Source: Bradyrhizobium icense (lineage in GTDB: Bacteria > Pseudomonadota > Alphaproteobacteria > Rhizobiales > Xanthobacteraceae). Taken from it: DNA of 64,000 bases. The DNA is taken from the NCBI RefSeq assembly GCF_001693385.1, contig NZ_CP016428.1:7616001-7680000 (forward strand), read 5' to 3'. Position numbers and translations under genes: made by a program. Below the pieces are notes generated by a model that was not told the DNA's origin, did not search any database, and saw only the letters and a program-made list of their open reading frames with translations. This document shows positions 1 through 64,000 of the stretch, one piece after another. The stretch's first letter is position 1. The number at the start of each line of letters is the position of its first letter.

Positions 1-296
1 GCTCGGGGCCGCTGGTCACCACTTTTGTTTTCCGGGTGCGCAATTTGCCCGCCGCTCTCTACAAGGCGCTCGGCGGCTTCGCCACCAACGGCGTCAACAT
101 GACCAAGCTGGAAAGCTACATGGTCGACGGCAATTTCTTTGCCACGCAATTCTATGCCGATGTCGACGGCCATCCCGACGACAAGGGCCTCGCCTTTGCG
201 CTGGAGGAATTGAAGTTCTTCTCGCGCGAGTTTCGTATCGTCGGCGTCTATCCGGCGCATCCGTTCCGCGCGACGTTCAGCGAGAAGCTGGATTGA
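1..296 (+). CDS. pheA: Prephenate dehydratase, C-terminal part (ACT domain)
   Basis: This is the 3' end of a gene that begins before the window; the reading frame is open from base 3 to the TGA at 294-296. Prephenate dehydratase converts prephenate to phenylpyruvate in phenylalanine biosynthesis. The visible part is the C-terminal regulatory ACT domain, recognisable from the strand beginning TFVFRVRNLPAALYKAL and the ESYMVDG segment, which in this family belong to the phenylalanine-binding allosteric site. The catalytic domain lies outside the window. The GTG at 36 is an internal valine, not a start. The identification rests on the ACT domain alone but the match to the family is strong. Confidence 0.9.
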   Translation, partial: SGPLVTTFVFRVRNLPAALYKALGGFATNGVNMTKLESYMVDGNFFATQFYADVDGHPDDKGLAFALEELKFFSREFRIVGVYPAHPFRATFSEKLD

Positions 297-305
297 GCAT
301 GGCTC

Positions 306-427
306 TGTCGCCCCTGCGAACGCAGGGACCCATACCGCGTGATCTATCGATGAAGCGCGGTGGCTGACGTTCGCTAAAGCAACTGCATTCGGTGGTTATG
401 GATCCCTGCGGTTCGCAGGGACGACAG
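306..427. repeat. Palindromic intergenic repeat, family A
   Basis: The two ends are inverted versions of each other: a hairpin with arms CCCTGCG/CGCAGGG near 312-327 and a matching GGGTTCG-like copy near 403-424. The inner segment with TACCGCGTGATCTATCGAT recurs in the copy broken by the IS at 52845-52953. Another copy lies at 16852-16973. It is non-coding and sits between pheA and the end of the convergent oxidoreductase gene. Confidence 0.75.
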
Positions 428-430
428 TCT

Positions 431-1450
431 TTACGCGGCGACTTTCTTCTCCAGCCCGAACGCATCCGCGAGCAGACTATACGACTTCTTGCGCGCGTCG
501 TGGTCGTAGACCGCCGTGATGATCATCAGTTCGTCCGGCTGGCTTGCCGTAATCATCGGCTGCAGCTTCGCCATGATGGTCGCGGGACTGCCGACAAACA
601 GGCGCGAACGGTTGCGCATGACCGAGGCGCGCTCGGCATCGGTGTAGTCATAGGCCAGCGCTTCCTCGACGCTCGGCAACGGCAAGTATTGTCCGCGGTC
701 GCGGCGGAGGCGGTTGAGATCCATCGAGGAAGCGAGCGTTTCGGCTTCCGCATCGGTCTCGGCGGCGACCGCTGCGACGGCGAGAATACCGTGGGGGGTT
801 TCCCGCCAGCCGGACGGCTTGAAGTGGCTGCGGTAGTTCGCCATCGCCGCAATCGCGTCGTAGGAAGCAAAATGGTGCGCGAATGCGAAGCCCATGCCGA
901 CTTGCGCCGCCAATTCCGAACTGTAGTCGGAGGAGCCGAGCAGCCAGATCGGCGGCAGCGGCGTATCGTCAGGCATCGCCACCACGTTGTTGTAGGGATG
1001 GCCGGCCGGAAAGCCGCGGGTCTCCCACAACACCAGTTCGCTCAGCCGTTCGAGAAAATCGTCGCCCTCGCGGCGATCGAGCCGGCTACGCAGCGCATGC
1101 GCTGTGGCGCCATCGGTACCGGGCGCGCGGCCGAGGCCGAGATCGATGCGGCCGGGAAACAGCGCCTCCAGCATCTTGAAACGTTCGGCCACGACCAGCG
1201 GCGCGTGGTTGGGCAGCATCACGCCGCCGGAGCCGACGCGGATGTTTTTGGTCACTGCGGCGATCTGGCCGATCATCAAATCAGGCGCGGGGCTCGCCAC
1301 CGACGCCAGATTGTGGTGCTCGGCGAGCCAGTAGCGGACATAGCCGAGCCCATCGACATGGCGCGCCAGATCGATGCTGTTCTGCAGCGCGGCGGCGGGT
1401 CTTGTGCCTGTGGTGACGACGGAGAGGTCGAGGACGGAAAGCGGGATCAT
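431..1450 (-). CDS. LLM-class flavin-dependent oxidoreductase (luciferase-like monooxygenase family)
   Basis: A 339-residue protein of the bacterial luciferase-like fold, single-domain subgroup related to E. coli YhbW. Family hallmarks visible are the N-terminal LSVLDLS strand, RYWLAEHHN near residue 40, the RVGSGGVMLPNHAPLVVAERF segment near 72-92 and the GRIDLGLGRAPGTD segment near 100. The family uses reduced flavin to oxidise small organic substrates; the substrate here cannot be told from sequence. It is transcribed alone, convergent with pheA and divergent from metF. The start at 1450 gives the conserved N-terminus of the subgroup. Function beyond the family level is unknown. Confidence 0.85.
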   Translation of the reverse strand: MIPLSVLDLSVVTTGTRPAAALQNSIDLARHVDGLGYVRYWLAEHHNLASVASPAPDLMIGQIAAVTKNIRVGSGGVMLPNHAPLVVAERFKMLEALFPGRIDLGLGRAPGTDGATAHALRSRLDRREGDDFLERLSELVLWETRGFPAGHPYNNVVAMPDDTPLPPIWLLGSSDYSSELAAQVGMGFAFAHHFASYDAIAAMANYRSHFKPSGWRETPHGILAVAAVAAETDAEAETLASSMDLNRLRRDRGQYLPLPSVEEALAYDYTDAERASVMRNRSRLFVGSPATIMAKLQPMITASQPDELMIITAVYDHDARKKSYSLLADAFGLEKKVAA

Positions 1451-1833
1451 GGCGATAAACTAGTGCGGCAATGGGAGGCGACAAAGAGCTGGCCGGCGCA
1501 GAGCAGGCCCGCGCTTGTGGGAAAAGGGGCGGCGTATCGTAACCCAAGAGTGGGACAAAATGTGACAAATTCGCCAATACGTACTTCTGCCCACCATGAA
1601 AGACACCCAAAACAGAAACGATCATTTTATCATCTCATTGTATTTACTCAATAAATTTGCAATGCGCAACAGCCCAACTACGTTTTAACTCAAGACAATA
1701 TTTTGCGTATTTTTCCGATATTGGGCTATTTCCCATCTCCAATGGGCTGTTTGATCGACCGTGTTTCGCTTATTTTAGCCCATCGTCGCTACGGCTGACG
1801 TCCGTCCATCGTTTCGGAGCTTTGTGAAGTGCC
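1451..1833 (+). promoter_or_regulatory. AT-rich leader/promoter region of metF-metH with four TGGGCT motifs
   Basis: A 383-base stretch without a convincing gene between the divergent oxidoreductase and metF genes. From about 1560 to 1770 it is much richer in A and T than its surroundings. It holds four copies of TGGGCT or its complement: 1672-1677 (complement, as AGCCCA at 1671-1676), 1722-1727, 1743-1748 and 1777-1782 (complement). A short direct repeat GGGACAAAATGTGACAAA lies near 1552-1570. I do not recognise a SAM or cobalamin riboswitch here. A role in control of methionine genes is inference from position. Confidence 0.45.
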
Positions 1834-2748
1834 ATGACCGAGGTTACGCACCCCGCTTTCGACGGCCATCGCGCTCTGCATTCGCCAAAGATCTCCTTCG
1901 AATTCTTTCCGCCCAAGACCGAAGAGATGGAGCGGAGCCTGTGGGAAACCATCAACCGGCTGGCGCCGCTCGCGCCCAATTTCGTCTCGGTGACCTATGG
2001 CGCCGGGGGATCGACCCGCGAGCGGACCCATTCGACCATCGCCCGCATCCTGAAAGAGACCAGCCTGGTCCCGGCAGCGCATCTGACCTGCGTCGGCGCG
2101 CCCAAGGGCGAGATCGACGACGTCGTGGCGCGCTATCACGAGATCGGCGTCCGCCATATCGTGGCGCTGCGCGGCGATCCCACCACCGGCATCGGCACCG
2201 CCTATCATGCGCATCCGGACGGCTATCAAAGCTCGCCCGACCTGATCGCCGGCATCAAGAAGCGCTATCCCGATATCGAAATCTCGGTTTCGGCCTATCC
2301 GGAGAAGCATCCGGAGAGCCCGACCATCGATGCCGATATCGATACGCTCAAGGCCAAGGTCGATGCCGGCGCGGCGCGCGCCATTACCCAAGTATTCTTC
2401 GATAACGACCTCTACTTCCGCTATCTCGACCGCGTCCGCGCCCGCGGCATCGATATTCCGGTAGTCCCCGGCATCATGCCGATGCACAATTTCAAGCAGG
2501 CTCGCAGCTTCGTGACCCGCGCCGGCACCACGGTGCCGGACTGGCTCGCCGACAAGTTCGAAGGCCTCGACGACGACGCCGAGACCCGCAAGCTCGTCGC
2601 CGCCACCGTTGCGGCCGGCCAGGTGCACAAACTCGCCAAGCACGGCGTCGACACCTTCCACTTCTACACCATGAACCGCGCGGACCTCGTGTTCGCGATC
2701 AGCCATTTGCTGGGCATCCGTCCCAATGGCGCACAGAAAGCCGCCTGA
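1834..2748 (+). CDS. metF: 5,10-methylenetetrahydrofolate reductase
   Basis: A 304-residue FAD-dependent TIM-barrel enzyme that reduces methylenetetrahydrofolate to 5-methyltetrahydrofolate, the methyl donor for methionine synthase. The family signatures are clear: [14 protein letters not shown] near residue 20, [14 protein letters not shown] near 52, LRGDPT near 113, AYPEKHPE near 150 and QVFFDND near 187. Length is normal for bacterial MetF (about 290-305). The next gene, metH, begins five bases after the stop, so the two are cotranscribed and supply and use the same methyl group. The start at 1834 follows a weak GTGAAGTGCC leader; no strong ribosome binding site is visible. Confidence 0.96.
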
Positions 2749-2752
2749 TCCG

Positions 2753-6604
<3,852 letters not shown>

Positions 6605-6606
6605 CT

Positions 6607-6692
6607 TGTCATCACCGGGCTTGACCCGGTGATCCATCTTCAAGAGAGTTTTCGTGAAGCGATGGATGCCCGGGTCAAACCCGGGCATGACG
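6607..6692. repeat. Palindromic intergenic repeat, family G
   Basis: Inverted ends: CATCACCGGGCTTGACCCGG at the left and CCCGGGTCAAACCCGGGCATGAC at the right form nested hairpins between metH and the glutathione transferase gene. A related left end, CATCGCCCGGCTTGACC, occurs at 14169. It may also act as a transcription end for metFH, though no T-run follows. Confidence 0.65.
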
Positions 6693-6705
6693 GAGTGCGC
6701 CTCCC

Positions 6706-7368
6706 ATGAAATTCTTCTCCTTCTGGCGATCGCTGGCGAGCTTTCGCGTGCGCATCGCGCTCAATCTGAAAAACGTGCCGGCCGAAGTGATCTTCGTCGA
6801 CATCGACGCCAACGCGCATCGCGATCCCGAATATCGCCGGGTCAATCCGCAGATGGCGCTGCCGGCCCTGGTCGAGGATGACGGCACCACGCTGTTCCAG
6901 TCGCTCGCCATCCTCGAATATCTCGATGAGAAATACCCCTCCCCGCCGCTGCTGCCCACTGACCTCGCCGGCCGCGCGCGCATCCGCGCGCTGGCGCTGA
7001 TGGTTGCCTGCGAGGGACACCCGCTCTTGACGCCGCGGGTGCGCCGCTATCTCGACCACGAGCTGAATCTGCGCGACACGCAGCAAGCGGCATGGCGGCG
7101 GCACTGGATCGTGGAAACGCTGGCGGCACTCGAGGGGCACCTCGCTGATAACAAGGACACCGGAAAATTCTGTTATGGCGATGCGCCGACAATCGCCGAT
7201 ATCTGTATGGTCGGCCATGTCACCGCTGCGCTGAACCAGCAAGTCAATCTGGCGACCTATCCGACGGTGAAGCGCATTTTCGAGACCGCGATGGCGCTGC
7301 CGGAATTTGAGAAAGCACATCCGCTGGCGCAGCCGGATACGCCGGAGGCGATGCGGGCGAAGGGGTAA
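6706..7368 (+). CDS. maiA: Zeta-class glutathione transferase, maleylacetoacetate isomerase-like
   Basis: A 220-residue two-domain glutathione transferase. The N-terminus, SFWRSLASFRVRIALNLK, is the zeta-class motif (usually SSxSxRVRIAL) holding the catalytic serine; here the motif reads SLASF, so the exact catalytic Ser assignment is less certain. NPQMALPALVEDDG and LFQSLAILEYLDE form the glutathione site, and DAPTIADICMV near 165 is the C-domain signature. Maleylacetoacetate isomerases convert maleylacetoacetate to fumarylacetoacetate in tyrosine or homogentisate breakdown; homogentisate genes are not seen beside it, so the exact substrate is inference. It stands as a single gene between palindromic repeats. 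Confidence 0.8.
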   Translation: MKFFSFWRSLASFRVRIALNLKNVPAEVIFVDIDANAHRDPEYRRVNPQMALPALVEDDGTTLFQSLAILEYLDEKYPSPPLLPTDLAGRARIRALALMVACEGHPLLTPRVRRYLDHELNLRDTQQAAWRRHWIVETLAALEGHLADNKDTGKFCYGDAPTIADICMVGHVTAALNQQVNLATYPTVKRIFETAMALPEFEKAHPLAQPDTPEAMRAKG

Positions 7369-7383
7369 CCGGCGAAGGTGTTT

Positions 7384-7540
7384 CACCCTCCCCTGGAGGG
7401 GGAGGGTCGGCTCACATGGAGCGCAGCGAAATGTGAGACGGGGCGGGGTGATCTCTCAACTCGGGCGGTGTTGGACGTGGAAAGACCGTCACCCCGCCCC
7501 GCCGCTGCGCGGCGACCCTCCCCCTCCAGGGGAGGGTGAA
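7384..7540. repeat. Palindromic intergenic repeat, family B, copy 1
   Basis: Ends are long inverted repeats: ACCCTCCCCTGGAGGGGGAG at the left and its complement CTCCCCCTCCAGGGGAGGGT at the right, each itself partly palindromic, with a GC-rich centre containing GGGCGGGGTGA and TCACCCCGCCCCG. Further copies are at 13191-13352 and 41651-41823. No coding capacity; resembles a miniature mobile or REP-like unit. Confidence 0.8.
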
Positions 7541-7655
7541 GAGCCCTCACCCCTTCGGCGCGGCCAGCGGCTCCTGAAAAAATCGCGAAAACAACCCCAT
7601 GCAAAGTAGGATTGGGCTGGCTCCGCCGCCGTGGCCGGGCCCGGCTCCGCCGAGT

Positions 7656-8285
7656 TCAATCGCCGCTCGGCGGCGCCAGCGGCTGCACGATTTCCTGGAA
7701 CGGCGGCAGCGCCTCGCAAGCGGCGGAATGCGCCTTCAGCGCCGGATAGCGCGCGTCGAACAGCGCCGGATGCGCCTCGCCGACGAAGCGCAGCACGCAG
7801 GCGACGGCGATATCGGCGTGGCCGACTTTCTCGCCGAACCAATAGGGCGTCTTCACCGCGGCGCGCTCCTTCTCCAGCACCTCCAGCACGCCCGCGATCT
7901 GGGCCTTGCAGCGCTCGACCCAGAGATCGAGCTGCTCCTTGCGCAACACGCGCTCGTACAGCAGGCTGACGCCCTTGTCGCCGAGCCCCATCGCCAGCGC
8001 GCAAATCCGCAAATGTCGCCAGCGCGCCTCGCCGCTCCGCGCGATCATCGCCTTCTCGGGTCCTATGCGATCGTCGAGATAATCCAGGATCATCGCGCTT
8101 TCGATCAGCGCCTCCCCGCCATCAAGCACCAGCGTCGGCACCCGGCGCAGCGGATTATAGGGCGCGATCTTGTCGGCATCGCCGAAGGTCGACCACGGCT
8201 TGTGCTCGAAGTCGATGCCATAGAGCCGCATCGCGATGGCGACGCGGCGGACGAACGGGGAGTCGTATTGGCCGATCAGGATCAT
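7656..8285 (-). CDS. Glutathione S-transferase family protein
   Basis: A 209-residue glutathione transferase. The N-terminal thioredoxin-like domain begins MILIGQYDSPFVRRVAIAMRLYGI, with the glutathione-site segments NPLRRVPTLVLDGG and ALIESAMILDYLDD; the C-terminal helical domain carries GHADIAVACVLRF near 157. The start at 8285 gives the conserved N-terminus; an upstream in-frame extension is rejected because it runs into the palindromic repeat at 8337-8434. Members of this type detoxify electrophiles with glutathione. The substrate is unknown. It is convergent with the maiA-like gene across a family B repeat. Confidence 0.85.
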   Translation of the reverse strand: MILIGQYDSPFVRRVAIAMRLYGIDFEHKPWSTFGDADKIAPYNPLRRVPTLVLDGGEALIESAMILDYLDDRIGPEKAMIARSGEARWRHLRICALAMGLGDKGVSLLYERVLRKEQLDLWVERCKAQIAGVLEVLEKERAAVKTPYWFGEKVGHADIAVACVLRFVGEAHPALFDARYPALKAHSAACEALPPFQEIVQPLAPPSGD

Positions 8286-8336
8286 TTTGCTTTTTACCAC
8301 TCTTCGGGGCGGACGGAATCGCCAGTGTAATGGACT

Positions 8337-8434
8337 GTCATACCCCGCGAAAGCGGATATCCGGTACGCTACGGCGGTTCGGTTCTGTCGCAACGTCTCT
8401 GGAATACTGGACCCCGCCTTCGCGGGGATGACAG
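8337..8434. repeat. Palindromic intergenic repeat, family C, copy 1
   Basis: Left end GTCATACCCCGCGAAAGCGG and right end CCCCGCCTTCGCGGGGATGAC are inverted relatives, with TCTCTGGAATACTGGACCCC inside. The same pattern recurs at 14169-14270, 15493-15585 and 46721-46823. Confidence 0.75.
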
Positions 8435-8459
8435 CCGAGGATGAGGATGCGCTACTGCT

Positions 8460-9053
8460 TCACTCAATCACCGGCACATGCCGCGCAACCTCGCGCGGTG
8501 CGGTGCCGTCGAGCCGGGGATCGTCGGTGATCTCGATCTGGCGCCGGAAGGCGCGAAAGCCCGAGCGCTGGTAGAAGGCGAGTGCGGCGGGGTGGTCGAA
8601 GGTGCAGGTGTGCAGCCAGACGCGGGCAACCGGCCGCGACCAGGCGATCTCCAGCGCGCGGTTCATCAGCCAGCGGCCGGCGCCGGTTCCGACCAGTTTT
8701 GCGGTGACGCCGAACATGCCGATTTCGCACTGGCCGGGCTCGCGAAAATCCAGCTCGAGCAGGCCCTCGTCGCGGCCGTTATCGACCAGCGCGTAGACTT
8801 CGAGCTGCGGCGAGTGAAGCCGTGCCGCGAGTTCGGCGTCCGCCATCTGCATCCGCGAGAACCACAGCCATTCCTCGCCGACGCGACGATAGAGATCGCG
8901 AAACCAATCGAGCGGCGGCGTCTCGACTCGGCGCAGTGACCACGCTCGGGGTTGATCGAAGCGCAGCGCGGGACGCGTGGTCATTTCCAGATGCGTGACG
9001 ATGGCGGCAATTTTGCCGGCGGGAACGTCCGAACAGCCGTCGGGCAGCATCAT
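8460..9053 (-). CDS. GNAT-family N-acetyltransferase
   Basis: A 197-residue GNAT protein that would transfer an acetyl group from acetyl-CoA to an amine. The acetyl-CoA-binding motif A is GMFGVTAKLVGTGAGRWLMNRAL near residues 115-135, a variant of the usual Q/RxxGxG/A loop. Motif B follows as VWLHTCTFDHPAALAFYQRSGF near 145-166. The substrate is unknown. The start at 9053 follows a GGGGGAG ribosome binding site; a later ATG at 8984 would still leave the whole domain. It lies just downstream of, and on the same strand as, the low-GC zeta-DnaB gene but looks like normal host-composition sequence. Confidence 0.85.
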   Translation of the reverse strand: MMLPDGCSDVPAGKIAAIVTHLEMTTRPALRFDQPRAWSLRRVETPPLDWFRDLYRRVGEEWLWFSRMQMADAELAARLHSPQLEVYALVDNGRDEGLLELDFREPGQCEIGMFGVTAKLVGTGAGRWLMNRALEIAWSRPVARVWLHTCTFDHPAALAFYQRSGFRAFRRQIEITDDPRLDGTAPREVARHVPVIE

Positions 9054-9089
9054 CCAGCGCTACTCCCCCTCTTAGCACTCGCGCTCGTA

Positions 9090-11279
9090 CTACGTAGCGA
9101 GATCACTAAATGAACCAATGTTCGCCTCAAACATTAGGTTTATCGTACCGGTGGCTCCGTTTCGCTGCTTAGCAACTATGAGCTCTGCTAGGCCAAAACT
9201 CAATTCCATCTCCGAAACCCATTTCGAATACTCGTAACTGTCCGGCGGCGGCTCTTCCTGGGCAAGATAGTAATCATCTCGGTGTAGAAACATAATCACA
9301 TCGGCGTCCTGTTCGATCGCGCCCCTGTCGTTGAATTCCTCTAGACGAGGTCGCTTATCTCTCCGTCTTTCAACCTTCGACGGCAGTTGTGCTAGAACCA
9401 GGATCGGAATAGCCAAATCTTTAGCAAGTTTCTTAAGTTCGCGGGTTACTTGTAGAGAACGGCTCCTTGATTCTCCAAAATTCGTGCGGGCGGCTACCCG
9501 CAACAGTTCGAGATTATCGATAATCAACAAATCAAGTCCCTTCTGAGATTTGAGTCGATGAGCTCGAGCCGCAAGTTGCTCAATTGAAAGAGCCGTAGTT
9601 TCATCAATGAAAAAGGGAAGGGCTTGAAATTCGATGGCTTGATCGCGGATGATTTCGAATTCCTTCTCGGAAATTGCGCCGCCACGAATAACACCGATCG
9701 GAATTCTGCCTTGCTGTGAGATAACTCGCGTTGCGATTTGCTCCGAGGACATCTCTAGCGAAAAAAGTCCCACGACACCGCCATCGACGGTCGTTTTACT
9801 TCCATCCTCGCGGACCTCCGTTCTCCATGACCTTGCAACGTTGTAGGCGATATTGGTAGCCAAGGCTGATTTGCCGATGCCGGGGCGACTAGCTAAGACT
9901 ATTAGCTCTGAGGGCTGCAACCCGACGATCTTGCGGTCAACGTCAACAAACCCCGTTTTGAGGCCTGGCCCCGTGCGTACAAAAGCGCGGGCTGCCGAAT
10001 CGAGTGCACCTACCAACGCTCTGGAAAACTGATGAAGACCTTGTGTCAGCGGCGGCTGGAACGGCAACGCTGGCTCGCGAGCATCATTGCTTCTGGCCTC
10101 AGTGAGCCGATCGAGCTCTAACCTCGCCTGCTCGATCTGCGTCATGGGTGACGAATCGACCCGCTCATCGCAAGCGGCACTTACTATATTTTCGCCGAGA
10201 CGGATTAGTTCACGACGTAGTGAAAGCTCGAAGACTATCCGTGCATTCTCACGCGCCTCGGCTAGCGTTACCGCCTCTGTCTCAAGAACATTGAGATACT
10301 GCCCAACGGTCAAGCCGCCTAGGTCGGCATCCACTGGAACAGACTTTCCGACTGCTTCCAACGTTATTCTCTCGCCGGCTTGCGCCAAACTAACCGCTGC
10401 TTGAAGTATCACTTGATGGATTGGTTCGAAGAAGTGTCGCGGCTCAAGAGACCCTAAGAGATCGGGTAGTGCTTCACTATTGGCGATGACAGCGCCCAAA
10501 ACACGCTGCTCGGCCTCGATGCTATGAGGTATGGGACTATGATCGGCCTGCACCAGCGTAGCGATCGCCCCAGGCGTGCTTCTGTCAGCCTTTATCTCAA
10601 GCGGCAGAGTAACAACTGATCCAACGTCGGGTTTGCTACGAAAGTTTGCATAGCTATCGAAAGGATTCGTGCCGATCGGATCTAGCACAAACCGCTTCAG
10701 CCAAGCCGGCGGGACACCGATCTGCTCGCTCTGAGGCAGACGTCCACTTCTTGTTGCACTTCGATGATATACTAATCGCGGGACAGTATTAATCGTTCCA
10801 ATTGTGCTGTTATCAAAGATATAGGAGCGATCGGATGACCTTATCGCCTGCTGCAGCAAATTCATTGTGCGGAGCCAGCGCTCGCGAACTTTATCTTCAG
10901 GAACCGCGTGGCCTCCTTGAGCAACGCGGAGAGCCACACGCTCGACATTGGTCTGGGGATCGTCGGTGCCTACAAAATACAACAGAACTGTATAGTCCGC
11001 CTCCTTCGCTCTCACCAATATGTCAACCTTGGACGGATGAGACATTACTGTCTCAAAGCTGAAGCTTCGCTTCGCCCGTATGCAAGCGTCTCTTCGACTG
11101 TCAGCGATTGCTTGAGCTTCTCTGGTGCGCTCAGCGAGCGTGCCGCTCAATTCAGCGGCTATTTCGTCGGGGTTGATATACTCGCCTAGATCAACGCCGT
11201 TTGCTAACAGATGTCGAGTAAGAGTCGTTTTTCCGGCTCCGTTAGGACCGGCAACCATAAGCAGAAACGGTTCGCTCAA
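9090..11279 (-). CDS. Zeta-toxin-like (COG4185) kinase fused to a DnaB-type helicase
   Basis: One uninterrupted 729-codon frame joins two normally separate proteins. Residues 1-205 form a zeta-toxin/COG4185 P-loop kinase: Walker A GPNGAGKT at 11-18, NPDEIA with Asp38, FETVMSHPSK near 75, and RVAQGGHAVPEDKVRERW near 118-135. Residues 250-352 are a DnaB N-terminal domain (HSIEAEQRVLGAVI onward). Residues 438-729 are the RecA-like DnaB helicase domain: Walker A RPGIGKS at 465-471, FSLEMS at 506-511, Walker B LLIIDNLEL with Asp588 (family norm is DYLQL), GAIEQDADVIMF and AKQRNGATGT. Zeta enzymes phosphorylate sugar-nucleotide targets; DnaB unwinds the replication fork. Start is TTG with a GGAG site seven bases upstream. 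Base composition is clearly lower in GC than both neighbours. The joint function is unknown. Confidence 0.88.
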   Translation of the reverse strand: MSEPFLLMVAGPNGAGKTTLTRHLLANGVDLGEYINPDEIAAELSGTLAERTREAQAIADSRRDACIRAKRSFSFETVMSHPSKVDILVRAKEADYTVLLYFVGTDDPQTNVERVALRVAQGGHAVPEDKVRERWLRTMNLLQQAIRSSDRSYIFDNSTIGTINTVPRLVYHRSATRSGRLPQSEQIGVPPAWLKRFVLDPIGTNPFDSYANFRSKPDVGSVVTLPLEIKADRSTPGAIATLVQADHSPIPHSIEAEQRVLGAVIANSEALPDLLGSLEPRHFFEPIHQVILQAAVSLAQAGERITLEAVGKSVPVDADLGGLTVGQYLNVLETEAVTLAEARENARIVFELSLRRELIRLGENIVSAACDERVDSSPMTQIEQARLELDRLTEARSNDAREPALPFQPPLTQGLHQFSRALVGALDSAARAFVRTGPGLKTGFVDVDRKIVGLQPSELIVLASRPGIGKSALATNIAYNVARSWRTEVREDGSKTTVDGGVVGLFSLEMSSEQIATRVISQQGRIPIGVIRGGAISEKEFEIIRDQAIEFQALPFFIDETTALSIEQLAARAHRLKSQKGLDLLIIDNLELLRVAARTNFGESRSRSLQVTRELKKLAKDLAIPILVLAQLPSKVERRRDKRPRLEEFNDRGAIEQDADVIMFLHRDDYYLAQEEPPPDSYEYSKWVSEMELSFGLAELIVAKQRNGATGTINLMFEANIGSFSDLAT

Positions 11280-11298
11280 AAATAAGCTCCAACCGATT

Positions 11299-11532
11299 TT
11301 AAGCTACGGAACGCCCCGCTTTTTGTTTGGCAGAAGCATTATCGTTTGGAAGGTCAGCGACAGGGCCTAAATCTTCGATACGACCGTCCGGATAGTATCG
11401 TATTCTGCGGCCATCCCGTGAGCCAGTGACAGAATGACCTGCTGCAAACGCCTTCCGGGTCGCAGTAGACCATGCCCCGCTTGCGAGAGCGGCCAAATCG
11501 GTTGCCGTTAGATCTGTTACCTTCTTGGTCAT
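11299..11532 (-). CDS. Small protein upstream of the zeta-DnaB fusion; candidate antitoxin
   Basis: A 77-residue protein beginning MTKKVTDLTATDLAALAS, followed by a helical stretch and a GSRDGRRIRYYPDGRIEDLG segment that looks like a small beta hairpin. It ends 19 bases before the TTG start of the zeta-DnaB gene on the same strand, the usual spacing of toxin-antitoxin pairs. I recall small proteins of this kind beside COG4185 kinases, but no antitoxin function has been shown from sequence. No strong ribosome binding site is visible; an in-frame start at 11547 would add five residues. It shares the low-GC composition of the fusion gene. The antitoxin role is inference. Confidence 0.7.
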   Translation of the reverse strand: MTKKVTDLTATDLAALASGAWSTATRKAFAAGHSVTGSRDGRRIRYYPDGRIEDLGPVADLPNDNASAKQKAGRSVA

Positions 11533-11601
11533 GTGCGCAGTATACATTGCTGCATCGGCAAAATATAGGAGGTAATCGTTAAGTTTGGGTCTTCGAGGTC
11601 C

Positions 11602-13107
11602 TTACCCCTCCCCCTCATCACTCGCCAGCACGCCCTTAACCGCCCTCGCCCAGCCCGCCAGCTTCCGTTCTCGTGTCGCCTTGCTCATCGCCGGCTTGAA
11701 GCGGTGTTCGAGCCGCCAGTTGTCGGCGAACCTTGCCGGCTCGGGATAGACGCCGGCGTTCAGCCCGGCGAGATAGGCGGCGCCTAATGCCGTGGTTTCC
11801 TGGATCATCGGGCGGTCGACCGGCGCGTCGAGCAGATCGGCGAGGCGCTGCATGGTCCAATCGGACGCGGTCATGCCGCCGTCGACGCGGAGCACGATGT
11901 TGGCGGCGGTTGCGTCCGGCCAGTCGGCGCGCATGGCGGCCCAGAGGTCGAAGGTCTGGTAGCAGACGCTTTCCAGCGCGGCATGGGCGAGTTCGGCGGG
12001 GCCAGTGTTGCGGGTGAGGCCGAACAACGCGCCGCGGACGCGCGGATTCCAGTAGGGCGCGCCTAAGCCCACGAAGGCCGGCACCAGATAGACGCTCTGC
12101 ATGGAATCGGATTTGTCGGCGAGCGGGCCCGTCTCGGATGCCTGCTTGATGATGCCGAGGCCGTCGCGCAGCCATTGCACAGCGCTTCCTGCGACGAAGA
12201 TCGAGCCTTCTAGCGCATAGGTGCGTTTGCCGTCGAGCTGATAGGCGATGGTGGTGAGCAGCTTGTTCTTCGAGGCGACCGGCATGGTGCCGGTGTTAAG
12301 CAGCGCGAAGCAGCCGGTGCCATAGGTCGACTTGATCATGCCAGGCGTGAAGCAGGCCTGGCCGATGGTTGCGGCCTGTTGGTCGCCGGCGATGCCGGAT
12401 ACTGCGATCGGGCCGCCGAACAAGTCGGGCACGGATTCACCGAACTTGGCGGAGGAATCTTTCACCTCCGGCAGCATTGAGCGCGGCACGCGCAACAGCT
12501 TCAGGAGTTCGTCGTCCCACTCGCCGGTGTGGATGTTGAACAGCAGCGTGCGCGAGGCGTTGGTGGCGTCGGTGGCGTGCACCTTGCCGCCGGTCAGCCG
12601 CCACAGCAGATAGCAATCGACGGTGCCGAACATCAGTTCGCCGCGGCCGGCGCGCTCGCGCGCGCCCGGCACGTGGTCGAGGATCCAGGCGACTTTGGTG
12701 CCGGAGAAATAGGGGTCGATGATCAGGCCCGTCCTGGCCGAGATCGTGGGCTCATGGCCTTCACTTTTTAATTTGGCGCAGATATCGGCGGTGCGGCGGT
12801 CCTGCCAGACGATGGCGCGGTGTACCGCCTGCCCCGTGGCGCGGTCCCAGACCACCGTGGTCTCGCGCTGGTTGGTAATGCCGATGGCGGCGATGTCTTT
12901 CGCTTTCAGGCCGGCCTTTTCCAGCGCCTGGCGGCAGACCTGTAACGTCGAGGTCCAGATGTCCTCCGGCTCATGCTCGACCCAGCCGGATGCCGGGAAA
13001 TGCTGCGGGAATTCCTGCTGTGCCGTGGCGGCGATGGAAATGTCGCTGCGGAACACCATGGCGCGTGAAGACGTGGTGCCCTGATCGATGGCCAGCACAA
13101 AGGACAT
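11602..13107 (-). CDS. glpK: Glycerol kinase
   Basis: A 501-residue FGGY-family kinase phosphorylating glycerol with ATP to glycerol 3-phosphate. The N-terminus [17 protein letters not shown] is the phosphate-1 loop; [49 protein letters not shown] and [18 protein letters not shown] are classic glycerol kinase signatures. Length matches the family. The start at 13107 gives the canonical N-terminus; an upstream extension of 29 residues is not conserved-looking. No glpD, glpF or glp regulator is adjacent, so it is either a single-gene unit or a displaced member of the regulon. It ends 70 bases from the low-GC islet. Confidence 0.96.
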
Positions 13108-13190
13108 GACGTTGCTTCCCCGAAGGATTGTTGGTTGCGCCAGAGGCAATCCGATTGGGAGGCGAAGGTCAAGTTGGGGACGATGGCACC

Positions 13191-13352
13191 TCACCCTCCC
13201 CTGGAGGGGGAGGGTCGACGCTCATGAAATGAGCGGCGGGGTGGGGTGACGGTCTGTCCTCTCGATCAGTGCCCGAGTGGAGAGATCACCCCACCCCGAC
13301 TCGCATTTCGCTACGCTCATGCGAGCCGACCCTCCCCCTCCAGGGGAGGGTA
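13191..13352. repeat. Palindromic intergenic repeat, family B, copy 2
   Basis: Left TCACCCTCCCCTGGAGGGGG and right CCCCCTCCAGGGGAGGGT are inverted ends; the centre contains GCGGGGTGGGGTGACGGTCT and its counterpart AGATCACCCCACCCCGAC. It separates glpK from the SDR gene. Confidence 0.8.
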
Positions 13353-13360
13353 AGAAGTAA

Positions 13361-14134
13361 CTACGTCGCCGCTGTCGTCACGCCGCCATCCACTACGATG
13401 GTCTGGCCGGTCATGAACGTCGAGGCGTCGGAGGCGAGGTACGCCACTGCACCCGCGATTTCGTCGGGTTCGCCGATCCGGCGCAGCGGCGTGGTGGCGG
13501 TGCGGCGCTTGAGGAGGTCGGCGTCTTCCCAGAGCGCACGGGCGAAATCGGTTTTCACAAGGCCCGGCGCCACGCAATTGACGCGGACGCCCTTCGGGCC
13601 CCATTCGCCGGCGAGGCTGCGGCACAGCGCGAAATCTGCCGCTTTCGAAATGCCGTAGGCGCCGATCACGGTCGAGCCGCGCAGGCCGCCGATGGAAGAG
13701 ATAATCACCACCGAGCCGTTGCCGCGCTCCGCCATCCGCGGGATCGCCAGCGCGCAGAGCCAGATGTTGCTCTTGACGTTACTGCCCATGATCTTGTCGA
13801 AGGCCTCGTCCTTGATGTCGAGCAGCGGACCGTAATACGGATTCACCGCGGCATTGCAGACGAGGATGTCGACCTTGCCGTAGTGCTTGGTCGTGCCTGC
13901 GATCAGTGCCTCGACTTCCTCGCGGCGTGAGATGTTGCAGGGAATGACATGGGCATCGCCGCCCGCCTGCTTGATGCCTTCGGCGACCTCGTGACAGGCG
14001 TCCGCCTTGCGGCTCGAGATCACGACCTTCGCGCCGAGTTTGGCCAGCAGTTCGGCGGAAGACCGGCCGATGCCGCGGCTGGAGCCGGTGATGACGGCGA
14101 CTTTGCCGGTGAGATCGAACGGGGTGTTTTTCAT
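13361..14134 (-). CDS. Short-chain dehydrogenase/reductase at the end of the pim-type operon
   Basis: A 257-residue classical SDR. The NAD(P)-binding loop is TGSSRGIG near residues 13-20, the NAAVNPYYG segment near 93 stands for NNAG, the catalytic serine is in IISSIGG, and YGISKAA carries the Tyr-x-x-x-Lys pair. It is the last gene on the strand after pimD, from which it is separated by a family C repeat, so it could be a 3-hydroxyacyl-CoA-type dehydrogenase working with the operon; that is inference. The start at 14134 gives the conserved MKNTPFDLTGKVAVITG N-terminus; longer forms run into the repeat. Confidence 0.85.
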   Translation of the reverse strand: MKNTPFDLTGKVAVITGSSRGIGRSSAELLAKLGAKVVISSRKADACHEVAEGIKQAGGDAHVIPCNISRREEVEALIAGTTKHYGKVDILVCNAAVNPYYGPLLDIKDEAFDKIMGSNVKSNIWLCALAIPRMAERGNGSVVIISSIGGLRGSTVIGAYGISKAADFALCRSLAGEWGPKGVRVNCVAPGLVKTDFARALWEDADLLKRRTATTPLRRIGEPDEIAGAVAYLASDASTFMTGQTIVVDGGVTTAAT

Positions 14135-14168
14135 TGTTTTTGTCTCCGCGTGGTCCACACACTCCACC

Positions 14169-14270
14169 GTCATCGCCCGGCTTGACCGGGCGATCCAGTA
14201 CACCGAGGCAGAAGTGATGATGGTGAACTCTCTGGAATACTGGGTCCCCCGCTTTCGCGGGGGATGACAG
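14169..14270. repeat. Palindromic intergenic repeat, family C/G hybrid, copy 2
   Basis: The left end CATCGCCCGGCTTGACCGGG resembles family G, the right end CTCTGGAATACTGGGTCCCC with CGCGGGGGATGAC is family C. It looks like a mosaic of two repeat types and lies between pimD and the SDR gene. Confidence 0.65.
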
Positions 14271-14284
14271 TCTGAATGCGGCAA

Positions 14285-15427
14285 CTACACCAGCCCGCCC
14301 GCGTCGGTAACGCGGCGGAGGTGGTAGTCGGTGTCGCCAAACGTATTCTCGATCATGGTCAGCCGCTTGAAGTAGTGGCCGATCTTGGCTTCCTGGGTCA
14401 TGCCGATGCCGCCGTGGAGCTGGATCGACTGCTGGCCGATGAACTTGCCTGACTTTCCGATCTGCACCTTGGCGGCGGCGACAGCGGTTGCTCGCTCCTT
14501 GGCGTCGTCGAAATCGGCCGCCATGGTCGCGAACATCGACATGCTGCGGGCCTGTTCGAGGGCGACGAACATATCGGCGGCGCGATGCTGCAGGGTCTGG
14601 AAGCTGCCGATCGGCACGCCGAATTGCTTTCGCGTCTTGAGGTATTCGACCGTCGTCTTCAGCGATTCGTCCATCGCGCCGACGGCTTCCGCGCACATCG
14701 CGGTGCGGGCTTCATCGACCACGCGCTCGATCAGCGGCAGGCCGTTCTCGGGATCGCCGATTACAGCATCTGCGCCGACCTCGACGCCGGTGAAGGTGAT
14801 GTCGGCCGCATGCTGCCCGTCTTGGGTTGGATAGCCCTTGCGGGTGACGCCTTTGGCATTCGCCGGCACGAGGAACGCGCCGATGCCGGTCCTGTCGCGC
14901 CGGCTGCCCTTGGTGCGCGCAGTCACGATCAAGGTGTCGGCTTTCTCGCCGTTGAGCACGACGAACTTTTCGCCGTCGATGACGTAAGCCGCGCCCTTCT
15001 TCTTGGCCGTGGTCGAGACATCGGCGAGGTCATAGCGCGAGTTCTTCTCGAGCTGCGCGAAGGCAAAGGTCTTGCTGCCGTCGATGATGCCCGGGATATG
15101 CGCGGCCTTCTGCTCGGCCGAGCCGCCATGGCGCAGGAAACCGCCGCCGACCACGACGGTGGCCAGATACGGCTCCAGCACCAGCGCCTTGCCGAGCGCT
15201 TCCATCACGATCATGGTTTCGACGGCACCGGCGCCAAAGCCGCCATCGGCTTCCGCGAACGGCAGGCCCAGCAAGCCCTGCTCGGCGAGCTTGCCCCAGA
15301 CGGCCTTGCTCCAGCCGCCCTTCTCCTTCTGGTACTTCTTGCGCGCATCGAAATCATAGGAGTCGGTCAACAGACCGTCGATGCTCTCCTTGAGAAGGCG
15401 CTGCTCCTCGGACAAATCAAAATCCAT
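14285..15427 (-). CDS. pimD: Acyl-CoA dehydrogenase, pimeloyl-CoA dehydrogenase small subunit (PimD-like)
   Basis: A 380-residue acyl-CoA dehydrogenase of the kind annotated as PimD. It has the N-terminal helical domain from MDFDLSEEQRLLKESIDG, a middle beta domain with YVIDGEKFVVLNG, and a C-terminal domain with KTRKQFGVPIGSFQTLQHRAADM and IQLHGGIGMTQE near 340, where flavoproteins of this family bind FAD. With PimC it would form the heteromeric enzyme that oxidises pimeloyl-CoA and similar dicarboxyl-CoA esters to enoyl-CoA. It follows pimC on the same strand after a family C repeat. The assignment rests on family resemblance plus operon order pimF-pimA-pimC-pimD. Confidence 0.85.
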   Translation of the reverse strand: MDFDLSEEQRLLKESIDGLLTDSYDFDARKKYQKEKGGWSKAVWGKLAEQGLLGLPFAEADGGFGAGAVETMIVMEALGKALVLEPYLATVVVGGGFLRHGGSAEQKAAHIPGIIDGSKTFAFAQLEKNSRYDLADVSTTAKKKGAAYVIDGEKFVVLNGEKADTLIVTARTKGSRRDRTGIGAFLVPANAKGVTRKGYPTQDGQHAADITFTGVEVGADAVIGDPENGLPLIERVVDEARTAMCAEAVGAMDESLKTTVEYLKTRKQFGVPIGSFQTLQHRAADMFVALEQARSMSMFATMAADFDDAKERATAVAAAKVQIGKSGKFIGQQSIQLHGGIGMTQEAKIGHYFKRLTMIENTFGDTDYHLRRVTDAGGLV

Positions 15428-15492
15428 GTTCGTTACTTTCTCCGGCTAACCAAATTCGTCGTCATGCGCGGGCATCCGCGCCCCACCCTCAG

Positions 15493-15585
15493 TCGTCATC
15501 CCCGCGAATGCGGGGATCCAGTATCCACCGGCGCTCTTCGTGAATCACGACTGCCGCGGCGTACTGGGTCCCCGCGGGGACGACG
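15493..15585. repeat. Palindromic intergenic repeat, family C, copy 3
   Basis: Left CGTCATCCCCGCGAATGCGG and right TACTGGGTCCCCGCGGGGAC-GACG are inverted relatives, separated by about 50 bases. It lies between the pimC stop and pimD start region. Confidence 0.75.
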
Positions 15586-15610
15586 TGCGTTGTTGTGACG
15601 CGATCTTGCC

Positions 15611-16801
15611 CTAAAGCCCCAGCACCGCCTTGGTGATGATGTTGCGCTGGATCTCGTTGGAGCCGCCGTAGATCGAGACCTTGCGGTTGTTGAAGTAGCT
15701 CGGAGCGATCTGTGCGGTCCAGTCCATGGTCTCGTTGGAGGCGTCGTCGCCATGCTCGTCGTAGGGAGCTGCGAACGGGCCGATCACTTCCATCAGAAGT
15801 TCGGTGGTGGTCTGCTGGATTTCCGAACCCTTGATCTTCAGCACCGAAGATGCCGGGTTGGGCTTGCCCTTGCCGTGCTTGCCCTCGTCAGCGACGACCC
15901 GGAGCTGCGTCAGTTCGAGCGCCTTCAGCTCGATCTCGCAAGCCGCGAGTTTTTCGCGGAAGCCCTGGTCCTCGATCACGGGCTTGCCGTTCGATTCGAC
16001 CTTGGAGGCGAGCTCCTTGATGCGGCGCAGCCGCTCCTTGGAAACGCCGACGCGCGCGATGCCGGTGCGCTCATTGCCGAGCAGGAACTTGGCGTAATCC
16101 CAGCCCTTGTTCTCCTCACCGATCAGATTCTCGACCGGCACCTCGACGTCGTCGAAGAACACTTCGTTGACCTCATGGCCACCGTCGATGGTCTCGATCG
16201 GACGGACGGTGACGCCCTTCGACTTCATGTCGAACACGATGAAGGAGATGCCCATCTGCTTCTTTGCCGTGGTGTCGGTGCGGCACAGGCAGAAGATCAT
16301 GTCGGCGTGCTGCGCCAGCGTGGTCCAGGTCTTCTGGCCGTTGATGATGTACTTGTCGCCCTTGCGCTCGGCTTTTGTTTTCAGCGAGGCGAGGTCCGAT
16401 CCCGAGCCCGGCTCCGAAAAGCCCTGGCACCACCAGTCGTCGACGTTGGCGATGCGCGGCAGATACTGCTTCTTCTGCTTCTCGTTGCCGAAGGTATAGA
16501 TGACCGGCCCGACCATGCTGACGCCGAAGGCGAGCGGCGCCGGCGCTGGATGCATCTGCAGCTCTTCGTTGAAGATGTAATGCTGCACCGAGCTCCAGCC
16601 GGTGCCGCCATATTCCTTCGGCCAGTGCGAGACACCCCAGCCCTTCTTGTTCAGGATGCGCCACCAGGCAATCATCTCGTCCTTGGAGAGGTGACGGCCC
16701 TCGACCATCTTGAGCCGCGTCTCCGGCGGCACGTTGTCCCGGAAGAAGGCTCTCACTTCTTCACGAAACGCGATTTCTTCCTTGCTGAAAGCGAGATCCA
16801 T
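15611..16801 (-). CDS. pimC: Acyl-CoA dehydrogenase, pimeloyl-CoA dehydrogenase large subunit (PimC-like)
   Basis: A 396-residue acyl-CoA dehydrogenase, the length usual for PimC. Visible marks are HWPKEYGGTGWSSVQ, CQGFSEPGSGSDLASLKTKAE (the FAD/substrate loop), GQKTWTTLAQHADMIFCLCRT, NERTGIARVG and the C-terminal SIYGGSNEIQRNIITKAVLGL. It pairs with the smaller PimD in oxidising dicarboxyl-CoA esters. The start at 16801 is backed by a strong GGAGG site six bases upstream; a longer in-frame reading enters the family A repeat and is rejected. It lies between pimA and pimD, in the position where pimB would precede it in the Rhodopseudomonas pim operon. Confidence 0.87.
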   Translation of the reverse strand: MDLAFSKEEIAFREEVRAFFRDNVPPETRLKMVEGRHLSKDEMIAWWRILNKKGWGVSHWPKEYGGTGWSSVQHYIFNEELQMHPAPAPLAFGVSMVGPVIYTFGNEKQKKQYLPRIANVDDWWCQGFSEPGSGSDLASLKTKAERKGDKYIINGQKTWTTLAQHADMIFCLCRTDTTAKKQMGISFIVFDMKSKGVTVRPIETIDGGHEVNEVFFDDVEVPVENLIGEENKGWDYAKFLLGNERTGIARVGVSKERLRRIKELASKVESNGKPVIEDQGFREKLAACEIELKALELTQLRVVADEGKHGKGKPNPASSVLKIKGSEIQQTTTELLMEVIGPFAAPYDEHGDDASNETMDWTAQIAPSYFNNRKVSIYGGSNEIQRNIITKAVLGL

Positions 16802-16851
16802 CGGACCCTCCTGTGAGCGAAGTTGTATTCTGTAACGCGAACTCTTTGTTT

Positions 16852-16973
16852 CCGTCGTCCCTGCGAACGCAGGGACCCATAACCACCGGCACCAGTTTTG
16901 CGAAAGCCGTCTCCCCAAGTGCCCCAAACCAGGGCCGCGGCGTATGGGTCCCTGCGTTCGCAGGGACGACGGC
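16852..16973. repeat. Palindromic intergenic repeat, family A, copy 2
   Basis: Left GTCCCTGCGAACGCAGGGAC is a perfect hairpin with an AA loop; the right end TCCCTGCGTTCGCAGGGACG is its complement. It fills the space between pimA and pimC where a thiolase gene might be expected. Confidence 0.8.
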
Positions 16974-16978
16974 GGAGT

Positions 16979-18670
16979 TTAGGAACGGCCTCCTGTTGCG
17001 GCTTGTTGTTTGATCGCTGTGGCCTGCGGCGGCGATTGCTGCTGACGCAATTCGTGGCGCGACAGCTTGCCGACCGGCGTGCGCGGCAATTCCGCGACGA
17101 ACTCGACGGCGGTCGGCAGCTCGTGCTTGCCGAGCTTGCCCGCGAGGAAGCTGCGCAGCTCATCGATGGTGAACGGCTGAGCGTCCGCGCGCAGCGTGAT
17201 GAAGGCTTTCGCCGACTCGCCGCGGTAATCGTCGGGGATGCCGATCACGATGACTTCCTGCACCGACGGATGGGTGTAGATCGCCTGCTCGATCATCTGC
17301 GGATAGACGTTGAAGCCGCCGGAGATGATCATGTCCTTCTTGCGGTCGACCAGGTAGAAATAGCCGTCGGCATCCATGTAGCCGACGTCGCCGGTCAGGA
17401 AGCGGTCGCCGACAAAGGCTTCCGCGGTTTCCTTCGGCAGGTTCCAGTAACCCTTGATGACGTTCGGCCCCCTGATGCGGATTTCGCCGGTCTCGCCGAC
17501 GGACAGCACCTTTGTCGGGTCGTCCAGCGACACAACGTCGATCTCGATGCCGGGCAGCATCACCCCGACCGAACCCGGCTTGTCCGGTCCATCCTCCGGA
17601 TGCGCGGTGCCAGCAGGGGACGTCTCGGTCATGCCCCAGCCGCTCCTCAGCTTCATGCCGACCTTGCGCTCAAAAATCCTTGCGACTTCCATCGGCAGCG
17701 GCGCGCCGCCCGAGCCGGCGGTGCGTAGCGATGAGAAATCACGCCTGTCGAGATCGGGCAGCGCGGCGATGGCGATCCACATCGTCGGCACGCCGGGAAA
17801 AACGGTGGCGCGCTTGACCTCGATGTCGCGCATCACGGCCTCCACATCGAAGCGCTGGTGCAGCGAGACCAGATTGCCGCGGCGGAGCGAGGAGAGCATC
17901 ACCACGGTCAGCGCAAAGATATGGAACAGCGGCAGCACGCAGATCACGCGTTCGATCGCGTTACGCGCGGCGCGTGCCGGCCTACCCCAGACGTCGTAGA
18001 TCGAGACCGCCGAGGTCAGGTTGCCATGGCTGAGCATTGCGCCCTTCGGCAGGCCCGTTGTGCCGCCGGTATATTGCAGCAAGGCGACGTCATCGGCCGA
18101 GATGGCAGGCCATTGGCTCGGCTTGGCCGCGCCGTCCGTGAATTGTTTGTAAGTATTGATCTTGGGATTGTCCGGCAGCGCCGTCTGTGGCGTGCCGACC
18201 TTGCCCCAATGATCGTCCTCGCAGACGATCAGCCTGTCGATCAGTCCTTTGTCGAGAAACTTCAGCGCGGTCGGAAGCAGCGCGGAGAGATTGCTGGTGA
18301 CGACGATGCGCGCGCCGGAATCGGTGAGCTTGTGCGACAGCGCGATTTCGCCGTCGAGCGGTGACAGGTGCACGACGCGGGCGCCTGCCTTCAGTGCGCC
18401 GAAGAAATTGATCGGATGATCCGGCGTGTTGCCGAGAAACAGGGCGACCGACGCGCCCTTGCCGTAGCCGGCGCGCAGGAAAGCGCTTGCGGCAACCTCG
18501 ACCTTGTCCTCCAGCCCGGCATAGCTGATCGGCTTGTCGCGGAATTCGAGCGCCGGGCGTGAGCCGAACTCGGCGACGGCGGTCGACAACAGATCGGGCA
18601 GTGTGCCGCGCGCGATCGTCTCGTCCCAACGGACGCCTTGCGGATAGAACTGTTCGCCGGGATGGGTCAT
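16979..18670 (-). CDS. pimA: Dicarboxylate--CoA ligase (PimA-like AMP-forming ligase)
   Basis: A 563-residue ANL-family acyl-CoA ligase that activates a carboxylic acid with ATP and CoA. The P-loop is LLQYTGGTTGLPKGAMLSHGN near residue 200, the A5 motif is SGWGMTETSPAG near 345, A7 is FLTGDVGYMDADGYFYLVDRKKDMI near 430 and the catalytic lysine region is LPRTPVGKLSRHELR near 540. The N-terminus (THPGEQFYPQGVRWDE) and operon setting match PimA, which activates medium-chain dicarboxylic and fatty acids. It lies between pimF and pimC. The C-terminal tail is rich in Gln and Ala. Confidence 0.87.
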   Translation of the reverse strand: MTHPGEQFYPQGVRWDETIARGTLPDLLSTAVAEFGSRPALEFRDKPISYAGLEDKVEVAASAFLRAGYGKGASVALFLGNTPDHPINFFGALKAGARVVHLSPLDGEIALSHKLTDSGARIVVTSNLSALLPTALKFLDKGLIDRLIVCEDDHWGKVGTPQTALPDNPKINTYKQFTDGAAKPSQWPAISADDVALLQYTGGTTGLPKGAMLSHGNLTSAVSIYDVWGRPARAARNAIERVICVLPLFHIFALTVVMLSSLRRGNLVSLHQRFDVEAVMRDIEVKRATVFPGVPTMWIAIAALPDLDRRDFSSLRTAGSGGAPLPMEVARIFERKVGMKLRSGWGMTETSPAGTAHPEDGPDKPGSVGVMLPGIEIDVVSLDDPTKVLSVGETGEIRIRGPNVIKGYWNLPKETAEAFVGDRFLTGDVGYMDADGYFYLVDRKKDMIISGGFNVYPQMIEQAIYTHPSVQEVIVIGIPDDYRGESAKAFITLRADAQPFTIDELRSFLAGKLGKHELPTAVEFVAELPRTPVGKLSRHELRQQQSPPQATAIKQQAATGGRS

Positions 18671-18697
18671 GGAATCCTTTTAGCTAGCTCAGCAATC

Positions 18698-18776
18698 GTC
18701 ATTCCGGGGCGCGCGAAGCGCGAACCCGGAATCTCGAGATTCCGGGTCTGGTGCTGACGCACCATCCCGGAATGAC
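18698..18776. repeat. Palindromic intergenic repeat, family D, copy 1
   Basis: CGTCATTCCGGGGCGCGCGA at the left and CCATCCCGGAATGACG at the right are inverted ends, with an inner hairpin CCCGGAATCT/AGATTCCGGG. A larger copy is at 61611-61727 and a short one near 32009-32045. It separates pimF from pimA. Confidence 0.75.
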
Positions 18777-18798
18777 GTCTCGCGAGAGCGCGCTCCCA

Positions 18799-20895
<2,097 letters not shown>

Positions 20896-20962
20896 GGAAC
20901 TCTCCCTGGATCGCTTGTTCTTGGATACCGCTCAACTTGCGTTGAGTGGCTACGGCTTCACC

Positions 20963-20981
20963 AATTTCGCACTGCGAAATT
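20963..20981. promoter_or_regulatory. Perfect palindrome in the pimF-iclR divergent promoter; candidate IclR operator
   Basis: AATTTCGCACTGCGAAATT is a 9-1-9 perfect inverted repeat in the 161-base space between the divergent pimF and iclR-type genes. IclR-family regulators typically bind short palindromes of this sort in divergent promoters. It is the only strong palindrome in that space. Binding is inference. A TTGACA hexamer lies at 20994-20999. Confidence 0.6.
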
Positions 20982-21056
20982 TAATTCCACATCTTGACAG
21001 GCAGGGTTATTTTGAAGCACGTCCCTTGTCAACGAGCTCATCAACAGCGGTAGGGA

Positions 21057-21920
21057 ATGAAGCGTCCAGGGAAGAAAGTGGCGACTGATCGCAGCTTTGT
21101 CGTCGCGCTCTCCCGCGGACTCGATGTGTTGCGCGCATTCCAACCCAATGATGGGCTTCTCGGCAATCAAGAACTCGCCGCCCGTACCAAACTGCCGAAG
21201 CCAACCATTTCCCGGCTGACCTATACCCTGACCAAACTCGGGTATCTTACACCCGTTCCGCGCTTCGAGAAGTATCAGCTCGCGCCATCAGCCATGGCGC
21301 TGGGGTATGCCGCCCTCGCCAATCTCGGCGTTCGGCATTTGTCCGAGCCTTATCGCGAAGCGCTGATGCGCGAGACCGGCGGCGCCGTCGCGGTCGGCGG
21401 ACGCGACCGTCACAGCATGATCTATTTCGGTCAGAGCCGCACCGGGCTGCTCGGCGTGCAGCTTGACGTCGGCTCACGCGTTCCGATCGCGACCACCGCG
21501 ATGGGGCGGGCCTATATCTGGGCACTGCCCGACGACGAACGTGCCTCGTTGTTGCGCGAACTACGCGACCACTACGGCAATCGCTGGCCCAAAATGCGTG
21601 ACGGCATCGAGCGCGCGGGCGAAATGCTCGCGCGTCACGGATTCACTATCTCTGCCGGCGAATGGCAGGACGATGTGCACGCCGTAGGTGTGCCGCTGAA
21701 GCTCAGCGACGGAACCGGACCGTATGCCTTCAATTGCGGCGCGCCCGCTTTCCGCTTCACGGAAGATCGTTTGATCAACGACATTGGACCTCGCCTTGTC
21801 ACGATGGTAAGGAACATCGAAGCAGCGCTGGGCGGCGCAGCACCACAATCAAAAAAATCAGAGAACAAGAAGTTGAAAGCAGGAGGAAGAGTTGCACGTT
21901 TGGCCGAGGGGATCAGATAG
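21057..21920 (+). CDS. IclR-family transcriptional regulator
   Basis: A 287-residue regulator with an N-terminal winged helix-turn-helix (SRGLDVLRAF near 18, NQELAARTKLPKPTISRLTYTLTKLGYL near 37-64) and a C-terminal IclR effector domain (VAVGGRDRHSMIYFGQ, VGSRVPIATTAMGRAYIWAL, ISAGEWQDDVHAVGVPL). It lies divergent from pimF and 69 bases ahead of livG on its own strand, so it probably controls the pim operon and possibly the transporter genes. The C-terminus has a Lys-rich tail beyond the usual fold. The effector is likely a dicarboxylate or its CoA ester; that is inference from position. Confidence 0.92.
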   Translation: MKRPGKKVATDRSFVVALSRGLDVLRAFQPNDGLLGNQELAARTKLPKPTISRLTYTLTKLGYLTPVPRFEKYQLAPSAMALGYAALANLGVRHLSEPYREALMRETGGAVAVGGRDRHSMIYFGQSRTGLLGVQLDVGSRVPIATTAMGRAYIWALPDDERASLLRELRDHYGNRWPKMRDGIERAGEMLARHGFTISAGEWQDDVHAVGVPLKLSDGTGPYAFNCGAPAFRFTEDRLINDIGPRLVTMVRNIEAALGGAAPQSKKSENKKLKAGGRVARLAEGIR

Positions 21921-21989
21921 CCTTCACCATGACCGGCAAAAATATTTGCGCGGTCATTCCCGCTCCGTGATCAGGGCGGGCGGGACGAG

Positions 21990-22783
21990 ATGACGCAGGC
22001 ACAGCTCGCGCGGGGCAATGCTCCCCTGCTCGCGGTCCGCGACGTCAGCGTCGTGTTCGGCGGCATCATCGCGCTCAACGGTGTGTCCTTTGACATGCAC
22101 AAGGGAAACATCCTCGGGCTGATCGGGCCGAACGGCGCCGGCAAGACGACGCTGTTCAATTGCCTCTCCAGGCTCTACCAGCCGTCTTCCGGCGACATCC
22201 TGATGGAGGGCGTCAGCATCCTGACGCGCCCACCGCACCGGATCGCCGAGATCGGCATCGGGCGCACCTTCCAGAACGTCGCGCTGTTTCCCAATCTCTC
22301 GGTGCTCGACAACGTTCGCGTCGGCACCCATTCCCGTTCCAACAGCGACATCATCAGCGACTCCTTGCGACTGGGCTGGGTGCGCCGTGGCGAGGCCGAA
22401 CTCAACAAGCACGTCCACGAAATCGTGACCTATCTCGGCCTCGATGACGTCGCCCACACCATCGTGTCAGGCCTGCCGTTCGGTACCCAAAAACGGGTCG
22501 AACTGGCGCGCGCTCTGGCCGCGGATCCCAAGATTCTGCTGCTCGACGAACCCGCCGGCGGTCTCAATCACGAAGAAGTCCACGTGCTCGGCGACCTGAT
22601 CAAGCGCATTCGCGACGAGCGCCACATGACGGTACTGCTGGTCGAACACCACATGGGTCTGGTGATGTCGATCGCCGACCATGTCGTCGCACTCAACTTC
22701 GGCCGCAAGCTCGCCGAGGGAACGCCGGCCCAGGTCCAGGCCGACCCGGATGTCATCAAGGCCTATCTCGGGAGCAAGGACCA

Positions 22784-22787
<4 letters not shown>
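21990..22787 (+). CDS. livG: ABC transporter ATP-binding protein, LivG type
   Basis: A 265-residue ATPase of the branched-chain amino-acid (HAAT) uptake family. Walker A is GPNGAGKTT near residue 47, the signature region is GLPFGTQKRVELARAL near 163 (an LPFGxQ variant of LSGGQ, common in this group), and Walker B is ILLLDEPAGGLN. The last residues VIKAYLGSKDQ are typical of LivG. It overlaps livF by four bases (ATGA), so the genes are translationally coupled. Despite the name, substrates of this family include aromatic acids and dicarboxylates; being next to a pim operon suggests the latter. Confidence 0.92.
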
Positions 22788-23497
<710 letters not shown>

Positions 23498-23508
23498 GGA
23501 GCGCAGCC

Positions 23509-24387
23509 GTGGAGCTTTTTATCAACCAAGTCCTGGCTGGCATTGCCACAGGTGCGATCTACGCCTGCATGGCGCTCGCCGTCGTCATGATCTACCAGGC
23601 GATCGACCATCTCAATTTCGCCCAGGGCGAAATGGCGATGTTCTCGACCTTCATCGCCTGGCAGCTAATGCAATGGGGGGTGCCCTATTGGTGGGCCTTC
23701 CTGATAGCTCTGGTCGTCTCCTTCGCAGGCGGCATTGCCATCGAGCGCGCGTTGTTCAAGCCGCTTGCCAAGGCGCCGGTCCTGACCAACGTCGCCGGCT
23801 TCATCGCATTGTTTGCGATCGTCAACAGCGTCGCCGGGCTGACCTGGGACTTCACCATCAAGCAGTTTCCGACACCGTTCGGATCGTCGCCTTTTCTCGG
23901 CAGTCAGCTGATCTCGACCCATCAGGCCGGCATGATCGGCGTCACGGTGGGGCTGTTGATCCTGCTCTATCTGTTCTTTCAGTTCACCCGGATTGGCCTT
24001 GCGATGCGCGCCGCCGCCTCGCTGCCTGAATCGGCTCGTCTCGTCGGTATCAACACCTCCTGGATGATCGCGCTGGGCTGGGGCATGGCGTCTGCGATCG
24101 GCGCGATCGCCGGCATCCTGATAGCGCCAGTGGTGTTCCTGGAGCCGAACATGATGGGCGGCGTGCTGATCTACGGGTTTGCCGCGGCCGTCCTCGGCGG
24201 ACTGACCAGTCCGCTGGGCGCGGTTGTCGGCGGCTTCCTGGTCGGCGTATTCGAGAATCTCGCCGGGACCTACATTCCCGGCGTCGGTAACGAGTTGAAA
24301 CTGCCGATCGCGCTTGCGCTGATCATCACCGTGTTGGTTCTCAAACCGGCGGGCCTGTTTGGCCGGCCCATCGTGAAGCGAGTTTGA
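23509..24387 (+). CDS. livH: ABC transporter permease, LivH type
   Basis: A 292-residue integral membrane permease with about eight hydrophobic segments. LNFAQGEMAMFSTF near residue 35 is the LivH family signature, and GFAAAVLGGLTSPLGAVVGGFLVGVFENL near 225-255 the conserved cytoplasmic loop region. The GTG at 23509, eight bases after a GAGGA ribosome site, is chosen rather than the TTG at 23494 that overlaps the livF stop; both are in the same frame. It pairs with LivM to form the pore of the importer. Confidence 0.9.
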   Translation: MELFINQVLAGIATGAIYACMALAVVMIYQAIDHLNFAQGEMAMFSTFIAWQLMQWGVPYWWAFLIALVVSFAGGIAIERALFKPLAKAPVLTNVAGFIALFAIVNSVAGLTWDFTIKQFPTPFGSSPFLGSQLISTHQAGMIGVTVGLLILLYLFFQFTRIGLAMRAAASLPESARLVGINTSWMIALGWGMASAIGAIAGILIAPVVFLEPNMMGGVLIYGFAAAVLGGLTSPLGAVVGGFLVGVFENLAGTYIPGVGNELKLPIALALIITVLVLKPAGLFGRPIVKRV

Positions 24388-24389
24388 TC

Positions 24390-25403
24390 ATGAGCGCAGT
24401 TGAGGAAGTCGCAAACGAAGCACCGGCGGTCGAGGCCGTCCCGAAGAGAGCCATGACGCTCGGCTACGGCACCTCGCTCGTGGTGCTGGGGTTGCTGATC
24501 ATCGCACCGATGTTCTTGAAGAACTTCTTCGTCTTCCAGATGACGATGTTGCTGATCTACGCGCTGGCGGTTCTGGCGCTGAACATCCTGACCGGCGGCA
24601 GCGGCCAGTTTTCACTGGGCCAAAGTGCCTTCTACGCGGTCGGGGCTTACACCTCCGCCATCCTGATGGAGCATATGGGCGTAAACTACGCCCTGACGTT
24701 ACCCATTGCCGGCATCATCTGCTTTGGCTTCGGGTTCTTGTTCGGTCAGCCGGCGTTGCGTCTGAGCGGCATCTATCTGGCGCTGGCGACATTTGCGCTG
24801 GCGGTGGCCATGCCGCAACTGCTGAAGCTGGGCTTCTTCGAGCACTGGACCGGCGGTGTGCAGGGACTGGTCGTGACCAAGCCCGATGCACCGTTCGGCC
24901 TGCCGATATCGCAGGACAGGTGGCTGTATTACTTCACGCTCGTGATCTCGATCGGGATCTATATTGCCTCGGTCAACCTGCTTCGGTCGCGCTCCGGCCG
25001 CGCCTTCATGGCGATCCGGGACAACGAGATCGCGGCCTCCGCCATGGGTGTCGACGTGGCGCTGTACAAGACGCTGGCGTTCGGCGTCTCGGCCGGCATC
25101 ACCGGCGTCGCCGGCGGTCTCGGCGCCATCGCGGTGCAGTTCGTGGCGCCAGACGGCTACACCATCACACTCGCGATCTCGCTGTTCCTCGGCATGGTCG
25201 TCGGCGGCGTCGGCTGGCTGCCAGGATCGATCGTGGGAAGCGCCTTCATCATCTTCGTGCCGAATATCGCCGAACACATATCCAAGGGCCTCTCCGGCGC
25301 GGTGTTCGGCGTGCTCTTGTTTATTGTCATCTTCCTCGTGCCGCATGGCGCAAGGCAGGTCGCAATTGTTGCGCAGCAGATGCTCGGTAAACTGAAGAAG
25401 TAA
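24390..25403 (+). CDS. livM: ABC transporter permease, LivM type
   Basis: A 337-residue permease with an N-terminal acidic cytoplasmic lead and about nine membrane segments. The LivM signature is LNILTGGSGQFSLGQSAFYAVGAYTSA near residues 63-90; RSRSGRAFMAIRDNEIAASAMGVDVALYKTLAFGVSA near 195-230 is the conserved cytoplasmic loop contacting the ATPase. It starts three bases after the livH stop. The gene ends the permease part of the cluster; a hairpin follows about 100 bases later and the two binding-protein genes come next. Confidence 0.92.
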   Translation: MSAVEEVANEAPAVEAVPKRAMTLGYGTSLVVLGLLIIAPMFLKNFFVFQMTMLLIYALAVLALNILTGGSGQFSLGQSAFYAVGAYTSAILMEHMGVNYALTLPIAGIICFGFGFLFGQPALRLSGIYLALATFALAVAMPQLLKLGFFEHWTGGVQGLVVTKPDAPFGLPISQDRWLYYFTLVISIGIYIASVNLLRSRSGRAFMAIRDNEIAASAMGVDVALYKTLAFGVSAGITGVAGGLGAIAVQFVAPDGYTITLAISLFLGMVVGGVGWLPGSIVGSAFIIFVPNIAEHISKGLSGAVFGVLLFIVIFLVPHGARQVAIVAQQMLGKLKK

Positions 25404-25506
25404 CTTCACGCCGCGGGATCTGCTCGGCGACATCATCAGCGGCGAACTCGGCCGTTAACCAATATTCCGCCGGGCGGTAGTTTCCCGGATCATCCGACTA
25501 AATACC

Positions 25507-25540
25507 GCCCTCCGCGACGCCGTCGCGGGGGGCTTTTTGT
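25507..25540 (+). terminator. Candidate rho-independent terminator after livM
   Basis: CCGCGAC-GCC-GTCGCGG forms a perfect seven-base-pair stem at 25512-25528, followed by GGGGGCTTTTTG. It lies between livM and the first binding-protein gene, allowing the binding protein to be expressed separately and more strongly. Confidence 0.7.
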
Positions 25541-25639
25541 TGCTGGACGCAACCGAAAGGTATTCAATGAGGCCCAAGAGCCGCCAAGCGCTCCAATCAA
25601 AAACAATGACACAGTCACCGATCCTAGGGAGATCAAAAA

Positions 25640-26869
25640 ATGTCCGTTATCAATTTGCGACTGGGAGCCTTTGCGGCCGCCCTCGCATTGCTTGCCGCAA
25701 CCAGCAGCGGCGCATTTGCACAAAAGAAATACGACGTCGGCGCCAGCGACACCGAGATCAAGATCGGCAATATCATGCCCTATAGCGGACCGGCCTCCGC
25801 TTACGGCGTGATCGGAAAAACCGAAGAGGCCTATTTCAGGAAGATCAATGCCGAGGGCGGCATCAACGGCCGCAAGATCAACTTCGTCAGCTACGACGAC
25901 GCCTACAGCCCGCCAAAGACGGTCGAGCAGGCGCGCAAGCTGGTGGAGAGCGATGAAGTCCTCCTGATTTTCCAGCCGCTGGGAACGCCACCGAACACCG
26001 CGATCCAGAAATACATGAACACGAAGAAGGTACCTCAGCTATTTGTCGCCACCGGCGCCACCAAGTGGAATGATCCGAAGGACTTCCCCTGGACGATGGG
26101 CTGGCAGCCCAACTACCAGAGCGAGTCGCAGATCTACGCCAAATACATCATGAAGGAGAAGCCGAACGCCAAGATCGCAATCCTTTACCAGAACGACGAC
26201 TACGGCAAGGACTACGTCAAGGGACTGAGGGACGGCCTCGGCGCCAAGGCGGCCTCGATGATCGTGATCGAGGAGAGCTACGAGGTGTCGCAGCCGACCA
26301 TCGATTCCAGCATCGTCAAGCTGAAGTCGACCGACGCCGACGTGTTCTTCAACGTCACCACGCCGAAATTCACCGCACAGGCGATCAAGAAGATGAACGA
26401 GATCGGCTGGAAGCCGATGCACATCCTCAACAACGTCTCGGTCTCGATCGGCAGCGTGATGAAGCCGGCCGGCTTCGAGAATTCGCAAGGCATCATCTCC
26501 TCGGCGTACCTGAAGGATCCGACCGATGCGCAGTGGAAGAATGACGCTGGCATGAAGGCCTGGAACGAGTTCCTGGACAAGTACTATCCCGAAGCCAACC
26601 GCGCCGACGCCTCGGTGATCTACGGCTATACGGTAGCCCAGACCCTCGTGCAGGTGCTCAAGCAGTGCGGCGACAACCTGACCCGCGAGAACGTGATGAA
26701 GCAGGCGGCCAGCATCAAGAACCTCGAGCTCGGCGGTCTCTTGCCGGGCGTCAAGATCAACACCAGCCCCACCGACTTTGCTCCGCTTTCACAGTTGCAA
26801 CTCATGCGCTTCAAGGGCGAGACCTGGGAGCGCTTCGGCGATGTTCTTAGCGGCGACGTCGGCGGCTAG
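25640..26869 (+). CDS. ABC transporter substrate-binding protein, first tandem copy
   Basis: A 409-residue periplasmic binding protein of the Leu/Ile/Val-binding family. A signal peptide of about 27 residues ends in SSGAFAQ. The mature protein starts with YDVGASDTEIKIGNIMPYSGPASAYG, the family's ligand-domain opening, and has the hinge-type segments NDDYGKDYVKGLRDGLG and DVFFNVTTPKFTAQAIKKM. An AGGGAG site nine bases upstream supports the start. It stands directly after livGFHM and should feed it. A second, almost identical gene follows at 27031. Ligand unknown; proximity to the pim operon suggests dicarboxylates or related acids. Confidence 0.92.
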   Translation: MSVINLRLGAFAAALALLAATSSGAFAQKKYDVGASDTEIKIGNIMPYSGPASAYGVIGKTEEAYFRKINAEGGINGRKINFVSYDDAYSPPKTVEQARKLVESDEVLLIFQPLGTPPNTAIQKYMNTKKVPQLFVATGATKWNDPKDFPWTMGWQPNYQSESQIYAKYIMKEKPNAKIAILYQNDDYGKDYVKGLRDGLGAKAASMIVIEESYEVSQPTIDSSIVKLKSTDADVFFNVTTPKFTAQAIKKMNEIGWKPMHILNNVSVSIGSVMKPAGFENSQGIISSAYLKDPTDAQWKNDAGMKAWNEFLDKYYPEANRADASVIYGYTVAQTLVQVLKQCGDNLTRENVMKQAASIKNLELGGLLPGVKINTSPTDFAPLSQLQLMRFKGETWERFGDVLSGDVGG

Positions 26870-26898
26870 AGCTCCGGCCGTTGTCCACTAAAGCAGCA

Positions 26899-26928
26899 GC
26901 CCCTGCGGCTTTGCCGCAGGGGCTTTTT
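26899..26928 (+). terminator. Rho-independent terminator after first binding-protein gene
   Basis: GCCCCTGCGGC, a TTT loop and GCCGCAGGGGC form a perfect 11-base-pair stem followed by TTTTT. It is the strongest terminator seen in the window and lies 29 bases after the stop codon. Confidence 0.9.
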
Positions 26929-27030
26929 GTTGTGAGGCTTCCGGCAAGATGGTAATCACGAGGCGTCAAAAGAGCCTTGCTCAAGGGGCCGGACGATTAG
27001 CACTTTTAGATTGAAAAGGGAGAGACAGAA

Positions 27031-28257
27031 ATGTCCACATTGAAAAAACTTGCGGTTGCTTCGGCCGCGCTCGGACTACTCGCCGCTTCGTCGAGCGGCG
27101 TTTTCGCGCAGAAGAGGTACGATCCCGGCGCCAGCGATACCGAAATCAAGATCGGCAACATCATGCCCTACAGCGGACCGGCTTCCGCCTACGGCGTGAT
27201 CGGCAAGACCGAGGAAGCCTATTTCAAGAAGATCAACGCCGAAGGCGGCATCAATGGCCGCAAGATCAATTTCATCAGCTATGACGACGCGTACTCTCCG
27301 CCGAAGACGGTGGAACAGGCGCGCAAGCTGGTGGAGAGCGACGAAGTCCTGCTGGTCTTCAATCCGCTGGGCACGCCGCCGAACACGGCGATCCAGAAGT
27401 ATCTGAACTCCAAGAAGGTGCCGCAACTGTTCGTCGCAACCGGCGCCACCAAGTGGAACGATCCCAAGGCCTTCCCCTGGACCATGGGTTGGCAGCCCAA
27501 TTACCAGAGCGAGGCGCAGATCTATGCAAGGTACATTCTGAAGAACAAGCCGGACGCCAAGATCGCGGTGCTCTATCAGAACGACGACTACGGCAAGGAC
27601 TATCTGAAGGGCTTCAAGGACGGCCTCGGCGCCAAGGCGGCGTCGATGATCGTCGTCGAGGAAAGCTACGAAGTCTCGCAGCCGACCATCGATTCCAACA
27701 TCGTCAAGCTGAAGTCGCTGAACGCCGACGTGTTCTTCAACGTCACCACGCCGAAGTTCGCGGCGCAGGCGATCAAGAAGATGAACGAGATCGGCTGGAA
27801 GCCGATGCACTTCCTGAACAACGTCTCGGCCTCGATCGGCAGCGTGATGAAGCCAGCCGGCTTCGAGAATTCGCAGGACATCATCTCGTCGGCCTATTTC
27901 AAGGATCCGACGGATGCGCAGTGGAAGAACGATCCGGGCATGAAGGCCTGGAACGAGTTCCTCGACAAGTATTATCCGGAAGCCAATCGTGCCGACGGCT
28001 CGGTGATGTACGCCTATAACGTCGCGCAGGGCCTCGTGCATGTGTTGAAGGCCTGCGGCGACGACCTGACCCGGGCGAACGTCATGAAGCAGGCTGCCAG
28101 CATCAAGGACCTCCAGCTCGGCGGCCTGTTGCCGGGCGTCAAGGTCAACACATCGGCAACCGACTTCGCCCCGATCTCGCAGGTTCAACTGATGAGATTC
28201 AAGGGCGAGACCTGGGAGCTCTTCGGCGAAATTCTTTCCGGCGACGTCGGCGGCTAG
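27031..28257 (+). CDS. ABC transporter substrate-binding protein, second tandem copy
   Basis: A 408-residue periplasmic binding protein, by eye about nine residues in ten identical to the protein encoded at 25640-26869 over the mature part. The signal peptide (MSTLKKLAVASAALGLLAASSSGVFAQ) is quite different from that of the first copy, as are the upstream region and the terminator. An AAAAGGGAGAGAC ribosome site precedes the start. Most differences in the mature protein are conservative. Two binding proteins sharing one ABC core is a common way to widen ligand range. The gene follows a strong terminator, so it has its own promoter within 26929-27030. Confidence 0.92.
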   Translation: MSTLKKLAVASAALGLLAASSSGVFAQKRYDPGASDTEIKIGNIMPYSGPASAYGVIGKTEEAYFKKINAEGGINGRKINFISYDDAYSPPKTVEQARKLVESDEVLLVFNPLGTPPNTAIQKYLNSKKVPQLFVATGATKWNDPKAFPWTMGWQPNYQSEAQIYARYILKNKPDAKIAVLYQNDDYGKDYLKGFKDGLGAKAASMIVVEESYEVSQPTIDSNIVKLKSLNADVFFNVTTPKFAAQAIKKMNEIGWKPMHFLNNVSASIGSVMKPAGFENSQDIISSAYFKDPTDAQWKNDPGMKAWNEFLDKYYPEANRADGSVMYAYNVAQGLVHVLKACGDDLTRANVMKQAASIKDLQLGGLLPGVKVNTSATDFAPISQVQLMRFKGETWELFGEILSGDVGG

Positions 28258-28297
28258 TCATATCGATTGCTGATCGGCCCATTTGCGGGCCGGGAAA

Positions 28298-28330
28298 CCT
28301 CCGCGGGCATCCCGCGGGGGTTTTCTTTTG
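28298..28330 (+). terminator. Rho-independent terminator after second binding-protein gene
   Basis: CCGCGGG-CAT-CCCGCGG forms a seven-base-pair stem at 28301-28317 extended by flanking pairs, followed by GGGTTTTCTTTT. It ends the transporter cluster. Confidence 0.85.
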
Positions 28331-28384
28331 CGGCGTTTGGATGGATAACCAGACCTCCTGTCCCATTGCAGTTTCCGTGAAGAC

Positions 28385-29674
28385 ATGACCGACCGACGTC
28401 CCCTCCTGCGTGCGATCTTTGATGCGGCCGTCGCGGCCGCGCATCCCAACGTCGTGCTCTCAGCGCATCTGCCTCCCGCACCCAAGGGCAAGGTGATCTG
28501 CCTTGCCGCGGGCAAGGGCGCGGCGGCGATGGCGGCTGCGGCCGAACGACACTACCTCGATACGCTCGGCCTCGATCCGTCGCGCCTGACCGGCCTTGCC
28601 ACCACGCGCCACGGCCACGGCGTGCCGACGCGACGCATCAGAGTCGTCGAGGCCGGGCATCCGGTGCCCGATGAAGCCGGGCTGCGAGCCGCCGATGAGA
28701 CGCTGCGTCTCGCCGCGGAGGCGACTGCGGACGATCTTTTGCTGGTGCTGTTGTCCGGCGGCGGCTCGGCAAACTGGATCGCACCCGCAGACGGCGTTTC
28801 GTTCGCACAGAAGCAGCAGGTAAACCGCGCGCTGTTGCGTTCGGGCGCACCGATCGGCGAGATGAACGTCGTGCGAAAGCATCTGTCGCGGATCAAGGGC
28901 GGCCGGCTGGCCCGCGCCGGGCAGCGCGCCGCCGAGATCGTGACGCTTGCGATCTCCGATGTACCGCACGACGATCCGTCCGCGATTGCATCGGGACCGA
29001 CGGTACCTGATTCCTCCACGCTGACGGACGCCCGCGCCCTGGTCGCAAAGTATAATCTCACGGTAGACGATGCCGTCAGGCGCGCGCTCGACGACGTCAG
29101 GAACGAGAGCTGCAAGCCGGGCGATCCCGCCTTTGCCCGCGCGCGATTCGAGATGATTGCAAAGCCGAAGGCTTCTCTCGACGCGGCGATCAAGGTCGCC
29201 AAGGACGCAGGCTATGAGGTTGTTGGCCTCGGCGCGGATCTCGAAGGCGAAGCGCGCGAGGTGGCGGCCAATCATGCGCGATTGGCGCTGAAAGCACAAA
29301 GCGAAGGCAAACGAACCGCGATCCTGTCGGGCGGCGAACTCACAGTGACCGTGCGTGGCAACGGCCGCGGCGGTCCCAACCAGGAATATGCGCTGGCGCT
29401 GGCGGATACTCTGAAGGATACGTCCGGCATTGTGGCACTGGCCGCAGACACCGACGGCGCCGACGGCGGCGCCGGCAGCGCAACCGACCCGGCCGGCGCC
29501 TTGATCGATCAGACGACGTTCGCGAAGATGAAGTCGCTCGGCCTCGATCCTGCGGCCTATCTCGCCAACAACGATGCAACCGCGTTCTTTTCGGCCACCG
29601 GCGATCTCCTGCTGACCGGCCCGACGCTCACCAACGTCAACGACGTCAGGGTGATCCTGGTAGACCCGGCGTAG
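28385..29674 (+). CDS. Glycerate 2-kinase (DUF4147/MOFRL type)
   Basis: A 429-residue class-II glycerate kinase that phosphorylates D-glycerate to 2-phosphoglycerate, the kind named GckA or TtuD. The N-terminal DUF4147 domain has CLAAGKGAAAMAAAAE near 40, VEAGHPVPDEAGL near 87, LLLVLLSGGGSANWIAPADG near 118 and MNVVRKHLSRIKGGRLA near 160. The C-terminal MOFRL domain has AILSGGELTVTVRGNGRGGPNQEYALALA near 315 and AADTDGADGG near 357. It has a weak ribosome site. Neighbours give no direct clue; it may serve the serine cycle or the breakdown of hydroxypyruvate-forming compounds. Confidence 0.92.
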   Translation: MTDRRPLLRAIFDAAVAAAHPNVVLSAHLPPAPKGKVICLAAGKGAAAMAAAAERHYLDTLGLDPSRLTGLATTRHGHGVPTRRIRVVEAGHPVPDEAGLRAADETLRLAAEATADDLLLVLLSGGGSANWIAPADGVSFAQKQQVNRALLRSGAPIGEMNVVRKHLSRIKGGRLARAGQRAAEIVTLAISDVPHDDPSAIASGPTVPDSSTLTDARALVAKYNLTVDDAVRRALDDVRNESCKPGDPAFARARFEMIAKPKASLDAAIKVAKDAGYEVVGLGADLEGEAREVAANHARLALKAQSEGKRTAILSGGELTVTVRGNGRGGPNQEYALALADTLKDTSGIVALAADTDGADGGAGSATDPAGALIDQTTFAKMKSLGLDPAAYLANNDATAFFSATGDLLLTGPTLTNVNDVRVILVDPA

Positions 29675-29849
29675 ATTCAGCGGAACAATCCCGAACCTCG
29701 TGCGCCGAAACGGCGTTAACGCTTCATTGAGCAGTTTGCGAAGAACCCGCGCGCATCTTGTCCACCTCGAAGGCGCGATTCACCAGCTTGGCTTCTAATG
29801 GCCGCTCTCCCGGAGGAGGAGAGCCGCCAACGGCGGCTGGGGAAATACG

Positions 29850-31997
29850 ATGACGGATCACGTCCAGGTAACCGCGCCGCGGTCTGCGCATTCGAGTGCG
29901 CGCCTCGAAGAAGCGATCGACCATTTGTCGCTCGGAATCGTCGTCTTCGACGAGAAGCGCGAAGTCGTTTTCTGCAATCGGCGGTACAGGGAAATGTACG
30001 GGCTATCGCCCGAACAGGTGAAGCCGGGGACACCGACCCTTGAGTTGATCCGGCATCGGCTCAATCTCGGCCTGAAAGTGCAGGTCGCGGTCGATGATTA
30101 TATCCGTGAGCGCGTCGGTCGCGACATCGCACTGGACACCACGGTGCAGGAGTTCACCGACGGCCGGATCGTCGCCTACACCGTCTACCCGATGCCCGGC
30201 GGCGGCGGGATGGCGACCCACGAGGATATCACCGAGCGCGAAGGGCTCAACGGCCGGCTGAAGAAGCAATACGAGCTCGGCAAGGAGCAGGAAGAAGCCC
30301 TGCGCGTCAGGAACTTCCAGTTCGACACCGCGATCAACAACATGTCGCAGGGGCTTTGCTTCTTCGATTCCGATCACCGCCTGATCGTCTGCAACGATCG
30401 TTTCGTGGGGATGTACGACATTGCGCCCGAGCGCGTCAGCCCCGGCATGTCGCTGGTCGAGATCGTCGACCTGCGCTTCGAAGCCGGCAGCTTCCCCGCC
30501 ATGACACGGGACGAATATCTGCAATGGCGTACCAACGTGGCAGTTTCCAATGAAGCGAAGGACAGCGTCGTCGAACTGAAGAACGGGCGCACCTTCAAGA
30601 TCCGCCACCGCCCGATGCCGGGCGGCGGCTGGGTCGCAACGCACGAGGACATCACCGAGCAGCGCCAGTCCGAGGTCAAGATCGAGTACATGGCGCACCA
30701 CGATGCGCTGACCGACCTTGCCAACCGGGTGCTGCTGAACGACCGGCTCGAATACGCGCTGGACAGGGTTTCGGGCGGGCAAATCGTGGCCGTCCATCAT
30801 CTCGATCTCGATCAGTTCAAGGCTGTAAACGATACGTTCGGCCATCCCTGCGGCGACAAGTTGCTCAGGATCGTCGCCGAACGTTTGCGCTCCCTCGTTG
30901 GCGATTCCGACACGATCGCGCGCACGGGCGGCGATGAATTCGTCATCGTGCAGGCCAGGATTTCGGACCCCGCCGATGCCACTTCGCTGGCGCAGCGCGT
31001 TATCGATGCCCTGAGCGAGCCCTATGACCTCGACGGTCAACAGGCTGTGATCGGCGTCAGCGTCGGCATTTCAGTCGGTCCCGGCGACGGATCGAACCCC
31101 GACAAACTGCTGCGCAACGCCGACCTCGCGCTCTACCGCGCCAAGAGCGACGGCCGCGGCACGTTCCGCTTCTTCGAGCCCGCGATGGACCTGCAAATGC
31201 AGACCCGCCGCATTTTGGAACAGGATCTGCGAAAGGCGCTGCCAGCGGGCGAGTTCGAGCTGCATTACCAGCCGGTCGTCAACCTCGCGAGCAAGGAAAT
31301 CAGCGGATTTGAAGCCTTGATACGCTGGAATCATCCGACCAAGGGAATGATCTCGCCGGCCGCCTTCATCCCGCTGGCTGAAGAGATCGGCTTCATCGTC
31401 CCGATGGGCGAGTGGGTCATCAGGCAGGCTTGTGCCACCGCCGCGCAATGGCCCGACAACCTTCACGTCGCCGTCAATATTTCAGCGATCCAGTTTCGCA
31501 GTCCCGGCCTGATGCAGGTGATCGTCGGCGCGCTCGCCGCTTCGGGCCTCGCGCCGACGCGGCTGGAGATCGAAATCACCGAGACTGTGCTGTTGCACAA
31601 CAAGGAGGCGACGCTTGCCCTGCTTCACCAACTGCGCGAGCTCGGCATTCGGATCGCCATGGACGATTTCGGCACCGGATACTCGTCGCTGACCTACCTG
31701 CAGAGCTTTCCGTTCGACAAGATCAAGATCGACCGCTCGTTCGTCAAGAACATCACCGAGAATTCGAGCTCGCTCAACATCGTGCGCGCGGTTGCCGCGC
31801 TCGCCAATGGAATGGGCATGACGGCGACCGCCGAGGGCGTGGAAACCGCAGAGCAACTCCACAGCATCGCATCCGAGGGATGCACGGAAATGCAGGGCTT
31901 CCTGTTCAGCAAGCCGCTTCCTTCCGCCGAGATCGAGCGCCAGTTTCTGACGGGACGCGGGCCGCGCGGGGCTCAGGGCCGCATCGTCGCGGCGTGA
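29850..31997 (+). CDS. PAS-PAS-GGDEF-EAL cyclic-di-GMP signalling protein
   Basis: A 715-residue cytoplasmic protein without membrane segments. Two PAS-type repeats lie at about 20-125 and 155-270, with parallel motifs (GIVVFDEKREVVFCNRRYREMYG; GLCFFDSDHRLIVCNDRFVGMYD), each ending in HRPMPGGG-like and ATHEDITE segments. A GGDEF domain follows with an intact GGDEF at 360-364, then an EAL domain with EALIRWNHP at 488, EITETVLL, DDFGTGYSS, KIDRSFV and EGVET, all consistent with an active phosphodiesterase. The residues just before GGDEF lack an RxxD inhibitory site. Both activities appear possible; net direction is unknown. It is a single gene, with a GGGGAAATACG leader before the start. Confidence 0.93.
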   Translation: MTDHVQVTAPRSAHSSARLEEAIDHLSLGIVVFDEKREVVFCNRRYREMYGLSPEQVKPGTPTLELIRHRLNLGLKVQVAVDDYIRERVGRDIALDTTVQEFTDGRIVAYTVYPMPGGGGMATHEDITEREGLNGRLKKQYELGKEQEEALRVRNFQFDTAINNMSQGLCFFDSDHRLIVCNDRFVGMYDIAPERVSPGMSLVEIVDLRFEAGSFPAMTRDEYLQWRTNVAVSNEAKDSVVELKNGRTFKIRHRPMPGGGWVATHEDITEQRQSEVKIEYMAHHDALTDLANRVLLNDRLEYALDRVSGGQIVAVHHLDLDQFKAVNDTFGHPCGDKLLRIVAERLRSLVGDSDTIARTGGDEFVIVQARISDPADATSLAQRVIDALSEPYDLDGQQAVIGVSVGISVGPGDGSNPDKLLRNADLALYRAKSDGRGTFRFFEPAMDLQMQTRRILEQDLRKALPAGEFELHYQPVVNLASKEISGFEALIRWNHPTKGMISPAAFIPLAEEIGFIVPMGEWVIRQACATAAQWPDNLHVAVNISAIQFRSPGLMQVIVGALAASGLAPTRLEIEITETVLLHNKEATLALLHQLRELGIRIAMDDFGTGYSSLTYLQSFPFDKIKIDRSFVKNITENSSSLNIVRAVAALANGMGMTATAEGVETAEQLHSIASEGCTEMQGFLFSKPLPSAEIERQFLTGRGPRGAQGRIVAA

Positions 31998-32008
31998 TAC
32001 CGAGCACT

Positions 32009-32045
32009 GTCATTCCGAGTTCGTGCTTCGCACATCCCGGAATGA
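32009..32045. repeat. Short palindromic repeat, family D, copy 2
   Basis: GTCATTCCGAGTTCGTGCTTCGCACATCCCGGAATGAC: the ends GTCATTCC and GGAATGAC are perfect inverted repeats. It lies between convergent genes and could act as a shared transcription end. Confidence 0.55.
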
Positions 32046-32054
32046 CTGCATCGC

Positions 32055-32573
32055 TCAAAACTCCGCCGCGATCTTCGACAGCATTTCAAGCAGCGCGACG
32101 CGGTTGGCGGGACCGAGCAATTCATTGAGACGCGCCTCGTGCTTGCTGGCAACGAGCTTCTTGGCGCGCGCCAGCACCGCCCTTCCCTTGTCGGTCAGAA
32201 CCAGGATGTGCGAGCGGCGGTCGTTGGTCGAGCGCATCCGGGTGCAGAGGCCGCGGCTCTCCAGCGCATCCAGCATCGAGACGAAATTCGGCCGGAGGAT
32301 GCCGAGCGTGTTGGCGATTTCGGTCTGGTTGCGCCCGGGATTGCGGTCGAGCAGCAGCAGCACCGAGAACTGCGCCGGCGTCAGCTGCAGCGGCGCGACG
32401 CAGCGCAGGAAGTCCTCGAATACCTTGAGCTGCGCGCGCTTGAGCGAATAGCCGAGCAGGTCGGCCAGCTCGCCCAGTTGCAACCCGGCATTTTCCGCGG
32501 TGCCCTCGGCGATTTCCTTGCCGTTGCGACGCGACGGCTTGACGGCATCGGTCGCTGCCTTGGAAACTGTCAT
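32055..32573 (-). CDS. MarR-family transcriptional regulator
   Basis: A 172-residue winged helix-turn-helix repressor. Core motifs are LTPAQFSVLLLLDRNPGRNQTEIANTLGILRPNFVSMLDALESRGL near residues 70-115 (recognition helix RPNFVSMLDALE) and the wing TRMRSTNDRRSHILVLTDKGR. It reads away from the aromatic-acid transporter genes at 32749. MarR repressors of this kind often sense CoA thioesters of hydroxycinnamates or benzoates; here that is inferred from the ligase and transporter genes nearby. The start at 32573 is chosen; an upstream in-frame extension would run into the promoter palindrome. Confidence 0.9.
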   Translation of the reverse strand: MTVSKAATDAVKPSRRNGKEIAEGTAENAGLQLGELADLLGYSLKRAQLKVFEDFLRCVAPLQLTPAQFSVLLLLDRNPGRNQTEIANTLGILRPNFVSMLDALESRGLCTRMRSTNDRRSHILVLTDKGRAVLARAKKLVASKHEARLNELLGPANRVALLEMLSKIAAEF

Positions 32574-32627
32574 GGCGTGAGGCTCGCCCCCGAAAAAGGC
32601 TCGGCCGGTGACCGGGGCCTTGATGTT

Positions 32628-32661
32628 ATATTTGATAATTGTTATTGGATATATCAAATAT
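32628..32661. promoter_or_regulatory. Candidate MarR operator in the divergent promoter
   Basis: ATATTTGAT (32628-32636) and ATCAAATAT (32653-32661) are perfect nine-base inverted arms separated by 16 bases of AT-rich sequence containing TTGTTATTGG. It sits between the marR-type start and the transporter start, in a locally AT-rich spot. Operator function is inference. Confidence 0.5.
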
Positions 32662-32748
32662 CGGCGCCTTTCAACTGCCGAGATATGGGACAGCCGGCAG
32701 ACCGCGCGAGGTCAGGACCGGCGACGCTTTTAGGGGGAGCGCCAAGTC

Positions 32749-33789
32749 TTGAACACGACGATCATGCTGTTCCTGCTGCAGGACGGCATCACCAATGGCG
32801 CGATCTATGCGCTGCTCGGGCTTGCGCTGGTGCTGGTGTTTGCCGTCACCCGCGTCATCCTGATTCCGCAGGGCGAATTCGTGACCTTCGGCGCGCTGAG
32901 CTACGCTGTGCTGGCAACCGGCAAGGTGCCGGGCACGGCGTGGCTGGCGATAGCCATGGGCGTGGTCGCGTTCGCCCTCGACCTGTTTGAGGCGCGGCGG
33001 TCGCTGCGGCTCAAGCGGGTCGCGCGCGCCTTTGCTCTCAACATCGTCCTGCCGGCTGCGATCCTGGTCCTGACCTACGGCCTTGCCGGTCCCAAGACCC
33101 CGATTGCAGTCAATATCGCGCTGTCGCTCTTGATCGTCGCGGCAATCGGGCTGTTCCTTTACCGCATCGCGTTCCAACCGATTGCCCACACTTCGGTGCT
33201 GGTGCTGCTGATCGCATCCGTCGGCTGCCATCTCGCGCTGCAGGGGTTGGGCCTCGTGTTCTTTGGCGCCGAGGGCCTGCGCGGGCCGGCACTGTCGAAC
33301 GCGGCACTGACGATCGGTCCGCTGCGCTTCACCGGCCAGAGCCTTGCGGTCTACGGGCTGACGATCGCCTTCATCGTGGCGCTGTGGCTGTTCTTCGGCT
33401 TCACGCTGATGGGCAAGGCGTTGCGCGCTACCGCCGTCAACCGCCTCGGCGCCCGCCTCGTCGGCATCCGTACCACGCTGTCGGGGCAGATCGCTTTCCT
33501 GCTGGCGTCCATCATCGGCGCGATTTCCGGGATCCTGATCGTGCCGATCACCACGCTCTATTACGACACCGGCTTCCTGATCGGCCTGAAAGGCTTTATC
33601 GCCGCGATCATCGGCGGGCTGGTGAGCTACCCGCTGACCGCCGTCGCAGCCTTGCTGGTCGGCAGCGTCGAGGCGTTCTCCTCGTTCTACGCCAGCAATT
33701 TCAAGGAGGTCATCGTCTTTACGCTGATCCTTCCGGTACTGGTGCTGCGTTCGCTGGCAGCACCCGCAGTCGAGGAAGAGAAGGACTGA
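32749..33789 (+). CDS. ABC transporter permease, LivH type, aromatic-acid cluster
   Basis: A 346-residue membrane permease. IPQGEFVTFGALSYAVLA near residue 40 is a divergent form of the LivH motif, and FIAAIIGGLVSYPLTAVAALLVGSVEAFSSFY near 280-312 the C-terminal conserved loop. Compared with LivH of the first cluster it has an extra inserted segment of some 50 residues near 70-120. The start is taken as TTG at 32749, ten bases after AGGGGGAG; the ATG at 32764 is the alternative. It opens a transporter operon continued by a fused permease-ATPase and a LivF-type ATPase. Confidence 0.88.
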   Translation: MNTTIMLFLLQDGITNGAIYALLGLALVLVFAVTRVILIPQGEFVTFGALSYAVLATGKVPGTAWLAIAMGVVAFALDLFEARRSLRLKRVARAFALNIVLPAAILVLTYGLAGPKTPIAVNIALSLLIVAAIGLFLYRIAFQPIAHTSVLVLLIASVGCHLALQGLGLVFFGAEGLRGPALSNAALTIGPLRFTGQSLAVYGLTIAFIVALWLFFGFTLMGKALRATAVNRLGARLVGIRTTLSGQIAFLLASIIGAISGILIVPITTLYYDTGFLIGLKGFIAAIIGGLVSYPLTAVAALLVGSVEAFSSFYASNFKEVIVFTLILPVLVLRSLAAPAVEEEKD

Positions 33790-33793
33790 CGCG

Positions 33794-35559
33794 ATGAAGC
33801 AGCGCACCCCTCTCGTCATCTTCGCAGCGGTCGTGGCGGCGATCCCGTTCATCCCGGGCATGCCGCCGTTCTGGATCGTGCTGCTCAACAATATCGGCCT
33901 CGCCGCGCTGGTGGCGATGGGCCTCGTACTCCTGACCGGCGTCGGCGGTCTCACCTCCTTCGGCCAGGCCGCGTTCTGCGGCTTCGGCGCCTACACCACG
34001 GCAGTTTTGACCACGGCCTATGGCTTCTCGCCATGGCTGACGCTGCCGCTCTCGCTCGTGGTCAGCGGCATCGCAGCCGTCCTGCTCGGCATCGTCACGG
34101 TGCGGCTGTCCGGCCACTATTTGCCGCTCGGCACCATCGCCTGGGGCATCGGCCTGTTTTACCTGTTCAGCAAGCTGGAATTTCTCGGCCGCAATGACGG
34201 CATCTCCGGCATCCCGCCGCTGTCGATCGGCAGTTTCCGGATGCTCGATCCCGGCACGATCTATTTCGCGATCTGGATCGCGGTGCTGGTCTCGGCGCTC
34301 TTGACCATGAACCTGCTGGACTCCCGCACCGGTCGCGCCATCCGCGCATTGCGACGCGGTCATATCGCGGGTGAAGCGTTCGGCGTGCAGACACCGCGGG
34401 CCAAGCTGCTGGTATTCGTTTATGCGGCTGTGCTCGCCGGCCTCTCCGGCTGGCTCTACGCGCATTTCCAGCGCGCCGCCAATCCGACTCCGTTCGGTGC
34501 ACATGCCGGCATCGAATATTTGTTCATCGCCGTGGTCGGCGGCGCGGGCTATGTCTGGGGCGCGGTGCTCGGCGCGGGTATCGTCGTGATCCTGAAGGAG
34601 ATCCTGCAGAGCTATCTGCCCTATATCTTCGGCGGCCAGAGCCAGCTCGAGACCATCGTGTTCGGCATCCTGCTGGTCGTCCTGCTGCAACTGGCGCCGA
34701 CCGGCGTCTGGCCCTGGCTGATGTCGCGACTGCCGATCCAGCCGGGCCGCAGGAAGCCCGATGCGTCGCTTCCGCTTGCCAAGCCGGTGCGCGAACAGCC
34801 TTCGTCTGCCGTGCTCCTGCAGATCGAGAAGGCGCGCAAGCAGTTCGGCGGCGTAATCGCCGTCAACGACGTCTCCTTCGACGTTCAGGCCCGCGAGATC
34901 GTCGCCCTGATCGGCCCCAACGGCGCCGGCAAGAGCACGACCTTCAACCTGATCACGGGCGTGCTGACGACAACCGGCGGAACGATCTCCGTGCTCGGCC
35001 ACAAGGTCGACAACGCTCCGCCGCAGGAGGTGGTAAAGCTCGGCGTCGCGCGCACCTTCCAGCACGTCAAGCTGGTGCCTGACATGACCGTGCTGGAGAA
35101 CGTCGCGATCGGCGCGCATCTGCGAGGGTCTGCGGGCGCGATCTCCAGCATGGTCCGGCTCGACCGGGCCGACGAGGCGAAACTGCTGGCAGAAGCCGCC
35201 CGCCAGATCGAGCGCGTCGGCCTCGGCGACCAGATCGATCAATTGGCGGGAAGCCTCTCGCTCGGCCAGCAGCGCATCGTCGAGATTGCACGCGCGCTGT
35301 GCGTCGATCCGCTGCTGCTGCTGCTCGACGAGCCGGCCGCAGGACTGCGCCACATGGAAAAACAGCGGCTCGCCGCCCTGCTCCGTCAATTGCGGGACGG
35401 CGGCATGTCGGTGCTGCTGGTCGAGCACGACATGGGTTTTGTGATGGATCTCGCCGATCGCGTCGTCGTGCTCGATTTCGGCACCAAGATCGCCGAGGGC
35501 ACACCGGACGCGATCAAAACCAATCCCGATGTGATCAAAGCCTATCTCGGAGCAACCGC

Positions 35560-35563
<4 letters not shown>
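33794..35563 (+). CDS. Fused LivM-type permease and LivG-type ATPase
   Basis: A 589-residue protein joining two ABC subunits. Residues 1-305 are a LivM-like permease with about nine membrane segments and the [24 protein letters not shown] motif near 45-68. A linker near 310-335 leads to a complete LivG-like ATPase: Walker [11 protein letters not shown] near 374, signature [16 protein letters not shown] near 488, Walker [14 protein letters not shown] near 510, ending in [10 protein letters not shown]. The next ATPase gene overlaps its stop by four bases. Such fusions occur in aromatic-acid importers of Bradyrhizobium-like bacteria. There is no frameshift or stop at the junction. Confidence 0.92.
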
Positions 35564-36291
<728 letters not shown>

Positions 36292-36316
36292 CGGGTGACG
36301 CCGTAAGGGCAGCTCC

Positions 36317-36410
36317 CGTAGGGTGGGCAAAGGCGCACTTGCGCCGTGCCCACCATCTCTCCTGTTCGCAAGTCTACGGTGGGCACGCTTCGCTTTGCCC
36401 ACCCTACAGG
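36317..36410. repeat. Palindromic intergenic repeat, family F, copy 1
   Basis: GTAGGGTGGGCAAAGGCGCA at the left and TTCGCTTTGCCCACCCTAC at the right are inverted ends, with GTGCCCACC/GGTGGGCAC as inner arms. It lies between two convergent genes. Confidence 0.75.
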
Positions 36411-36418
36411 CCGCACCC

Positions 36419-37570
36419 TCACTTCGCCGGGACGTACTTGCCATCCTTCACGGTCAGGATGATGCGCGAGCGGTCGTCGAGACCGTAGCGATCCTTTTCG
36501 GTGAAGTTGTAAACGCCCTGGCTCGCCGCGATTTCCTTCTCCGAGATCAGCGCCAGACGGATCGCCTCGCGGAATTCCGGCGTGCCCGGCTTGGCCTTCT
36601 TCAGCGCCACCGGTATCACGCGCTTGAGCACTTCAAAGGCATCGTAGGAATGGCCGGCGAACTGGCTGCGGCTGTTGGCGCCATACTTGGCTTCGTAGGC
36701 GGTGTTGAGCGCCAGGCCGGGCTTCTTGGTCAGCGCGCTGTCGGGCTGGGACTCCGGCGACATCACCGGACCGGAAGCCATGATCACGCCTTCCGCCGCG
36801 GGACCTGCGATGCGGATGAAGTCCATGCTGGCGGCGCCGTGGGTCTGGTAGATCAGGCCCTTGTAGCCGCGCTCGCGCAGCGTGGTCTGCGGCAGCGCCG
36901 CGGCGGTACCGGAGGCGACGACCAAGATCGCGTCGGGATTGGCGGCGACGAGTTTCAGCGCCTGGCCTGCGACCGAGGTATCCGGACGAGCAAACCGTTC
37001 TTCGGTGCTCATGGTCAACCCCATCGGGACGGCCTGAGCCTTGAAGTCGTTGGCCCAGAGATCGCCGTAGGAATCGCCGAAACCGATAAAGCCGACGGTC
37101 TTGATGCCGTGAGCCTTCATGTGCTCGTACAGCACCTTGCCCATGATCGGAATCGGCTGCGGCATCGCGACCGACCACTTCATGCGCGCCTCGTTGATGG
37201 GGAGCGGCGCGAGGCCGAAATGCGGAATCCCCGCTTCGTTCGCAACCGTGGAGACTGCAACCGTCGGAGGCGTTGTCGAGGAGCCCATGATGATGTCGGC
37301 CTTGGATTCGGTCACGAACCGCCGTGCATTGGTGGTTGCCGCAGTCGGGTCGCCACCGTCGTCGAGCACGATGATCTTGATCGGCACGCCGCCGATTTCC
37401 TTCGGCACGAAATCGAGCGAGTTGCGCTCGGGAATACCGAGAGCGGCTGCGGGACCGGTCGTGGTGACGGTGATACCGATCGTGATTTCGTTGGTCTGCG
37501 CCACCGCCGGCGAGCCCGGCAAGGCGAGAGCCACTACAATGGCTGCAGCGGACAAAAAGGCCTTCTTCAT
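36419..37570 (-). CDS. ABC transporter substrate-binding protein, aromatic-acid cluster
   Basis: A 383-residue periplasmic binding protein with a signal peptide ending in SPAVAQ near residue 25. The mature start TNEITIGITVTTTGPAAALGIPERNSLDF is the Leu/Ile/Val-binding fold opening; FIGFGDSYGDLWANDF near 160 and HGAASMDFIRIAGPAAEGVIMASGP near 245 are other family segments. It shows little resemblance to the tandem proteins at 25640-28257. A GGGAGGAATG site precedes the start. It is the last gene of the minus-strand catabolic operon and converges with its probable ABC core. The ligand is likely an aromatic or phenylpropenoid acid, by context. Confidence 0.88.
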   Translation of the reverse strand: MKKAFLSAAAIVVALALPGSPAVAQTNEITIGITVTTTGPAAALGIPERNSLDFVPKEIGGVPIKIIVLDDGGDPTAATTNARRFVTESKADIIMGSSTTPPTVAVSTVANEAGIPHFGLAPLPINEARMKWSVAMPQPIPIMGKVLYEHMKAHGIKTVGFIGFGDSYGDLWANDFKAQAVPMGLTMSTEERFARPDTSVAGQALKLVAANPDAILVVASGTAAALPQTTLRERGYKGLIYQTHGAASMDFIRIAGPAAEGVIMASGPVMSPESQPDSALTKKPGLALNTAYEAKYGANSRSQFAGHSYDAFEVLKRVIPVALKKAKPGTPEFREAIRLALISEKEIAASQGVYNFTEKDRYGLDDRSRIILTVKDGKYVPAK

Positions 37571-37658
37571 TCATTCCTCCCTTGATTATCTATTTATTCT
37601 ATTAAGCAAAACTCAGTGGGCTATTCAGCCCCTTCTTTAGGTCATGCGGGAGCCTCCG

Positions 37659-38078
37659 TCAGCCCCGCATGAAACGCTCGATGATCTCCGGCGGCATCGG
37701 CGCCGATTTCAGCTTCGCGGGATCCTCCGGATGCTTGCCGACCAGCACGCGGGTCTCGAACGCCTCGATCGCCAATGCGTCGGCCTTGAACACGTTGTGG
37801 ACCACCTCGAAGCTCGATCGCTTGAGGCTCTCGATCCGGCTTTCGATCCTGATCCAGTCGCCATGGGTAGACGGGATATGGAATTTTGCCCGGGTGTCCA
37901 CCATGGGAATGCCGACCAGGCCGTATTTGTGGATGAGGTCCTGTTTCGAAAAACCGGCCGCTTCGAACATGATCGAGGTGGAATCGTCGAACATCGCGAA
38001 GTAGCGCGGGTAGTAAACGATGTTGGCAGGGTCGCAATCGCCCCACTGGATCTGCACGTCGCGCCGGTTGACGAACAT
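37659..38078 (-). CDS. Hotdog-fold acyl-CoA thioesterase, 4-hydroxybenzoyl-CoA thioesterase-like
   Basis: A 139-residue hotdog thioesterase. QWGDCDPANIVYYPRYFAMFDDST near residues 11-34 matches the active-site strand and helix of Pseudomonas 4-hydroxybenzoyl-CoA thioesterase, including the catalytic Asp in GDCDPA. The enzyme would hydrolyse an aryl-CoA ester to free acid and CoA. In this operon with an aryl-acid CoA ligase, a crotonase and an SDR it could release 4-hydroxybenzoate, which the PobA-like enzyme at 45492 would then use. Ten bases separate it from the SDR gene. Substrate is inferred. Confidence 0.85.
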   Translation of the reverse strand: MFVNRRDVQIQWGDCDPANIVYYPRYFAMFDDSTSIMFEAAGFSKQDLIHKYGLVGIPMVDTRAKFHIPSTHGDWIRIESRIESLKRSSFEVVHNVFKADALAIEAFETRVLVGKHPEDPAKLKSAPMPPEIIERFMRG

Positions 38079-38087
38079 GTAGGATTC

Positions 38088-38849
38088 CTACCGCGGCGCC
38101 ATGCGAAGCGCGGCATCGAGCCGCACCACTTCGCCGTTGAGATACGGGTTGTCGATCATGTGCAGCGCCAACGAGGCAAACTCGTCGGCCTGGCCGAGGC
38201 GGCGCGGGAACGGGATCGAGGCGGCAAGCGAATCCTGCGCTTCCTGCGGCAAATTGGCCAGCAGCGGCGTGAGGAACAGGCCGGGCGCGATCGTCAGCAC
38301 GCGAATGCCGAACTGCGCCAGTTCGCGCGCGATCGGCAGCGTCATGGCGACGATGCCGCCCTTGGAAGCCGAATAGGCCGACTGACCGATCTGGCCGTCA
38401 TAAGCCGCGACCGAGGCGGTCGAGATCACCACGCCGCGCTCGCCGGTCGGAAGGGGCTCCAGCTTCGACATCGGAGCGGTCGCCAGCCGCAGCATGTTGA
38501 ACGAGCCGATCAGGTTGACCTTGATCACCTTGTCGAAATCGCCGAGCGCCATCGGGCCGTCCTTGCCGATCACGCGCTTGGCGACGCCGATGCCGGCGCA
38601 GTTCACCAGTACGCGCGCCGGACCATGCGCCGCCGCGGCCTTGGCGATCGCAGCTTCCGCTGAAGATGCGTCGGAGACATCGCAGATCACGGCGATGCCG
38701 CCGATCTCGGCCGCAACGTCCTCAGCAAGCTTGGCGTTGAGATCGCAGACCGCGACCTTGGCGCCCTGCGCCGCGAGGCGGCGCGCGGTCGCCGCGCCCA
38801 ATCCCGATGCGCCGCCGGTGACGATGGCGGCCTGGTCCTTCAACTGCAT
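38088..38849 (-). CDS. Short-chain dehydrogenase, 3-hydroxyacyl-CoA dehydrogenase type
   Basis: A 253-residue SDR resembling type-2 3-hydroxyacyl-CoA dehydrogenases (HSD10-like). The cofactor loop is TGGASGLGAATARRL near 11, with Asp-Leu-Asn at the end of strand two (VCDLN) favouring NAD. VNCAGIG near 85, the catalytic Ser in ISTASVAAYDGQIGQ near 140 and YSASKGG near 156 complete the site; APGLFLTPLL follows. In the operon it would oxidise the beta-hydroxyacyl-CoA made by the crotonase. A GGGAG ribosome site precedes the start. Part of the five-gene minus-strand operon. Confidence 0.88.
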   Translation of the reverse strand: MQLKDQAAIVTGGASGLGAATARRLAAQGAKVAVCDLNAKLAEDVAAEIGGIAVICDVSDASSAEAAIAKAAAAHGPARVLVNCAGIGVAKRVIGKDGPMALGDFDKVIKVNLIGSFNMLRLATAPMSKLEPLPTGERGVVISTASVAAYDGQIGQSAYSASKGGIVAMTLPIARELAQFGIRVLTIAPGLFLTPLLANLPQEAQDSLAASIPFPRRLGQADEFASLALHMIDNPYLNGEVVRLDAALRMAPR

Positions 38850-38884
38850 GGTGCTCTCCCTGACAAGCTCAGTTACGAATTCGG

Positions 38885-40774
38885 TTACAGCGTAATGACC
38901 TGCGCCGGTGGCGCTGGCGAATAGATTTCCTCGATCAGCGCGCTGCGGTTCTCCAGAACCGCGCGCTGGTTGATCGAGCCCTTGTCGGTGACCTCGCCGC
39001 GGTCGATCGACAGCGGCGCATCGAGCAGCACCGCGCGCGTGATCCTGGTCGATGATCCGGTTGCGCCCGCGACGAACTTCTGGAAGCGCTCGCGGAAGGC
39101 CGCAACGATCAGCGGGTCCGACGCTGCGGTGGCCGGATCATCGTGCGGAAGCGTCGGATTGATCAGGCGGCAACCGTCGAGGTCCAGCACCACCAGTGCC
39201 GATATTTCGTCGCGGTTGATGCCGGCTATCACGACGTCGCGCACCAGCGGTGCGCAGGCCGCGACAAAGCGCGCGCGTAACGGGCCGACGCTGACCCAGG
39301 TACCGCTGGCAAGCTTGAAGTCCTCGCCGATGCGGCCGTCGAAATCGAAGCCGGCGTCGAAATTGTCTGCAACGGCCGGCTTGAGCGCATCGCCCATCTT
39401 GTAGAAGCCTTCCTCATCGAAAGACTTCGCCGTCATATCAGGCTGACGCCAGTAGCCGGGCATCACGTTCGGCCCCTTGGCGCGAACCTCCAGCTTGCCG
39501 TTGTTGGGCACGAGTTTCGCATCATTGCCCAAAACCGGCAGCCCGACATGGCCGGAGCGGCTGGTCATCGGATTGACCGACATGAAGAACGGCGCAGTCT
39601 CGGTGGCGCCGAGACCCGTCAGCATCGGCACGCGATAGCCGGTTTCCTGGACCGACAATTCGTCGAGGCTGTTCCAGACGAAGGCCGACAGCGCGGCGCC
39701 CGAGAAGAACATCGCATGGAGGCGGGCAAAGAATTTTTTGCGCAAGGCCGCATCGTCGCGCAGATAGGGCAATAGCGATTCATAGCCCTTGGGCACGTTG
39801 AAATAGACCGTCGGCGAAATCTCCTGGAGATTGCGCACGGTCTCCTCGATGCCGCCGGGCATCGGCTTGCCCTCGTCGAGGTACATCGAGCCGCCATTAT
39901 ACAGCGTCAGCCCGATATTGTGATTGCCGCCGAAGGTGTGATTCCACGGCAGCCAATCGACGATGACCGGCGGCTCGTCCTTCAGGAACGCCAGCGTCTC
40001 GCGCAGCATGACCTGGTTGGCGCAGATCATGCGTTGCGTGTTGATGACGGCCTTCGGGTTGCCGGTCGAGCCCGACGTCAGCAAGAACTTGGCGATCGTA
40101 TCAGGGCCGATCGCCTGGTGCACCGCGTCGAGACGCGGATGCAATGGCGCCGCCATCAGGTCAGCCAGACTCGTGACCTGGCGTCCCGCTACCACGCCGC
40201 GCGACGCCGCGATCTCGGTACCAAGCGACACATTGGCAGCGAGCGCATCGGCGAATTTCGTGGCGTCGTCCGCGAACACGAGGCCGGGAGTCAACAGCTT
40301 CATCAGATAGCCGAGCTTGCCATAGTCACGCGACACCAGCGAATAGGCCGGCGATACCGGACAGAAGGGAATGCCAGCATAGAGCGCGCCGAACGCGACG
40401 AGTGCGTGATCGACCGAATTGCCGGACAGGATGACGACCGGCTTTTCAGCCGAAAGGCCGCGCGCCAGCAGCGCGGAGGCGATATGCCGCGACGACGCCA
40501 ACAGCTCGGCATAAGTGATCTGACGCCAGCCGCGAGCGGCATTGCGCTCCGCCATGAAGACACGGTCGGGCGCCGCCGCGGCCCAATGATGCAGGCGATC
40601 GGTGATGCGCACCGGATAGTCGCGAAGTTGCGCTTTCGGCCGCAGATAGATGGTGCCGTCGTCGCGGCGCTCGACATGCACCGCGGGCGTACCGAACGAG
40701 ATCGGGCGTAACGGATGATCACCGGCACGCGCGGCTGATACGGTCGAGGCGGACATGTCGGGCTTGGCGCTCAT
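38885..40774 (-). CDS. Feruloyl-CoA synthetase-like AMP-forming ligase
   Basis: A 629-residue ANL-superfamily ligase similar to proteins annotated feruloyl-CoA synthase. It shows FLLTSGSTGNPKAVINTQRM near residue 232 (P-loop), DWLPWNHTFGGNHNIGLTLYNGGSMYLDEGKP near 270, GLGATETAPFF near 385 and GYWRQPDMTAKSFDEEGFYKMGDAL near 440. The hinge region reads DFDGRIGEDFKLASGTWVS, the form seen in this subgroup instead of the usual GRxKD. The enzyme would activate hydroxycinnamate-like acids to CoA thioesters. It begins one base before the stop of the crotonase gene, implying cotranscription. True substrate unknown. Confidence 0.85.
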   Translation of the reverse strand: MSAKPDMSASTVSAARAGDHPLRPISFGTPAVHVERRDDGTIYLRPKAQLRDYPVRITDRLHHWAAAAPDRVFMAERNAARGWRQITYAELLASSRHIASALLARGLSAEKPVVILSGNSVDHALVAFGALYAGIPFCPVSPAYSLVSRDYGKLGYLMKLLTPGLVFADDATKFADALAANVSLGTEIAASRGVVAGRQVTSLADLMAAPLHPRLDAVHQAIGPDTIAKFLLTSGSTGNPKAVINTQRMICANQVMLRETLAFLKDEPPVIVDWLPWNHTFGGNHNIGLTLYNGGSMYLDEGKPMPGGIEETVRNLQEISPTVYFNVPKGYESLLPYLRDDAALRKKFFARLHAMFFSGAALSAFVWNSLDELSVQETGYRVPMLTGLGATETAPFFMSVNPMTSRSGHVGLPVLGNDAKLVPNNGKLEVRAKGPNVMPGYWRQPDMTAKSFDEEGFYKMGDALKPAVADNFDAGFDFDGRIGEDFKLASGTWVSVGPLRARFVAACAPLVRDVVIAGINRDEISALVVLDLDGCRLINPTLPHDDPATAASDPLIVAAFRERFQKFVAGATGSSTRITRAVLLDAPLSIDRGEVTDKGSINQRAVLENRSALIEEIYSPAPPAQVITL

Positions 40775-40775
40775 G

Positions 40776-41576
40776 TCAGGTCGGCTTTACCTTTGCGGTC
40801 TTGTGATCGAGAAACGCACGAATGCGGCGCTTGGCCTCTTTGTCGCTCTGCGCCACGGTTGCCATCAGCGATTCCATCAGAAGGCCGGTTTGCGGATTGG
40901 CCTCCGCAATCATCGGCAGCGCCTGCAGCACGGCAAAATTGGTCAGCGGCGCGTTCGCAGCTACCCGCTCCGCCAGTTCCAGCGCCTTCGGCAGCGCGCC
41001 GCCGGCGTCCGTGAGGTATTGCGAGAAACCATAGGCCGAGCCTTCGGTCGCCGAATAGACCCGCCCAGTCAGCATCATGTCGATCATCCGCGCCACGCCG
41101 ATCAGGCGCGGCAGCCGCACCGATCCGCCGCCGCCGACGAAAATGCCGCGCTGGCCCTCGGGCAGCGCGAAATAGGCGCTCGGTTCGGCAACGCGGATGT
41201 GCGCGGCACAGGCCAGCTCCAGCCCGCCGCCGATCACCGCGCCCTTCAACGCCGCGATCACGGGGACCCGGCTATACTGGATGCGGTCGAACACCCGGTG
41301 CCACATCTGCGAGTGCCGCAGGCCCTCGGTTGCGTCATGCTCGGTCAGTTCGGACAGGTCGAGGCCGGAGGAGAAATGGTCGCCGACGCCATGGATGACG
41401 ACGGCGCCTGTGCCTTCGGGCAGATGGGAGAAGCAATCCTGGATCGCGAGGATGATGCCGTCGTTCAGCGCATTTCGCTTGGCCGGACGGTTGAGGCCCA
41501 CGGTCAGCACCGCGCCCTTCTGCTCGATCTTGAGCAGGTCGGATGAACCCGCTGAGGCGGTGGAGGCGTTTCCCAT
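40776..41576 (-). CDS. Enoyl-CoA hydratase/isomerase family protein (crotonase)
   Basis: A 266-residue crotonase, first gene of the catabolic operon. The oxyanion-hole segments are HFSSGLDLSEL near 67 and AALKGAVIGGGLELACAAHIRVAE near 107. The first catalytic Glu is kept in FALPEGQRGIFVGGGGSVRLPRLIG near 140; at the position of the second Glu of rat enoyl-CoA hydratase it has Asp (MIDMMLTG). It could hydrate a cinnamoyl-CoA or act as hydratase-lyase giving an aldehyde; sequence alone does not decide, and no aldehyde dehydrogenase gene is nearby. Confidence 0.85.
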   Translation of the reverse strand: MGNASTASAGSSDLLKIEQKGAVLTVGLNRPAKRNALNDGIILAIQDCFSHLPEGTGAVVIHGVGDHFSSGLDLSELTEHDATEGLRHSQMWHRVFDRIQYSRVPVIAALKGAVIGGGLELACAAHIRVAEPSAYFALPEGQRGIFVGGGGSVRLPRLIGVARMIDMMLTGRVYSATEGSAYGFSQYLTDAGGALPKALELAERVAANAPLTNFAVLQALPMIAEANPQTGLLMESLMATVAQSDKEAKRRIRAFLDHKTAKVKPT

Positions 41577-41603
41577 GGGTTATTTTAGGTCCTGTGCAGA
41601 ATA

Positions 41604-41618
41604 GTTATGTTTTATAAC
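41604..41618. promoter_or_regulatory. Inverted repeat upstream of the aromatic catabolic operon
   Basis: GTTAT-GTTTT-ATAAC, five-base arms, 28 bases upstream of the crotonase start. A longer version of the same motif (GTTATAT-G-ATATAAC) lies upstream of the PobA-like gene at 45415-45429. A shared operator, perhaps for the MarR regulator, is inference. Confidence 0.45.
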
Positions 41619-41650
41619 GATTTTGGGAGGAGTCAATACGGCCGCTGCTT

Positions 41651-41823
41651 ACCCTCCCCTGGAGGGGGAGGGTCGACGAGTATGGAGCGAAGCGGAATGC
41701 TCGGCGGGGTGGGGTGACGGTCTTTCCGCATCGAACGCTGCCCGAGTGGAGAAATCACCCCGCCCCGCCTCATGTTTCGCGGCGCTCAACATGAGCCGAC
41801 CCTCCCCCTCCAGGGGAGGGTGA
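41651..41823. repeat. Palindromic intergenic repeat, family B, copy 3
   Basis: Left ACCCTCCCCTGGAGGGGGAG and right CTCCCCCTCCAGGGGAGGGT are perfect inverted ends. The centre contains GGCGGGGTGGGGTGACGGTC and GAAATCACCCCGCCCCGCC. Longest of the three family B copies. Confidence 0.8.
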
Positions 41824-41829
41824 CCAAGC

Positions 41830-42291
41830 CTACAGCACCTGATGCACGTCGATCACCACGCGGTCGGCGTGGCGGGCGGCCGAGCCGATGAAGAGGTTTT
41901 GCATCAGCCAGCGGTATTTTTCGGACCCAGTCTCGAACCGCGGCACGGTGCGGAAATAGATCAGCTTCGGATCGACCGGCTCGCCGCGCTTGAGCTTTTG
42001 CAGCAGTTCGACCGGACCGAAACGCAGGCCCCTGTTCTCGACATAGATGACGGCGCCGTCGTCGGTCTCGAAAGCGTATTTCGCTTCCAGTTCGATCAAT
42101 TCGTTGGGCCGGATGATCTGGAAGTCGGCACCAAAAGGGCAGACCTTGCCGTTGATCCCCTCTCCCTTTACCTCGCCGCCGATGATCGGAATGATCCGGC
42201 GCACGCCGGTACCGATCTCGCCGGCCGAAGTCACCTCGCCGATACGGACCGTGATGGTAAAGACGTACTTCGTCGAAAGCTGCGGAGCCAT
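41830..42291 (-). CDS. DUF3237 domain-containing protein
   Basis: A 153-residue protein made almost wholly of a DUF3237 domain, a lipocalin-like beta-barrel family of unknown activity. Typical segments are GTGVRRIIPIIGGEVKGEGINGKVCPFGADFQII near 29-62, IELEAKYAFETDDGAVIYVENRGLR near 66-90 and YFRTVPRFETGSEKYRWLMQNLFIGSA near 111-137. It follows the TRAP large permease gene by nine bases, so it is probably made with the transporter. A role in handling the imported compound is a guess from context. Length is normal for the family. Confidence 0.85.
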   Translation of the reverse strand: MAPQLSTKYVFTITVRIGEVTSAGEIGTGVRRIIPIIGGEVKGEGINGKVCPFGADFQIIRPNELIELEAKYAFETDDGAVIYVENRGLRFGPVELLQKLKRGEPVDPKLIYFRTVPRFETGSEKYRWLMQNLFIGSAARHADRVVIDVHQVL

Positions 42292-42300
42292 CGGACCACC

Positions 42301-43617
42301 CTATCCGGCCATGCGTTGCGGCAACCACAGCGCCAGTATCGGAAACGCGATCAGGATTACCAGCCGGATCAGGTCCGTCACCACGAAGGGCATCACGCCA
42401 CGGAAGATCGTGGAGAACGTCACGTCCTTGACGACGCTCTTGATGACAAAGACATTCATGCCGATCGGCGGAGAGATGAGGCCAAGTTCCACCGTCATCA
42501 CGATGATGATGCCGAACCAGATCGGGTCGAAGCCGAGGTGCACGATCACCGGAAAGATGATCGGCACCGTCAGGATGATCATGGCCATGGCGTCCATCAG
42601 GCAGCCCAGCACCAGATACATCGCCATGATGAGGGCCAGGATGCCGTAGGGACCGAGGCCGAGGCCGGTGAGCAGCTCGGTGACCTTCTGCGGGGTCTGA
42701 GTCACCGTCAGGAAATAACCGAAGATCAGCGCGCCGATCAGCACGGTAAAAACCGCGGCCGCGGTGCGGGTCGCCTGCAGCAAAGAAGCCAGGATTTTTT
42801 CCTTGTTCAGCCGCCCGGTGAAAAGGCCGATCAACAGTGCGCCGGTGGCTCCGACGCCACCGGCTTCGGTCGGCGTAAAGCGCGGCAAAAACGGCAGGCC
42901 GTAGAGACCGCCGATCACGAAGATGAACAGCAACACCGGCGCCCAGATGCTCTTCAGGCCGGCAAAGCGTTCGCGCCATTTGGTATGCGGCCCCGCCGGC
43001 AGGAAATCCGGGCGCAACCAACCAATCAGCGCGATCGTAACCATGTACATGGCAATGGCGAGCAGGCCGGGAACGATGCCGGCGATGAACAGCTTGCCGA
43101 TGTCCTGTTCGGTGATGATGCCGTAGACGGCGAGCACCGTCGACGGCGGCAACATGGCGCCTAGCGTGCCGCCGGCCGCGATGACGCCGGTGGCAAAGGA
43201 TTGCGGATAGCCATAGCGGCGCATTTCCGGATAGGCCACGGCTGAAAAGGTTGCAGCAGTCGCCACCGAAGAGCCGCAGATCGCGGCAAAGCCGCCGCAG
43301 GCCCCGACAGTAGCAATGCCAAGCCCGCCGCTCAGATGGCCGACAAAGCCGTTGGCGGCGCGGAACAGTTCGCGGCTCATGCCGGAATTGCTGACGAACG
43401 CCCCCATCAACAGGAACATCGGAATCACGCCGAAGGTGTAGTCGGTCACCGTGCGCATCGAGGTCTGGCCGACCATCTTGAGCGCCGGGGTGAAGCCAAC
43501 CAGATAACCGAAGCCGCAGACGCCGACGAGCCCCATCGCCATGCCCACCGGCACGCGCAGCAGCATCAGCACAAACAGCGTGACGAATCCCAGGACCGCG
43601 ACGGCATCGGTACTCAT
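42301..43617 (-). CDS. dctM: TRAP transporter large permease (DctM type)
   Basis: A 438-residue membrane protein with about twelve hydrophobic segments, the ion-coupled channel subunit of a tripartite ATP-independent periplasmic transporter. Marks include LRVPVGMAMGLVGVCGFGYLVG near residue 20, GVIPMFLLMGAFVSNSGMSRELFRAANGFVGHLSGGLGIATVGACGGFAAICGSSVATAATF near 63-125, and GGTLGAMLPPSTVLAVYGIITEQDIGKLFIAGIVPG near 148-183. It uses the sodium or proton gradient to import a carboxylate delivered by DctP. The small permease gene ends only six bases upstream. Confidence 0.94.
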   Translation of the reverse strand: MSTDAVAVLGFVTLFVLMLLRVPVGMAMGLVGVCGFGYLVGFTPALKMVGQTSMRTVTDYTFGVIPMFLLMGAFVSNSGMSRELFRAANGFVGHLSGGLGIATVGACGGFAAICGSSVATAATFSAVAYPEMRRYGYPQSFATGVIAAGGTLGAMLPPSTVLAVYGIITEQDIGKLFIAGIVPGLLAIAMYMVTIALIGWLRPDFLPAGPHTKWRERFAGLKSIWAPVLLFIFVIGGLYGLPFLPRFTPTEAGGVGATGALLIGLFTGRLNKEKILASLLQATRTAAAVFTVLIGALIFGYFLTVTQTPQKVTELLTGLGLGPYGILALIMAMYLVLGCLMDAMAMIILTVPIIFPVIVHLGFDPIWFGIIIVMTVELGLISPPIGMNVFVIKSVVKDVTFSTIFRGVMPFVVTDLIRLVILIAFPILALWLPQRMAG

Positions 43618-43623
43618 CGCGGC

Positions 43624-44133
43624 CTACTCCGTCGTCTTGATGTCGGTGTCGTGGATATCCTCCGGATGGAAGACCAGCCGCCAGGTACGGATCGCGATCA
43701 GCAGCACCGCGGCGGCGTCGCCGGCCCAGGCGACCGCGAAGAACGGCCAGGTCGGCATGTGCATCTCGAACGTCAGGACGTTGTCGTTGTAGGTGCCGCG
43801 CACCTTGTCGAACAGGGTATAGGTCTGCACCGTGACGACGAACAGCAGCACCAGCGTCGCGAACACGTCGATCATGCGCTGGTATTTTGGACCGACATTG
43901 GCCCAGATCAGGTCGACGGTGATGTGGCCGCCGCGGTAGCTGGTGGCGGCAATGCCCCAGAAGATCAGGATGCCGAGCAGCATGCGCCCGATGTCGAACG
44001 AGTCGGGGATCGCATAGTTCAACGTGTTGCGCAGGATCACCGCGATGAAAATGTTGATGGCGACGATGCCGACAAAGGCGGCAGCGATCCATTCGATCGT
44101 GTCGATGAAGCGATCCATATGCGCGCGATTCAT
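43624..44133 (-). CDS. dctQ: TRAP transporter small permease (DctQ type)
   Basis: A 169-residue protein with four membrane segments (about 15-37, 53-72, 90-110 and 130-150). The GGHITVDLIWANV segment near 77 is the conserved DctQ loop (usually RGEHIxVD). It assembles with DctM in the inner membrane. The start could be 44133 or the ATG at 44118, giving five residues fewer; neither has a clear ribosome site. It lies 79 bases after dctP. Confidence 0.9.
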   Translation of the reverse strand: MNRAHMDRFIDTIEWIAAAFVGIVAINIFIAVILRNTLNYAIPDSFDIGRMLLGILIFWGIAATSYRGGHITVDLIWANVGPKYQRMIDVFATLVLLFVVTVQTYTLFDKVRGTYNDNVLTFEMHMPTWPFFAVAWAGDAAAVLLIAIRTWRLVFHPEDIHDTDIKTTE

Positions 44134-44212
44134 GTGCGCTCCGAACGGCTGACGATGGCTGCAGGATCGCGGCGGCAGGAAAACCCCGCCGCCGCCTCAG
44201 ACGCGGTAGGTG

Positions 44213-45229
44213 TTACTGCGCGAGCGCGTTGTACTTGGTGAGCGAGGCCTTGAGCTCTGCCAACGCCGCGTCCGGGTCGCCGCCGTTCTTCTTGACGCCC
44301 TCGCCCCAGGTCTTGACCAGCGGCTCGGCCGCCTTCTTCCATTGCGCCGTCTGCTCAGCCGTCAGCTTGTAGACTTCGTGACCCTGCAACGCCTTGATCT
44401 TCTCGACGCCAGCGTCCTCGTACTTGCCCCAGGGTTCGCCGACGCGGCCGGCGGCTTCCGTGGTGCAGTTGTTGTCGATCGCCTTTTTTTGCCTGTCAGA
44501 CATCTGGTTGTACTTGTCCTTGTTCATCACGAAGGCAAACGTCGTGACGTAGATCGGCGCTTCGATGTGGTACTTCGTCACCTTGTCGATGCCGAACAGC
44601 ACGACCGACCCCCACGGGAAGGTGACGGCGTCGGCGACGCCGCGTTCGATGATGTCGCGGACCTCAGGCGCGGAGGACTGTACGTTGGTGCCGCCGAGCT
44701 GGGTGACGAAATTCGCCATCGTGGCGTGGGCGGGACGGATCTTCATGCCCTTGATGTCCTCGGGCGTGACGATTTTCTTCAGGCGGGAGTGGAATGTCGA
44801 CGGCGAATGGATGAAGGCCAGGCAGAACTTGACGTCCTTCATCTCCTTCTCAGCATATTTGCGATACCAGGCGTCGAGCGCCATGGAGCCGCCCTTGGCG
44901 TCCGACATCAGGAAGGGCAGTTCGCCCGCACCGATGATCGGGAAACGGCCGGGCTGGTAGCCCGGATTGATGTAAGTGACGTCGGCGATGCCGTCGCGCG
45001 CCATGTCGTAATGGTCGAACGCCTTGCCGAGCTGCTGGGCGGGAAAGACCTTGTACTTGACGGTGCCGCCGGTCTCCTTCTCGACCGCCGTGCCCCAGTC
45101 TTCCAGAGCCTTCTGCAGCGGGTGCGATGCAGGCACCCAGTGCGACAATTTCAGCTCGAAGGTCTTTTCCTGCGCCAGCGCAGGCGTCACGCCGGCTGCA
45201 AGCAGCAGCGCCAGAAATGTTTTCCTCAT
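44213..45229 (-). CDS. dctP: TRAP transporter substrate-binding protein (DctP type)
   Basis: A 338-residue periplasmic binding protein with a signal peptide cut after TPALAQ near residue 19. LKLSHWVPASHPLQKALEDWGTAVEKETGGTVKYKVFPAQQLGKAFDHYDMARDGIADVTYINPGY is the DctP family opening, and DIKGMKIRPAHATMANFVTQLGGTNVQSSAPEVRDIIERGVADAV carries the conserved carboxylate-binding arginine (IRPA). The ATG at 45229 is preferred because AAGGGAGAGG lies nine bases upstream; two upstream in-frame ATGs are too close to it. Its ligand is probably an organic or aromatic acid. Divergent from the PobA-like gene. Confidence 0.92.
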   Translation of the reverse strand: MRKTFLALLLAAGVTPALAQEKTFELKLSHWVPASHPLQKALEDWGTAVEKETGGTVKYKVFPAQQLGKAFDHYDMARDGIADVTYINPGYQPGRFPIIGAGELPFLMSDAKGGSMALDAWYRKYAEKEMKDVKFCLAFIHSPSTFHSRLKKIVTPEDIKGMKIRPAHATMANFVTQLGGTNVQSSAPEVRDIIERGVADAVTFPWGSVVLFGIDKVTKYHIEAPIYVTTFAFVMNKDKYNQMSDRQKKAIDNNCTTEAAGRVGEPWGKYEDAGVEKIKALQGHEVYKLTAEQTAQWKKAAEPLVKTWGEGVKKNGGDPDAALAELKASLTKYNALAQ

Positions 45230-45281
45230 CGGCATCCTCTCCCTTGGCACGCGGGCTGTTCGACCGCCCGACCTGATTAAT

Positions 45282-45297
45282 TAACATGTTATCTAAC
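45282..45297. promoter_or_regulatory. Overlapping palindromes upstream of dctP
   Basis: TAACATGTTA (45282-45291) is a perfect palindrome and overlaps GTTA-TC-TAAC (45288-45297). Located 53-68 bases upstream of the dctP start in an AT-rich patch. A regulator-binding function is plausible but unproven. Confidence 0.4.
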
Positions 45298-45414
45298 TCG
45301 CCCGCGTTTTCAAGGCGGGACATTCGGGCCGCGTCGTCTCCTCTCCCTGGTCGCTATGTGCACCGCCGCGAAGTACGCCCGTATTGTTTCGCGCCAATGT
45401 CCTTTGCCAAAACC

Positions 45415-45429
45415 GTTATATGATATAAC
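45415..45429. promoter_or_regulatory. Perfect palindrome upstream of the PobA-like gene; candidate operator
   Basis: GTTATAT-G-ATATAAC is a 7-1-7 perfect inverted repeat in the dctP/pobA divergent promoter, 62 bases upstream of the pobA-like start. It shares GTTAT...ATAAC with the motif at 41604-41618. Confidence 0.55.
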
Positions 45430-45473
45430 TACTATTGCAGGTCCGGGGGCAACCGCCGGCTTGAAACCTATAA

Positions 45474-46661
<1,188 letters not shown>

Positions 46662-46720
46662 ACTTGCAGCGGCGGCCGTACAATTGCGACTGTGATCGAG
46701 GCACCATCCCCATCCTCGCT

Positions 46721-46823
46721 TGTCATACCCCGCGCAGGCGGGGTATCCAGTACGCTGCGGCTTCTCGGTTTTATCACTGATGTCTCTGGAATACTGGGTC
46801 ACCCGCCTGCGCGGGTGACGACA
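46721..46823. repeat. Palindromic intergenic repeat, family C, copy 4
   Basis: Left TGTCATACCCCGCGCAGGCG and right CGCCTGCGCGGGTGACGACA are inverted relatives, with GTCTCTGGAATACTGGGTCA inside as in copies 1 and 2. Confidence 0.75.
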
Positions 46824-46933
46824 GCCGGGCATTTCAAACACCCGTCGAAATCCCGTTTAAAACTTTGTAGGCGGTGCGCCGCACACGCGGATAGCGTTAA
46901 TGACGAACGACATTGTCACACCGCGAGCCGCCA

Positions 46934-47362
46934 ATGACCGCACCTGACATTCCCGCGGGCTTCGAGCCGCACACCCGCAAGAGCCCGCTCACCGATCCGT
47001 GGGAGCCACTGTATTCGAAGAAGACCGACAAGGCCGTCATCATCGGGCTGCGGCTGGCAAAGCCGCACACCAATGGCCGTGGCCTGATCCACGGCGGGCT
47101 GATTGCGGCGCTGGCCGACAATGCCATGGGCCATAGCTGCGCCCATGTGATGGGCGGGGTGTCGTCGCTGGTGACGATCGGGCTGGCGGTCGATTTCGTC
47201 GGCACCGCGGAGGTCGGGCAGTGGCTCGCGGTCGAGAGCGAGGTGGTCAAGACCGGCAAGACGATCTGCTTCGCGCAGAGCCTGATCAAGGCCGACGACG
47301 CCGTGATCGCGCGGGCCAATGCGACGTTTCGAGTGGTGCCGAAGAAGGCGCCGGTGCCGTAA
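46934..47362 (+). CDS. PaaI-family hotdog thioesterase
   Basis: A 142-residue hotdog-fold protein. GLRLAKPHTNGRGLIHGGLIAALADNAMGHSC near residues 38-69 is the PaaI/YbgC-like motif HGGxxxxLxD, whose Asp or Glu and His segment forms the acyl-CoA thioesterase site. SSLVTIGLAVDFVGTAEVGQWLAVESEVVKTGKTICFAQSLI follows as the second half of the fold. The start at 46934 (MTAPDIPAGFEPH) looks natural; the TTG at 46913 would add seven residues. It appears to be a single gene between repeats. Substrate unknown. Confidence 0.82.
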   Translation: MTAPDIPAGFEPHTRKSPLTDPWEPLYSKKTDKAVIIGLRLAKPHTNGRGLIHGGLIAALADNAMGHSCAHVMGGVSSLVTIGLAVDFVGTAEVGQWLAVESEVVKTGKTICFAQSLIKADDAVIARANATFRVVPKKAPVP

Positions 47363-47371
47363 CGGCGATAT

Positions 47372-47429
47372 CGTGTCCCGGACGCGGCGCGGCGCACCAC
47401 CGCGTGCTGCGCCGCGTCCGGGGCACGAT
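47372..47429. repeat. Palindromic intergenic repeat, family E, copy 1
   Basis: TCGTGTCCCGGACGCGGCGC at the left and GCGCCGCGTCCGGGGCACGA at the right form one long near-perfect hairpin between convergent genes. It could serve as a bidirectional transcription end. Confidence 0.75.
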
Positions 47430-47431
47430 GC

Positions 47432-48325
47432 TTACCCAAAATGCCAGTCGGCCATTTCAGTGACGAGATCGACGAAGGTGCGCACCTTGGCCGAGAGCAG
47501 CCGCGAGGTCGGATAGACGATGTGGATCGGCATCGCCGGCTGTTCGAATTTTGCCAATACGATTCTGAGCCGCCGCGCTTTCAGCGATTCGGCCGCCTGA
47601 TAGGCCATCACCCGCGTCAGTCCGCCGTCCTGCTCGGCATATTGAATGGCGGCGTCCGAGCTGTTGGTGGCGAAGCGCGGCGTGCTGCCGACGCGGATCT
47701 CGCGGCCATCCTCGACGAAACGCCAGTCGAGCGCCGCGGTCATGGCGCCGAACTGGATCGTGTCATGCGCGGCAATGTCCCCTGGCCGCTGCGGCTCGCC
47801 GCGCGCCCGGAGATAGCCTGATGAAGCCACAACGATCCGCCGCATCTCGCCGACATGCCGCGCCACCAGCGTCGAATCGGGCAGATGGCCGATTCTAACA
47901 GCGAGATCGACACCGTCCTCGACGAGGTTGATCATGCGGTCGGACAAACGGAGGTCGATGCCGACGTCGGGATAGCGCTTCAGGTAGGCGGTCACGATTG
48001 CGCTGACATGCAGCCGGCCGAACCCTACCGGCGCCGAGATGACGAGCTGCCCCTCGGGGCGCGTGCGCTCGCCGGCGACGGCGCCCTCGGCCTCCTCGAC
48101 GTCGGCCAGAATTCGCCGTGCCCGCTCCAGATAGCGTGAGCCGGCATCGGTCAGCGTCACCTGCCGCGTGGTCCGCTGCAACAGGCGTGCGCCCAGACGA
48201 TCCTCCAGCGCCGCAATCAGCCGCGTGACGCCGGACGGGGATAGCCCGAGCTTGCGCGCCGCGGGAGCAAAGCCCCGCAGATCGGCCACCGCGACAAAGG
48301 CCTGCATGGCATCGAGCCGGTCCAT
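47432..48325 (-). CDS. LysR-family transcriptional regulator
   Basis: A 297-residue LysR regulator. The N-terminal helix-turn-helix is MQAFVAVADLRGFAPAARKLGLSPSGVTRLIAALEDRLGARLLQRTTRQVTLTDAG over residues 7-62. The effector domain starts near 90 (GQLVISAPVGFGRLHVSAIVTAYLKRYPDVGIDL) and has RIGHLPDSTLVARHVGEMRRIVVASSGYL. It is divergent from a pyridoxamine-oxidase-like gene, the standard arrangement of a LysR protein with its target. A perfect inverted repeat lies immediately upstream of the start at 48329-48351. The start at 48325 gives the conserved MDRLDAM N-terminus. Confidence 0.92.
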   Translation of the reverse strand: MDRLDAMQAFVAVADLRGFAPAARKLGLSPSGVTRLIAALEDRLGARLLQRTTRQVTLTDAGSRYLERARRILADVEEAEGAVAGERTRPEGQLVISAPVGFGRLHVSAIVTAYLKRYPDVGIDLRLSDRMINLVEDGVDLAVRIGHLPDSTLVARHVGEMRRIVVASSGYLRARGEPQRPGDIAAHDTIQFGAMTAALDWRFVEDGREIRVGSTPRFATNSSDAAIQYAEQDGGLTRVMAYQAAESLKARRLRIVLAKFEQPAMPIHIVYPTSRLLSAKVRTFVDLVTEMADWHFG

Positions 48326-48328
48326 CCG

Positions 48329-48351
48329 ACTATTGCATATCCAGCAATAGT
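48329..48351. promoter_or_regulatory. Candidate LysR operator
   Basis: ACTATTGC-N7-GCAATAGT, a perfect inverted repeat with eight-base arms and a T-N11-A core, the classical LysR-box layout. It begins three bases upstream of the LysR start codon and about 95 bases from the divergent FMN-protein gene, fitting autoregulation. Confidence 0.6.
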
Positions 48352-48444
48352 GAAGTGTCAACTCCTCGGATTGTTTAAATTACAGAAACGGCCATCTTGG
48401 AGCCGAAGGACGACCGTGTAGGCGCTCCATGACGGGAGGCTCAG

Positions 48445-49074
48445 ATGTCTGACGTTCACACCTATTCCAGCGATGTCGCCTTTACGGCGGCGGTGAAGGC
48501 GATCCAGACCCGCAAGGGCTCGCGCGAGGCCTATGCCAGCATCGAGGCGCGCGGCGGCTGGCGCGTCGATATCGACGAAAACCTCGCCGGCTTCCTGGCG
48601 GAGACCACGAGCTTCTATCTCGCGACCGCCTCAGCCGACGGCCAGCCCTACATCCAGCACCGTGGCGGGCCGAAGGGTTTTGTCAAAATTCTCGACAAGA
48701 ACACGATCGCGTTCGCCGATTACAGCGGCAACCGGCAGTACATCAGCCAAGGCAATCTGTCGGAGAATCCGAAGGCGCATATTTTCGTGATGGACTATGC
48801 GCATCGCCGGCGCGTGAAGATCTGGGGCGAGGCGCGCGTGGTGGAAGACGATCCGGCGCTGACGAAATCGCTGATGCCGCATGGCTACAAAGCGCGGCCT
48901 GAGCAGGTTATTCTGTTCAAGATTGCGGCGTGGGACACCAATTGCCCACAGCACATCCCGCAGAAGTTCGACGCAGCCGACGTCGCGCAGGCATTGGCTG
49001 TACGCGACGCCCGCATTGCCGAACTTGAGAGCGAACTGGCCGCTCTGAAGCGCCAGCCCGCTCCGGCAGGCTAG
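48445..49074 (+). CDS. Pyridoxamine 5'-phosphate oxidase-like FMN-binding protein
   Basis: A 209-residue split-barrel flavoprotein. The core is LAGFLAETTSFYLATASADGQPYIQHRGGPKGFVKILDKNTIAFADYSGNRQYISQGNLSENPKAHIFVMDY over about residues 47-118; QHRGGPxGF and GNRQYxSxGN are the flavin-contact segments of this subgroup, which includes pyridoxamine-phosphate-oxidase-related general stress or redox proteins. A coiled-coil-like tail (ARIAELESELAALKRQ) ends it. It is probably the target of the divergent LysR regulator. It is not the vitamin B6 enzyme itself; reaction unknown. Confidence 0.85.
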   Translation: MSDVHTYSSDVAFTAAVKAIQTRKGSREAYASIEARGGWRVDIDENLAGFLAETTSFYLATASADGQPYIQHRGGPKGFVKILDKNTIAFADYSGNRQYISQGNLSENPKAHIFVMDYAHRRRVKIWGEARVVEDDPALTKSLMPHGYKARPEQVILFKIAAWDTNCPQHIPQKFDAADVAQALAVRDARIAELESELAALKRQPAPAG

Positions 49075-49138
49075 AGCGTTTTCAAGCGAAGTGGGTACCG
49101 GTCCGCGTGAAGAAAACGCGTCAAACAAACAGCCATGG

Positions 49139-49870
49139 TCAGGCGGCTTGCTGTTGCACCGGCGCCCAGGCGAATTCCGGATAATACAGCAGCATCATCC
49201 GGTCGACATAGGTGGTGAGATTGGCGAATTGCTCGGTCCGCTGCCGCAGCGCCGACTCGAAGAACGGCGTCAGGATTCCGGCGAGCGTAGCGAACGCGGT
49301 CGCGTCCATGCCGCAGGGCGCCTCCCCCATCATAAACGGCTTGTCGCCAAGCTGGACGGACAGCGCAAACAGCGAGCGAACGGCGAGATCGATATCCTCG
49401 TCCGGAGCGTGGCGGCCGAGGCCGCTGAGCAGGTAGTTCTCGGCGACGCGGAACTGGGCGTCCTCGCGCATCTTCTCGCGCAAGTGCGCCGGCGCGCCGT
49501 CGAAGAAATGCGCAGGACCCTTGGCGAAATTATCGCCCTCGACCCAGCGCGCACCGACCAGCGCCCAATAGATATGATGCTCGATCATCCGCTCGAACGC
49601 CCAGGCCTGCGCACGCGCCTGCAGGCTGAGCGGCGCATCGAAATCGAAACCATACTTGGCCTCCAGATGCGCGCGAATGAACGTGGAATCGGCGATCGTC
49701 TCGGCCTCATCGACGATGTAGGGCAACTGCCCCTTGGGGGAAGCCGGCGGCTTGGCCTTTTCCTTGCGATAGACAAGACCGGCCATCTTCAACTGGACCT
49801 CGGTCTTGGTCACAAAGGGGCTGATCTCCGGCAGGCCGAAACCGGTGCCGAAGCCGTAGAGCGTAATCAT
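49139..49870 (-). CDS. Glutathione S-transferase family protein
   Basis: A 243-residue protein with a GST N-domain (MITLYGFGTGFGLPEISPFVTKTEVQLKMAGLVY, then SPKGQLPYIVDEAETIADSTFIRAHLEAKYG near 45-75) and an extended C-terminal helical domain (GEAPCGMDATAFATLAGIL near 185). The layout resembles the metaxin-like/Fax subgroup of bacterial GSTs. The gene faces away from a WYL-domain regulator 410 bases off, and an inverted repeat at 49914-49935 upstream of its start is repeated just before the regulator gene, suggesting direct control. Substrate unknown. Confidence 0.83.
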   Translation of the reverse strand: MITLYGFGTGFGLPEISPFVTKTEVQLKMAGLVYRKEKAKPPASPKGQLPYIVDEAETIADSTFIRAHLEAKYGFDFDAPLSLQARAQAWAFERMIEHHIYWALVGARWVEGDNFAKGPAHFFDGAPAHLREKMREDAQFRVAENYLLSGLGRHAPDEDIDLAVRSLFALSVQLGDKPFMMGEAPCGMDATAFATLAGILTPFFESALRQRTEQFANLTTYVDRMMLLYYPEFAWAPVQQQAA

Positions 49871-49913
49871 GCTGGTCTCCCGATCTCAATAACGTCCGAG
49901 GCTAGCGCCCCCC

Positions 49914-49935
49914 TGCTGCCACCATGGTGTCAGCA
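49914..49935. promoter_or_regulatory. Operator-like inverted repeat upstream of the GST gene (copy 1)
   Basis: TGCTGCCA-CCATGG-TGTCAGCA: eight-base arms with one mismatch around a six-base palindromic centre. The same arms with the same six-base spacing recur at 50226-50247. It lies 44 bases upstream of the GST start. Confidence 0.6.
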
Positions 49936-50178
49936 GCAGCAATGCCGGCTGCCGCCTTCCTGCTCCCGCGGCGAACGGGCCTTGCGCGCCCATGAAGCAA
50001 CCTGCGCCCGCACATAGACGCACATCGCTGTGAGCGAACGCCACGCCAGTTCAACCATCGCCCAGCGCAGATCTGACGTGACGCAGTGGATGGAAACGAG
50101 CTGTTCCAATGCAAATCCGTGGGCATTCGCAAGAGGTCCGCGGCTTCGCCGGAAGCCGAATTCGCTGAAAATCGTCAT
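49930..50178 (-). CDS. Small hypothetical protein between the two operator copies
   Basis: A possible 82-residue protein, MTIFSEFGFRRSRGPLANAH onward, with a mostly basic and hydrophobic sequence and a terminal Cys-Cys-Cys. An AAAGGGAAC ribosome site lies seven bases upstream of the ATG at 50178. I do not recognise a family. Its last codons fall within the inverted repeat at 49914-49935, which explains the triple cysteine and lowers confidence that it is a true gene. If real it would be in the regulon of the adjacent WYL regulator, between that gene and the GST gene. Confidence 0.35.
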   Translation of the reverse strand: MTIFSEFGFRRSRGPLANAHGFALEQLVSIHCVTSDLRWAMVELAWRSLTAMCVYVRAQVASWARKARSPREQEGGSRHCCC

Positions 50179-50225
50179 GGACAAGTTCCCTTTAATTGAG
50201 GTGTTGTCCCGATATACAAAACCCC

Positions 50226-50247
50226 TGCTGCCAACATGCTGTCAGCA
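50226..50247. promoter_or_regulatory. Operator-like inverted repeat upstream of the WYL regulator (copy 2)
   Basis: TGCTGCCA-ACATGC-TGTCAGCA, with arms and spacing identical to copy 1 at 49914-49935. It lies 34 bases upstream of the regulator start and 47 upstream of the small divergent ORF. Confidence 0.6.
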
Positions 50248-50281
50248 TCGCGGGCCATCGATCAGGAAAAAGAGACGAGCC

Positions 50282-50980
50282 ATGAGACGGGCCGACCGGC
50301 TGTTTCAAATCATTCAGGTGCTCCGGCGCACCCGCAAGCCTTTGACGGCGGACGCGATCGCCGCCGAGCTGGAGACTTCGAAGCGAACCATCTACCGCGA
50401 TATAACGACCCTGATCGAACAGCGCGTGCCGATCCGCGGCGAAGCCGGCGTCGGCTACATCCTGGAAAAAGGCTTCGACCTGCCGCCTTTGATGCTCACG
50501 CCCGATGAGATCGAGGCCTGCGTGCTCGGCGCGCAATGGGTGGTCGGCCACGCCGATCCCGCATTGGCGCGCGCAGCCCAGGACCTGATGGCGAAAGTCG
50601 CCGAAACCGTGCCGGAGCGGCTGCGGCCATTCGTGCTGGAGCCGGCCAGCCGCGCCCGATGGGCAAGGAACCGGGAGCCCGACCGGATCGACATGGTGCG
50701 GACACGGGCGCAGATCCACGACGGCAAGAAGATCACGCTGAACTATCGCGACGAGCACGGCCGCGACAGCCAGCGCACGATTTGGCCGATCGCGGTCGGC
50801 TATCACGAGGCGGTGCGGATACTTGCGGCGTGGTGCGAACTGCGGAAGGATTTTCGCAGTTTTCGCACCGACCGCGTCGTCGACGCGGTCTACCACGACG
50901 AAAAATATCCGGAACGGCGCGACATCCTGCGGGCGAAATGGCGGCGCAGCCTGGTCTGGGAAGCGCCCAAAGATACTTGA
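50282..50980 (+). CDS. HTH and WYL domain transcriptional regulator (YafY type)
   Basis: A 232-residue regulator. An N-terminal HTH of the type-11 class (RADRLFQIIQVLRRTRKPLTADAIAAELETSKRTIYRDITTLIEQRVPIRGEAGVGYIL, residues 3-61) is followed by a WYL-type ligand domain (GKKITLNYRDEHGRDSQRTIWPIAVGYHEAVRILAAWCELRKDFRSFRTDRV, about 152-202), where the usual W-Y-L triad appears in altered form (AWC). ATG at 50282 gives the conserved start. Two copies of an inverted repeat flank its neighbourhood. It probably governs itself and the GST gene; ligand unknown. Confidence 0.9.
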   Translation: MRRADRLFQIIQVLRRTRKPLTADAIAAELETSKRTIYRDITTLIEQRVPIRGEAGVGYILEKGFDLPPLMLTPDEIEACVLGAQWVVGHADPALARAAQDLMAKVAETVPERLRPFVLEPASRARWARNREPDRIDMVRTRAQIHDGKKITLNYRDEHGRDSQRTIWPIAVGYHEAVRILAAWCELRKDFRSFRTDRVVDAVYHDEKYPERRDILRAKWRRSLVWEAPKDT

Positions 50981-51026
50981 GGGCCGTCGCTGGCCGCGGC
51001 CGTCATTCCGGGCTAAACGCTGAAAC

Positions 51027-51371
51027 ATGCAAGGAATCGCCGCCGACAACCAAAGCCCCTGCCAGGCCTGCGGCGCCTGCTGCAGCTACTCGCAGAACTG
51101 GCCGCGTTTCACCACCGAGGACGATGCGGCGCTCGACCTGATCCCGGAAGGATTCGTCAACGAAAGGCTTTCGGGAATGCGGTGCGACGGCGACCGCTGT
51201 AGGGCGCTGTCAGGCAAGGTCGGTGAGGCGACATCGTGCCTGGTCTACGCGGTTCGGCCCGAGGTTTGCCGCACCTGCATGCCCGGTGACGTCGAATGCG
51301 CGATGGCGCGAAAGCGGCATGGGTTGCCAATACTTCCCGTCGTCCCTGCGAACGAGCCTGTGAGGGAATAG
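51027..51371 (+). CDS. YkgJ-family cysteine cluster protein
   Basis: A 114-residue protein with the YkgJ (CxxCxxCC) cluster: PCQACGACCSYSQNWPRFT near residues 12-30, then DRCRAL near 57, CLVYAVRPEVCRTCMPGDVECAMA near 71-94. The family is thought to bind zinc or an iron-sulfur cluster; the function is unknown. The 3' end ran into a family A palindromic repeat which is now cut by the IS at 51354, so the last six codons (EPVRE and stop) come from the IS end. Reading across the restored repeat gives a tail of similar length, so the protein core is untouched. Confidence 0.85.
   Translation: MQGIAADNQSPCQACGACCSYSQNWPRFTTEDDAALDLIPEGFVNERLSGMRCDGDRCRALSGKVGEATSCLVYAVRPEVCRTCMPGDVECAMARKRHGLPILPVVPANEPVRE
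51336..51353. repeat. Left fragment of a family A palindromic repeat, cut by the IS
   Basis: CCCGTCGTCCCTGCGAAC is the start of a family A repeat. It stops at GAAC (51350-51353); the same four bases resume at 52845 followed by the remaining GCAGGGACC. The IS therefore sits in the hairpin loop of CCCTGCGAACGCAGGG. Confidence 0.8.
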
Positions 51372-52844
51372 GATTGAGCAGCCGGTTGCGCTGTGATTCA
51401 CTGGCATCGAACGGGGTTATTCGATGACCAGTGACGCACGGTTTATTCGGGCTGATCGGACGCAGACGCAGTGGGACTTTGTGGATTTGGAAGCTCTGGT
51501 TCCGAGCGACCATCGCGCCCGTATTGTGGTGAGTTTTGTGGAGAGCTTGGACCTTTCGCGGCTTTACGAGGCGATCAAGGCCCGTGAAGGGGAACCTGGA
51601 CGCCCGCCGCCGGATCCGGCGGTTCTGTTGGCGCTTTGGCTCTATGCGACGATCGAAGGAGTAGGTTCGGCTCGGCAACTTGAACGGCTTGCACGGCATG
51701 ATCCGGCGTACCGCTGGATCGCCGGTGGGGTACCGCTCAACTACCACGGGCTTGCGGACTTCCGGGTTGCGCATGTGGAGGTTCTCGATCGGCTCCTGAC
51801 GGAGAGCGTGACGGCGTTGATTGCCGAAGGGGTGGTGTCGCTGGCCGAGATTGCGGTGGACGGCACCAAGGTTCGAGCGAATGCCAGCCGTGAATCGTTC
51901 AAGAGCGGCAGCAGGCTTGATCGTATTGAGGCTGCCGTGGAGCGGCGGCTTGCGGCGCTCAAGGCGGAAACCGAAAGCGATCCGGAGGCGTCTTCGCGCC
52001 GCAAGCGGGCGGCGCAGGAGCGAGGGTCTCGGGAAGTGAAGGAAAGCGCTGCACGCGCGCGGGCAGCGCTTGAGCGGATGCGAGCGGAGAAGGCGAAACG
52101 AGAAAAGACCCATGCCAAGGACGAGGCGAAGAAGTCTGAGCCGAAAGTCTCGCTGAGTGATCCGCAGGCGCGCTCGATGCGCTTTCCGGACGGGGCCATT
52201 CGTCCGGCCTATAATGCACAGATCGCGGTGGTGCCCCGGCCAGGCATCATTGTCGCAGTAGAGATGACGGATCGGCGCAACGATGCCGGCTTGGCGATGC
52301 CGATGGTGGATCAGTTGGTGAAGCGCTACGGCAAAGCACCACAGACGCTTCTCATCGACACCCGTTACGCGACTGCCGAGGACATCGCCACTCTGTCGGA
52401 GCACGCCGCCGGACCGGTGAAGGTCTATACGCCGCCACCTTCAGACCGTCAGGATGTCAAACCCGAGACGCTTGTCAGGCGGACCAGAGAGCGGGCCCGC
52501 GAGCCTGACAGTGTCAAAGAGTGGCGCAGTCGGATGGCGACGCAGGCTGGCACCGACGTGTACGCACGGCGCAAGCTCATCGAGCGGATCAACGCCAACC
52601 TCAAAAACCACGGCTTCGGCTTCATTCCGGTGCGTGGCCTGATCAAGGCCGCGGCAGTGGCGCTCTGGCATGCGCTCGCCAATAACCTGCTGGCAGCGCA
52701 CCGCCTGCGAGGCAGACCCACGTGACCAGAGTTCACCGGAGAGAGCCAGTGAGGTAACCGCATCAACCGATCGGCCCACCAAACGCCGCCGCGATATCGG
52801 TGGCGGCAACCATCCCCCATTAAGCTCAATTCCTTCACAGGCTC
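51354..52844 (+). mobile_element. Intact insertion sequence, IS1182-like, 1491 bp
   Basis: Terminal inverted repeats begin GAGCCTGTGAGGGAAT at the left (51354-51369) and GAGCCTGTGAAGGAAT at the right (complement of 52829-52844), one mismatch in 16. TTGAGC follows a few bases further in at both ends. The four-base sequence GAAC borders both sides (51350-51353 and 52845-52848), consistent with a target duplication. One complete transposase gene fills the element. It interrupts a palindromic repeat and nothing essential. Family assignment rests on the transposase. Confidence 0.88.
51424..52725 (+). CDS. IS1182-family-like transposase
   Basis: A 433-residue DDE transposase. The N-terminal DUF772-like domain is LVPSDHRARIVVSFVESLDLSRLY and PPDPAVLLALWLYATIEGVGSARQLERLARHDPAYRWIAGGVPLNYHGLADFR, residues 27-115. 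The catalytic triad candidates are Asp146 in IAVDGTKVRANAS, the Asp in LIDTRYATAEDI near 307, and the Glu in RRKLIERINANLKNHGFG near 388. A charged, coiled region (180-250) separates the first two, as usual for the family. No stop or frameshift is seen, so the element may be active. A C-terminal HALANNLLAAHRLRGR follows. Confidence 0.92.
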   Translation: MTSDARFIRADRTQTQWDFVDLEALVPSDHRARIVVSFVESLDLSRLYEAIKAREGEPGRPPPDPAVLLALWLYATIEGVGSARQLERLARHDPAYRWIAGGVPLNYHGLADFRVAHVEVLDRLLTESVTALIAEGVVSLAEIAVDGTKVRANASRESFKSGSRLDRIEAAVERRLAALKAETESDPEASSRRKRAAQERGSREVKESAARARAALERMRAEKAKREKTHAKDEAKKSEPKVSLSDPQARSMRFPDGAIRPAYNAQIAVVPRPGIIVAVEMTDRRNDAGLAMPMVDQLVKRYGKAPQTLLIDTRYATAEDIATLSEHAAGPVKVYTPPPSDRQDVKPETLVRRTRERAREPDSVKEWRSRMATQAGTDVYARRKLIERINANLKNHGFGFIPVRGLIKAAAVALWHALANNLLAAHRLRGRPT

Positions 52845-52953
52845 GAACGCAGGGACCCATACCGCGTGATCTATCGATCGGGCGATATGGCAGACGCCTT
52901 CTAAACCAACAGCGATTTGTGGTTATGGGTCCCCTGCGTTCAGGGACGACGGC
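52845..52953. repeat. Right fragment of the family A repeat cut by the IS
   Basis: Starts GAACGCAGGGACCCATACCG and contains CGTGATCTATCGAT as in copy 1 at 306-427. It ends TGGGTCCCCTGCGTTCAGGG. With 51336-51353 it reconstitutes one full element. Confidence 0.8.
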
Positions 52954-52961
52954 TGAGCAAG

Positions 52962-53366
52962 TTACGCCGTCACCGCTTCGGCAAAATCGTCGTCGTCGAT
53001 TTCATCGTCGATCGGCTTGAAGGTCGAGAGCGGCTTGGTTGAAAGGGTGATCGGCTTGCGGCCGCCGTTGGACGATGACGAGGCGGAACGCGCGGCGGGT
53101 TCGCGCGACAGTGCATAGAGCGTGGAACCAACCCGGCCGCCGAAATGGACCAGCTCGCGTTCGGTGCAGCTTGCCGCGATGGCTACGGCCAGCGCGTGGA
53201 GGTGGCTGCGGCGGTAACAGAACAGCGCCAGCATGGCGCGGACGTCGGACGAAACGCTTTCCACCAGGAGCGACAGCCCATGCGGATTGGCACGATACAT
53301 CTCGCCCAGAAGCTCGTCCCGGACCGGACAGAAATCGTTCTCGAAGGCGTCACGGCTTGAAAACAT
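52962..53366 (-). CDS. Uncharacterised protein
   Basis: A 134-residue protein that I do not recognise as a named family. It begins MFSSRDAFENDFCPVRDELLGEMYR, has a central helical part (GLSLLVESVSSDVRAMLALFCYRRSHLHALAVAIAAS), a GRVGSTLYALSREP segment near 87, a Ser/Ala-rich linker and an acidic C-terminus (DDEIDDDDFAEAVTA). There is no signal peptide or membrane segment. GGGAG lies upstream of the ATG at 53366. Codon use is like the neighbours, so it is probably a real lineage-specific gene. Role unknown. Confidence 0.75.
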   Translation of the reverse strand: MFSSRDAFENDFCPVRDELLGEMYRANPHGLSLLVESVSSDVRAMLALFCYRRSHLHALAVAIAASCTERELVHFGGRVGSTLYALSREPAARSASSSSNGGRKPITLSTKPLSTFKPIDDEIDDDDFAEAVTA

Positions 53367-53550
53367 TGCGGTTCTCCCTGTCCGGAAGATGCCGCGCAAT
53401 TCTCTAACGAAGGGTTAACCACCTGCACCAGTAGTGTTCCGGAGAGCTTGCCAGTCACGCCCGAGCCGGAATCGTAACGTGATTCGCGCCGGGCGGATGC
53501 GCGTTCGAATTTTCGGAAGTGGATTGGCCTGATGCCGCCGGTCGCAGGGA

Positions 53551-53943
53551 TCAGTTCGCCGCCATGAAGATCGCCAGGCCGAAACCGGTGAGGTGGTGCA
53601 GCGCCTGGTCGACGCCGATCAGCGTCCAGAACCAGGGATGCTCGTTCTCCAGCGTCACGCCGAACCGGGAGGCGATGATCCCCTTGAGGCGGTCGACGAT
53701 GATGTGAATGAAAAAATCGATAAAAGCGACGAACCAGAATCGCGGTGCGACGATGAGGATCAGCGCCAGCGATACCGCGAGATGCACGAGGCAATGCGCG
53801 AGTAGCGGCAGCGCCCAGCCGGTCTTTTGATCCTTGCCGATCGCCATCCAGGAAGTTTGCAGCATGAAGTCGGCAATGACGTGCTTCACGGTGAGAAGCA
53901 GCATCCATCCGACCAGCGCACCTACCGGGATCGAGGACGACAT
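53551..53943 (-). CDS. DUF3307 family membrane protein
   Basis: A 130-residue integral membrane protein of the DUF3307 family, recognised by KHVIADFMLQTSWM near residue 20, LLAHCLVHLAVSLALILIV near 44, FIDFFIHIIVDRLKG near 74 and a terminal HPWFWTLIGVDQALHHLTGFGLAIFMAA. The conserved His and Asp residues within membrane helices (HxxxDF, HxxxH, DFxxHxxxD) suggest metal binding, but no function is established. The ATG at 53943 is used; a TTG five codons earlier is less likely. It stands alone. Confidence 0.85.
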   Translation of the reverse strand: MSSSIPVGALVGWMLLLTVKHVIADFMLQTSWMAIGKDQKTGWALPLLAHCLVHLAVSLALILIVAPRFWFVAFIDFFIHIIVDRLKGIIASRFGVTLENEHPWFWTLIGVDQALHHLTGFGLAIFMAAN

Positions 53944-54588
53944 CGAAGGAAACAACAAAGCTGACGCCCTTTGCTAGGACTGACGAGATGGCGAAAAACC
54001 GGGGCCTAGGCTGTCAGCGCAATGTTCTTGTCAAACCCGGACTATTCGAACGCTGCCTTTATTTATGACATCTCCCGCGCCGGAATGCACCTGTGGGTAG
54101 TCTGAAAATCGCACGGTGTGGCGGAACTGCGATACTGCGGCAAGGGCGCGCAGCTTGGCCCGGGGGGTTACCGGCGGGCGCGCTTTGCAGTCCCATAGGA
54201 GCGCGCTATCATCGCGCCCGAAATTATCATTCTTTTCTAGGTATTTACAAATTCATTCGGACGGCCCGGCGGCCGCGGGTCCCTGCCCCGGACACGAGCC
54301 ACGCGCGCCGAAGCCCCAACGCCGCATCCGAAAATGCCGCGCCGCCGCCTGCGGGCGGTCAGGAGCAACCGGACCCAGTCTGAAGCGGCATGCCGGGCAG
54401 GATCATGCGCAGGATGACAAGGTCGTGGTCATGAAGATCGCGCAGAGCGCCTGACCCCTCATGGTGGGGCTCAAGGGTGGGCAAAGCGACTTGTCCTCCG
54501 TAGCTCGAAGAGCGAAGGCGGAAGCGTGCCCATCACCACTCCCGCATGGACAGATGGTGAGCACGTCGCTAGCGCTCCTTTTCCCACC
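53944..54588. other. Long stretch without a convincing gene
   Basis: No gene is convincing in this 645-base stretch. Overlapping plus-strand frames near 54116-54454 and 54093-54383 each have protein-like endings but unnatural, Arg-rich upstream parts, so a decayed or frameshifted gene is possible. An AT-rich patch lies at 54220-54255. From 54470 the sequence is a family F repeat. No tRNA or known small RNA was recognised. Confidence 0.4.
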
Positions 54589-54592
54589 CTAC
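54470..54592. repeat. Palindromic intergenic repeat, family F, copy 2 (diverged)
   Basis: GGGTGGGCAAAGCGACTTGT at the left and CGCTCCTTTTCCCACCCTAC at the right are inverted relatives, with inner GCGTGCCCATCACC and GATGGTGAGCACGTC arms. It is more diverged than copy 1 at 36317-36410. Confidence 0.65.
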
Positions 54593-55455
54593 ACGTTAAC
54601 GGATACCCGTGCCCTTATCTCGGCGATCTTGCGCTTGAGCGCGGCCTGCCGCGGGTCGGGCAAGGCGGCGGCGCGTGCTTCGGCTATCGCTCCGGCGAGA
54701 TCTGACAAGGCCAGCACGCCATCGAAGGTCGGCTTGGCAAGCCCGTCGATGATCGCGTTCCAGTCCGCCATGCCCTGTCGATAGACGTCGCCATAGCCCT
54801 CGATCATGGTCGCGGTCTGGATGATCGTGGGCGCGGCCTGGGGCTGTTTGGTCAGGCTGCGGTCGATCATGTGCAGCCAGCGTTCGACCCAGACCCGCTC
54901 CCTGGCATAACGCACCGAAAGCAGCCGCCATCGCCGCAGTCCCGCTTCCATCTTGAGGCGGCGAATGCCGAAGCGGCTTTTCGTACTGAAACGGATCGAG
55001 ACGCGCATGCGGCGCGTCCATCCGGCCCAATCGAGCGCGTCGAGAATGTACTCGGCGATCGCGGCCGGCAGTGCGCCGATCAGCTCTTCAAGCCGGAATT
55101 TTTTGACCTCGACGGAGCCGGCCGACGCGCCGGGCGGGCCGTGGAGTTCGGCGAGCTTGAGCTGCGCGATCCGGATCGGGTCCTGATAGCTCATGCGCAC
55201 CGCCATCAGCCGCGCGATTTCGCCGAGCATCGCCTCATCGACGCCTCGTTTGCCGATGAACCGCCGCAGCCGGTCGACGTAGAGCCGGGCGTAGCTCGGG
55301 CCCTGATAGTCGATGAGAAGATGGATGGCCTCGCTCGCGACCGCCATCACCGGCTCCGGCAACCCCTCGGGCAGGAACGGCGGCTCGTCGTCATCGTCGC
55401 CGATGAAATCGGCCAACAGATAACGCACCGACGAAAGGAACCCGCGGTCTGCCAC
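54589..55455 (-). CDS. Standalone DUF6537-like protein (C-terminal part of indolepyruvate oxidoreductase family)
   Basis: A 288-residue protein resembling only the C-terminal DUF6537 region of the indolepyruvate oxidoreductase beta-type proteins. Comparable landmarks are LIDYQGPSYARLYVDRLRRF near 47, ARLMAVRMSYQDPIRIAQLKL near 81, RFGIRRLKMEAGLRRWRLLSVRYARE near 160 and IEGYGDVYRQGMADWNAIIDGL near 218. The 2-oxoacid:acceptor oxidoreductase domain of about 190 residues that normally precedes it is absent, and there is no room for it, since the next gene's stop is only 18 bases upstream. The start is GTG. It may be a regulatory or structural leftover with its own role; unknown. Confidence 0.75.
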   Translation of the reverse strand: MADRGFLSSVRYLLADFIGDDDDEPPFLPEGLPEPVMAVASEAIHLLIDYQGPSYARLYVDRLRRFIGKRGVDEAMLGEIARLMAVRMSYQDPIRIAQLKLAELHGPPGASAGSVEVKKFRLEELIGALPAAIAEYILDALDWAGWTRRMRVSIRFSTKSRFGIRRLKMEAGLRRWRLLSVRYARERVWVERWLHMIDRSLTKQPQAAPTIIQTATMIEGYGDVYRQGMADWNAIIDGLAKPTFDGVLALSDLAGAIAEARAAALPDPRQAALKRKIAEIRARVSVNV

Positions 55456-55473
55456 TCCCTTCGCTCCCGGCTC

Positions 55474-56139
55474 CTAGGCGGGCTTCGGTTCAGCGACGGG
55501 CGCCGTCTGCTGGGCCAGCCGCCGCTCGAGCGTTTCGATGTTTTGGAACAGGCGGGCGCTCGCCAGGCGAAGGAAGTAAAAACCGAAAGCCGGGTTCTGC
55601 ACGTAGAGCTCCTCGACCTTGCTGTAGCTGACGCTCAGGATGAGGCCGGCTTCGATGCATTCCAGCGTCTGGGTTCGCATGTTCGACGGCGACAGCATAC
55701 CGAGCTCGCCGACGATGGCGCCGACCGGCAGCACGATGCCGGATTCGACCAGCTTGAACTTGCCGCTGACGATATAGAGCATGTCCTCGGCCTTCTCGTC
55801 CTTGTAGAACAGGATCTCGCCGGCCGCGCAATTGCGCTCGGTCATGAACGGCTTCAGCCATTCCATCGACAGGTCGCTGTTGACCGATTTCTTCACGTCG
55901 CGCACCAACTGCAGCATCTGGTGCAGGCGGTAGGAATTGACCAGCAGCATGATCACCTGCACCACCATCATCAGGTAGTTTCGGGCCGGGATCGCGGTAA
56001 GAATCAGGATGACGTTGGCGAGAATACCGAAGACCCGCAACGGGATCATGGTCTTCATGGTGGTGGTGGCGACCACGAAAATTGTTGCGAACAGCGCGCC
56101 CGCCGTTCCCGCGTGTTGTGCCAGATGAGACGTATCCAT
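55474..56139 (-). CDS. Membrane protein with cyclic nucleotide-binding domain, Popeye-like layout
   Basis: A 221-residue protein with an N-terminal membrane region of about three short helices (15-75: AGALFATIFVVATTTMKTMIPLRVFGILANVILILTAI and YLMMVVQVIMLLVNSYRLHQM) and a C-terminal cNMP-binding domain (about 95-200: GEILFYKDEKAEDMLYIVSGKFKLVE, GAIVGELGMLSPSNMRTQTLECIEAGLILSVSY). The binding cassette has GELGMLSPSNMRTQT, where the usual phosphate-site Arg is followed by a different context. The order of helices then cNMP domain, and the LRVFGILANVIL and LLVNSYRLHQM pieces, resemble Popeye-type proteins. It is followed by the DUF6537-like gene. Confidence 0.82.
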   Translation of the reverse strand: MDTSHLAQHAGTAGALFATIFVVATTTMKTMIPLRVFGILANVILILTAIPARNYLMMVVQVIMLLVNSYRLHQMLQLVRDVKKSVNSDLSMEWLKPFMTERNCAAGEILFYKDEKAEDMLYIVSGKFKLVESGIVLPVGAIVGELGMLSPSNMRTQTLECIEAGLILSVSYSKVEELYVQNPAFGFYFLRLASARLFQNIETLERRLAQQTAPVAEPKPA

Positions 56140-56410
56140 TGGAGGCCAACCAATTTTCTTCAGGGACTGATTTTTTCGCGATTCTGCTGCGGTGCCCGCT
56201 ATCGTAATGCCCGCAGGGCCTTTTTGGTATACGAGGAAAAGGCGACGTTTTGTCAGGATTCTCACTATTCCGGGTAAAATTCACGTCCAGATAGCCGCCC
56301 GCGGCCCGAACCCGACCGCCTGGCGCAGCGGGCGCGCGGGCATCGTTGACGGCCTCCCCGGCGGCAGGCACGCTTCGTTCGCAATGACGGCTGAACAAAT
56401 GGAGAGAATA

Positions 56411-57196
56411 GTGTCCGATACAGCCGAGACGGCGAGCGCGCCAGTCCTCGAAATCAAAGGCCCGCGCGCCACCATCCGTCTCAACCGGCCGAAACACCTG
56501 AACCGGCTGCAGAGCGAGGATCTCGGCGACCTCATCAAGCTGTTCGACCGGATCGAAGCCGACCCCGCGATCCGCGTGCTGGTGCTGACCGGCACCGGCC
56601 GCGCCTTCAGCGCCGGCTACGATCTCAATTCGGTGGCGGATCGAGCGACCAGCGAGAAGGAACAGCAGAGCGCGGGATCGGCGTTCGAGGTCGTCGTCAA
56701 CCGGCTGGAGGACCTCGGCGTACCGACGATCTGCCGGCTGAATGGCGGCGTCTATGGCGGCTCGACCGATCTGGCGCTGGCCTGCGACTTCCGTATCGGC
56801 GTCGATACGGCGGAAATGTTCATGCCGGCGGCGCGACTTGGTCTGCACTATTACCCAAGCGGAATTAAGCGCTACGTCTCGCGGCTCGGCGTCGATAATG
56901 CAAAGATGCTGTTTCTCACCGCGCAGAAAATCACCGCCCCGGAAATGCTGCGGATCGGCTATCTCACCGCCATGGTGCCAATGGAAATGCTGGACGAGGA
57001 AGTGGACAAGCTTGCTGATATCCTGGCCGGCAACGCGCCGCTGGCGATGCGCGGGATGAAGCGGGCCATCAACGAATTCGCCCGCGGCAAACTTGACGAG
57101 GAAGCTGCCGATCGCCGCCATCGCGAGAGCATGCGCGGCGCCGAGATCAAGGAAGGCATCGAGGCGTTCGCGGAAAAGCGGCCGCCGCGGTTTTAG
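56411..57196 (+). CDS. Enoyl-CoA hydratase/isomerase family protein
   Basis: A 261-residue crotonase. ATIRLNRPKHLNRLQSEDL near 17, VLTGTGRAFSAGYDLNSVAD near 58 (oxyanion hole 1) and CRLNGGVYGGSTDLALACDFRIGVDTAEMFMPAARLGLHYYPSGIKRYVSRLG near 108-160. At the usual catalytic-Glu positions it has AARLGLHYYPSG, so standard hydratase chemistry is doubtful and an isomerase or another crotonase reaction is possible. Start chosen at GTG 56411 behind GGAGA; ATG at 56384 and 56399 are alternatives but lie in repeat-like sequence. It is divergent from the cNMP-binding protein gene. Confidence 0.83.
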   Translation: MSDTAETASAPVLEIKGPRATIRLNRPKHLNRLQSEDLGDLIKLFDRIEADPAIRVLVLTGTGRAFSAGYDLNSVADRATSEKEQQSAGSAFEVVVNRLEDLGVPTICRLNGGVYGGSTDLALACDFRIGVDTAEMFMPAARLGLHYYPSGIKRYVSRLGVDNAKMLFLTAQKITAPEMLRIGYLTAMVPMEMLDEEVDKLADILAGNAPLAMRGMKRAINEFARGKLDEEAADRRHRESMRGAEIKEGIEAFAEKRPPRF

Positions 57197-57361
57197 GCGC
57201 TGCGCCGTGTGTGGGACACGATATTTCGCTTGGTGTCACCGCCACGAAACATTCCTGAAACACGATTCTCCCCTTCACGCATGAACGCAAGCCGCTCCAG
57301 GTCCGACTGATGGGCAGGGACGCAACAACGGCCTCGCGCCGAACAATTGGAGATAATGAGT

Positions 57362-57616
57362 ATGTTTCGCAAGATTACCCTCGGACTGATTGCCGCCGCC
57401 TCGCTGACCATTGCCGCTGCAGCACCCGCTTCCGCCGGCGGCTTTTACCACGGCCATCATTGGGGCCATGGCTGGGGTCATGGATGGGGTCCCGCGATCG
57501 GCGTCGGCTTCGGCGGCGTCTATGTCGACACCGGTTTGAACGGCTGCCTGCAGCAGCGCTGGGTCGAAACCCGCCGCGGCATGCGCCTGCGCACCGTGAA
57601 CGTCTGCGCCTACTGA
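57362..57616 (+). CDS. Small exported Gly/His-rich protein
   Basis: An 84-residue protein with a clear signal peptide (MFRKITLGLIAAASLTIAAAAPASA, cleaved near 25). The mature part opens with a His/Gly/Trp repeat GGFYHGHHWGHGWGHGWG, then a GVGFGGVYVDTG strand and two cysteines (NGCLQQRW, VNVCAY) able to form a disulfide. Such Gly-His-Trp-rich periplasmic proteins are frequent in Bradyrhizobium-like genomes; metal binding by the His stretch is plausible but unproven. TTGGAG lies nine bases before the ATG at 57362. A terminator follows its stop. Confidence 0.8.
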   Translation: MFRKITLGLIAAASLTIAAAAPASAGGFYHGHHWGHGWGHGWGPAIGVGFGGVYVDTGLNGCLQQRWVETRRGMRLRTVNVCAY

Positions 57617-57637
57617 TCGAACAGCGCTGTAAGAAAG

Positions 57638-57670
57638 ATCCCGGCCGCTTGCCACGCGACCGGGATTTTT
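57638..57670 (+). terminator. Rho-independent terminator after the small exported protein
   Basis: ATCCCGGCCGC and GCGACCGGGAT pair with one mismatch around a short loop and are followed by TTTTT. It lies 22 bases after the stop. Confidence 0.8.
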
Positions 57671-57847
57671 CCGCCTGCCTGATACGTTGACCCCTCCCCG
57701 CTGCAGCCATATTGTGGCGCCTGCGGTGCAAGCCGCACCCGGGCCCGCGGGAAGGGTTGAACCCACTTGCAGCTTTCGAGCGACATCTAGCGCCTTTGTG
57801 CAGCCGGTATTGCGGGCCGTCGGCGATGTCATGCACGGAGGTGTCTG

Positions 57848-59482
57848 ATGAACCGGTCTCCCGATCGATTGAATCTCGATCATCTGAAGAAACAAGCCAA
57901 GGAATTGATCCGCCTCTATCGAAGCCGCGATGCGGCGGCGATGGCGCGGTTCCGCCAAGCGTTGCCGGCGGCGGCCGGCCGCAGCGACGGCGATATTGCG
58001 TCCCTCGACCTTCGCCTGCACGACGCGCAATCATGCATCGCGCGCGAGCACGGCTTTTCTTCCTGGCCCGACCTGAAACAGTACGTCGAAGTGCAGATGG
58101 CGGCGCGCAACGAGCGCACCGCCCGCGTCCTGCACTGGGCTCAGCTCATCTATTCCGGCGACGTCAGCGGCACAATCAACCGCGCCAACCCGCGTGTCGC
58201 GTTGCGCATCCTGGCCGATGATCCCGAACTCGTCGCCGGCGACCCTTATCTCGCTTGCGCGATCGGCGACGAAGGCATGCTGCGGCGGGCAACGCAGGCC
58301 GATCCGGCATGGGTGAACCGTCCCGGCGGCCCGCTGCAATTGCCGCCGCTGTTCGCGGTCGCGCATTCGAGCCTGCTGCGCGTGGAAGAACTTCGCGAGC
58401 GGCTGCATCGCTGCGCGCAATGGCTCATCGCGGCAGGCACCGACGTCAACCAGTATGTCCACAGCCGCTGGCCGCCCGCGTCCTTGAGCGAACCCGACCA
58501 ACGCTATCCGCTCTCGACGCTCTATGGCGCGGCCGGCAGCAACCATGATCCGGCGCTGACCAGATTGCTGCTCGAAGCGGGCGCAAACCCCAATGACGGC
58601 GAATCGCTTTATCACTCGTTGGAGAATCCGGCGTGCACGCGGCTGTTGCTCGAGCATGGCGCGCGGATTGCAGAGAGCAACGCGATCTATCGCTCGATCG
58701 ATCTCGAGGACGACACCGCGCTGAAGCTACTGCTGCAGCATGGCGGCGATCCGAACGAGCCGGCGCGGAACGAGCCGCCGAGCCATTGGGGTTCGCCTCT
58801 GGCATGGGCGATCTACCGCCGACGGCCGCGCCATGTGAGGGCATTGCTGGAAGCGGGGGCCGACCGGTTGCGACCAACCGCTGACGACATCAGTCCCTAC
58901 AGGCTGGCGCTGCAGTTCGGACTCTCCGATGTCGCAGCCCTGCTGCGCGAGGGCGAACCTGATATCTCCGACGAAGAACGGTTTGTCGCCGCATGTGCGC
59001 GCGGTGACGAAATCGAGGCGTGGGCGATCCGTTCACGACGGCCCGACCTGCCGGCCTCGCTGTCGCCAGCACAGTTGCGTCTGCTGCCTGACATGGCCGC
59101 AGCCGGCGCCGACGACGTCGTCAAGCTGATGGTCGGGCTCGGCTGGCCGATCGCCATCCGCGGCGGCGACTGGGATGCATCCGCGCTCAACCTCGCGGTG
59201 TTCCGCGGCGATGCCGCATTGACGCGCTTCCTGCTCGAACATGGAGCCAATTGGACGGAACGACACGGCCATGGCGACAATGCCTGCGGCACGCTGGGAT
59301 GGGCCTCCTGCAACGAGCCGGTCGAAGGCGGCGACTGGGCGGGCTGCGCCCGCGCCCTGCTCGATCATGGCATGCCCGGCGCGACTGAAATCCCGGATGA
59401 TCCCGACTGGGTGATGGTCGCGGGAATCAGGAAGCGGTTTTCGGACGAAGTAACCGAGGTACTGCTGCGGCACGAAGCTTGA
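57848..59482 (+). CDS. Ankyrin-repeat protein
   Basis: A 544-residue soluble protein. Residues 1-80 form an N-terminal module (LDHLKKQAKELIRLYRSRDAAAMARFRQ, then LRLHDAQSCIAREHGFSSWPDLKQYVE) seen at the front of many bacterial ankyrin proteins. Ankyrin-type repeats follow between about 110 and 500, for example PALTRLLLEAGANPNDG, PACTRLLLEHGARIAE, TALKLLLQHGGDPNEP, RHVRALLEAGADRLRP and AALTRFLLEHGANWTE, several irregular. There is no membrane segment or signal peptide. A strong GGAGGTG site lies at 57838-57844. The repeats indicate protein binding; partner unknown. Confidence 0.88.
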   Translation: MNRSPDRLNLDHLKKQAKELIRLYRSRDAAAMARFRQALPAAAGRSDGDIASLDLRLHDAQSCIAREHGFSSWPDLKQYVEVQMAARNERTARVLHWAQLIYSGDVSGTINRANPRVALRILADDPELVAGDPYLACAIGDEGMLRRATQADPAWVNRPGGPLQLPPLFAVAHSSLLRVEELRERLHRCAQWLIAAGTDVNQYVHSRWPPASLSEPDQRYPLSTLYGAAGSNHDPALTRLLLEAGANPNDGESLYHSLENPACTRLLLEHGARIAESNAIYRSIDLEDDTALKLLLQHGGDPNEPARNEPPSHWGSPLAWAIYRRRPRHVRALLEAGADRLRPTADDISPYRLALQFGLSDVAALLREGEPDISDEERFVAACARGDEIEAWAIRSRRPDLPASLSPAQLRLLPDMAAAGADDVVKLMVGLGWPIAIRGGDWDASALNLAVFRGDAALTRFLLEHGANWTERHGHGDNACGTLGWASCNEPVEGGDWAGCARALLDHGMPGATEIPDDPDWVMVAGIRKRFSDEVTEVLLRHEA

Positions 59483-59516
59483 AGACTCGTCCCCTCTCCC
59501 ACAAGAGGAGAAGGAC

Positions 59517-60215
59517 CTACGCGTCCACGAACGTGACCGTATCGGCCACGCTCGCCCGCGAGGTGCGGTAGCTGTTGACCTTGTGGGCGTGGTCGGCATA
59601 GCCGAACGAGATGCCGCAGACCACGCGGCGGTCATCGGCGAGGTTGAAGTGGCGGCGGATCAGCCCGGAATACCGCGCGAGCGCGGCCTGCGGAATCGTG
59701 CCGAGGCCGAGCGCCTGCGCCGCCAGCATGAAGTTTGAGACATAGGCGCCGCAATCGACCGCGCCGTAGGTGCCGAGCGGCTCGTCGGTGTGAATGATCG
59801 CAACATGCGGGGCGCCGAAGAAATTGTAGTTCTCCAGCGCCTGTTTGGCGTAAGCCATCTTGTCGCCTCTGGTGATGCCGAGCGTGTTGTAGAGCTGGAA
59901 GCCGCTTTCGCGGCGGCGTTCGAGATAGACGCCGAGATATTCGCGCGGCGGCGTGAAGTCATGATCGTCCTTGGCGCCGGAGGCGGCTTCGGCATAGATC
60001 GCCTCGCGGAAGCGCTCCTTGGCCTCGCCGCTTGCGATCAGCACCTGCCATGGCTGGCTGTTGCACCACGACGCCGTACGCTGCGCCACTTTGAGAATGT
60101 GGTCGATGGTCTCGCGCGGCACTTCTCGCGGCAGGAACGCGCGCACGGAGTAACGCTCGTTCAGGAGTTCTTCGAGCACGTCGATGCGGTCGTGTTGGTT
60201 CACAGCAGTATCCAT
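59517..60215 (-). CDS. Nitroreductase family protein
   Basis: A 232-residue FMN-dependent nitroreductase. RYSVRAFLPREVPRETIDHILKVAQRTASWCNSQPWQVLIASGEAKERF near residues 21-70 holds the FMN phosphate contacts (RxSxR and SxxNxQPW), and DCGAYVSNFMLAAQALGLGTIPQAAL near 154-179 the second conserved part, ending CGISFGYADHAHKVNSYRTSRA. Length and layout fit the family. Substrates are commonly nitroaromatics, quinones or flavins; not assignable here. It is a single gene, flanked by the ankyrin gene and a family E repeat. Confidence 0.92.
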   Translation of the reverse strand: MDTAVNQHDRIDVLEELLNERYSVRAFLPREVPRETIDHILKVAQRTASWCNSQPWQVLIASGEAKERFREAIYAEAASGAKDDHDFTPPREYLGVYLERRRESGFQLYNTLGITRGDKMAYAKQALENYNFFGAPHVAIIHTDEPLGTYGAVDCGAYVSNFMLAAQALGLGTIPQAALARYSGLIRRHFNLADDRRVVCGISFGYADHAHKVNSYRTSRASVADTVTFVDA

Positions 60216-60230
60216 AGCCTAGCTCGCTTT

Positions 60231-60344
60231 CGTGCCCCAGACGCAACGCAGCACGAAGTGGTGCGTTGCAGAGCCGGGGCCTATCACAGTAGGTCCCCGG
60301 CTCTGCGGAGCAACGCTGCGCGTTGCACCGCGTCCGGGACACGA
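60231..60344. repeat. Palindromic intergenic repeat, family E, copy 2
   Basis: Left TCGTGCCCCAGACGCAACGC and right GCGTTGCACCGCGTCCGGGA with CACGA are inverted relatives, and inner CGGGGCCTATCACAGTAGGTCCCCG forms a second hairpin. Confidence 0.7.
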
Positions 60345-60347
60345 GAA

Positions 60348-61592
60348 CTACCGTCCCTTGGTCGGGATCTTGTTGAACGGCACGTCCTTGTCGACGCGGA
60401 TATCGCCGGGCAGGCCGAGCACGCGTTCGGCGATGATGTTGCGCAGGATCTCGTCGGTGCCGCCGGCAATGCGCATCGAGGGCGAGGAAAGCAGCATCTG
60501 CTGGAACTGGCCGCGTGCCATTTCCTCATCCGTGCCTGTGAGCGCGCCGGCCGCGCCCTGCAGATCCATCGCATAGGTCGCGATATCCTGCAGCATAGAA
60601 CCCGACACCAGCTTGCCGATGGAATTTTCCGGGCCCGGCCGCTCACCCTTCGAGAGCGAGGAGATGGCGCGGTAGCTGGTGTATTTCAGCCCGCTCGCCT
60701 TCACCGCCCAGCTCGCGAGCTTTGAGCGCGTCGCGGGATCGTCGATCGCGAGCCCGTCGTCGGTCATCAGGTTCGAGCAGAACTCGAACATTTCCGGGAA
60801 GCCGGTGGCGAGCCGCGCGCCGATCGACATGCGCTCGTTCATCAGCGTAGTCAGCGACACGTTCCAGCCGTCGCCAACCGCGCCAAGGCGCTGGCTGTCC
60901 GGGATCACGACGTCGGTGAAATAGACCTCGTTGAACTCCTGCATGCCGTTGGCCTGCTTGATCGGCCGCACCTCGACGCCCTTGCTCTTCATGTCCAGGA
61001 AGAACATCGTCAGCCCCTTGTGCTTGGGCACATTGGGATCGGTGCGCGTGATCAGCAGGCCGTAATCCGAATAATGCGCGCCCGAGGTCCAGATCTTCTG
61101 GCCGTTGACGATCCAGTTGTCGTCCTTCTTCTCGGCGCGTGTGCGAAGCCCCGCAACGTCAGAGCCGCCGGCAGGTTCGGAGAAGAGCTGACACCAGATG
61201 TGTTCGCCGGAAGCAAGTTTTGGCAGATAGTGACGCTTGTGCTCCTCGCTGCCGAACGCCATCACGGTCGGGCCGCACATGCCCTCGCCGATCTGGAACG
61301 GCTGCGTCAGCTTGCCGTAGACGCCCTCTTCCTGTTGCCAGATCACCTTCTCGATCGGCGTGGCGCCGCGGCCGCCATATTCCTTCGGCCAGTGCAGGCA
61401 GGCCCAGCCGCCTTCGGCTTTCTTCTTCTGCCAGGCCTTGCCGACATCGACGATATCTTCCTTCTCCAGCCGGATGCGGCCGAGCGAGGATTTTGACAGC
61501 TCCGTCTCATACTGCTTCGGCGCGTTGGCGTCGATCCATTTGCGGGCAGTGGCGCGAAACTCGGCTTCCTGCGGGGTATCGTCGAAGTTCAT
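60348..61592 (-). CDS. Acyl-CoA dehydrogenase
   Basis: A 414-residue acyl-CoA dehydrogenase. MNFDDTPQEAEFRATARKWIDANAPKQYETEL opens the helical N-domain; HWPKEYGGRGATPIEKVIWQQEE, CQLFSEPAGGSDVAGLRTRAEKKDDNWIVNGQKIWTSGAHYSDYGLLITRT and the C-terminal MRIAGGTDEILRNIIAERVLGLPGDIRVDKDVPFNKIPTKG are clear. An AAGGAAG site lies seven bases upstream of the ATG at 61592. It is a close paralog of the next gene upstream at 61728-62975 and probably in one operon. Substrate class unknown. Confidence 0.93.
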   Translation of the reverse strand: MNFDDTPQEAEFRATARKWIDANAPKQYETELSKSSLGRIRLEKEDIVDVGKAWQKKKAEGGWACLHWPKEYGGRGATPIEKVIWQQEEGVYGKLTQPFQIGEGMCGPTVMAFGSEEHKRHYLPKLASGEHIWCQLFSEPAGGSDVAGLRTRAEKKDDNWIVNGQKIWTSGAHYSDYGLLITRTDPNVPKHKGLTMFFLDMKSKGVEVRPIKQANGMQEFNEVYFTDVVIPDSQRLGAVGDGWNVSLTTLMNERMSIGARLATGFPEMFEFCSNLMTDDGLAIDDPATRSKLASWAVKASGLKYTSYRAISSLSKGERPGPENSIGKLVSGSMLQDIATYAMDLQGAAGALTGTDEEMARGQFQQMLLSSPSMRIAGGTDEILRNIIAERVLGLPGDIRVDKDVPFNKIPTKGR

Positions 61593-61610
61593 GGCGACTT
61601 CCTTCTTTCT

Positions 61611-61727
61611 TGTCATTCCGGGGCGCGCATAGCGCGAACCCGGAATCTAGAGGTTATGTTGCTCGAGGTTCTCAGATGCGCAATTGCGCATCATAGCTCG
61701 CCGCTGCGCGCCGCCCCGGAACGACAC
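61611..61727. repeat. Palindromic intergenic repeat, family D, copy 3
   Basis: TTGTCATTCCGGGGCGCGCA at the left and CGCCGCCCCGGAACGACA at the right are inverted ends. It separates the two paralogous acyl-CoA dehydrogenase genes. Confidence 0.7.
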
Positions 61728-62975
61728 TTATGTCCTTCCCTTGGTCGGGATCTTGTTGAACGGCACGTCCTTGTCGACCCGGATATCGCCGGGCAAACCA
61801 AGCACGCGCTCGGCGATGATGTTGCGCATGATCTCGTCGGTGCCGCCTTCGACGCGGGTGCCTGGCGCGCGCAGCAGCATCGCCTGGAATTTACCGGCGA
61901 CTTCGGCGTCCTCCGGACCGCTCAGCACGCCGGCCGCTCCTTGCAGGTCCAGCGCGTACATCGCCACTTCCTGGACCATCGATCCCGCCACCAGCTTGCC
62001 GATCGAATTTTCCGGCCCCGGACGCTCGCCCTTCGACAGCGCCGAGATCGCGCGCATGCTGGTGTATCTCAGCCCGCTCGCCTTCACCGCGTAGTTCGCC
62101 AGTCTTGAACGAACGTTGCGATCCTCGATCGCGGGTCCATCCTCCAGCATCAGGCTGTTGCAGAACTCGAACAGCTCCGGGAAACCGGTCGCGACACCGG
62201 CGCCGATCGACATGCGCTCGTTCATCAGCGTCGTCAGCGAAACGTTCCAGCCGTCATTGACGGCCCCCAGCCGCTGCGAATCCGGAATCTTCACGTCGGT
62301 AAAATAGACCTCGTTGAAATCGGACTGTCCGCTGGCCTGCTTGATCGGCCGCACCTCGACGCCCGGGCTCTTCATGTCCAGGAAGAACATGGTGAGCCCC
62401 TTGTGCTTCGGCACGGTCGGATCGGTTCGGGTGAGCAGGATGCCGTAATCCGAATAATGCGCGCCCGAGGTCCAGATCTTCTGGCCGTTGATGATCCAGT
62501 CGTCGCCCTTCTTCTCGGCGCGGGTGCGAAGCCCTGCGACGTCGGAGCCGCCGGCCGGCTCGGAAAACAACTGGCACCAGATCTTTTCGCCCGAAGCCAG
62601 CGGCGGCAAGTATTTGCGTTTCTGCTCCTCGCCGGCATAGGCCATCATCGTCGGCCCGCACATGCCGTGGCCGATGATGAACATGCCACTGAGCTTGCCG
62701 AACGGGCCCTCCTCCTGCTGCCAGATCACCCGCTCGATCGGCGAAGCGCCGCGGCCGCCATATTCCTTCGGCCAGTGCAGGCAGGCCCAGCCGGCATCGG
62801 CCTTCTTCTTCTGCCAGGCCTTTGCGACCTCGAGAATGTTGGCACCCTTCAGCACGGTGCGGCCGAGCGAGGATTTTCGGAGTTCTTCCTCATATTGCTT
62901 CGGCGCGTTAGCGGAGATCCATGAACGGGCCTCGGCGCGGAACGCGGATTCCTGCGGGGTGTCGTCGAAGTTCAT
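61728..62975 (-). CDS. Acyl-CoA dehydrogenase, paralog of the downstream gene
   Basis: A 415-residue acyl-CoA dehydrogenase, by eye roughly four residues in five identical to the protein encoded at 60348-61592, with the same landmarks (HWPKEYGGRGASPIERVIWQQEEGPFG, CQLFSEPAGGSDVAGLRTRAEKKGDDWIINGQKIWTSGAHYSDYG, EGGTDEIMRNIIAERVLGLPGDIRVDKDVPFNKIPTKGRT). GAAGGAGAAG lies upstream of the ATG at 62975. The pair most likely arose by tandem duplication. They may form a heteromeric enzyme or have different chain preferences. Confidence 0.93.
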   Translation of the reverse strand: MNFDDTPQESAFRAEARSWISANAPKQYEEELRKSSLGRTVLKGANILEVAKAWQKKKADAGWACLHWPKEYGGRGASPIERVIWQQEEGPFGKLSGMFIIGHGMCGPTMMAYAGEEQKRKYLPPLASGEKIWCQLFSEPAGGSDVAGLRTRAEKKGDDWIINGQKIWTSGAHYSDYGILLTRTDPTVPKHKGLTMFFLDMKSPGVEVRPIKQASGQSDFNEVYFTDVKIPDSQRLGAVNDGWNVSLTTLMNERMSIGAGVATGFPELFEFCNSLMLEDGPAIEDRNVRSRLANYAVKASGLRYTSMRAISALSKGERPGPENSIGKLVAGSMVQEVAMYALDLQGAAGVLSGPEDAEVAGKFQAMLLRAPGTRVEGGTDEIMRNIIAERVLGLPGDIRVDKDVPFNKIPTKGRT

Positions 62976-62996
62976 GACGCTTCTCCTTCTCTCGGT

Positions 62997-63118
62997 GCGT
63001 TCCCCGGATGCTGCGCAGCGCGAAGCGGTGCGCTGCTGATCCGGGGTCCATCCTGGTTATTGTGGGTCCCGGTTCTGCGAAGCAGCGCTACGCGCTTCAT
63101 CGCGCCCGGGACACGAGA
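62997..63118. repeat. Palindromic intergenic repeat, family E, copy 3
   Basis: GCGTTCCCCGGATGCTGCGC and CGCGCCCGGGACACGAGA are inverted relatives, enclosing TCCGGGGTCCATCC and GTGGGTCCCGGTTCTGCG, which echo the same family at 60231-60344. Confidence 0.7.
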
Positions 63119-63121
63119 ATC

Positions 63122-64000
63122 CTACGCCGCGTTCTTTTTTCGCATGCGGTCGATCAACTGATCTTCCCAATACGACAGGCTGCCGAGCGTCAGCGCGGTG
63201 GCGTTGGCGCGGCGGTAGTACATGTGGCAGTCGAACTCCCACGTAAAACCCATCCCGCCGTGAACCTGGATGTTGTTCTTGGAACAGTGCTGGAACGCCT
63301 GCGTCGCGCTGATGCGCGCAGCCGCCGCCGCTTCCGGCAATTCCGCCGCATTGGTCGAGAGCGCCCAGGCGCCGTAATAGCAATTCGAGCGCGCCAGCGT
63401 CGCCGAGACGTACATGTCGGCGAGGATGTGCTTGACCGCCTGGAACGAGCCGATCGGCCGGCCGAAGGCAATACGGTCGAGCGCGTAGTCGCGGCCCATT
63501 TCCAGCGCGCGATCGGAGCCGCCGACCTGCTCGAACGCCAGCAGCACCGCGGCGCGGTCGAGCACTTGCGTGAGGATACTCCAGCCCTCGCCCGGCGCTC
63601 CGAGCGGTTCGGCCTTGGCATTCTTGAAGATGAGTTCGGCTTGCCCACGGGTCGGATCGACATTGGTCAGCGCCTTGGCCTCGACGCCGCCGACCTTGAG
63701 GTCGACCAGGAACAGCGAGATATCGGAGTCACGGCCGGTCGAACCGGTACGCGCGGCGACGACAGCGAAATCGGCGATCGCACCATCCGGCACCGGCTTC
63801 TTCACGCCTGACAGCGTGCTGCCGGAAGCCTGCAGCTTGATCGCCTTCGGCGACGGATTGCCCTTGCCTTCGAACAGCGCCAGCGTGCCGATCGCCTCAC
63901 CCGACGCGATCTTCGGCAGCCATTTCTGCTTCTGCGCGTCGGAGCCGGCCAGCAGCAGCGCTTCGGCAGCGAGATAGACGGTGGAGGAGAACGGCACCGG
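63122..64000 (-). CDS. Acyl-CoA dehydrogenase, C-terminal part (gene continues past the window)
   Basis: The last 292 or so residues of an acyl-CoA dehydrogenase read on the minus strand; its N-terminus lies beyond base 64000. Visible are AAEALLLAGSDAQKQKWLPKIASGEAIGTLALFEG, DFAVVAARTGSTGRDSDISLFLVDL, YALDRIAFGRPIGSFQAVKHILADMYV and NNIQVHGGMGFTWEFDCHMYYRRANATAL, the C-terminal flavin and tetramer contacts. It is only distantly related to the two dehydrogenases downstream and shorter in C-terminal tail. Being the third in a row, it is probably in the same operon. Confidence 0.9.
   Translation of the reverse strand, partial: PVPFSSTVYLAAEALLLAGSDAQKQKWLPKIASGEAIGTLALFEGKGNPSPKAIKLQASGSTLSGVKKPVPDGAIADFAVVAARTGSTGRDSDISLFLVDLKVGGVEAKALTNVDPTRGQAELIFKNAKAEPLGAPGEGWSILTQVLDRAAVLLAFEQVGGSDRALEMGRDYALDRIAFGRPIGSFQAVKHILADMYVSATLARSNCYYGAWALSTNAAELPEAAAAARISATQAFQHCSKNNIQVHGGMGFTWEFDCHMYYRRANATALTLGSLSYWEDQLIDRMRKKNAA

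Follow-up and report, generated by a model that had tools for sequence, protein, structure and literature searches.

The window, by which we mean the whole 64,000-nucleotide stretch of Bradyrhizobium icense DNA analysed here, carries a gene whose product joins a zeta-type kinase to the two domains of the helicase DnaB (Table 1). The minus-strand frame is open over all of its codons, and the plus strand is stop-rich there. Pfam places Zeta_toxin (PF06414) over residues 3–140 (34 bits, cut-off 22.3), the DnaB N domain over residues 251–350 (58.8 bits, cut-off 23) and the DnaB C domain over residues 439–725 (256.4 bits, cut-off 27). A first-pass annotation, made from the letters alone, had described a 729-codon frame holding a zeta kinase and both DnaB domains. 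Our ORF and Pfam results agree with it, and its motifs GPNGAGKT and RPGIGKS lie at residues 11–18 and 465–471 as it had placed them. Its term 'complete' for the helicase fits the domains, which are whole, but not the DNA-contacting residues, which are replaced.

Table 1. Features of the fusion gene, its small neighbor and the insert edges in the window.
Feature	Position	Strand	Basis or remark
Zeta kinase-DnaB fusion gene	9090..11279	-	729 aa, TTG start
Zeta kinase domain, residues 1-203	10671..11279	-	Pfam, residue conservation, fold match
Zeta Walker A GPNGAGKT, residues 11-18	11226-11249	-	
Low-confidence linker, residues 204-248	10536..10670	-	Model pLDDT <50 at 205-248
DnaB N-terminal domain, residues 251-350	10230..10529	-	Pfam; missing from 10 relatives
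Helix 412-435, probably the DnaB linker helix	9975..10046	-	Conservation; low-confidence model (pLDDT about 53-55); naming inferred
DnaB C-terminal ATPase domain, residues 439-725	9105..9965	-	Pfam, conserved sites, fold match
DnaB Walker A RPGIGKS, residues 465-471	9867-9887	-	
Post-Walker B loop, residues 595-609	9453..9497	-	Lowest retention of DnaB residues
NDRG where DnaB has the RESG ssDNA-contact loop, residues 650-653	9321..9332	-	
Small gene, probable antitoxin	11299..11547	-	82 aa; 19 bases upstream of fusion gene
GAGGGGGAG, copy of glpK 3' end on GNAT side of insert	9063..9071	-	
GAGGGGGAG within glpK 3' end, other insert edge	11608..11616	-	

The structure model of the fusion protein has a mean pLDDT of 81.4 and a pTM of 0.47. 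The zeta, DnaB-N and DnaB-C domains are well predicted, and the low stretches fall between them (residues 205–248, 400–412 and 431–436). No stop interrupts residues 205–250, the stretch where, by the first-pass annotation, a stop or a sequencing error would have refuted the fusion, and the same frame is open in G198, a complete genome of the same genus, at 62% identity to the window fusion. Homologs with both domains, whose existence it had left to be checked, occur in G198 and in many metagenome proteins. A sequencing error or a chance deletion fusion is ruled out by this second complete genome and the many homologs.

In the zeta kinase domain, the hallmarks of PF06414 are kept, namely Walker A and the catalytic Asp, Glu and Arg. 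Gly11, Lys17, Thr18, Asp38, Glu76, Thr77, Arg114, Arg118, Gly123, His124 and Asn157 are invariant in every fusion with a letter at the position (34–35 of 35). Since a sequence search of the PDB with the zeta part returned weak P-loop rows alone, a fold search was needed; it matched the domain to zeta, PezT, AvrRxo1 and polynucleotide kinase. PezT and zeta phosphorylate UDP-GlcNAc, for which Asp66 is required, according to the available part of PMC3062530. The catalytic Asp of the window protein, judged by its position, probably corresponds to PezT Asp66, and the substrate may likewise be a nucleotide sugar.

We compared the two halves among 32 fusions, leaving out P0041, P0023 and P0028, and identity is higher for the zeta part than for the C domain in 485 of the 496 pairs (median 71% versus 62%). 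Most likely the kinase is the effector and the DnaB half its controller. Meanwhile, three relatives (P0017, P0020, the latter on a 108-kb contig, and P0032) are called from an internal Met (MSHPSK) and thus lack the zeta Walker A, which would reflect either a miscalled start or a broken zeta.

The small gene that precedes the fusion gene has no match in Pfam or NCBIfam. We built a profile from nine small proteins (those of the window and G198 and seven others) and searched it against 15,172 ORFs from 122 loci, each lying around a zeta gene or around genes of the window. Up to E = 1 there were 41 matches, including 12 training sequences or copies of these. Each of the 41 is read from the same strand as a zeta gene and stops somewhere from 60 bases past the zeta start to 90 bases short of it; the small gene is hence a partner that this zeta clade conserves in fused and unfused members alike. 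In a raw count without a shuffled control, 98 of 114 other zeta loci have an ORF of 50–150 residues on the zeta strand that ends -20 to +45 bases from the zeta start. The 16 loci without one include L091, which at 58% is the closest stand-alone zeta. Because all 41 profile matches lie beside a zeta start, the unit looks like a toxin-antitoxin operon, and by analogy with the epsilon/zeta arrangement we infer that the small gene encodes the antitoxin.

The two genes form a 2.5-kb insert of low GC content, placed exactly between glpK and a GNAT gene. At 52–53% GC they lie below the window (62.7%), glpK (65.2%) and the GNAT gene (67.0%). Among 15 loci of relatives, four (L143, L144, L151 and L152) have an empty site, with the glpK stop 6–7 bases before the GNAT start; L146–L149 have a longer glpK-GNAT spacer and L150 a still longer stretch, and in the remaining six glpK falls outside the stretch examined. 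A short copy of the glpK 3' end, GAGGGGGAG, marks the GNAT side of the insert (Table 1). In G198 the unit has 52.2% GC and directly follows the same GNAT gene, and the order SDR, glpK, GNAT, GST, metH is shared by both regions. The low GC, the empty site in relatives and the conserved small partner agree with the earlier proposal of an acquired module of the toxin-antitoxin kind.

A comparison of 8460–9053 in the window with 8258–9001 in L123 also places the unit on different sides of a shared GNAT gene in the two genomes. Two positions in the genus thus flank one gene, which suggests a favoured insertion site, or hot spot. No integrase was noticed among the ORFs listed beside the unit in the window and G198.

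To follow the distribution of the fusion, a whole-protein search found 2913 proteins among 7992 candidates, of which the best 120 were listed. A second search, scored on residues 1–210 with candidates of about 400–1275 residues, gave 53 long zeta proteins, and 41 of these, counting the window's own, carry DnaB domains; it is therefore not a chance fusion. Both DnaB domains are present in 25 of the 41, the N domain is missing from 10, and 6 are partial or internally deleted. The other full fusions are 41–78% identical to the window protein (P0121, 49%). One full fusion (P0041) is called without its Walker A, and P0028, a fusion without the N domain, also lacks the C-terminal end.

Among genomes the fusion is rare. 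It occurs in 2 of 265 genomes of the genus, where 7 of 265 have a zeta match (E 1e-8). Zeta matches occur in 30 of 391 genomes of the family (E 1e-8) and 13 of 397 of the order (E 1e-30), both drawn as samples overlapping the genus set, and no further DnaB fusion was seen among them. None of the three longest other zeta frames (L099, L111 and L102), which we read through, is a DnaB fusion. A scan of genome contigs gave at least 80 loci with matches confined to the zeta part (residue 252 at most), which has little bearing on the spread of the fusion. No copy of the fusion was found in plasmid or phage records or in viral contigs. The zeta part matches 329 plasmid records, below 60% identity in the best 25 of these, and 4 phage records; 4 viral contigs match residues 1–156 at most.

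The DnaB half shows a strong fold match to DnaB. Its closest DnaB-only relatives are Rhizobiales proteins of about 50% identity (whole-protein search, best 120 of 2913). The genome of the window keeps a normal DnaB at 4802148, about 50% identical to the fused copy over both domains, and the two have inserts in common. By these comparisons, the closest kin of the DnaB half is the chromosomal DnaB of Rhizobiales. Its top NCBIfam model is PRK09165 (485.3 bits versus a cut-off of 540), TIGR00665 gives 350.6 bits versus 385.25, and among the best 25 of 32 families it stays under the cut-off of every replicative DnaB model. A phage origin is not favoured, because the best chromosomal DnaB model scores 485 bits and the phage one 278, and because the nearest DnaB proteins are those of Rhizobiales.

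We built trees from both halves, leaving out P0017, P0020, P0021, P0032, P0033 and P0125 as partial or internally deleted, here and in the counts; the zeta tree also omits P0041, and neither the C-domain tree nor the set of 34 fusions used below includes P0028. Rooted on DnaB-only sequences, the C-domain tree places the fusions apart, except for P0040, a very long branch among the DnaB-only ones; holding close DnaB sequences only, this tree shows the separateness of the fusions and not the source of their DnaB. On the zeta tree, the DnaB fusions require one change, with weak support at the base. Given the placement of P0040 and this weak base, a single origin of the fusion is likely but falls short of proof. 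Presence of the N domain changes 3 times on the zeta tree and 4 times on the C-domain tree, and well-supported branches force at least 3 changes of the label 'without N domain' on both. Two proteins, P0037 (Bradyrhizobium sp. CCBAU 11361) and P0038, have DnaB domains and fusion-type residues and no zeta match; they are probably fusions that lost the zeta part or were split from it.

We further examined the functional sites of the DnaB half, in Geobacillus numbering, in fusions with the N domain and in those without it. The ATP site is mostly kept: Walker A Lys in 21/25 and 10/10, the catalytic Glu in 21/25 and 9/10, the Walker B Asp in 25/25 and 10/10, and the arginine finger in 25/25 and 9/9 of those having a letter. 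In the window protein itself, the ATP site and the arginine finger are intact. Loss of the Walker A Lys from 4 of 25 full fusions indicates that ATP use is not needed in all. Helix 412–435 is conserved in both kinds of fusion.

DNA contacts show a different picture. DnaB R381, E382 and G384 contact ssDNA phosphates, according to the accessible portion of PMC6391071, which confirmed the contact for the RESG loop, chosen beforehand. Arg381 is kept in 5/25 and 1/9 fusions and Glu382 in 4/25 and 0/9, versus 79/79 for both in DnaB-only relatives, a set taken from the top of the similarity list, which favours close relatives. For Gly384 the counts are 21/25 and 7/7 of those having a letter. The window protein reads N, D and G at the three positions, two of them replaced.

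This loss extends to other parts of the C domain. A set of 80 DnaB-only proteins has 177 columns with at least 95% identity; at least 80% of 34 fusions keep 97 of these columns, and at most 30% keep 47. The lowest 15-residue stretch is the post-Walker B loop (7% kept, 7 columns). Together, the RESG and post-Walker B loops keep 40% (32 columns) versus 71% elsewhere (145 columns; Mann-Whitney p 3.5e-5), the post-Walker B loop having been picked for this test after column conservation was seen. At 14 of the changed positions a single new residue is found in 75% or more of the fusions; one example is a Tyr after Walker B that has become Asn in 31 of 34. A comparison of the window with G198 gives saturated synonymous differences (0.75–0.81 by domain), so that dN/dS is not computable; nonsynonymous differences are 0.15 for zeta, 0.36 for the N domain and 0.21 for the C domain. 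On these comparisons, the DnaB half is under purifying selection; it is apparently constrained, but not as a DNA-binding helicase, and any ring that it forms would probably be non-unwinding.

The first-pass annotation had considered a fork-linked toxin, an anti-phage device or a decoy for host DnaB. A helicase working at the fork is weakened as an idea, as most fusions lost Arg381, Glu382 and the post-Walker B loop and the N domain came or went repeatedly. An accessory replicative helicase with a regulatory kinase, which would account for the presence of both DnaB domains and the strong fold match, is very improbable in our view, considering the lost ssDNA contacts, the 10 relatives without the N domain and the scores below the replicative DnaB cut-offs.

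Two other explanations were weighed. The fusion might enter the host's DnaB hexamers as a poisoned subunit and block DNA binding, the DnaB half being a second toxic part. This idea fits a DnaB of host type that shares about 50% identity with the host's own, keeps the ATP site and the probable linker helix and has lost DNA contacts; but such an identity may preclude mixed rings, and the N domain, which forms the DnaB collar, is absent from 10 fusions. We regard this explanation as improbable. Alternatively, the ring may be a plain scaffold that merely multiplies, localises or stores zeta domains and receives no helicase-related signal, in keeping with ATPase motifs that are mostly kept and DNA contacts and an N domain that are dispensable. 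This seems unlikely to us, for it leaves unexplained why a host-like DnaB was kept over any simple oligomeriser.

DnaB is not the only partner of these zeta domains. The other 12 of the 53 long zeta proteins carry a bacterial sugar transferase (3), a squalene-hopene cyclase (2), RelA/SpoT (1), a family 2 glycosyltransferase (1) or PF18790 (5). The zeta part is 56–58% identical to the window's in the sugar transferase, cyclase and RelA/SpoT fusions, and more distant (38–46%) in the glycosyltransferase and PF18790 proteins. Using the zeta part of P0127 as a third query returned 39 proteins, among them one further kind of fusion, to ribonucleotide reductase (P0135). In-frame zeta-enzyme fusions are P0122–P0124, P0126, P0127, P0128, P0129 and P0135; the match of P0126 and P0128 to the fused enzyme runs part-way, with a frame-shifted look beyond. 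Zeta-GT2/GtrA glycosyltransferase fusions also lie at L099 1489–3219 (genome G276) and L124 8677–10407, both preceded by a small gene that belongs to the family of the one in the window. G276, the genome in which copy number of these other fused enzymes was checked, has no close second copy of its fused glycosyltransferase (next best 32%).

These proteins give the strongest rival to our preferred reading its standing, the G276 glycosyltransferase with no close second copy included, since none of the enzymes concerned is a replication enzyme. Zeta units may fuse in frame to the fronts of host genes and so become hard to lose, in which case DnaB would be a passenger that once aided persistence and has no sensing role. 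Fusions to a sugar transferase, squalene-hopene cyclase, RelA/SpoT, ribonucleotide reductase and glycosyltransferases agree with such selfish anchoring, as do the degraded motifs in the deepest DnaB-fusion lineages. However, the window genome has its own DnaB, so that no essential gene is tied to the fused copy, and the DnaB half is under purifying selection with new conserved residues. We consider this rival unlikely.

Compared with known systems, the window zeta is 11–16% identical to epsilon/zeta and PezAT (1gvn, 2p5t, 3q8x). The unit resembles them in the small gene adjoining the toxin and differs in the DnaB extension and in a small gene with no Pfam or NCBIfam match. AvrRxo1 with its small partner (4z8q, 4z8u; 15–17% identity) is a secreted effector without a helicase part. 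The bacterial polynucleotide kinase (4gp7) is also 15–17% identical, and we know of no antitoxin-like partner for it. Stand-alone zeta toxins of the order are 43–58% identical in the best loci and end within about 50 residues after the zeta domain, with no helicase; L092, L096–L098, L100 and L101 have a related small upstream gene, as the window does. The replicative DnaB of Rhizobiales, with its 50% identity and shared inserts, differs from the fusion in DNA-contact residues and the post-Walker B loop and has no N-terminal zeta. Mycobacteriophage DnaB-like proteins consisting of the RecA core alone lack the N domain, as 10 fusions do, but are phage genes for which the accessible part of PMC4523182 names no zeta domain. 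Our literature search, covering part of the matching literature, found no description of a zeta-DnaB fusion, in line with the earlier remark that no known system joins the two.

On the basis of these comparisons, we tentatively favour an acquired toxin-antitoxin unit in which a zeta toxin sits on a repurposed, non-unwinding DnaB ring that serves as bait or sensor. Its ancestor would be an ordinary zeta toxin-antitoxin pair, whose toxin gained, probably once, a Rhizobiales chromosomal DnaB copy at its C-terminal end. The DnaB part would have kept its fold, a probable oligomerising helix and, in most members, the ATP site, while losing ssDNA contacts and acquiring conserved residues of its own. 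We propose that the small gene encodes an antitoxin that holds the zeta toxin, and that the DnaB-derived ring most likely presents several zeta domains. The ring could act as bait or sensor for helicase-handling proteins, such as phage helicase loaders or inhibitors; alternatively, the trigger could be a host replisome in trouble. Disturbance of the ring or loss of the antitoxin would free the kinase, which would phosphorylate a nucleotide sugar or similar metabolite and stop growth. The most likely use would be abortive infection.

Several observations stand against this bait or sensor. None of 8 neighbor genes in the window and none of 6 in G198 matches a PADLOC defence model at E 1e-5, which slightly lowers our confidence in the reading. 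The fusion protein has no full-length PADLOC match; six families match up to E 0.1, with best stretches of 19–31 residues at the P-loops (best mad8, at 3–31). That no phage or plasmid copy was found and that just two genomes of the genus have the fusion also count against it, as does the Walker A Lys missing from 4 of 25 full fusions, and 10 fusions lack, with the N domain, part of the surface that helicase-handling proteins could recognise. A helicase-specific trigger fails to explain close zeta relatives fused to enzymes outside replication. The small upstream ORF missing from the closest stand-alone zeta, and the low confidence with which the putative oligomeriser helix is modelled, weigh against the favoured reading as well.

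Taking the chimeras together, it is possible, if doubtful, that soil Rhizobiales hold a class of toxins in which zeta modules captured core housekeeping enzymes (DnaB foremost, and RelA/SpoT, ribonucleotide reductase, squalene-hopene cyclase and lipid-linked sugar transferases), with the captured DnaB as non-unwinding bait. If so, the DnaB bait would target parasites that attack this enzyme, a bacterial counterpart of the integrated decoys of plant immune receptors. For most toxin-antitoxin systems the trigger is a matter of debate or has yet to be found. In this protein a toxin-type kinase is joined to a recognisable host-derived protein that lost its DNA contacts and mostly kept its ATPase core, which makes the question of the trigger directly testable through the contacts of the DnaB half. 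That related zeta domains have joined other core enzymes in parallel suggests that toxin modules may have a general way of gaining sensors or anchors.
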